NCBI GenBank assembly: GCA_030426545.1
Contig: JAUHYL010000047.1
Location: 1 to 32,016, forward strand
DNA: 32,016 nt
Source: Gammaproteobacteria bacterium
Lineage (GTDB): Bacteria; Pseudomonadota; Gammaproteobacteria; Pseudomonadales; Halieaceae
Direction of reading: 5' to 3'
Below are positions 1-32,016 of the stretch, in pieces; position 1 is the first letter of the stretch, and each line of letters starts with the position of its first letter. The notes under the pieces were generated by a model. That model saw only the letters and a program-made list of their open reading frames with translations. It was not told where the DNA came from and ran no database searches. Position numbers and translations under genes: made by a program.

Positions 1-640
1 CACGGGCGCGAATACCCTTTTCCACCGGTTTGTACAGGGAGTCCTCCGGCAGCTGAATCGCTTCTTCGGCGTGATCACCAAACGCCGATCGAATGCCGCC
101 GGGTTGTACGGTGATCACATCGATGCCCAGTGGTTGCAACTCCATGCGCAGGGCATCTGAGAGTGAGTGCAAGGCCGCCTTGCTGGAGCAGTAGGCGCCG
201 GCGAACGGGGTGGTGAAGGTACCGACTATACTGCCGACATTGACCACCGATGCCCTGCCAGAACGCGCTACTGCTGCGCGCAACAGGTCCATCGCCGCGC
301 GCGTCATCGCCACAGGTGCAATGACGTTGGTTTCATACTGCCTGCGCAGATCGTCGCGCGTGAGGTCAACGACAGCACCGACCTGCGAGAAGCCCGCATT
401 GTTCACCAACACGTCGAGCGCGCCCGCTTCGCTGCGCACACGGTCAAGGGCGTCGCCAATACTCTGCTCGTCATTGACATCCAGTGGTAGCGTGGCAATG
501 CCGCTATCTGCCAGCGGCTGCAAGGATTCAGGGCGGCGTGCCGTGGCGAAGACACGGTGACCCCGCCCGTGAAGTTCTCTGCACAACGCCGCGCCGATAC
601 CGCTGGAGCAACCGGTTATCAGAATCGTTTTTGCGCTCAA
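1..640 (-). CDS. SDR family NAD(P)-dependent oxidoreductase, partial (C-terminus beyond left edge)
   Basis: About 213 codons are visible; the end of the gene lies outside the window. The N-terminus begins SAKTILITGCSSGIG, the Rossmann TGxxxGIG cofactor motif of classical short-chain dehydrogenases. Further on come the NNAG structural motif, a GSIVGTF segment carrying the catalytic Ser, YCSSK as the YxxxK catalytic pair, and a PGG loop after strand 6. The family performs NAD(P)-linked oxidation or reduction of alcohols and ketones; the substrate cannot be told. No ATG precedes the glycine motif and a TGA lies in frame just upstream, so the start is taken as TTG at 640. It lies 23 nt after the upstream lipoprotein gene on the same strand, so the two may be co-transcribed. 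Confidence 0.85.
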   Translation of the reverse strand, partial: MSAKTILITGCSSGIGAALCRELHGRGHRVFATARRPESLQPLADSGIATLPLDVNDEQSIGDALDRVRSEAGALDVLVNNAGFSQVGAVVDLTRDDLRRQYETNVIAPVAMTRAAMDLLRAAVARSGRASVVNVGSIVGTFTTPFAGAYCSSKAALHSLSDALRMELQPLGIDVITVQPGGIRSAFGDHAEEAIQLPEDSLYKPVEKGIRAR

Positions 641-663
641 GACAGTGCGACCCGTGCAGTCAG

Positions 664-1278
664 CTATTCAGCCGCAGGGACAGGAGGAAATTCGGCGAAG
701 ATGGCCTGCACAGCTGCACGGCGATTCTCCGCGGCCTTCTCCGGCTTGAGGTCGTCGCGAATGCGCGATTCGAATACCGAGCGCCATACCGACTGCAGCT
801 TCACCGGGTCTATCATGTCGACAATAAACGTTCCCTGCGTGTAATAACGCACCGACACATCGGACACACCGACGCCAACCCCCGTGCCGTAGCGCGGGCC
901 ACAACGCCAGCAATTGTAGGCGCTCACGCTGTTGTAGCTGCGCACGTCGGCGCGCTCCTGGGTCACCAGGTGCCAGGACAGCAGCATATCTGCCTGCGCG
1001 GAGTCATCGACCACCTGGAAACCCTTGCGCTGCAGTTCCTCCTTGATGGACTTGTTGATTCGCGAGATCTGAATATCGGAAACGACCACGCTGGCCGTGG
1101 CGGTACGATCAAAGGGCTGGATGGCAATCTTCTGCACGCCGGAAAAGTCGTAACTGTCATCGAAATCCGCAACGGCGGTGGGTGTGCTGCTACAGGCTGC
1201 AAGGCACATCAGCAACAATGCGGAAACGAGGACTTTGAACTGGGAGACCGGGTTAAACAGGCGGCGAGAGAGATTCAT
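664..1278 (-). CDS. DUF4136 domain-containing lipoprotein
   Basis: A 204-residue predicted outer-membrane lipoprotein. The start at 1278 gives a basic N-region (NLSRR), a hydrophobic stretch and a clear lipobox LAAC followed by SSTPT. An AGGAGT Shine-Dalgarno precedes this ATG; a longer open frame reaches 1389 but lacks signal-peptide features. The mature part opens with a DFDDSYDFSGVQKIAI-type segment and has the DTQ/TWHL-like strand pattern of DUF4136, including the SWHLVTQERADV region and a glycine-rich GTGVGVGVSDVSVRY repeat before the IVDMIDP strand. Members are abundant envelope lipoproteins of unknown function in Proteobacteria. The SDR gene follows closely on the same strand. Confidence 0.85.
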   Translation of the reverse strand: MNLSRRLFNPVSQFKVLVSALLLMCLAACSSTPTAVADFDDSYDFSGVQKIAIQPFDRTATASVVVSDIQISRINKSIKEELQRKGFQVVDDSAQADMLLSWHLVTQERADVRSYNSVSAYNCWRCGPRYGTGVGVGVSDVSVRYYTQGTFIVDMIDPVKLQSVWRSVFESRIRDDLKPEKAAENRRAAVQAIFAEFPPVPAAE

Positions 1279-1517
1279 GCAGTACTCCTGGGGAATTGGG
1301 GTTGGGTCTGGGTAGCCATCGACAAGCCTGCACACTCTAAACGACGACGACCCGGAACAGCAACCTAATTGCATCGCGGCGCACGCCATCCAAACTCGCT
1401 ATCGCGCAGTGGCAGACGGCCGGGGTGCTGCCGGCCTGAAACCGCATGCAGTCACCCTGTTCAGGCACTTCATGAACACCTCAAACTGCCGTCGCCCGCG
1501 ATCGTCTCAACAGCCCG

Positions 1518-1967
1518 CTAGACACGGGCAAAGCGTCGTTCGCGGCCGGTGCGGCGTTCGCCGATTTCAGTCTGCGTCAGCAAGTGATTCCGGGCACCGC
1601 CAAGCGCGCGACGGTCACCGTCCAAACGGCGCCGGTCCCGGTATTTGAGGTAGCGGCATGAACAACTGGCCGCGTCACAGGCGTCGAGTGGCAATGGCGG
1701 GATATTGTCATCCGCCACGAGATAGCGAACATTGGCAAGAGACTGTACCGGGCCACAGGCATCGCTACCCGGCTCAATTGACGTTGAACGGAAGGGATAG
1801 ACAACAGCGGGCGATTGCGCGGGTGGCGCCGCAGACAGCCCCGGACCGCGCGCAGGCTTGTAAGGCGTCACGACCGCGGACTTGTGGTATTGCGAAAGCG
1901 CAAAATGCACCACCGCCACCACCGCCAGCGCTACCAGAACGGACAAAATCAGAATCGAGGCACTCAT
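1518..1967 (-). CDS. Small membrane-anchored protein with C-terminal CxxxxCxC and DRR motifs, function unknown
   Basis: A 149-residue protein with one N-terminal transmembrane segment (about residues 4-26), a proline-rich linker, and a conserved-looking soluble tail. The tail has CGPVQSLANVRYLVADDN, then CDAASCSCRYLKYRDRR followed by a second DRR. The clustered cysteines (C-x4-C-x-C) followed by aromatic and arginine-rich motifs look like a small metal-binding or disulfide module. I recall similar unnamed proteins in gammaproteobacteria but no function. The start is supported by an AGGAG ribosome-binding site about 6 nt upstream. It is apparently monocistronic; a 6-bp GC-rich hairpin lies about 80 nt beyond the stop, without a T-tract. 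Confidence 0.75.
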   Translation of the reverse strand: MSASILILSVLVALAVVAVVHFALSQYHKSAVVTPYKPARGPGLSAAPPAQSPAVVYPFRSTSIEPGSDACGPVQSLANVRYLVADDNIPPLPLDACDAASCSCRYLKYRDRRRLDGDRRALGGARNHLLTQTEIGERRTGRERRFARV

Positions 1968-2099
1968 CAGCTACTCCTGAACCCGCAAGTCATGCGATGA
2001 AACGGCTTCGTTTCAACAACTTACAACTATAGAGCAGGATTGTAACAGCGCAAGCAAGGCTACCCAGTTGGGACAGCCTCACCCCGCCAGTAGTGCTGA

Positions 2100-2873
2100 T
2101 CAGGTCTCGACAAATGCCCGCTCAATCACGTAGTGCCCGGCTTCCCCGTGTCGCGCCTCGGCAAAACCGCGACTATCCAGCAGCGCGCTGATGTCCTTCA
2201 ACATGGTCGGACTGCCGCAGATCATGAAACGATCGACCTCGGGGTCAATGGGCGCCAGCCCGACATCCGCCGGCAGCCTGCCGATACGCAGCAGGTCAGT
2301 GAGGCGGCCGTTGTGACGGAACTTCTCCCGGGTCACAGTTGGGTAATAAATAAGCTTTTCCCGCACGGCTTCTCCCAGGTACTCATCTTGCGGCAACGCC
2401 TCGGTGATAAACGTCTGGTAGGCAAGTTCATCGATGTAGCGGCAGCCGTGCGTCAGGATCACACGCTCGTACTGCTCGTAAATATCAGGGTCGCGAATTA
2501 CGCTCAGAAAAGGCGCCAGCCCGGTACCTGTGGCGATGAGGTACAGGTTTTTGCCGGGCAGCAGATTGTCCTGAATCAGCGTGCCGGTGGCCTTGCTGTT
2601 GACCAGTACCTTGTCGCCTACACTCAGGTTCTGCAGCTTCGACGTTAACGGGCCATCCGGTACCTTGATACTGAAAAATTCCAGCTCGTCAGCGTAATTG
2701 GCGCTCGCCATGCTGTAGGCACGCAGCAACGGCCTGCCCTCGGTCTCCAACCCGATCATGGTGAAATGCCCGTTCTTGAATCGAAAACCGGGGTGTCGCG
2801 TGGTCTTGAAACTGAACAGACGGTCAGTCCAGTGATGAACTTCCGTCACCTCTTCGCGCAGTAATTCCGCCAT
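2100..2873 (-). CDS. fpr: Ferredoxin--NADP reductase
   Basis: A 257-residue flavoenzyme that moves electrons between NADPH and ferredoxin or flavodoxin in the cytoplasm, typically for oxidative-stress repair and Fe-S or sulfite metabolism. The RAYSMAS motif (about 51-57) binds FAD, and GTGLAPF (about 116-122) marks the NADP domain. CGSPTM lies near the C-terminus, and the C-terminal VIERAFVET resembles the bacterial class I Fpr tail. Length matches the 255-260 residue family. An AAGGAG ribosome-binding site precedes the ATG at 2873. It faces a LysR gene, an arrangement known from Pseudomonas fprA-finR, so regulation by that neighbour is likely. Confidence 0.95.
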   Translation of the reverse strand: MAELLREEVTEVHHWTDRLFSFKTTRHPGFRFKNGHFTMIGLETEGRPLLRAYSMASANYADELEFFSIKVPDGPLTSKLQNLSVGDKVLVNSKATGTLIQDNLLPGKNLYLIATGTGLAPFLSVIRDPDIYEQYERVILTHGCRYIDELAYQTFITEALPQDEYLGEAVREKLIYYPTVTREKFRHNGRLTDLLRIGRLPADVGLAPIDPEVDRFMICGSPTMLKDISALLDSRGFAEARHGEAGHYVIERAFVET

Positions 2874-2938
2874 GCTGTTTGCTCCTTGATCGCTCGATTG
2901 GGAACAGACTACTGACTGGCTTAATATGAGTAAAACAG

Positions 2939-2975
2939 ATATATTCTATATTCATAATCGATTTTATAGATATAT
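2939..2975. promoter_or_regulatory. AT-rich inverted repeat between fpr and the LysR gene, candidate regulator binding site
   Basis: The arms are ATATAT-T-CTATA (2939-2950) and TATAGATATAT (2965-2975), reverse complements apart from one extra T. They flank a shorter 8-bp palindrome AATCGATT (2956-2963). The block is strikingly AT-rich against the surrounding GC-rich DNA and lies in the divergent intergenic space. LysR regulators commonly bind such dyads next to their own gene. The right arm runs into the likely LysR start codon. Assignment as the operator is inference. Confidence 0.45.
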
Positions 2976-3855
2976 GCGCTATAGCCTGCGACAACTTGAA
3001 GTCTTCCTGGCCACAGCCCGCTTTGAGAATATCAGCCGTGCGGCCGGCGCCCTGGCAATGTCGCAATCGGCGGCCAGTGCGTCGCTGAAGGAACTGGAAA
3101 GCCAGTTTGACGTGCGCCTGTTTGATCGCGTTGGCAAGCGCCTGCAACTGAGCGAGTTGGGGCATCAACTGCGGCCGCAGGCGGAGGCGCTGCTCGATCA
3201 GGCACTGGCATTTGAACAGGCGCTCTGTGGAAAGGGCGTTGAGGGCAGGCTGCATGTCGGCGCGACGCTCACTATTGGCAACTACGTGGCCGTTGAAATG
3301 ATTGCTGCGTTTCGCAGCCAGTACCCGCAGGCCGACATCGCGCTGCAGGTCGCCAATACCCAGACGATTGCCGCCCGTGTCGCCAGTTTCGAGTTGGATA
3401 TGGGCCTCATTGAAGGCGAGCTACAGCACGCTGATCTCGATATCACCCACTGGCGCAAAGACGAGCTGGTGGTATTCGCCAGACCCGATCATCCGCTGAC
3501 AAAAGAGCGCGCGATTACTGACACTCAACTACTGGCCGAGAGCTGGATTCTGCGTGAACCCGGTTCAGGCACGCGCCAGACGTTTGACCGCGCCATGCAG
3601 GGCCTCCTGCCCGATCTCACTATCAGCATGGAGTTACAGCACACGGAAGCGATCAAGCGCGCTGTTGAAGCGGGGCTGGGTATCGGCTGCCTCTCGCGTA
3701 TTTGCCTTGAGGACGCCTTCAAGCGCGGATCACTGGCACCGTTACCGGTACCGCAGCGTAATTTCCAGCGCGAATGGTTCCTCATCACACATCGCCAGAA
3801 GTACCACAGCGCCGCGCTGACCGAGTGGATACAGCTGTGCAAGGAAAACCCATGA
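2974..3855 (+). CDS. LysR-family transcriptional regulator, YeiE/CysL/FinR-like
   Basis: A regulator of about 293 residues. The N-terminal winged helix-turn-helix reads RQLEVFLATARFENISRAA then MSQSAASASLKELE, followed by LFDRVGKRLQL. The substrate-binding domain begins around residue 85 with GATLTIGNYV and carries WILREPGSGTRQTFD and EAIKRAVEAGLGIGCLSR, both very like E. coli YeiE. I chose ATG 2974 because it aligns with the usual MRYSLRQLEVF start; an in-frame ATG at 2926 would add 16 unusual residues. Neither has a clear Shine-Dalgarno. The divergent fpr gene is the natural target. Pseudomonas FinR, also LysR and divergent from fprA, is the model for that reading. Confidence 0.88.
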   Translation: MRYSLRQLEVFLATARFENISRAAGALAMSQSAASASLKELESQFDVRLFDRVGKRLQLSELGHQLRPQAEALLDQALAFEQALCGKGVEGRLHVGATLTIGNYVAVEMIAAFRSQYPQADIALQVANTQTIAARVASFELDMGLIEGELQHADLDITHWRKDELVVFARPDHPLTKERAITDTQLLAESWILREPGSGTRQTFDRAMQGLLPDLTISMELQHTEAIKRAVEAGLGIGCLSRICLEDAFKRGSLAPLPVPQRNFQREWFLITHRQKYHSAALTEWIQLCKENP

Positions 3856-3938
3856 GGCGACGCGCCGTGCGGTCTTGCCTTTACCCGTGGCTGCCTTAAA
3901 CTGGCCCATCCAATTTTCCCGGCACGGATGAAAGTCAG

Positions 3939-5044
<1,106 letters not shown>

Positions 5045-5045
<1 letters not shown>

Positions 5046-5884
5046 TGTCTATGGAAAAGATCGGCGAAAACAAAAGCTTCGGCGGTCGCCAGCTGCGCTT
5101 CAGCCATCACTCTGAAGCGCTGCGCTGCGAGATGAACTTCTCGGTCTACCTGCCGCCCGCCGCAGAACAGGGCGAAGTACCCGTGTTGTACTGGCTGTCG
5201 GGCCTGACCTGCACCGACGAAAATTTTGTCCACAAGGCGGGCGCGCAGCGCTACGCGGCCGAGGCCGGTATCGCCATTGTGGCACCTGATACCAGCCCGC
5301 GCGGTGACGATGTTCCCGATGACGACGCCGGTGCCTACGATTTTGGTCTGGGTGCGGGCTTTTACGTCAACGCCACGCAATCCCCCTACTCCACCCACTA
5401 CCACATGTACGATTACGTGGTAGAGGAACTGCCGCAATTGGTAGCCGCTGGCCTCCCACTGGACAAAGGGCGCGCTGGCATCTTCGGGCACTCCATGGGC
5501 GGGCACGGTGCGCTGAGCATCGCGCTGAAAAACCCCGGGCGCTACCGCTGTGCATCGGCCTTCGCACCCATCAGTTCTCCGCTCAACTGTCCCTGGGGCG
5601 AAAAAGCGCTGAGCCTCTACCTGGGTGACAATCGCGACGCCTGGCAGGCGTACGACAGCGCGGCATTAATGCGCGCCGCAACCACACAATTGCCCATGCT
5701 GGTTGATCAGGGCGATGCAGACGATTTTCTGCAGGAACAACTGAAGCCGGAGTTACTGCAGGCGGCTGCTGACAGCTCGGACTATCCTCTCACGCTGCGC
5801 ATGCAGCAGGGCTACGATCACAGTTACTTTTTTATCGCCACCTTCATCGGCGAACACATCGCGTTTCACTGCGAGCACCTGTAG
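5045..5884 (+). CDS. fghA: S-formylglutathione hydrolase
   Basis: A 279-residue alpha/beta-hydrolase (esterase D family) that hydrolyses S-formylglutathione to formate and glutathione, the second step after FrmA. The nucleophile elbow is GHSMGGHG with S150; the acid is in DQGDADDF (about 224-227) and the base is H259 in GYDHSYFF. The oxyanion-side motif LSGLTCTDENF is present. The start is taken as the ATG of the TGATG junction with frmA, one base of overlap, giving translational coupling. A TTG three bases earlier and an ATG at 5051 are alternatives. Confidence 0.95.
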
Positions 5885-5923
5885 CGACCCAGCCTGCAGA
5901 GCCCTGGCCGGCGCGACTGAATT

Positions 5924-6391
5924 TCAGGGTTCGAAGACGGCCATAGAACCCACCGTCGCGCGGTTGTTTTTGTCACGACGGGCGAGCAACCAACGTCCGT
6001 CCCGGCACACCCATTCATCGCGGTACTCACCCAGCGTGCGAAACGACAGGTCACTGTCGTCGCGCCTGGACAAATGCGTATCGCATACATAGCAGCGACT
6101 GCGGGCGACCGGTTCAGCGCGCGGTGCGGTTCCCTCCTCTTCTCCCGCCGGCTGATAGTCAACGACAACGTTGCCAATCAGGTGCTGCGTCGCCCCACAG
6201 TTGTCCAGAAATGAACGAATGTAGGCCACCACATGCGCCGCGCCAGACACTTCACCCGCGCCAAAATCAGCAGTGATCTCCTCGGCCAGTAGCCCCGTGA
6301 GCCCGGGCCAGTCGCGCCCGTCCATGGCGCTCGCAATGGCCATGATGTTGCGGCTGATTTCTCGCTCCGCCAGGAGCACCTTTAGATTCAC
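5924..6391 (-). CDS. SnoaL/NTF2-like domain protein (nuclear transport factor 2 family)
   Basis: A 155-residue cone-fold protein. The N-terminal helix pattern (LLAEREISRNIMAIASAMD) followed by DWPGLTGLLAEEITADFG is typical of SnoaL-like polyketide-cyclase/dehydratase-related proteins. The C-terminal strands end in DEWVCRDGRWLLARR, the usual last-strand motif. Enzymes of this fold include isomerases, dehydratases and hydrolases, and many act in steroid or aromatic catabolism; no specific substrate can be assigned. GTG at 6391 is preferred because a GGGAGA ribosome-binding site precedes it; the open frame runs far upstream without domain content. It is convergent with fghA. Confidence 0.8.
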   Translation of the reverse strand: MNLKVLLAEREISRNIMAIASAMDGRDWPGLTGLLAEEITADFGAGEVSGAAHVVAYIRSFLDNCGATQHLIGNVVVDYQPAGEEEGTAPRAEPVARSRCYVCDTHLSRRDDSDLSFRTLGEYRDEWVCRDGRWLLARRDKNNRATVGSMAVFEP

Positions 6392-6670
6392 CTGCGCGTT
6401 CTCCCTGCCTGTCGATCCAGACCTGACTTTACCATCCGTTGCTTGCACTGAGCAGCGCAGATGCCCGCCCCGACGGCGCACCGGCGCACTCCCGGCCGGA
6501 CGGCGCGACCGGGTGCGCCGACTCGCGCGACTCCCATTCGGGCCATGCACCGCCTTTACAACCGGCCCGGCAGTACCTAGGCTCATAAGCTGAGCTGGAT
6601 GACACCAGCCAGCACATTGCCAGTGGTGCAACAGCTGCTTGCCCGCCCCCGAATACCCCCTAGAGGCCGT

Positions 6671-7699
6671 ATGCACATGACAACCAGGCTGAAGCGTCGC
6701 CAGCTTCTCAACCAACTCGCCACCCTGGGGGTACTCGCAGCCCTGCCCGCCACGGTGCTCGCCCAGATCATTACGCGGGAACCACCGCGCAGCCCATTCG
6801 GCTCCAATTCTACCGCCGAGGAAGTTACTGAAGGTCTGGACCTCAGCGCGCTCACCATCGCCATCACCGGTTGCAACTCGGGCCTTGGGCAGGAAACCAT
6901 GCGCGTACTCGCGCTGCGCGGCGCCCATGTCATCGGGATCGCACGCACGCGGGAAAAGGCGGAAGCTGCCTGCGCGCAGGTGGAGGGTCGCGCCACGCCC
7001 GCCTTTCTCGATCTCGCTCAATGGGATTCCATCGTTGCCTGCGCGGACACTATCCGGTCAATGAATAGTCCGCTGGACGGCCTCATCACCAATGCGGGCA
7101 TCATGTCACTGCCCGAACTGGAGTTGGTCAACGGGATCGAAAAGCAGTTTGCGGTCAATCATCTCGGCCACTTCATTCTTATCAATCAATTGATGGAGAC
7201 AGTACTGGCAGCGCCGCAGGGGCGCTTTACGATACTCAGCTCGCTGGCCCACAGGAGCGCTAAAAACGGTATCGAATTCGATAACCTCGACGGCAGTCAG
7301 CACTATGACCCCTGGGATGCCTACGGCGTCTCCAAGCTGGCCAACGCGTTGTGCGCGCGCGAACTCGCTCATCGCATTTCGCACACGGACGCCACCGCCA
7401 ACAGCGTGCATCCCGGCGTGATCCGCACCAACCTGGTGAAGCACCTGCCCGCCTGGCAGCAGTGGGGCGCCAAGTATTTCGGCTGGTTGTTTATGAAGAG
7501 TATTCCCGAGGGAGCAGCCACCCAGACCTATGTCGCTACTCATCCAGATCTGGCAGGCGTTCGCGGCTTCTATTTTGCCGACTGCAATGTAGACGAAGGA
7601 GAAACCCCTTATATGCAGGATGACGCAATGGCGTCGCGGCTGTGGCAGGTATCGGAGGAAATTACCCGAGACTACCTGCCCGCCACGCGCAAGGCATGA
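6671..7699 (+). CDS. Tat-type secreted SDR oxidoreductase, retinol-dehydrogenase-like
   Basis: An SDR of about 342 residues with an N-terminal extension that looks like a Tat signal: TRLKRRQLLNQLATLG, then a hydrophobic run ending around VLAQ. The catalytic domain follows with TGCNSGLG (cofactor loop), NAG in ITNAGIMSLP, NHLGHFILI, LSSLAHRS (catalytic Ser region), YGVSK (YxxxK) and VHPGVIRTNL. This layout matches the WWOX/retinol dehydrogenase-like subgroup of atypical SDRs. ATG 6671 follows an AGAGG four bases away, with a second ATG at 6677 better spaced. A Tat-exported SDR would have to carry its nicotinamide cofactor across folded. The substrate is unknown. Confidence 0.85.
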   Translation: MHMTTRLKRRQLLNQLATLGVLAALPATVLAQIITREPPRSPFGSNSTAEEVTEGLDLSALTIAITGCNSGLGQETMRVLALRGAHVIGIARTREKAEAACAQVEGRATPAFLDLAQWDSIVACADTIRSMNSPLDGLITNAGIMSLPELELVNGIEKQFAVNHLGHFILINQLMETVLAAPQGRFTILSSLAHRSAKNGIEFDNLDGSQHYDPWDAYGVSKLANALCARELAHRISHTDATANSVHPGVIRTNLVKHLPAWQQWGAKYFGWLFMKSIPEGAATQTYVATHPDLAGVRGFYFADCNVDEGETPYMQDDAMASRLWQVSEEITRDYLPATRKA

Positions 7700-7854
7700 A
7701 ACTCGATTTTCTGTACTTATCGGCAGTCGCTGCTGGCGCGGCCCGATATTTCATTGTAGAGTGCCAGCAAACCCTGAACTCCGCGCTTTTGCTCAAAAGC
7801 AACAGGGCCTGGCGCCGGCGTCGACACCGGGGGCTGTCAACAAGCTCGCCCCAG

Positions 7855-7872
7855 CCTGCGGTTAGCCGCAGG
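7855..7872 (+). other. Perfect 7-bp stem-loop upstream of the bactofilin gene
   Basis: CCTGCGG and CCGCAGG are separated by a TTAG loop. It lies in the 210-nt space between the SDR stop and the bactofilin start, about 40 nt before the gene. No T-tract follows, so it is not a standard intrinsic terminator; it may shape the bactofilin leader. The rest of this gap holds nothing I recognise. Confidence 0.4.
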
Positions 7873-7909
7873 TATTCACAGACTAGTGCAAACAAGGATG
7901 GCATTCGCT

Positions 7910-8413
7910 ATGGCCATGTTCGATAGACCCAAAAGCAAACCGGCATCACCGCCGGCTACATCCGGGGAATCCAGTCCCCGCCCCACTGTTCCCAGTTCCC
8001 CAGGCAAATCGAGGAGTGACGCGATGATCGGTCCGAGTATTACAATCAAGGGCGAAGTCATTGGAGAGGAAGACCTGCTCATTCAGGGCAAGGTCGAAGG
8101 CACCATCAACATGAAAAACCAGGAGCTGTCCGTGGGCGAGTCCGGCCAGGTGATTGCCGACATCAGCGCGCGGGTTATCACCGTCGATGGTGAAGTCACC
8201 GGCGACATCGCAGGCTCCGAAAAGGTTGTTGTCTCCAAGTCGGGCAACGTCAAGGGCAATATCGTTGCCCCGCGTGTGACGCTGGAGGATGGCGCCATAT
8301 TCAAGGGCAGCATCGACATGGATCCTGGCGACAGCGTTAGCAGCAAAGCAACGCTAACTGAGCAACAGCCTGCCAATTCGCCGGTGCCGAATCTCGATCT
8401 GAAGAGCGGTTGA
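7910..8413 (+). CDS. Bactofilin family cytoskeletal protein
   Basis: A protein of about 167 residues with a Pro/Ser-rich N-terminal tail and a central beta-helical bactofilin (DUF583) domain. The repeated short strands are visible in order: ITIKGEVIGEEDLLIQGKVEG, LSVGESGQVIADISARVITVDGEVTGDI, VVVSKSGNVKGNIVAPRVTLEDGAIFKGSIDM. The C-terminal tail is disordered-looking. Bactofilins self-assemble into nucleotide-free filaments at the membrane and act in cell shape, polarity or surface-protein placement. The start could be ATG 7898, 7910 or 7916; I chose 7910 as MAMFDRPK, preceded by ACAAGG. The stop codon is inside a strong hairpin shared with the leader of the next gene. Confidence 0.92.
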   Translation: MAMFDRPKSKPASPPATSGESSPRPTVPSSPGKSRSDAMIGPSITIKGEVIGEEDLLIQGKVEGTINMKNQELSVGESGQVIADISARVITVDGEVTGDIAGSEKVVVSKSGNVKGNIVAPRVTLEDGAIFKGSIDMDPGDSVSSKATLTEQQPANSPVPNLDLKSG

Positions 8414-8437
8414 TTCGACCCTCTCCAGGGTTGAATC
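8412..8437 (+). other. 11-bp stem-loop overlapping the bactofilin stop codon
   Basis: GATTCGACCCT (8412-8422) pairs with AGGGTTGAATC (8427-8437) around a CTCC loop, with one G-U pair. It begins within the TGA stop of the bactofilin gene. Only GTT follows, so it lacks a terminator U-tract. It could limit read-through into the downstream gene or stabilise the bactofilin mRNA 3' end; both roles are inference. Confidence 0.5.
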
Positions 8438-8486
8438 GTTCGCAATGACTCTCTCCGGTGCGCGCATTGCCTCCGGAGCTGCGCCC

Positions 8487-9068
8487 GTGCAAAAAAATTC
8501 ACTACAAACATCCCAACTTCTACCCACACTGTTTCGCAACCTCGATGAAGAGCGACGCCTGTCGGTGCTGCACATCGGCCCAACCTCCAGCGATACCATT
8601 AATTTTTTCTCCGGCTTTCGCTGTCGCCTGCAGGTGTTTGACCTGTTCGCTGAATTACCGTTGCCGGATATAGAAGAAACCGAGCGGGGACTGGAGCCAT
8701 ACCTGCAGGAACTGCTGCAGTTTCCCGCGGACACCCGGTTCGATGTGTGCCTGTTCTGGGATTTGTTCGATTACCTGGATGAAAATGCGCTGCCGGCATT
8801 TCTCAGCGCACTGCGGCCCTGCCTCGCCTCTACGACCCTCGCCCACGGCTTCACCGTGCACAATCCGCGCACGCCGGCCAACAATGTGCTCTATGGCATC
8901 AAGGGTATGGACCAGTTCAGTCTGCGATCGCGCCCCACAACCCTGCCGGGCTACGCGCCGCACAATCAGAACAAGCTCAAGCAATTGCTGCACTGCTTCA
9001 GAACAGAGCGCAGCGTGTTACTGCCCGATCGTCGTTTGGAATTACTCCTTCGAGCCAAGCTTGACTGA
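8487..9068 (+). CDS. Hypothetical protein with a degenerate class I methyltransferase-like fold
   Basis: About 193 residues. The segment LSVLHIGPTSSDTINFF followed by RLQVFDLFAELP resembles the first strand, glycine loop and second acidic strand of a Rossmann-like SAM methyltransferase. FDVCLFWDLFDYLDENAL resembles the motif IV strand. The glycine loop is reduced (HIGP), so catalytic activity is uncertain. I prefer GTG 8487, with a GGAG eight bases upstream, over ATG 8445, which lacks a ribosome-binding site. It lies directly downstream of the bactofilin gene and may share its transcript. Confidence 0.7.
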   Translation: MQKNSLQTSQLLPTLFRNLDEERRLSVLHIGPTSSDTINFFSGFRCRLQVFDLFAELPLPDIEETERGLEPYLQELLQFPADTRFDVCLFWDLFDYLDENALPAFLSALRPCLASTTLAHGFTVHNPRTPANNVLYGIKGMDQFSLRSRPTTLPGYAPHNQNKLKQLLHCFRTERSVLLPDRRLELLLRAKLD

Positions 9069-9132
9069 GCAGGAACTTTCTCCCCCGGAGCGCCTCTGAA
9101 AAGATACACCGCGCGGATCTGGAGCGCCTGCT

Positions 9133-9675
9133 GTGTTCTATACTGTCCCTATGCAACGTACAACCGATAAGCAGTGGCTAACCCTGCTGTGCGCAGGCCT
9201 CGTCTGTGCGAACCTGGCCAGCGCCACAACCGTGTATCGAACGGTCAGTGCGGACGGTACGGTAAGTTTTTCCGACTCGCCACCGGCGGACGGCTCGGAG
9301 GCACAAGCCCTCGAAATCGACACGCCCAAAGTACAGCCGGACGCACTGCAAAAGGAGCGGCTGGAGGAAATGCGCGATACCACTGACCGGATGGCGGCAG
9401 ATCGCATGGCGCGCGAGAAACACCGGGCAGAATTGCGCAAATTGCAGCGCGAGGAACAATACGCAGGCACGCCACCCAACACTGACAATGTCAGCTACTC
9501 GACGCCGGACTATTACTACCGCCGCTACTGGAATAGCCCCGGATATCGGCCACTGCCACCGCATACCCGGCCGCCTGTAAGGCCACTTCCCTCGGCGGGC
9601 AATTATCCAGCTTCACTGATTCGACGCCATTATCAGCCGCCTGTGCGCAGGGCATTTGAGACCCCGAGACGCTGA
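9133..9675 (+). CDS. DUF4124 domain-containing periplasmic protein
   Basis: A 180-residue protein with a signal peptide (hydrophobic WLTLLCAGLVCANLASA) and then TTVYRTVSADGTVSFSDSPP, the hallmark of DUF4124, where a YR-DxxGxxxFSD-xP strand pair follows the cleavage site. A charged helical stretch (about 75-110, rich in E, R and K) and a Pro/Tyr/Arg-rich tail complete it. The function of the family is unknown; members are envelope-associated. GTG 9133 has a GGAG eight bases upstream; ATG 9151 gives a neater signal peptide but lacks a ribosome-binding site. A TATACT sequence lies between the two starts and could be a -10 element. Confidence 0.82.
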   Translation: MFYTVPMQRTTDKQWLTLLCAGLVCANLASATTVYRTVSADGTVSFSDSPPADGSEAQALEIDTPKVQPDALQKERLEEMRDTTDRMAADRMAREKHRAELRKLQREEQYAGTPPNTDNVSYSTPDYYYRRYWNSPGYRPLPPHTRPPVRPLPSAGNYPASLIRRHYQPPVRRAFETPRR

Positions 9676-9773
9676 CCGCAACGGCCCATATGGACGCGGC
9701 AGCGAAAGCGCGTTTACAGACGGAATATCAGCAACAGGCAGTCGAGGGCTACACAAGCCGCGCCTGGGCAGGA

Positions 9774-10781
9774 TCAGAATCTGCGCGCGACGCCGGCGCT
9801 GAGCATCCAGATCGAGGAATCGTTAAAATCGATATCGCTGTCCAACTCTGCATAGGAGAAGCGCAGATTGGGCGACCACTTACCCAGAAAGTCACCGCGA
9901 AAAATCAACAGGGAAGACAGCGCCCAGCCGTCCGAATTGTGCGTTTCATTGAAGATCGGGTTGCGCTCGTCACCACTCAGTCGTGTGTAAACAACCTTGG
10001 TGCCCCATTCCAGCGTCCTGCTGGAATAAACATGATCCAGCGCCACCGCATAGCCCTCCTGCGCCATAGCGCCGCCATCGCTAGCCTTGTCAACATAGGA
10101 GATCGAGGGGCGCAAGCCGTTCTGTTCATTCAGCGCATAGCGGTAATTCAATTCGAGCACGGTGAGATCACCCTCGCGCTCGAGCAGGCGTCGCTCCTCT
10201 GGCGTCAGGCTGTCGATACTTTTACCGCTTTGTTCATCGGATATTTTACGTTGTTTCAACGTTGCATGAACGCCGAAGGGTGATTGAGCGATGCCGTCCC
10301 AGACCACGCGAAAACCTGACACATCCTGGTTGGTATCCTCGCGTTTTTCGCCCGTCAGGTAGGGATCTCTGTACACCTGCGTTTCGAAACCGACCGGGCG
10401 CAGCGCATCCACTCGTAGCTGCCCCAACTGATCGAAATCATGGCGCAGCGACAGCCGCAATGAGCGGTCGAATTCTAGGATGTCGGTGAAATCGTTGCCC
10501 ATTGAAAGGCGGGTTTTTTTGTTGGCAAAAGTCCAGCCAATATCAAAACTGAACATCGAAGAAATGAAATCCTCGGCATCCGGGCTGTCCAGCGTTTCGA
10601 TACGGTTGTCGCTCAGGTCCAGACCAAAGTTCTCGATACTGGCGATAAAGTTACTCTCCATACCGCCGCCCATGACGCCCAGATTGACCAAACCGTGGAG
10701 GCCCGGCTCATGTAGTTTGGGTAATGCCATGGCCGGCAACGCGATGCTGGCCATCAGCGGCAGCAGCAGGATTCTTGTCAT
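9774..10781 (-). CDS. DUF2860 family outer-membrane beta-barrel protein
   Basis: A 335-residue protein with signal peptide TRILLLPLMASIALPAMA and alternating amphipathic strands ending in a C-terminal Phe (AGVARRF), the usual outer-membrane insertion signal. The internal region LKQRKISDEQSGKSIDSL then TPEERRLLEREGD followed by YRYAL matches the characteristic centre of DUF2860 proteins known from Vibrio and relatives. The start at 10781 is fixed by the signal peptide and a GGAGAA ribosome-binding site; the open frame continues to 10865 without support. Function is unknown. It is divergent from the GDPD lipoprotein gene. Confidence 0.83.
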   Translation of the reverse strand: MTRILLLPLMASIALPAMALPKLHEPGLHGLVNLGVMGGGMESNFIASIENFGLDLSDNRIETLDSPDAEDFISSMFSFDIGWTFANKKTRLSMGNDFTDILEFDRSLRLSLRHDFDQLGQLRVDALRPVGFETQVYRDPYLTGEKREDTNQDVSGFRVVWDGIAQSPFGVHATLKQRKISDEQSGKSIDSLTPEERRLLEREGDLTVLELNYRYALNEQNGLRPSISYVDKASDGGAMAQEGYAVALDHVYSSRTLEWGTKVVYTRLSGDERNPIFNETHNSDGWALSSLLIFRGDFLGKWSPNLRFSYAELDSDIDFNDSSIWMLSAGVARRF

Positions 10782-11092
10782 TGGTGTGTTCTCCGGTGGG
10801 CAGGATAGGCCGGTACAAATTCTAACAAAGCGATAAAAGACCGTCCGCACTCCTTTGCCGGGCAAAATTCACACCCTCCACACGGTTTAGCCCGGGCCGG
10901 ACAGGGAACTGGACCTGCGCTTCCGCCTCGGCCGATCCTTCACGACGCGGTGCGGACCGATCCTAACGTGACCTCCCTTAACCGACTGACCCAATTTATT
11001 GCCTTGCAGAACCCGGCGCTTGTGGCCATGCCACCACCTGCTGCGCAATAATAGGCGAGCCCCTCAACACGCTGCGCCAGGAAAGACTGCCC
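10782..11092. other. Divergent intergenic region (outer-membrane protein / GDPD lipoprotein)
   Basis: This 311-nt stretch separates two divergent genes and must hold both promoters. On the minus strand a TAGAAT (plus 10819-10824) is a possible -10 for the DUF2860 gene, but no good -35 lies at 16-18 nt. On the plus strand I see no convincing promoter. There is no ORF with coding character, RNA gene or strong hairpin. Confidence 0.5.
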
Positions 11093-12511
11093 ATGAACAA
11101 GAAACCTGACGGCCGTACCCGGCTATCTGCACCCGCTTCGCCCCTGACCGGGACCACCTGGTCCGCGTCGCTATTTGCACTACTGTCCGCACTGACCCTG
11201 GTCGGCTGCTCTGATGGATCGGACCAGTTGGTGACAAGCGCATCACTGACGGCCGTGCCCACGGCGGCCCCGGAGGGCGCACCGGGAGAAGCGAAAATTC
11301 TGTCACTGCGGGTCACCCTCACAGAGCCGGTCAACCAGCCGGTGACCGTGCGGCCGAGTCGCATCGGCGGCACTGCAACGCCGGACGATGACTACCTGGC
11401 GAGTATCGGCGAAGCCGTCATCCCGCCCGGTGCGCTGGACGGCTACCTGACCATCGAACTGTTCGGAGACGCCACGGAAGAAAGTGCCGAAACCATCGAG
11501 TTGGCTATCGACGTATCGGGCCCGGTAAGCGTCACTTCAGACACTGTTACCGCCACCATCGCCAATGACGACAGCCAGTGCGACACCCCCTTCACCAAGG
11601 ACCCGAACCCCTGGCTGGTAAACGGCGCAGATCCGCTGAATTTCGCCCATCGGGGCGGTGTGACGGACTTCCCGGAAAACACGCTCTACGCCTACGCCGA
11701 AGCAGCGAAAGCCGGGGCCGATGTGCTGGAGATGGATGTTTACCAGACCAAAGACAATGAACTGGTCATCCTGCATGACCTGACGGTGGATCGCACCACC
11801 AATGGCAGCGGCGGCGTGGTCGACCTGACGCTGGCAGAACTGCGTGCGCTGGATGCAGCCTACTGGTTCGTCCAGGGTCAGGGCACACCACACGATTTAC
11901 CCGAGACGTCCTACCTGTTTCGCGGCATCGCGACGGGGCTGAAGCCCCCACCACCCGGCTACAGCGCAGAGGATTTCCGCATTCCCACGCTGGAAGAGGC
12001 CCTTGCGCGATTCCCACACAACCTGATCAATATTGAGCTCAAGCCCGACCTGGACGGCAGTGGCAACTACGAAGTGCAGATGGCAGAACTCCTGCAACGC
12101 TACGGGCGCTCCACGGACATGATCGCCGCGTCCTTCGTCGACGAAGCGGCGGTCAATTTCAAAGCAGCGGCGCCGTGCATTTACACGTCGGTACCGCTGG
12201 GCCAGGGCACGGATCTAATCCTCGGCTTCCTTGGCACGGGTGAGTTTCCGCCCGTACCGGAGCACATCACCTGGCAGGCACCGCCGGACACCAGCCAGAT
12301 TGGGCAGGTGGACATAGAACTCGAGATTGTCACCGAGGCATTCGTCGAAGCCAGCCATGCAGCCAACCTGGCGGTACAGGTGTGGACAATCAATACCTGC
12401 GAAGAAATGCTGCGCATGATTGATCTCGGCGTGGATGCCATCATGACGGACGCGCCGCTGTTGCTCGAAGAAGTGCTGGCCACGCCGCCCGCAGAGCGCA
12501 GTTGCGACTGA
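11093..12511 (+). CDS. Glycerophosphodiester phosphodiesterase lipoprotein with N-terminal Calx-beta-like domain
   Basis: A 472-residue lipoprotein. The lipobox LVGC gives lipidated C39, followed by SDGSD. Residues about 55-160 form a Calx-beta-like beta sandwich (GTATPDDDYLAS, VTATIANDDS). The GDPD TIM barrel follows: HRGG (H186, R187), PENT (195-197), EMD (E213, D215) and LHD (H228, D229) supply the general acid/base pair and calcium ligands; IELKP lies later. It should cleave glycerophosphodiesters to glycerol-3-phosphate and an alcohol at the cell envelope. The barrel has an insertion with FRGIATGLKPPPPGY near 275-290. It stands close to a MAPEG gene and a hydrolase lipoprotein whose mature N-terminus is also CSDGSD. 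Confidence 0.92.
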   Translation: MNKKPDGRTRLSAPASPLTGTTWSASLFALLSALTLVGCSDGSDQLVTSASLTAVPTAAPEGAPGEAKILSLRVTLTEPVNQPVTVRPSRIGGTATPDDDYLASIGEAVIPPGALDGYLTIELFGDATEESAETIELAIDVSGPVSVTSDTVTATIANDDSQCDTPFTKDPNPWLVNGADPLNFAHRGGVTDFPENTLYAYAEAAKAGADVLEMDVYQTKDNELVILHDLTVDRTTNGSGGVVDLTLAELRALDAAYWFVQGQGTPHDLPETSYLFRGIATGLKPPPPGYSAEDFRIPTLEEALARFPHNLINIELKPDLDGSGNYEVQMAELLQRYGRSTDMIAASFVDEAAVNFKAAAPCIYTSVPLGQGTDLILGFLGTGEFPPVPEHITWQAPPDTSQIGQVDIELEIVTEAFVEASHAANLAVQVWTINTCEEMLRMIDLGVDAIMTDAPLLLEEVLATPPAERSCD

Positions 12512-12588
12512 CGAGGGCACGGCCGTCGCTGCGGCCGGCCCCACCAACATCACTGCACCACCCCCGCAAACCCTAATGGAGAACAACC

Positions 12589-12975
12589 ATGACAACCGTG
12601 ATCGCCGCCCTCCTCATTCTCTGCATACTGCCGATAAGCTGCGCGTGGATCGCCGGCTATCACCGGCACAGGCAGTTTGGCAAGGTCGACAACAAGGAGC
12701 CACGCATCCAGTCGCAACAGCTCACCGGCGCCGGAGCGCGTGCGGTCGCGGCGCAGGCAAACAGCTGGGAAGCGCTGGCGGTTTTCAGCGCCGCCGTACT
12801 GGCTCTGTTCATCAGTGGCGTTGATCTGGCAAGCGTGAGTACGCTGGCGCTGGTTTTTACGGCATTGCGGATAGTGTATATCCCGCTGTACCTGGCAAAT
12901 ATCGATGCGTTGCGCTCGCTGGTCTTTCTTGGCGGATACGGCATCTGCCTGTACATGTTCTATCTCGCGCTGTAG
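12589..12975 (+). CDS. MAPEG family membrane protein
   Basis: A 128-residue integral membrane protein with four predicted hydrophobic segments (about 3-22, 58-77, 79-98 and 108-126). The loop after helix 1 (GYHRHRQFGKVDNKEPR) and RAVAAQANSWEALAVFSAAVLA in helix 2, with its Asn/Glu pair, match the MAPEG superfamily. Related proteins are microsomal glutathione transferases and leukotriene synthases; most bacterial members have no assigned substrate. The ATG at 12589 lies about 10 nt after an AATGGAGAA ribosome-binding site, 77 nt after the GDPD gene, so co-transcription is possible. Confidence 0.88.
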   Translation: MTTVIAALLILCILPISCAWIAGYHRHRQFGKVDNKEPRIQSQQLTGAGARAVAAQANSWEALAVFSAAVLALFISGVDLASVSTLALVFTALRIVYIPLYLANIDALRSLVFLGGYGICLYMFYLAL

Positions 12976-13066
12976 CGCGCTGGCGGGGGTACCGCTTGCC
13001 CGGCGCCTTCGCCCCGAAGAACTTCAGTACGCCGCCGATAACTGGGCGGCGCGCCAAGGGCAGTCG

Positions 13067-14695
13067 CTAGAACGCCAGGGCCTTGCTTTGTAGCGGAAAC
13101 GCCAGCCCACCCTCCAGCGCGCTGATATTCGATACGCGCGCTCGCTGTTTGATCAGGTCGGCGTCCGCGGGGCGCAGGAATCCGGCACCGACCGCAGCAT
13201 CCGTGGCAGTATCAATAGCGCTGATGTAGCTATCCGGGGTGGGATACAGCATGTCCAGCGTGGCATCACCGAATAACTCGGTCGTACCAAACAGGCCACA
13301 GAATACGCTGGCCGGTGGTTGCCCCTCCCCGGAAAGCACCGCGACGGGCGCATCGACGTAAGGGGTTCGAATCCCGCCACGGACATTGCCCAGGTTGTCC
13401 AGCGCAAACGCCTGCTGCGCTTCATCCAGCGTCAGCCAGGGCGCCGCCGGTGCCGCTTCGCCCGTTCTTATCCACGCGTCCAGTGCATGGATAGCGGCTT
13501 TCGCTACCCAGTGTCCGGGGCCGTCATTCACCGGGAGATCGCACTGGATGAAGGGAGGACGCGCGTCCTTGTTTGAGATGACGTCCGCTACCGACGGGTC
13601 GTCACCGACGTCCACCGGGCCCTTGATCGTGGTGTACACATCGGAGTGGGCGGCTCCGGCCACTTCCCACAGGCGGTAGTTATCTGCATCCGGCTGGCGC
13701 ATGGCCACAGAGTTCAGCAGGAAAATATCGGTTTCTGTCTGCAGCCCGATCACAGCCTCCGGCAGATCGGTGCGAATAAACGTTGGCTCCGGCGCCGGCA
13801 GCGCAGCCTGCGGCTCCTGTGAAAGCGGCGCGCCGCCGTCACCGCGACTATGAATCAGAAAGGCGTCAAACACGTCTACCAGCGGATGCACCGCATTGTA
13901 AAACGTGGTGAGGCGGCCGGCGGACTGTGACTGGCCCACCGCAATCATCCGCTCCACGCGCAGCCCATCGAGCGGATCGACCCCCAGCGGCCTGCGCACC
14001 GCCTGGGCCGCCTGCGCGAAAATATCATAGGAGAAACTATCACCGGGATGGCTTAGCGATGCGTAGCGCTCGCCATCAACCGCTTTCAAGGGCAGGCCAA
14101 AGGGACCTCCGCCCTCGATACCGGCAAACTGCGCCGATACGCCCACCCAGGCATAGCCTTCCCGGCGCAGTTCAGTGTGCAGTTGCAGCCAGTCCGGCGC
14201 GGCGTCCAGCCCGCCGGAGACGTTAAACCACTCCACCACCACGGTGCCATTGAAGTCCGCCGCTGCGGCCGGGCGAACAACCACCATGCGAACAACGTAG
14301 GGCTCGGATTCCGCAGCCTGCACTGTCCAGAAGCCATCGTTGCCCAGTTGGTCTGTTGCCACGTAGGAGACCGCATCGCCGGAGATAAAAAACTCGCTCT
14401 CGATCAGACCAATCTCTGCCTCATCGATGCTTAGTCCGGCATAGAATGGCGTGCCCGGCGTATAGCCCTGCTCGCGCAGGTCCACTTCGAGAGGACCGAA
14501 GCTAATCACGCAGCAGTCCTCGCCACCGCCGCCTGTGACAGGGCCCTGCACCAGCGGGTTGGCCGGCTGCGGTTTGACCGGCCCGGCAGGATCATCGCTG
14601 CCGTCAGAACAGCCACCCACAAGGAGCAACGCGCAGCACAGCAGCGCGGCCGGTGCGCCGCGCACATGCTTCCCTACCGTGTAACCGCTCGCCAT
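13067..14695 (-). CDS. Alpha/beta-hydrolase domain-containing lipoprotein
   Basis: A 542-residue secreted lipoprotein. The signal peptide ends LLLVGGC with lipidated C29, followed by SDGSDD. The body matches the large 'alpha/beta hydrolase domain' family: VVVEWFNVSGGLDAAPDW, GVSAQFAGIEGGG, and the nucleophile elbow VGQSQSAGRL with S256. VAGAAHSD carries a His likely to complete the triad. Substrate is unknown; relatives are annotated as putative esterases. An AGGAGGT ribosome-binding site lies seven bases before the ATG, among the strongest here. It is convergent with the MAPEG gene. Confidence 0.85.
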   Translation of the reverse strand: MASGYTVGKHVRGAPAALLCCALLLVGGCSDGSDDPAGPVKPQPANPLVQGPVTGGGGEDCCVISFGPLEVDLREQGYTPGTPFYAGLSIDEAEIGLIESEFFISGDAVSYVATDQLGNDGFWTVQAAESEPYVVRMVVVRPAAAADFNGTVVVEWFNVSGGLDAAPDWLQLHTELRREGYAWVGVSAQFAGIEGGGPFGLPLKAVDGERYASLSHPGDSFSYDIFAQAAQAVRRPLGVDPLDGLRVERMIAVGQSQSAGRLTTFYNAVHPLVDVFDAFLIHSRGDGGAPLSQEPQAALPAPEPTFIRTDLPEAVIGLQTETDIFLLNSVAMRQPDADNYRLWEVAGAAHSDVYTTIKGPVDVGDDPSVADVISNKDARPPFIQCDLPVNDGPGHWVAKAAIHALDAWIRTGEAAPAAPWLTLDEAQQAFALDNLGNVRGGIRTPYVDAPVAVLSGEGQPPASVFCGLFGTTELFGDATLDMLYPTPDSYISAIDTATDAAVGAGFLRPADADLIKQRARVSNISALEGGLAFPLQSKALAF

Positions 14696-14894
14696 GTCAG
14701 GAACCTCCTGTTACCGTGCGCCGTGTCCAACAGCGGGAAAACTTTCGGGGACGCCCACTGCCAAAAGCCGGCCCAATGCAGACCAGTATAGCGACTGGCG
14801 ACAATTTCACTATCCGCGTTGCCTGCGCCCAAGGACGGCTAGCCGAACCGCCCATGCCTGTCGCTGACCCCGCCTCGCACCCACGTGTCTGGGC

Positions 14895-16214
14895 TCATGT
14901 GACTGCCTCGCCCACTGACAGTGGTGCCGCGGTGGAGGCAGCGCGCATTCCGCGCTCCTCATTCACGGTAAGCAGAAGACCCAGGCCAAGCAGGAAAAAG
15001 CCCAGCGTGGACAGCAGCGCAAGCTGATAATCGCCGCCACTCAATTCGGTAATCACACCGTAACTGATCGGCCCGATAATGGCGGCAGCGCGATTCGCCA
15101 GACCCCACAATCCGAAAATTTCGGCGTTGCGCGCCGCTGGTGTCAGCCTGCCGATCAACGCCCTGCCACCGGCCTGCGTGGCGCCCATGGATAAACCGAT
15201 AAGGTTGCCCGCAAACCAGACGTGGGCCGGCGCGCTGGCGACAAATGACACCGAGATTGCCGCGATCCACACGCACAGGGCCAAGGACAAACTGGGCACC
15301 GAACCCCAGCGATCCTGCAGGTAACCAAAGCCAAAGGCGCCAATCGCGGCGGTCACGTTGACCACCATGATCAGTGCGATCAGCTGACTGCTGGTAAAGG
15401 CCATCACCTCCTGCGCGTAGATGGCCGCGACCACGACCACCGTGGACACCCCGGCCTGAAACAACACCAGGCAAAACAGGAATCGGAACAGATCAGGCAT
15501 ATGGGCGGCATGTGCAATTGTTTGCATGACCTGTTGAACGCCGAGACGGATGTAGGAAACACTCGCGTGTGGCATCGGGATCGCCCGCTCTCGCAACCAC
15601 AGGAATGTGGGGGCCGCAGACAGCGCAAAAATGACCGCCGTCAGCACCAACGTTACCGGCACATAGTGGGCTGCGGTCTCTCCGCGCCCCTCCGCCCAGG
15701 TGATATACAGCAGGCAAAATGCGAGTGTCAGCAGGCCGCCGAAGTAACCAAGGCTCCAGCCATAGCCCGAGATGCGCCCCATGTCCTGCGGCTGGGCAAT
15801 CTCGGGTAAAAAGGCCGCGATCAGGTTTTCTCCGCTGGAAAATGCCACGGCGGAAAGCACCAGTAAAAACACGGCCAGGTACAGGCTCTGGGGGCCGGTG
15901 GCCGCCAACAACGCGGTCGAGATAACGCAAAGCGCCGCGGTAAGCATCAGGAAGGGTTTCTTCATGGCGCGGTGGTCGGCTATCGCGCCAATAACGGGCC
16001 CGCTAAGCAGCACGATAAAATTGGCCGCGCCAATCGCGAGCGTCCACAACAGTGTTGCGCTACCCGGCGAGCGCCCATCCAGCGGCGCCGCCACCACCGC
16101 GACGAAGAAGGCGCTGTAAATGGTCGTCAGCACTACCGTCGTGTAACCGGAGTTGGCGAAGTCAAAAAACGCCCAGGCCCAGATTTCCCGCCGACTCGCA
16201 CCCTGTGCCGTCAC
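14895..16214 (-). CDS. MFS transporter, UMF1 / Atg22-like
   Basis: A 439-residue membrane protein with about 12 hydrophobic helices. The N-terminal WAWAFFDFANSGYTTVVLTT is the signature of the UMF1 (Atg22-like) branch of the major facilitator superfamily; GPVIGAIADHRAMKKPFL is the MFS loop 2-3 motif. Some members export amino acids; the substrate here is not predictable. GTG at 16214 is the only standard start after the in-frame TAA at 16263-16265, and it lacks a Shine-Dalgarno. A GGAG does precede the TAA, and the open frame downstream of it reads ITIDTADDKAEL before the GTG. Initiation from a non-canonical ATC there is possible. Divergent from the second GDPD gene. Confidence 0.88.
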   Translation of the reverse strand: MTAQGASRREIWAWAFFDFANSGYTTVVLTTIYSAFFVAVVAAPLDGRSPGSATLLWTLAIGAANFIVLLSGPVIGAIADHRAMKKPFLMLTAALCVISTALLAATGPQSLYLAVFLLVLSAVAFSSGENLIAAFLPEIAQPQDMGRISGYGWSLGYFGGLLTLAFCLLYITWAEGRGETAAHYVPVTLVLTAVIFALSAAPTFLWLRERAIPMPHASVSYIRLGVQQVMQTIAHAAHMPDLFRFLFCLVLFQAGVSTVVVVAAIYAQEVMAFTSSQLIALIMVVNVTAAIGAFGFGYLQDRWGSVPSLSLALCVWIAAISVSFVASAPAHVWFAGNLIGLSMGATQAGGRALIGRLTPAARNAEIFGLWGLANRAAAIIGPISYGVITELSGGDYQLALLSTLGFFLLGLGLLLTVNEERGMRAASTAAPLSVGEAVT

Positions 16215-16341
16215 GTTCCCGTCCGCGAGTTCTGCCTTATCATCTGCTGTATCGATGGTGATTTACTCCAGTGGCGAATTTACCCGCAGGCAAGACTATC
16301 CTAACATCGGCGCAGTCACCTAGCGGCAGGACTTACCCGAC

Positions 16342-17166
16342 ATGGCAATACCGGCATCACTGCGCGACAAGCTGTTCGACGTAACCATGGCCACGGTCGA
16401 CGGCGTTATGGCAGCCTGGCCGCAGCCACTGCCCTCGAGAGAAGCACTGGAGCGCTGCCGCATCATCGCCCACCGCGGCGAACACGACAACCAGAAGGTC
16501 TTCGAAAACACGCTGCAGTCTTTTCAGCTGGCGCTCGATGCGGGCGTCTGGGGCATAGAGTGCGACATACGCTTTACCCGGGACCGGGTACCCGTTATCT
16601 GCCATGATCCGACGGCGTCGCGGGTTTTCGGCGCCGCCATCGAGATTGGCCGGACGACCTTCACAGACCTGCGGGCCGCCCTGCCGCAGATTCCCACGCT
16701 GGACGAGCTCGTAGAGCAGTTCGGTGGCCGCGCGCACCTGATGCTGGAATTGAAGCATGAAGCGTGGCCAGCGCCAGAACACCAACGCGATCGGCTGCGC
16801 GAAGCGCTGGCACCGCTGCAACCGATACATGACTTCCACCTGCTGAGCCTGAACCCCACAATGTATGAGCGTGTGGACTTCGCCCCCGAAGGCTGCTTCC
16901 TGCCCGTGGCGGAAACCAATGTCGAGGCTATCAGCCGCTTTGCCCTGGAGCGGGGCTGCGCCGGCCTCGGCGGACACTACCTGCTGCTGGGTAAGGCCGT
17001 TAAACAACGCCACGATCGCGTGGGACAGCAACTGGGTACAGGATTCCCCACCTCCGGCAATTGCCTGCGCCGCGAACTCAATCGCGGTGTGCAATGGATA
17101 TTCACCAATCACGCGGTGAAGCTGGAAACGCTGCGCAGAGACTATCTGGCAGCGCATGACCGGTAA
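16342..17166 (+). CDS. Glycerophosphodiester phosphodiesterase, cytoplasmic type
   Basis: A 274-residue GDPD without a signal peptide. The motifs are AHRGE (H44, R45), FENT (55-57), IECDIRF (E73, D75), CHDP (H88, D89) and LELKHE, giving the metal-dependent hydrolysis of glycerophosphodiesters to glycerol-3-phosphate and alcohol. A long N-terminal helix (about 1-38) precedes the barrel. WIFTNHAV near the end replaces the usual TD-P motif of many family members. The start has a CAGGA-type ribosome-binding site about 10 nt upstream. A short hairpin follows the stop. Confidence 0.9.
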   Translation: MAIPASLRDKLFDVTMATVDGVMAAWPQPLPSREALERCRIIAHRGEHDNQKVFENTLQSFQLALDAGVWGIECDIRFTRDRVPVICHDPTASRVFGAAIEIGRTTFTDLRAALPQIPTLDELVEQFGGRAHLMLELKHEAWPAPEHQRDRLREALAPLQPIHDFHLLSLNPTMYERVDFAPEGCFLPVAETNVEAISRFALERGCAGLGGHYLLLGKAVKQRHDRVGQQLGTGFPTSGNCLRRELNRGVQWIFTNHAVKLETLRRDYLAAHDR

Positions 17167-17176
17167 CTCCATCCAG

Positions 17177-17193
17177 CGTTGTCACTGACAACG
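17177..17193 (+). other. Stem-loop and nearby palindrome between GDPD and selenoprotein genes
   Basis: CGTTGTC and GACAACG form a perfect 7-bp stem with an ACT loop, 11 nt after the GDPD stop. No T-tract follows. A 12-bp perfect palindrome TCCCAATTGGGA lies just beyond at 17207-17218, 70 nt before the selenoprotein start. The pair could be an end-of-transcript hairpin plus an operator for the next gene; both roles are inference. Confidence 0.35.
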
Positions 17194-17287
17194 GCGCATC
17201 CTGGGCTCCCAATTGGGAACCACCTGGTTGCAACGAGCGCGCTGTAGAAGCATTGCTCGCCCGCATCGATGCTGGCACCATGGCCAC

Positions 17288-18502
17288 ATGCAAGCCTTCG
17301 ATTACAGCGCCCTGCCCTTTGCGGTTCGCGAGGATCTGGCGCAGGCCTACCGCGAGTACTGGCGCAAGCTGGCCGCTGCCGGCAGTTGGTGGTCCGGGGA
17401 GCAGCGCGTGGCGATCGCACAGGAAGTGCGCAACGCGCTGCGCTGCAGTTACTGTGCAGAACGCAAGCAGGCACTGTCGCCCTACCATTTCCCCGGTGAG
17501 CATGAGCACAGCCATAACCTGCCAGCCATCGCCGTCGATGCCGTCCACCGTATCGTGACCGACCAGGGCCGCATTACGCGCGACTGGGTGCAGCACATTC
17601 AGACGCAGGGCCTGAGTGAACCCCACTACGTTGAACTGGCCGCGGTGGTTGTCACGGTATTCAGTATCGACGAGTTCAATCGAGGCCTGGGCCTGCCGCC
17701 CGAGGCGCTTCCGACACCGCTCCCGGGCGAACCTGATCACTATCTGCCAGGTAACACCGACAGCACAACGGGGTTTGTCGCCATGCTGCCGGCGCAGGGC
17801 AAACTGAACGCCAGAGAAAGCGGGCTGTGGTCCCCGGGACGGAGCGCCAACGTGTTGCGCGCCCTTAGCCTGGTGCCAGACGGCGTGCGTGACTGGCAGT
17901 CTGTTGCAAATGCGCAGTACCTGCCAGCGGAGAAACTGGTTCGCTTCACCGCCGCAACCGGGCGCAGTATTAATCGCCCGCAGATGGAGCTCATCGCAGG
18001 GCGGGTATCGTCCTACAACGAATGCTTCTACTGAACTAACTCACACGCCACCATGCTCAGTTTGAGCGTGGACTCTTCCGATACCGATCTCGACTTGCAG
18101 GTGATAAACGGCGCGGGTGGCGGCGGAATACCCCTGGGCGAAGAACTGCGACTGTTCGCTGAAACGCTCGCATCACGCGACGAAAAGGCGCTGGGCGACG
18201 CGCGAGAAACCCTGTTGCGCGTCGCTGGCGCAGCGGTACTTGTCGATGCAACAGCCGTTGCCGCCAACTTTCAGCGCATGGTGCGCATTGCCGACTCAAC
18301 CGGTATCCCGGTAGACGGCCTGATGGATGCGCTCAGCGGTTCAATACCGGATGAACTGGAGCTGCGCCGCTTTCACTCCGCCGGTAACACGCCACCGCGG
18401 GGTCGCTTTCACGCGCTCAAATCGTGGCTGGTGCGCAACATCGCGTTACGCATGCTGCTACGCGGCGGGCGAGACGCCAGTCGCAACCCGGACAACCACT
18501 AA
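17288..18502 (+). CDS. AhpD-like alkylhydroperoxidase-related selenoprotein, Sec encoded by in-frame TGA (18032-18034)
   Basis: Read through one TGA, this is a single 404-residue protein of the AhpD/carboxymuconolactone-decarboxylase fold with two tandem domains. Domain 1 has CSYC (C53, C56). Domain 2 has IAGRVSSYNECFY, then TGA at codon 249, then TNSHATM: C246-x-x-U249-x-x-x-H253. That is exactly the AhpD redox motif CxxCxxxH with selenocysteine in place of the second Cys. The frame continues unbroken for 155 codons, and the tail (VDATAVAANFQRMVRIADSTGIP) is typical of this family. A SECIS-like hairpin follows the TGA. A conventional caller would report two ORFs, 17288-18034 and one from ATG 18053, which has no ribosome-binding site. 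Role: thiol/selenol peroxidase or related redox enzyme, inferred. AhpD-like selenoproteins are a known class. The alternative is a nonsense mutation. Confidence 0.88.
18048..18071 (+). promoter_or_regulatory. Candidate bacterial SECIS element for Sec insertion
   Basis: Lower stem CCAC (18048-18051) with GUGG (18068-18071), a three-base bulge CAU on the 5' side, upper stem GCUCA (18055-18059) with UGAGC (18063-18067), and apical loop GUU (18060-18062). The loop starts with G followed by U, the bases SelB contacts in the E. coli fdhF element. The loop G is 25 nt after the UGA, inside the roughly 16-37 nt window known for bacterial SECIS elements. The element lies within the coding frame, as bacterial ones do. 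Confidence 0.8.
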
Positions 18503-18507
18503 ATCGG

Positions 18508-19854
18508 TCATACAACCCCGTAGGCCAGCATCGCGTCGGCAACTTTGATAAAGCCGGCAATATTGGCGCCCTTCACATAGTCGATGTAGTCATCATCCTC
18601 GGCGCCGTGCTGTGCACACTGGGCGTGAATACCGACCATGATGTTGTGCAGGCGGCGTTCCAGTTCCTCCGCGGTCCACGCCATCCGGATGCTGTTCTGC
18701 GTCATCTCCAGGCCAGAGACGGCCACGCCACCCGCATTCGCCGCCTTGCCCGGACCGTACAGCATGCGGTTTTTCTGCAGTACATCGATACCCTCCAGCG
18801 TGGTGGGCATGTTCGCGCCCTCCGACACCCCGATACAGCCATTGGACGCCAGCACTTTCGCGTCATCGCCGTCGAGTTCGTTCTGTGTTGCGCAGGGAAA
18901 AGCGAGATCGCAGGGCACATCCCAGGGCCGCTTACCGGCGAAGTAATCACAACCAAACTTTTCCGCGTACTCGGAAATGCGGCCGCGCCGCTTCACTTTC
19001 AGGTCCTTCACCCAGTCCAGTTTTTCCGTATCCATGCCATCCGGATCGTGTATATAGCCCGACGAATCCGACAGCGTTACCACCTTGCCACCCAACTGCA
19101 GGATCTTCTCCGCGCAGTAAATCGCCACGTTCCCGGAACCTGAAATCACGCAGGTTTTACCAATCATCGAATCGCCACGCTGTTTCAGCATCTCCTCCAT
19201 GAAGTACGCATTGCCGTAGCCCGTGGCTTCGGTACGGATAAGGCTGCCCCCAAACTCCAGGGCCTTGCCCGTCAGTACACCCGAAAACTCGTTGGTCAGG
19301 CGCTTGTACTGCCCGAACAGGTAGCTGATCTCTCGAGCACCCACCCCGATATCGCCGGCGGGTACATCCACATTCGGACCGATATGGCGATACAGGGCCG
19401 TCATGAACGACTGGCAGAAACGCATGACCTCACGATCTGACTTCCCTTTGGGGTTGAAATCTGCCCCGCCCTTGGCAGCACCCATGGGCAAGGTGGTGAG
19501 GCTGTTCTTGAACGTCTGCTCGAACCCGAGAAACTTCAGAATGCTGAGATTGACCGAGGGGTGAAAGCGCAAACCCCCCTTATACGGGCCGATCGCATTG
19601 TTAAACTGTACGCGATATCCCCGGTTAACCCGGATATTGCCGTTGTCGTCTTCCCAGACCACGCGGAACATCAACGTGCGGTTGGGCTCGGTCATGCGCT
19701 GGATAATGGCGGCGTCCTGGTACCGCGGGTTATCCAGGATAAACGGAATGACCGATTGCGCCACCTCGTGCACAGCCTGGTGAAACTCGGGTTCATTGGG
19801 GTTGCGCTTGCGCAGGCCAGACATGAAGCGTTCGACCGAGAGATCTTCATACAT
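18508..19854 (-). CDS. gdhA: NADP-specific glutamate dehydrogenase
   Basis: A 448-residue cytoplasmic enzyme for reductive amination of 2-oxoglutarate to glutamate, the low-affinity ammonium assimilation route. YKGGLRFHPSVN (K92), K116 and PMGAAKGGADFNPKG (catalytic K128) form the active site; PAGDIGVGAREISYLFGQYKR follows. The nucleotide domain has SGSGNVAIYCAEKILQLGG, and NAGGVAVSGLEM closes the core. Length matches the hexameric GdhA family. An AAGGAAAA ribosome-binding site lies upstream of the ATG at 19854. It converges on the selenoprotein gene with only five bases between them and has a long structured leader. Confidence 0.97.
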   Translation of the reverse strand: MYEDLSVERFMSGLRKRNPNEPEFHQAVHEVAQSVIPFILDNPRYQDAAIIQRMTEPNRTLMFRVVWEDDNGNIRVNRGYRVQFNNAIGPYKGGLRFHPSVNLSILKFLGFEQTFKNSLTTLPMGAAKGGADFNPKGKSDREVMRFCQSFMTALYRHIGPNVDVPAGDIGVGAREISYLFGQYKRLTNEFSGVLTGKALEFGGSLIRTEATGYGNAYFMEEMLKQRGDSMIGKTCVISGSGNVAIYCAEKILQLGGKVVTLSDSSGYIHDPDGMDTEKLDWVKDLKVKRRGRISEYAEKFGCDYFAGKRPWDVPCDLAFPCATQNELDGDDAKVLASNGCIGVSEGANMPTTLEGIDVLQKNRMLYGPGKAANAGGVAVSGLEMTQNSIRMAWTAEELERRLHNIMVGIHAQCAQHGAEDDDYIDYVKGANIAGFIKVADAMLAYGVV

Positions 19855-19992
19855 ACCTTGTTTTCCTTATAGGTAAAAAATCGCCAGCAACAGAGTGCCC
19901 GCACGTTGCGCTGCTGCCCTGGGTAGCGTACAGGTTATGAGCATACCGAATTTTCTGGTGCCGAACCCGCTTTGAAGGATATAGCATCTGGA

Positions 19993-20042
19993 TGGTGCCT
20001 GGGCGCTCCGGGGACACAAGGTGGGCGCTGGCCCTGGCACCA
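19993..20042 (-). other. Long imperfect inverted repeat in the putative gdhA leader
   Basis: TGGTGCC-T-GGGC (19993-20004) is the reverse complement of GCCC-T-GGCACCA (20031-20042) apart from one central mismatch, giving a stem of 7 plus 4 bp around a 26-nt loop. The loop repeats GGGCGCT. If gdhA starts at the TATAAT at 20065-20060, this structure forms at the very 5' end of its transcript. The regulatory role is inference. Confidence 0.4.
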
Positions 20043-20045
20043 GAC

Positions 20046-20073
20046 TTGACATAATGTTAATTATAACTATCTT
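20046..20073 (+). promoter_or_regulatory. Putative sigma-70 promoter of the cytochrome c / lactone oxidase operon
   Basis: Consensus -35 TTGACA at 20046-20051, spacer 16 nt, -10 TATCTT at 20068-20073 (four of six). It lies about 140 nt before the cytochrome c start. The overlapping minus-strand TATAAT (plus 20060-20065) is a consensus -10 for gdhA, though its -35 is poor. The two promoters would occlude one another. Confidence 0.45.
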
Positions 20074-20215
20074 TATGATTTAACAGCCTGATCAGTGCCC
20101 CTGCGGAGTGGCATTGGCCCACTTGAAGAATTGATAAAACCGCGTGAATGCCCCACGCTAATCCCTGGCAGTTGAGCAGTCACCACCCTGCCCCTGTTAC
20201 CGAGGAGAAAACCGA

Positions 20216-20581
20216 ATGATGCGCGCTCCCTACCGCCATTTCCTGTTAGTACTCGTCCTGTGCACCTTGGCAGCATGCAACGACGACGGAGCTTCTGGCC
20301 AGGCTTCCGCGGAGATAAGCAGCCGCAACCTCGCTCCGGCAGACGAGCAACTGGCTGCAATTTACAACCGCAGTTGTCGCAGTTGCCACACCGTTGCCGC
20401 TACCGGCTCACCGTTGACTGGCGACACCGCCGCCTGGGAAGCGCGTATGGAAAAAGGCATGAGTACGCTGGTAGACAATGTGGTGAATGGCTTCGGCGGT
20501 ATGCCACCGTTCGGTCTGTGTATGGATTGCGACGCAGAGCAATTCGAAGCGCTGATTCACTTTATGGCCACGGGCGGCTAA
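20216..20581 (+). CDS. Cytochrome c5-type lipoprotein
   Basis: A 121-residue monohaem c-type cytochrome with a lipoprotein signal (LCTLAAC, lipidated C21). The haem site is CRSCH (C54, C57, H58); the axial Met is probably M96 in GGMPPFG. CMDC (102-105) is the extra disulfide pair typical of cytochrome c5. It should be anchored in the envelope facing the periplasm. A GAGGAG ribosome-binding site precedes the start; ATG 20219 is equally possible. The lactone oxidase gene starts 4 nt after the stop, so this cytochrome is likely its electron acceptor. Confidence 0.92.
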   Translation: MMRAPYRHFLLVLVLCTLAACNDDGASGQASAEISSRNLAPADEQLAAIYNRSCRSCHTVAATGSPLTGDTAAWEARMEKGMSTLVDNVVNGFGGMPPFGLCMDCDAEQFEALIHFMATGG

Positions 20582-20585
20582 TCCC

Positions 20586-21959
20586 ATGCTGAATCGCCGC
20601 AACCTGCTGTCCGCCATGATTACCGCCACGGTCGCCGCAAGTGCAACGGGCGGGTGGCCAGTGCTGGCCAATGCCGCCCCCACCAGAAAGCGCCTGCCCT
20701 GGCGCAACTGGTCGGGTTCACAACAGTGTCTGCCCGAGGCACGCAAAGCGCCGGCCACTGTCGCGGAACTGCAGGAACTGGTTGCCGCCAGTACCGGCAC
20801 GGTTCGGCCTGTCGGTGCCGGGCACTCCTTCACGCCTCTGGTTCCGACTGACGGTACCATCGTTTCGCTGGCACGCCTCAGCGGCATCGTCGATCACGAC
20901 AGCGAGAAGCTACAGGCCACTGTGTGGTCCGGCAGCCGGCTCGGGGATCTCGGTAAACCCCTGGATGATATAGGGCAGGCGTTAATTAACATGCCCGATA
21001 TCGACGAACAGGCGCTGGGCGGCTGCCTGGCGACGGCTACCCACGGCACCGGGGCCAGCCTGGGTTGCATGTCGACTTTCGTGCGCGGCCTGCAGCTGGT
21101 CGACGGCCGCGGAGAACTACACGAGTGTGACGCCAACAACAATCCCGACTTGTTTAACGCGGCACTGGTGTCCATGGGCGCGTTGGGCATCATCACGCAG
21201 GTGCGGCTACAAAACATCGCCCCGTACCGGCTGCGCAGGGAAACTCACTGGCGCACTTTCGAAGAGATCGTGGAAACCGCCGAGGCGCTGGCAGACAAAC
21301 ACCGCAATTTCGAGTTTTTCTACATTCCCTTCTCCGGCATGGGCTTTACCGATAGCCAGGATTTCACCGACGAACCGCTGGGCTCGACGGAAAAACTCGA
21401 TGGCAATGAAGGCGTAGAGGATTTGCGCCTGGCACGCGACCTGATGAGCAAGATGCCCAGAGTGCGTGAGCTGGTGCTGGGCAGTTATATGCGCACGCTG
21501 GACAGCGAAGTCACCGTGGAAAAGTCCTGGCGGAACTATGCCAGCGAGCGCAATGTACGCTTCAATGAAATGGAGTATCACCTGCCGCGGGAATACGGAC
21601 TCAAGGCGCTGCAGGAGATTCGCGAGGTCCTGGAGTCGAATCACCAGGAGGTGTTCTTCCCCATCGAGTTTCGCTACATACACAGCGATGACATCTGGTT
21701 GAGCCCGTTTTACGGCAGGGAAACCTGCTCGATCGCGGTGCATCGCTATTTTGAAGAAGACTACCAGCCGTTTTTCAAGACCATTGAACCCATCTTTCGC
21801 AAATACCACGGGCGCCCCCACTGGGGCAAACTGAACACACTCACCCGTAAAGAACTCAGCAAACTGTATCCCCACTGGGACGACTTTGCTGAGGTGCGGC
21901 GCAGTTACGATCCGCAGGGGCGTTTCCTGAATGACTATCTCCGATCTCTGTTCACATGA
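20586..21959 (+). CDS. Tat-exported FAD-dependent aldono-1,4-lactone oxidase/dehydrogenase
   Basis: A 457-residue flavoprotein of the vanillyl-alcohol oxidase fold. The N-terminus is a Tat signal (NRRNLLSAMITATVAA). The FAD domain has VRPVGAGHSFTP, where H80 is the position of the covalent flavin His in many relatives, and ATHGTGASLG. The C-terminal cap is the D-arabinono-lactone oxidase domain with HWGKLNTL, the signature of L-gulono/L-galactono/D-arabinono-lactone oxidoreductases. The reaction is expected to be oxidation of an aldonolactone or a polyol at C2. Being exported and next to a cytochrome c, it probably passes electrons to the respiratory chain rather than to oxygen. The true substrate is unknown. 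Confidence 0.9.
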   Translation: MLNRRNLLSAMITATVAASATGGWPVLANAAPTRKRLPWRNWSGSQQCLPEARKAPATVAELQELVAASTGTVRPVGAGHSFTPLVPTDGTIVSLARLSGIVDHDSEKLQATVWSGSRLGDLGKPLDDIGQALINMPDIDEQALGGCLATATHGTGASLGCMSTFVRGLQLVDGRGELHECDANNNPDLFNAALVSMGALGIITQVRLQNIAPYRLRRETHWRTFEEIVETAEALADKHRNFEFFYIPFSGMGFTDSQDFTDEPLGSTEKLDGNEGVEDLRLARDLMSKMPRVRELVLGSYMRTLDSEVTVEKSWRNYASERNVRFNEMEYHLPREYGLKALQEIREVLESNHQEVFFPIEFRYIHSDDIWLSPFYGRETCSIAVHRYFEEDYQPFFKTIEPIFRKYHGRPHWGKLNTLTRKELSKLYPHWDDFAEVRRSYDPQGRFLNDYLRSLFT

Positions 21960-21995
21960 GCGGCGTATGAGAGTAAGCATGCAGGTGTCACCGTT

Positions 21996-23270
21996 GTGAA
22001 ACGGCGCACCCTTGTACTTGGCGGCCTCGCCGGGGCGGCGGGCCTGACGCTGGTTGCTCGTCCGCGCGACGTCGGCGAGAACCACGCGCCGTACTTCGAA
22101 AAACTCGCCGCCGCGCTGGATCAACACCAACGGGCCGGGCCAACGCTGTTGATAGACGCGCAGAAGTTGCAGAATAACGTACGCACCCTGCAACAGCACA
22201 TCAACAACCGCTTCGCTTACCGCATCGTGGCCAAGTCACTGCCCTCCCCTGACCTTTTGCAGCGAGTGATGACGCTGTCGGGCAGTCAGCGCCTGATGCT
22301 GTTTCACCAGCCGTTTATCAACGCAGTGGCCGAACGCTTCCCACAGGCGGATATCCTCCTGGGCAAGCCCATGCCGGTGGCAGCGGCGCGCAATTTTTAC
22401 CAGCGCTTCAAAGTAGGCGCTTTTGACCCGGCCGCCCAGTTACGCTGGTTGGTAGACACACCGCAGCGCCTGGCTGAGTACGAACTGCTGGCCGTGGAAC
22501 GCGGTACAGACATGCAGATCTGCCTTGAACTGGATGTGGGTCTGCATCGCGGCGGCATCACAAGCACCGATCAGATGCAGGCAATGCTGGATACGCTGCA
22601 GCGCTCGGAGAGGCTGCACTTTGCCGGTTTTATGGGGTATGAGCCTCACGTGGTCAAGGTACCCGGTAATCCGCTGCGCTATCGCGACCAGGCCGTGGAT
22701 GCCTATCGCGTTTTCGTCGACACCGCGCGCCAGCACCTCGGTTCCGAGTGGCCTGAGGACGCCGTGCTGAACTGTGGCGGTAGTCCGACCTACCAACTCT
22801 ACGACGAGGGCGAATTCCCCTTCAATGAACTGGCGGCAGGGTCCTGCCTGGTGAAACCCACCGATTTTGATCTGCCCAGCCTCGCCGACCATGAACCCGC
22901 GGCATGGATCGCCACCCCGGTACTGAAGCGTTCGGACTCACTGCACATTCCGGGCATAGACCTTGGTCCGCTGCAAAGCCTGTGGAACCCAAACAGGGAA
23001 CGCGCCTTTTTTACCTACGGCGGCTACTGGAAAGCGGTCCCCGAATCGCCGCAGGGACTGACCACCAACAGTGTGTTCGGTCGCTCTACCAATCAGGAAA
23101 TGCTGAACGGCTCGTCCACTATCGATTTACAACCCGGTGACTGGGTATTCCTGCGTCCCACGCAGAGCGAATTTGTCTTCCTGCAGTTTGGTGATATCGC
23201 CGTGTACAACGACGGCGTGATTACCGAGGACTGGCCCGTCCTCCCGGAAAACGGACCGCGCGCAAGCTGA
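21996..23270 (+). CDS. DSD1-like (alanine racemase-fold) PLP protein with Tat-type N-terminus
   Basis: A 424-residue fold-type III PLP protein. The start GTG 21996 gives KRRTLVLGGLAGAAGLTLVA, a twin-arginine-like export signal. The barrel has TLLIDAQKLQNNV, the PLP Lys K80 in RIVAKSLPSPDLL, LELDVGLHRGGI, GFMGYEPH and LNCGGSPTYQ, matching D-threonine aldolase / D-serine dehydratase (DSD1) relatives. In that family the C-terminal domain binds a metal through an HxC pair near the end. Here the equivalent stretch reads LRPTQSEFVFLQFGDIAVYNDG, with Gln and Glu in those places. Reaction and substrate are unknown. It sits 36 nt after the lactone oxidase gene and is likely in its operon. Confidence 0.82.
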   Translation: MKRRTLVLGGLAGAAGLTLVARPRDVGENHAPYFEKLAAALDQHQRAGPTLLIDAQKLQNNVRTLQQHINNRFAYRIVAKSLPSPDLLQRVMTLSGSQRLMLFHQPFINAVAERFPQADILLGKPMPVAAARNFYQRFKVGAFDPAAQLRWLVDTPQRLAEYELLAVERGTDMQICLELDVGLHRGGITSTDQMQAMLDTLQRSERLHFAGFMGYEPHVVKVPGNPLRYRDQAVDAYRVFVDTARQHLGSEWPEDAVLNCGGSPTYQLYDEGEFPFNELAAGSCLVKPTDFDLPSLADHEPAAWIATPVLKRSDSLHIPGIDLGPLQSLWNPNRERAFFTYGGYWKAVPESPQGLTTNSVFGRSTNQEMLNGSSTIDLQPGDWVFLRPTQSEFVFLQFGDIAVYNDGVITEDWPVLPENGPRAS

Positions 23271-23326
23271 ACGTGTTTACGCTATGATCGGCGGCACTTC
23301 GTTTTACCAATCCGGGAAATATTACA

Positions 23327-24106
23327 ATGATCGATGATCTATTTTCGCTGTCGGGCAAAGTCTGCGTGGTTACCGGTGGCTCGCGCGGGCTGGGCTTCTT
23401 CATGGCAAAGGCCTTCCTGCAGGCGGGCGCTGAGCGTGTCTACATCACCGCGCGCAAAGCCCAGCAGTGTGACGCCGCGGCAGAGGAACTTTGCGCGTTT
23501 GGTGACTGCGTCTCCCTGCCCGGCGATCTCAGCAGCATGGACGATGTGCTGTCACTGGCAGAGAAACTCAGGGAACGCGAAACAAGCATCGACGTGCTGG
23601 TGAACAATGCGGGGCGCGGCTGGCTGGAGCGCTTCGAAACATTCCCCGAGGCGGGCTGGGATAAAGTCATGGACCTCAACGTCAAATCGCCGTTCTTTCT
23701 TACGCGGGAACTGACGCCACTACTGGCCGAGGGTGCCACGGCAGACAATACTGCCAGCGTCATCAACATTGGATCTATCGCCGGTATCTGCGGCGCCACC
23801 GACACCTTCAGCTATGCGCCGAGCAAGGCCGCTATCCACCAGGTAACACGCAATCTCTCGGCCCTGCTCGGAGAACAGCACATCCGCGTGAATGCCATTG
23901 CGCCAGGGCGTTTCTTCACCTCGATGACAGAATACGCCAGCCAGGACAAAGCCCAGTACGAAGCAGAGATCGCCTACATTCCCCTGCATCGCTGGGGCGA
24001 GGAAAAAGATATCAGCGGTGTGGCATTGCTGTTGGCGAGCCGCGCCGGTGGGTTCATAACCGGTGAGATAATTACCGTGGACGGCGGCACTTCAGTCGTC
24101 AGGTAG
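23327..24106 (+). CDS. SDR family oxidoreductase, RhlG / gluconate-5-dehydrogenase-like
   Basis: A 259-residue classical SDR. TGGSRGLG binds the cofactor; the other motifs are NNAG, NVKSPFFLTREL, INIGSIAGI (catalytic Ser), YAPSK (YxxxK), APGRFFTSMT, and the C-terminal ITGEIITVDGG. DLSS after the second strand and the APGRFFTSMT loop resemble RhlG-type ketoreductases, but 3-oxoacyl or sugar-acid substrates cannot be separated by eye. It follows the PLP-protein gene by 56 nt on the same strand, so it may belong to the same operon. The start ATG lacks a strong Shine-Dalgarno. Confidence 0.9.
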   Translation: MIDDLFSLSGKVCVVTGGSRGLGFFMAKAFLQAGAERVYITARKAQQCDAAAEELCAFGDCVSLPGDLSSMDDVLSLAEKLRERETSIDVLVNNAGRGWLERFETFPEAGWDKVMDLNVKSPFFLTRELTPLLAEGATADNTASVINIGSIAGICGATDTFSYAPSKAAIHQVTRNLSALLGEQHIRVNAIAPGRFFTSMTEYASQDKAQYEAEIAYIPLHRWGEEKDISGVALLLASRAGGFITGEIITVDGGTSVVR

Positions 24107-24192
24107 CCTGCATCACGCTGCACGCCCGGTGGTTGACGGCGGCGATAGTGCACGCGAAGTCACAGGCGCGGACGGGCTCGACCCGGTGCTAC

Positions 24193-25635
24193 TCACCCGC
24201 TGATCGCGCCTTTTCCAGCCGCCAGCGTTGCGCGAACCTCTGCGTGGCGCTTACGACCAAGCCGGTACTGCGAGTAGACCCACATGCCTGTCAGGGTCAA
24301 AAGCAACAACCCCGGCCCATAGATCCAGCCAAGGCGCAGCGCCATCGTGGAAGTCACCTGCGTGGCGTCCTCGACGCCGTCAAAACCCGCGAAATCTATA
24401 CACAGCCCGGCGATAAATGAACCGAGCCCAAAGCTGACCTTCTGCGTGAGCATCATCGCCGAGTTCAGAATGCCTTCCTGGCGGCGTCCACTTGCCAATT
24501 CCACTTCATCCGCTACATCCGGCAGCATCGCGCCAGCCACGTTAATCCCCGCGATGAAGAACACCTGGTAAAGCACCGCAAACGCACAGACGAAAAGCAA
24601 CAGCGCCGTACTACCGGCGGCAGGCGCAAACCCATAGAGGAAGGCCATAATCGCCACCGGCCACACCAACATTTCAGCACTCATCACGCCGAGAATGCTG
24701 CGCCGCTTGCCTAGTTTCGGCACACCGCGGGTCGCCAGCCAGAACGCCGGAAACAGCGCAAAGAATATGGTGAGCATGAAAACGCCCATCTGTTCGCTAT
24801 CGAAACCATAAATGAAATTATTGACGTGCAGCAGCATGGTCTGGGATACGCCAAGGCGTGTGGTGATCACCAGGCTGGCGAAAAAAAGCACGGCGACCGA
24901 GTGGTGACGCAATACGCCAAGAATGTCACCAAACGCCTTCCACCAGGCGCGCTCCTGTTGCGCCTTACTGGTTTTCTCCAGCCAGGGAATCCGCCCGCGG
25001 GTGCCCGCCAGGGCGACCAACATGCCAAACACCGCCAGCGCTGCAGCGAAAAAACCCACGTTACGATAGCCCTCGGCGACAGAACCTGCCGTGGTCGCAG
25101 CAGGGATGATGAGAAACCAGGCAACCACCTGTATCGTCAGCCCTCCCACATAACCCAGCGTATTGCGATACGTCGCCACGCTGGTTCGCTCGGTGTAATC
25201 TGGTGTTAGTTCCGCACCGAGGGCCATGTAGGGCACCGTAAAAAACGTCAAAAAGGTGCGGACGGTGATGGCAAATACCAGATACCAGGCAAACAGCTGT
25301 GACTCGCTGAACTCCGTTGGCGGATTAAAGATCGCCAGTAGCGCAAAGGCATAGGGCACGATAGCAAACAACATAAACGGGTGGCGCCTGCCCCACTTGC
25401 CGCCCTTCCAGTTATCTGAGACAGAGCCAATCAACGGGTCGGAAACGCCATCTGCGATCAGAGCCAGCATAGCGGCAAGCCCCGCAAGGCTGGCAGATAA
25501 GCCCAGAAACTGTGTGTAATAGAAGAATAGAAAATAGTGGAAGCAGACATCTTTCGATGCCCACGCAAACTGGCCCAGGCCATAGGTAACGGTTTGCCGT
25601 GTTTGCAGGGGCGGTACAGCGGGGGTATCGCTCAC
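24193..25635 (-). CDS. MFS transporter, GPH (glycoside-pentoside-hexuronide:cation symporter) type
   Basis: A 480-residue, 12-helix carrier. The N-terminal YGLGQFAWASKDVCFHYFLFFYYTQFLG, DGVSDPLIGSVSDNWKGG and KWGRRHPFML are hallmarks of MelB/GPH symporters, and the VPYMALGAELTPDYTERT segment is the typical mid-protein motif. Such proteins usually import sugars or sugar acids with Na+ or H+. Start GTG 25635 is preceded by GGAGAA. It is convergent with the SDR gene; import of a sugar acid used by the neighbouring lactone oxidase/SDR genes is a possibility only. Confidence 0.9.
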   Translation of the reverse strand: MSDTPAVPPLQTRQTVTYGLGQFAWASKDVCFHYFLFFYYTQFLGLSASLAGLAAMLALIADGVSDPLIGSVSDNWKGGKWGRRHPFMLFAIVPYAFALLAIFNPPTEFSESQLFAWYLVFAITVRTFLTFFTVPYMALGAELTPDYTERTSVATYRNTLGYVGGLTIQVVAWFLIIPAATTAGSVAEGYRNVGFFAAALAVFGMLVALAGTRGRIPWLEKTSKAQQERAWWKAFGDILGVLRHHSVAVLFFASLVITTRLGVSQTMLLHVNNFIYGFDSEQMGVFMLTIFFALFPAFWLATRGVPKLGKRRSILGVMSAEMLVWPVAIMAFLYGFAPAAGSTALLLFVCAFAVLYQVFFIAGINVAGAMLPDVADEVELASGRRQEGILNSAMMLTQKVSFGLGSFIAGLCIDFAGFDGVEDATQVTSTMALRLGWIYGPGLLLLTLTGMWVYSQYRLGRKRHAEVRATLAAGKGAISG

Positions 25636-25756
25636 AAATTCTCCGGCAGGTTCTTATTCTTTCGGCGCCGCCAGCCATTTCAGTAGCGCCTGTTTTATCA
25701 GACCTTACTTAACACTGAAAATATTGACAAGCAATTTGCGCCATAACTCAATGCGT

Positions 25757-28117
25757 CTATTGTGCTGAAAACTTCAGGACCGGCCCCTCGAGATCCGATG
25801 TGCGGGACGCCACCGGATGCAGTTCGCCGCGTACCCAGGCCGTGAACTGATCGGCATAGTGGGCACTGAGCGGATGTCCGGATTGCCCGCCAGGGATAAC
25901 CGAGAGTACCCTCGGGGGCTTTTCCATAACAGCCACGGCTCTGACGGTCGCACCGTGATTAACGTTATTGGGACGTGCGTAGCTATAGTTGGCCCTACCC
26001 ACGGTCGAAGCGCCACCTCCCAATGGGAGTTTGGGCGAATTAAACAATAAGCCAAACAACGGCACGGCCTTACCCAACTCGTGCTTGAGCTGCACCTGAT
26101 GCATGTCATCCAGTCGCCATTGCGCCACATCGCTACCAAGGTCGGGGGCAAGCTGGGCCACGGTGTCGTTGAGTGCTTCACTGACCAATAGTTCCCTGCC
26201 CGGCTGCCACCATGGCGAAGTCCCTGGTCCGAGAATTAACGTGTCCAGGGCCTGATTGAGCACGTAATTGCGTCGCAGCAGTTGCGGCCACAAGTCACCC
26301 AGCGAGACAGCAAATACCCGCTCGGCGATTGCGAGATACCAGCGTTGAAAAATCAACGCGGCGGCGCTGTCCGGAGACGCCACCGGGCTGGACCGCCACT
26401 CAATCAATAATCCTAGCGCAGTGACCGCGCCCGGATCGAGCAACGCCCGGCGAGTCTGTGACAAGAGTGCTGGCAACAACTGTCGCGCCTGCCCATCTAG
26501 CCAGTCAGTCTGCAACGCCTGCATGTCGGCTGCTGAAAGCGAATCAGCCCCAGCCAGCACCTGTTGAATACGCGCTATCCGGTAGGGTGCGGCATTGTCT
26601 GCAGAGACCAGGGGCTGCCCTGCCGCGCGGCTCACGCGCGCGTTGGCAGCAGCCAGATAGCCCGCAGCCGGGTTCTCCCACTGCGGCATCTCTGCAGCAG
26701 GTACCATGCCCTGCCAGCGCTGTGCAGGGTCGGCTCCATTCAGCGGCCAGCGGCCCTCCCCTGCGCCGCGCCGTGGCAAAACGCCGCCGGTGCGCAAACC
26801 GATGGTGCCGTGTACATCCGCATAAGTCGCATTGAGCGTCGGAGCGTGGAAGGCATCCAGTGCCTGCGTAAACTCCAACCAGTTACGCGCTCGATTGAAA
26901 TCCAGCAGGCTGTCGAGACTGGGACGCTCAAGTCGCTGCACCGCCCACGCCAGGCTGATCGGTGGTTCGTCGTTAATCAGTGGGCCGTTGAGGGTATGCA
27001 CGATTTCCAGCGTTTCGATTGAGCCACCGGCAACGGGAATCTCAACGCTTTCCCGACGCGCTCGATACCAGCGCTGCCCATCCAGGAAAAGCATGCGATC
27101 ATCGACAGAGCGCTCCTCTACAAATAAATCCTGCGTATCGCCGATGTTGGTAAAGCCCCACGCTATATCCTGGTTGTAACCATTAATGACACCTGGAAGT
27201 CCCGGCACTGACCAACCGCGCAACTGCTCCCCATCGCCATAAAACAGATTAACCTCGTAAAACAAATTGGGCAGACCCAGTTCATCGTGGGAATCGAATG
27301 CGTACAGTGGCACACCAGCGGCAGTGCGCTCGGGTGCTATCACCCAGCCATTGCTGCCAAAGCCCAGCGGGGGCATCAGCGGGTTGCGCGCCGGGTCGAG
27401 GCTGGCCAGGCGCTGCAGTGCGCCCTGCAGCGGTGCCGCGGCAGAGGAAGACAACGCTACAAAAGGGTAATCAGGATGCTCGCTACCATCGGTTTTGAAC
27501 ACCGCCAAGCGGGGTTCATCCAGCCTGCTGCCAAGCGCCAGGCGCAGCAACTCGTTTTCCATATTGTTCGCTGACTGGTAAGCCATCAACGCGCCCAGAG
27601 CGAAAACATCGCGACGCTCCCAGTGTGGCCGATCCGCACGCAGCAGCAGCATTTCGGGCGGTAACAGAGGGTATCTGGCAATAGCGGCGTTGACACCGAT
27701 AAGGTAAGCATCGACCAGTGCCAGGGTGGCCGCACTGGCATTTTCCTCAAGGCGCGTTGCAAGTTGGGGTACGCCAACAGTCCAGAGCTGCCTGTCCGTG
27801 TTTAGCAGATCACGCCCCAGTAGCTCGGCCATGCGCCCCTGACCAGCGCGACGCAACAGCTCCATTTGCCAAAGTCGGTGACTGGCGTGCAGCCAACCTT
27901 GCAGCAACAGCGCATCTGGCAGGGTAGCGGCTTCGACATAGGGCCTCTCCCACGCATCGAATCGCACCTCTGCGCTGGCGTCCAGGCCGGCCAGCCTAAT
28001 AGCACCGCTGGTCGGTGCCAGTGAACTGGCCAGCACCCACCAAACGAGCAGGCCGGCTACTGCCAGTAAAAGCAAAGGAGCAAAGCACCACTTCCTGACC
28101 AGACGGGCTGTCACCAT
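25757..28117 (-). CDS. Penicillin acylase family protein (Ntn hydrolase)
   Basis: A 786-residue precursor of an N-terminal-nucleophile amidase. An N-terminal hydrophobic anchor (about 12-32) sends it to the periplasm. The alpha chain includes GRMAELLGRDLL and DAYLIGVNAAI. Autocleavage is expected before S255 in GFGSNGWVIAPE, the SNxW start of the beta chain. Later motifs include GLPGVINGYNQDIAWGFTN and QTDWLDGQA. Members hydrolyse amide bonds of beta-lactams, acyl-homoserine lactones or other N-acyl compounds; the substrate here is unknown. The ATG overlaps the 3' end of the dehydratase gene by seven bases, so translation is coupled. Confidence 0.93.
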   Translation of the reverse strand: MVTARLVRKWCFAPLLLLAVAGLLVWWVLASSLAPTSGAIRLAGLDASAEVRFDAWERPYVEAATLPDALLLQGWLHASHRLWQMELLRRAGQGRMAELLGRDLLNTDRQLWTVGVPQLATRLEENASAATLALVDAYLIGVNAAIARYPLLPPEMLLLRADRPHWERRDVFALGALMAYQSANNMENELLRLALGSRLDEPRLAVFKTDGSEHPDYPFVALSSSAAAPLQGALQRLASLDPARNPLMPPLGFGSNGWVIAPERTAAGVPLYAFDSHDELGLPNLFYEVNLFYGDGEQLRGWSVPGLPGVINGYNQDIAWGFTNIGDTQDLFVEERSVDDRMLFLDGQRWYRARRESVEIPVAGGSIETLEIVHTLNGPLINDEPPISLAWAVQRLERPSLDSLLDFNRARNWLEFTQALDAFHAPTLNATYADVHGTIGLRTGGVLPRRGAGEGRWPLNGADPAQRWQGMVPAAEMPQWENPAAGYLAAANARVSRAAGQPLVSADNAAPYRIARIQQVLAGADSLSAADMQALQTDWLDGQARQLLPALLSQTRRALLDPGAVTALGLLIEWRSSPVASPDSAAALIFQRWYLAIAERVFAVSLGDLWPQLLRRNYVLNQALDTLILGPGTSPWWQPGRELLVSEALNDTVAQLAPDLGSDVAQWRLDDMHQVQLKHELGKAVPLFGLLFNSPKLPLGGGASTVGRANYSYARPNNVNHGATVRAVAVMEKPPRVLSVIPGGQSGHPLSAHYADQFTAWVRGELHPVASRTSDLEGPVLKFSAQ

Positions 28118-29073
28118 GGAAGCTGATCGATGTCCACGTTGCCGCCGCTGATGACCACCGCCACGGTGCGGCCGGCAAAATAGTCGGGATGCTCGAGTAT
28201 CGCCGCCAGGGGCACCGCTGCGGAAGCTTCGATCAGCAACTTCATGCGCGTGAGCACCAACCGCATCGCGCGAACGATGCCTGCATCGCTGGCGGTAAGA
28301 ATGTCATCCACACTGTCGCGTATCATGCTGAAATTCAGTTCACCCAGAGATGAACGCAGACCGTCGGCAATGGTATCGGGCGCGGTCTGCAACTGGCGCA
28401 CGCCGCTACGAAAGCTGCGCTGTGCATCATCGGCGCCAGCGGGTTCTGCGCCCACTATACGGGTTTCAGGCCACAGGCTGCGGCTGACAAGGGCTGTGCC
28501 TGACAGCAACCCGCCCCCGCCTACCGGCGTTATCAGGATGTCCGGCGCCTGCGGCAGTTGTGACACCATTTCCAGCGCGCAGGTCGCCTGCCCGGCGATG
28601 ACGTCCCGGTTCTCGAAGGGTGGAATAAACGTCGCCCCGGTGCGCGCGCACACTGCCTGCAATGTCTCTTCACGCGCCTTTTGGGTGGGAGCGCAAAACG
28701 TGATCTCGCCGCCATAGGCGCGCACCGCCTCTACTTTGGAAGCTGGCGCATTCTCCGGCATCACAACGTGGGCCGTAACCCCCATCCGCTTTGCCGCCAG
28801 CGACAAGGCGGCGGCGTGATTGCCCGATGAATGTGTCGCCACACCCCGCTCGCGCACTTCCCGCGGCAATATCAACATCGCATTGTGCGCACCACGCGCC
28901 TTGAAGGCGCCGGCTGTTTGCAGATTCTCACATTTGAACAACAGACGGCAGCCCGCCTGGGCGTCAACAGTCGAGCTGCTCAGTACCGGCGTTTCATGCA
29001 CGTAAGGTGCAATACGCAGTGCCGCCGCCCGCACCTCATCAATATCGATGTTTCGCTTCACTTGCTCAGTCAC
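28111..29073 (-). CDS. Threonine/serine dehydratase-like PLP enzyme
   Basis: A 320-residue fold-type II PLP enzyme. K58 in GAFKARGAHNA is the Schiff-base lysine; SSGNHAAALS binds the substrate carboxylate, and GGGGLLSG binds the PLP phosphate. No C-terminal ACT regulatory domain is present, so it resembles catabolic threonine dehydratase or serine/threo-hydroxyaspartate dehydratases rather than the biosynthetic IlvA. Start GTG 29073 has a GGGAGA ribosome-binding site and lies 9 nt after the TetR gene. Together with the acylase it suggests release and deamination of an amino acid from an N-acyl substrate, an inference. Confidence 0.9.
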   Translation of the reverse strand: MTEQVKRNIDIDEVRAAALRIAPYVHETPVLSSSTVDAQAGCRLLFKCENLQTAGAFKARGAHNAMLILPREVRERGVATHSSGNHAAALSLAAKRMGVTAHVVMPENAPASKVEAVRAYGGEITFCAPTQKAREETLQAVCARTGATFIPPFENRDVIAGQATCALEMVSQLPQAPDILITPVGGGGLLSGTALVSRSLWPETRIVGAEPAGADDAQRSFRSGVRQLQTAPDTIADGLRSSLGELNFSMIRDSVDDILTASDAGIVRAMRLVLTRMKLLIEASAAVPLAAILEHPDYFAGRTVAVVISGGNVDIDQLPW

Positions 29074-29082
29074 AGCTTCTCC

Positions 29083-29787
29083 CTAGGCCCGCTTCAAACC
29101 CAGCATCCAGCCGAGGTGGCGACGCAACAAGCGCATCAAGTCGTTACGATCCAGCTCATCGGCCGGCATGGCCAGCGCCTGATACTCCAGTGTCGTAATC
29201 GTGTTGAGCAGCAGTCGTGCGTCAATCTCCGGGTCGTCCCGATTAAAGCGGCTGCAGAGCGCTATCAGTGGCTCCAACAATTGCTCGCGGTGCTCGATAC
29301 CCATACGTCTCAACTCGGGGGATAAACGCGCATGGGTAAAGAAAATCTGTTCCACGGCAAGACCGACGGGCTTGTCCAGAATCTGGGCGGTCAGGTAATC
29401 CGCCGCACGCTCTGCGAGTTGCTCGCAAATAGTATTGCGAACGTCGGACCGCCGCAGCTCGGTGGCCGTGAAGCCGTCCAGGTAAGTGAATATTTCCTGC
29501 CACAGACGCTCGACCTCGGGGCGCGACTGAAGGGAAAAAAGCGCAAATGCTTCCCGTATCATGGTGTCGATGTCTTGAAAATAGTAGGTAGTCAGTGACA
29601 ATTGCACGCCCGCCTCCGCAGCGACGGACCTGTGCGTCACGCCGCGCGTTCCTTCACGCGCTATCAAGTTGAGTACAGCCCGCAAAATTTTCAGACGCGT
29701 CTGCTCCCCCTTGGCACTCAAACCTCTGGAGGCCTTTAGATTCGCCGCACGGGCGGCTTGGTGTGCTTTTCTGCTTGTTGTAGTCAC
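29083..29787 (-). CDS. TetR family transcriptional regulator
   Basis: A 234-residue regulator. The N-terminal helix-turn-helix is in TRLKILRAVLNLIAREG and GVTHRSVAAEAGVQLSLTTYYFQD (about 30-75); the rest is an all-helical ligand and dimerisation domain. Start GTG 29787 is the only plausible one; an AAGG lies 13 nt upstream. The first 25 residues are basic and Ala-rich. It is the first gene of the operon with the dehydratase and acylase, and divergent from the class III aminotransferase. A perfect palindrome in the intergenic region is its likely operator. Confidence 0.9.
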   Translation of the reverse strand: MTTTSRKAHQAARAANLKASRGLSAKGEQTRLKILRAVLNLIAREGTRGVTHRSVAAEAGVQLSLTTYYFQDIDTMIREAFALFSLQSRPEVERLWQEIFTYLDGFTATELRRSDVRNTICEQLAERAADYLTAQILDKPVGLAVEQIFFTHARLSPELRRMGIEHREQLLEPLIALCSRFNRDDPEIDARLLLNTITTLEYQALAMPADELDRNDLMRLLRRHLGWMLGLKRA

Positions 29788-29847
29788 GCTATGGTCGTTA
29801 CCTTGTTAGTTGCGCTAAAGTCGAACCGGTCATGGTGCTACCGCGAC

Positions 29848-29877
29848 TTGGAAACAAAGAGCATCATTTTGTACAAT
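29848..29877 (+). promoter_or_regulatory. Putative promoter of the aminotransferase gene
   Basis: TTGGAA (29848-29853), an 18-nt spacer, and TACAAT (29872-29877) make a reasonable sigma-70 promoter reading towards the aminotransferase, leaving a leader of about 105 nt. The -10 lies inside the palindromic operator, so a bound repressor would block it. A second TACAAT at 29880-29885 is an alternative -10. Confidence 0.45.
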
Positions 29878-29884
29878 CGTACAA
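29869..29884. promoter_or_regulatory. Palindromic operator TTGTAC-N4-GTACAA, candidate TetR-regulator site
   Basis: TTGTAC (29869-29874) and GTACAA (29879-29884) are perfect inverted repeats around AATC. The 16-bp dyad is typical in size for TetR-family operators. It lies 82 bases from the tetR start, between the divergent tetR and aminotransferase genes, over the putative -10. The link to this regulator is inference from position. Confidence 0.6.
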
Positions 29885-29991
29885 TAATCTGCCAGAGGCA
29901 TACAGCGCCCCACCCGGGCATTGTAGCGCGAGGATTGTTGAGAGAGGCAATCTGGCAGCGTCTAGAACCATTACCCGCTACGGAGCGCCCC

Positions 29992-31311
29992 ATGAGCCAC
30001 ATGATTTATCCCAACACCAATCTCGCGGCCACCGAGGAGATGGTGATCGAGCGTGGCGACGGCATCTACGTTTATGACCAGAAAGGCAAGCAATACCTGG
30101 AAGGTCTGGCGGGGTTATGGTGCACCGGCCTCGGTTACGGCAACCGGGAACTGATCGACTGCATCAGTGCCCAGATGTCGAAACTCTCGTATACACACAT
30201 GTTTGGTGGCAAAACCCATCAACCCGGTATGGATCTCGCAGACAAACTATCAAGTCTCGTACCGATGAAGGATGCTCGCGTGTTTTTCGGCAATTCAGGT
30301 TCAGACGCCAACGACACCCATATCAAGCTACTCCGCTACTTCTTCAACGTCACAGGAAGGCCGGAAAAGCGGAAAATCATCACCAGGGAGAAGGCTTATC
30401 ATGGGGTGACGGTGGCTTCCGGCTCCCTGACCAGCCTCCCGGGCAACCTGGCACACTTCTCTGCCCCGTTAGAGGCACTGGGTGTGTTGCGCACTGACGC
30501 TCCGCACTATTACCGCGGCGCACTGGAAGGCGAAAACGAGGAGGCCTTCGTGGCGCGCCTGGCTGGCAACCTGGAGGAACTGATCGTCAATGAAGGTCCG
30601 GAGTCTATCGCGGCCTTCGTGGCCGAACCCGTCACGGGTGCCAGCGGGGTCATTGTACCGCCCCCGGGCTATTATGAAGCTGTGCAGGCAATCCTGAAGA
30701 AGTACGACATCTTGTTCTGGGCGGACGAAGTGATCACCGGTTTTGGCCGCACTGGCAAACTGTTTGGTTGCGAAACCGTTAACATTCAACAGCCCGACCA
30801 AATGACCCTGGCCAAGCAGCTCTCTTCCGCCTACTACCCCATTAGCGCTGCACTGATACGCGGCGACATTTACGACGCGATGGTGGCACCCAGCAATGAG
30901 GTTGGAATTTTCGGTCACGGTTACACTTACTCAGGCCACCCAGTAGGGTGTGCCGCCGCACTAAAAACGCTGGAAATATACGAGCGGGAAAATCTGTACC
31001 AACACGCTGGCGAAGTAGGTCAGTACATGCAGACGCGTCTGGCAAAACTCGCAGATCACGAGCGAGTTGGAGAGGTACGCGGCGTCGGTCTGATTGCAGC
31101 TGTGGAGCTGGTCACAGACAAGCGCAGTCACGCGGCCGACAGTGCGTTCGCTGCTGCTGCTACGCGTGCGTGCCTTGAAAACGGTCTGATTGTGCGCAAC
31201 GTAGGTGGCAACTCCCTCGCCATGTGTCCGCCCCTGATTATCACGCGTGAACAGATTGACGAAATGGTAGACAAACTCACGCAATCTATCGATGCGGTGT
31301 GCGCACACTGA
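29992..31311 (+). CDS. Class III PLP-dependent aminotransferase (omega-amino acid / diamine type)
   Basis: A 439-residue aminotransferase of the omega-transaminase group. Visible: LAGLWCTGLGYG, FFGNSGSDANDTHIKLLR (PLP phosphate), YHGVTVASGSLT, EPVTGASGVIVPP, DEVITGFGRTG (Asp to PLP nitrogen), and K275 in LAKQLSSAYYPISA as the Schiff-base lysine; GYTYSGHPVGCAAAL follows. Such enzymes transfer an amino group from an omega-amino acid or amine to pyruvate or 2-oxoglutarate. ATG 29992 is chosen for its GGAG seven bases upstream; a longer frame to 29758 runs into the tetR coding region. Divergence from tetR suggests substrate-induced control together with the dehydratase-acylase operon. Confidence 0.93.
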   Translation: MSHMIYPNTNLAATEEMVIERGDGIYVYDQKGKQYLEGLAGLWCTGLGYGNRELIDCISAQMSKLSYTHMFGGKTHQPGMDLADKLSSLVPMKDARVFFGNSGSDANDTHIKLLRYFFNVTGRPEKRKIITREKAYHGVTVASGSLTSLPGNLAHFSAPLEALGVLRTDAPHYYRGALEGENEEAFVARLAGNLEELIVNEGPESIAAFVAEPVTGASGVIVPPPGYYEAVQAILKKYDILFWADEVITGFGRTGKLFGCETVNIQQPDQMTLAKQLSSAYYPISAALIRGDIYDAMVAPSNEVGIFGHGYTYSGHPVGCAAALKTLEIYERENLYQHAGEVGQYMQTRLAKLADHERVGEVRGVGLIAAVELVTDKRSHAADSAFAAAATRACLENGLIVRNVGGNSLAMCPPLIITREQIDEMVDKLTQSIDAVCAH

Positions 31312-31452
31312 TCGGCGTCCTTAACCGCAACATAACGGCACCAGTTACAGAGTTAGAACCCCGGAGTCACTGTCTTGTCACGGTGCTTTCACGGGGCGGC
31401 AATTCGCCCACCATCACCCGATGAACCTAAAAGAACCCTGTCGTGCTTCCCG

Positions 31453-32016
31453 TCAGTAGCGAATTGACCGGTAGGCAAGCAGCAACAGCCCCGCGTTAAC
31501 AATCGCGATGACGCTGATCATCCAGACCGGGCCGTCTGCACTAATAATCGGCGCCACAATCAACGGACCCAGACCGCCGCCCAGCAGCGTCGCCAGGCCG
31601 TTGTAAACACCCATGGCACCAGCGGCGTTGGCAAGCGGTGAAATGCGCTGTACCAGCGCAAACTCGCAGGCGTTAAACGCCGATGCCATAAACATGCAAA
31701 CGGCAAAGCAAGCCAGCACCACATACATGTTCTCTGCGGTGAGGGCAAAAAATATGGCCAGACCGGCACCGGCGCTTCCTATTGCACCGACAAGTGCGCG
31801 CTTGTTGAGTCTGTCTCCCAACGTCGCCCAGACCCCGATGCCGAGAATCGAAAAAAAGTAAGGCAGCGCCACAAGAAACGTAATGTCAGCAAACGCAACG
31901 CCCCTGTTGCTGGTGAAATAAGTGGGAAGCCAGCTCGACACACCCAGCGCAATCACGTTGTTGGTAATGCCAATGAAGCAAAGTAGCAGGAACTGCGGCA
32001 TCGCAAGCAGCTCGCG
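31453..32016 (-). CDS. MFS transporter, partial (N-terminal part beyond right edge)
   Basis: The C-terminal half of a major facilitator carrier, about 187 codons, open through the window edge; the Met at 32001 is internal. About six hydrophobic helices are visible. The central loop VWATLGDRLNKRALVGA is the second copy of the MFS loop motif between helices 8 and 9. GVSSWLPTYFTSNRGV resembles the helix 7 region of anion:cation symporter or phthalate-permease-like members. It is convergent with the aminotransferase and may carry its substrate or an unrelated organic acid. The 141-nt gap between them holds only a weak 5-bp hairpin. Confidence 0.85.
   Translation of the reverse strand, partial: RELLAMPQFLLLCFIGITNNVIALGVSSWLPTYFTSNRGVAFADITFLVALPYFFSILGIGVWATLGDRLNKRALVGAIGSAGAGLAIFFALTAENMYVVLACFAVCMFMASAFNACEFALVQRISPLANAAGAMGVYNGLATLLGGGLGPLIVAPIISADGPVWMISVIAIVNAGLLLLAYRSIRY

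Follow-up and report, generated by a model that had tools for sequence, protein, structure and literature searches.

Organization of the locus

In the window, that is, the whole stretch of 32,016 nucleotides analysed here, the coding sequence at 17288-18502 (+) is one gene of 404 codons with a single internal in-frame TGA at codon 249 (18032-18034), after which 155 more codons precede the normal stop; the window copy contains no other internal stop. The preliminary description of this DNA had placed the ORFs 17288-18034 and 18053-18502 in one frame, with the TGA and six sense codons between them, and these coordinates are exact. The read-through product has 404 residues and includes the stretch NECFY-U-TNSHATM, in which the TGA occupies the claimed position of the AhpD motif and H253 is kept, exactly as described. 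The gene and its recoded codon are:

17288-18502, + strand: predicted selenoprotein coding sequence, with selenocysteine (Sec) at codon 249 and the stop at 18500-18502 (assigned from the match to NF041238 and a 57-sequence alignment)
18032-18034, + strand: TGA predicted to be read as Sec, U249 (assigned from TGA at the homologous codon of all aligned loci, the window copy included)

The joined protein matched the NCBIfam model NF041238 (AhpD_rel_CFYUT) at 440.1 bits against a cut-off of 175, the match spanning protein residues 13-363 and model positions 1-356 of 357. The full name of this model is "alkylhydroperoxidase-related (seleno)protein, CFYUT", and the model name spells the motif found in the window protein, where CFYUT with UGA at the U position is present as NECFY-TGA-TNSH at codon 249. 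The stretch after Sec is about 30 residues longer in the window copy than in most relatives; this C-terminal extension, which is helical in the predicted model of the window protein, is present in 14/91 loci, the window's own among them.

Upstream of the gene lies a GDPD-family gene (16342-17166), and downstream a convergent NADP-glutamate dehydrogenase gene (18508-19854). No conserved operon was found around the gene: the most frequent neighbour family occurred in 13/80 loci, was adjacent in six and was absent from the window. These figures come from a second pass of neighbour clustering, in which 149 gene-overlapping ORFs were left out and 712/1715 were kept as non-overlapping; since the ORFs were called mechanically, the neighbour analysis is crude. 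The two largest clusters of raw ORFs (37/80 and 21/80 loci) were minus-strand, located for the most part at the gene, and were taken as antisense frames. Neither the neighbours in the window nor the neighbourhoods of the relatives, as predicted from sequence, give a clue to a pathway. Elsewhere in the window, 3939-5884 encodes a class III alcohol dehydrogenase and an S-formylglutathione hydrolase, a pair for glutathione-dependent formaldehyde detoxification; a second GDPD-family phosphodiesterase gene lies at 11093-12511; and 25757-28117 (-) encodes a penicillin amidase-family protein (565.7 bits to PF01804).

Conservation of the in-frame TGA

The alignment of relatives comprised 92 entries: 79 loci from a scan of 84,980 species genomes (drawn from the best 80 of its 102 relatives), 12 from a search of the window's order, and the window itself. 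As the window's own gene is one of the 12, the 92 entries represent 91 loci, some of which are duplicated between the collections; over positions -12 to +60 relative to the TGA there are 84 distinct sequences. Codon 249 is TGA in all 92 aligned entries, that is, in 91/91 loci, with no Cys form, even though Cys codons were written at the Sec site in one of the six search patterns, which would have favoured Cys forms. The preliminary description had left it to the homologues to decide between Cys and Sec at this codon, and those aligned here are unanimous. Cys homologs were counted for this family in a metagenomic study (PMC1088965), and Cys relatives that are distant or partial may therefore exist.

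A second stop was present in nine aligned entries, and in 8/9 it was the protein's own C-terminus. The exception, L075, has a real second in-frame TGA (6439-6441 of that locus), which precedes the Sec codon within the domain 1 part and may reflect either an assembly error or damage; apart from it, no frame damage was seen in the relatives. Between the window gene and 56 relatives, codon-position differences at positions 1/2/3 were 0.37/0.30/0.64 upstream of the TGA and 0.39/0.33/0.68 downstream. In these sequence comparisons, the coding constraint is protein-like and nearly equal on either side of the TGA.

A pseudogene, or a sequencing error at the TGA that leaves the ORFs as remnants, would explain why the standard code yields two short ORFs here, and the extra in-frame TGA of L075 would fit this explanation. 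Against it, the same TGA recurs in every aligned locus, from many assemblies, the coding constraint is equal on both sides, the window copy has no other stop and the genome has the Sec machinery (see below). We rejected the pseudogene and sequencing-error readings on the conservation of the TGA and the coding constraint, and consider them wholly implausible.

It could also be argued that the TGA is a true stop, so that one protein ends at residue 248 and a separate one begins at ATG 18053, six codons after the TGA. Such a downstream product would begin after the catalytic residues C246 and H253, and the six intervening codons are themselves conserved, with T250 and H253 invariant in 57/57 aligned proteins and A254 kept in at least 90%. 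Moreover, inspection by eye found no obvious Shine-Dalgarno motif before ATG 18053, in agreement with the earlier remark that the downstream ORF has no ribosome-binding site of its own. A true stop is thus highly improbable, and a single read-through frame is the better account of the locus.

The family has a patchy distribution, since searches across the phylum (1/398, E<=1e-30) and across the class (1/369, E<=1e-20) each recovered the window's own genome alone. No family match was found in plasmid records. Two genomes of the window's order have two family copies each (G279 on contigs C12 and C30; G076 on contigs C60 and C42), every copy with one TGA.

A candidate SECIS hairpin follows the TGA

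The coding sequence just downstream of the TGA can fold into a hairpin:

18051-18071, + strand: predicted SECIS hairpin with a 9-bp stem, a GUU loop and the core stem at 18055-18067 (assigned from fold, position, codon bias and compensation)

The window hairpin has a folding energy of -13.4 kcal/mol and its loop lies 25 nt from the UGA. A published bacterial SECIS model (PMC13188914, section 5) specifies a stem of 4-16 bp, a loop of 3-9 nt with G in its first two positions, a distance of 16-37 nt from the UGA and a minimum free energy (MFE) <= -7.5, and the window hairpin agrees with it in geometry and energy. The same geometry was found in 82/84 distinct sequences, with the loop 24-25 nt after the TGA, compared to only 0-12/84 at 18 control positions in the same genes; the exceptions are L099, whose first two loop positions lack a G, and L022, which has a 3-bp stem.

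The core stem is fixed in place, with offsets +23 to +26 from the T of TGA paired with +32 to +35. The inner three pairs form in 84/84 distinct sequences each and the fourth in 83/84. Two of the core pairs never vary and are therefore uninformative on covariation, the fourth varies on one side (G-C in 67, G-U in 16), and covariation is confined to one base pair, the innermost, which is C-G in 80 sequences, U-A in three and U-G in one, without a mismatch. This pair involves a Leu codon, which is CTC in 80/84 sequences and CTT in four, compared to a CTC share of 18% among the Leu codons in the rest of these genes; in 3/4 CTT carriers the partner base is changed to A (Fisher p 4e-5). Protein identity among the three U-A carriers (L016, L056 and L068) is only 43-55%, which makes more than one origin of the double change probable. 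The other stem codons are biased as well: Ser is encoded by AGY in 84/84 sequences (44% elsewhere in these genes) and Arg, where present, by CGT in 66/72 (16% elsewhere).

Folding energies were less uniform. An energy <= -7.5 kcal/mol was reached by 67/84 sequences, and when 48 nt were folded freely, the MFE structure contained the core hairpin in only 33/84. Behind the TGA, no signal was seen in a 51-nt sliding energy scan against synonymous shuffles, and a 30-nt scan from -300 to +300 gave its strongest mean z at +18 (-0.75; outside the region, mean -0.08, s.d. 0.14). Rfam reported nothing at gathering scores on the window. The case for a SECIS element is therefore one of position, codon choice and covariation, as judged from sequence, and not of energy.

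Sec machinery and co-occurrence with selA

The preliminary description had made its reading depend on selA, selB, selC and selD being encoded in the genome. All four were found over cut-off in the window's genome (4.35 Mb in 141 contigs, 97.85% complete). On contig 131, selA (29465-30802), selB (30838-32730) and the tRNA-Sec gene (32821-32911) lie in a row. The selD gene is on contig 1 (18131-19039), within a 778-residue open frame of which it makes up the C-terminus; the N-terminal portion of this frame looks, by eye, like an NADH-dehydrogenase-like flavoprotein. The arrangement resembles the Ndh-SelD fusions named in PMC2398784.

Among 293 genomes of the window's order, NF041238 was over cut-off in 12. 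All 12 of these had selA over cut-off, versus 27/281 genomes without the gene (Fisher p 5.9e-12, without correction for relatedness). In these 12 genomes, the 14 copies over cut-off have exactly one TGA each and no other stop in the match; two of them lie outside the 91 aligned loci. The sole other genome of the same genus in the order sample (G201) has no selA and only a weak, partial family match below cut-off.

In some relatives, the gene is also physically linked to the machinery. A selA-selB pair lies within 6 kb of the gene in 4/79 scan loci (L055, L056, L057 and L064), a count to be read with many loci having less than 6 kb of flank, and also in one genome of the order search (G011, loci L024/L127); the pair adjoins the gene in all five except L057. 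The proteins of the five linked copies share 38-75% identity, and a single event may therefore underlie the linkage in at least L055 and L064.

The window's genome probably decodes Sec in further genes, since two others of the AhpC-TSA/peroxiredoxin-like type (2/17 matches) have a single in-frame TGA within a W-U-PYC motif and are probable UxxC selenoproteins:

Contig 66, 19600-20800: peroxiredoxin-like gene L131, motif W-TGA-PYC, with the TGA at locus position 488
Contig 123, 1200-2500, minus strand: peroxiredoxin-like gene L132, motif W-TGA-PYC

In the same genome, no match to SelW-like (Rdx) proteins was found, and no stop was seen inside the six CMD matches over cut-off or inside the formate-dehydrogenase-like matches, all of which were below cut-off. 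About 1.3 kb downstream of the tRNA-Sec gene on contig 131, a further peroxiredoxin-like protein (positions 12193-12717 of locus L125) has an MLCPGC motif with both Cys. Motifs of this type occur as UxxC in known selenoproteins.

We infer that Sec is inserted in the window's organism. UGA 249 would be decoded by SelB and Sec-tRNA with the help of the intragenic SECIS hairpin, about 25 nt separating the codon from the downstream loop. The view of the gene as encoding an AhpD-like selenoprotein, first put forward in the preliminary description, thus gains support from the family match, the machinery, the invariant TGA and the SECIS candidate. We conclude from the sequence that 17288-18502 very probably encodes a selenoprotein of the AhpD-related CFYUT family with Sec at residue 249.

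Domain architecture of the predicted protein

The AlphaFold2 model of the full protein had a mean pLDDT of 93.2, and residues 1-160 modelled alone had a pLDDT of 91.8. In this predicted model the protein consists of two halves, with the following elements:

17288-17722, + strand: domain 1, residues about 1-145, six-helix (AlphaFold2, Foldseek)
17444-17455, + strand: C53-S-Y-C56 motif, with K60 at the position of the domain 2 His (both Cys invariant in 57/57)
17849-18307, + strand: domain 2, residues about 188-340, AhpD-like with CxxU (6k40 profile match, Foldseek)
17987-17989, + strand: E234, relay glutamate (invariant in 57/57; spacing as for Glu36/Glu118 of AhpD-like proteins)
18023-18031, + strand: C246-F-Y248 of the CFYU motif (C246 and Y248 invariant in 57/57)
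18044-18046, + strand: H253, relay histidine (invariant in 57/57)

Domain 2 is AhpD-like by both sequence and predicted fold. It matched the PDB profile 6k40 with E=3.4e-11 (profile positions 159-342), and Foldseek aligned the whole model to 6k40 with probability 1.00 and TM 0.72 by target length (E 0.07), the full-model hits also including unrelated chains with probability near zero. The Pfam CMD model (PF02627) scored 16.9 bits on the window protein, under the gathering score of 23, and matched all 57 aligned members at E<=0.1 (best 1.6e-7). This alignment contains 57 of the 92 entries, hand-chosen for spread, with Sec shown as C. Its 28 invariant positions include C53, C56, H87, E116, E234, C246, Y248, Sec249, T250 and H253, so that a five-residue proton relay, E234-C246-Y248-U249-H253, is complete in domain 2 with each residue invariant in 57/57. 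According to PMC3141380, the corresponding relays are E36, C48, Y50, C51 and H55 in PA0269 and E118, C130, H132, C133 and H137 in Mycobacterium tuberculosis AhpD, and the spacing in domain 2 equals that of both. Sec249 would therefore correspond to the second cysteine of these relays, C133 in M. tuberculosis AhpD.

The two halves of the model each have six main helices in matching order (domain 1/domain 2: 15-29/197-210, 37-50/230-243, 54-61/247-262, 80-91/284-296, 98-106/299-313 and 111-133/315-338), with CxxC and CxxU both at the start of the third helix. With domain 1 alone as the Foldseek query, the top 16 chains were all AhpD-like or peroxidase-related (probability 0.97-1.00, TM by query length 0.47-0.55, best E 0.009). 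Neither the full model nor domain 1 gave a Foldseek E-value <0.001, and the profiles of the two domains did not align in hhalign (probability 1.2% local, 0.1% global), so domain 1 is called only a probable, very divergent AhpD-like domain. The earlier proposal of two AhpD domains thus holds for domain 2, whereas for domain 1 it finds no echo in sequence and is suggested by the predicted fold only. A tandem duplication of one AhpD domain, which was also considered, is unsupported by the profile-profile comparison. At the relay positions, domain 1 has the hydrophobic V41 in place of Glu (V, I, M or A in 57/57) and K60 in place of His; the latter substitution, already noticed in the preliminary description, is kept in 55/57 aligned proteins.

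Possible chemistry of the Sec site

In the mechanism that we propose, the selenol of Sec249, most likely the attacking group, would reduce a peroxide or another oxidised substrate, and C246 would then resolve Sec249 as a selenenylsulfide. C53 and C56 of domain 1 would deliver electrons to the Sec site or receive them from a thiol donor outside the protein; a role of domain 1 as an internal electron relay is a guess that draws on its invariant Cys residues and missing relay residues. The protein would then be a selenol peroxidase or a redox relay, and is probably an antioxidant enzyme. We give peroxide reduction about an even chance of being its chemistry.

Another possibility, which we regard as the less probable one, is that the family is a selenoprotein with different chemistry on the AhpD scaffold, such as reductive dehalogenation or disulfide isomerisation. 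The debrominase Bmp8 (6ohi/6ohj), whose CxxC on a CMD fold presumably carries out reductive debromination, is indeed among the structural matches, but it ranked under peroxidase-related proteins. Moreover, domain 2 has the complete AhpD proton relay including the Tyr, as in the weakly peroxidatic PA0269 (PMC3141380).

We further speculate, with some doubt, that the protein is an obligate selenoenzyme, in which an AhpD-descended CxxC domain recycles a CxxU site that performs chemistry beyond the reach of Cys. If this were true, Cys forms would not survive, and the gene would be kept by no genome lacking the Sec machinery, in some cases next to selAB. With no Cys form among the relatives aligned here, the family would lend itself well to studying which functions of Sec are closed to Cys.

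Comparison with known selenoprotein families

The gene looks broken and, as confirmed from the raw sequence, has every appearance of an intact selenoprotein gene. With high confidence, we regard it as a real member of a family already published and curated, not as a new system. The 2005 Sargasso Sea selenoproteome (PMC1088965) calls this family 'hypothetical protein 1', gives it a CxxU motif and names a predicted SECIS for it in a figure legend; a table there counts seven Cys homologs in the dataset and five in genomes. A table in a 2026 review (PMC13188914) equates NF041238 (AhpD-related protein, CxxU) with this Sargasso protein, and the family is also in the list of a 2022 review (PMC9312934). 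The preliminary description had expected that standard annotation would miss the gene, but a curated model exists and the family is in reviews, so current annotation need not miss it.

We consider three observations to be new here: the covariation in the SECIS hairpin, the absence of a Cys form in 91 loci and a co-occurrence with selA that is strict within one order. Our literature search was light on subscription journals, and within the text open to it we found no print report of SECIS covariation, of an absence of Cys forms or of a strict selA link in the NF041238 family; the same search found no paper on a recombinant AhpD selenoprotein. Two testable points are thereby added for the family, namely a fixed, compensating SECIS in the coding sequence and the lack of a Cys form among relatives.

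Compared to structurally known proteins, domain 2 is similar to 6k40 (Deinococcus radiodurans), 3c1l, 2oyo and PA0269 (2o4d) in fold and in the E-x11-C-x-Y-C/U-x3-H relay. These chains have 165-197 residues, about one domain, whereas the window protein has an extra N-terminal domain; in addition, PA0269 has Cys at the second Cys position, where the window protein has Sec. Two other families listed in a table of PMC13188914, TIGR01926 ('AhpD-like' CxxU) and NF041047 ('distant AhpD homolog'), share with it a CxxU on an AhpD-type scaffold. They are different families: the window protein scores 35.5 bits against TIGR01926, below the cut-off of 81.8, and NF041047 is absent from its matches at E<=1. 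The window protein agrees with the NF041238 family in having both CxxU and a SECIS-like downstream hairpin, with no difference in kind.
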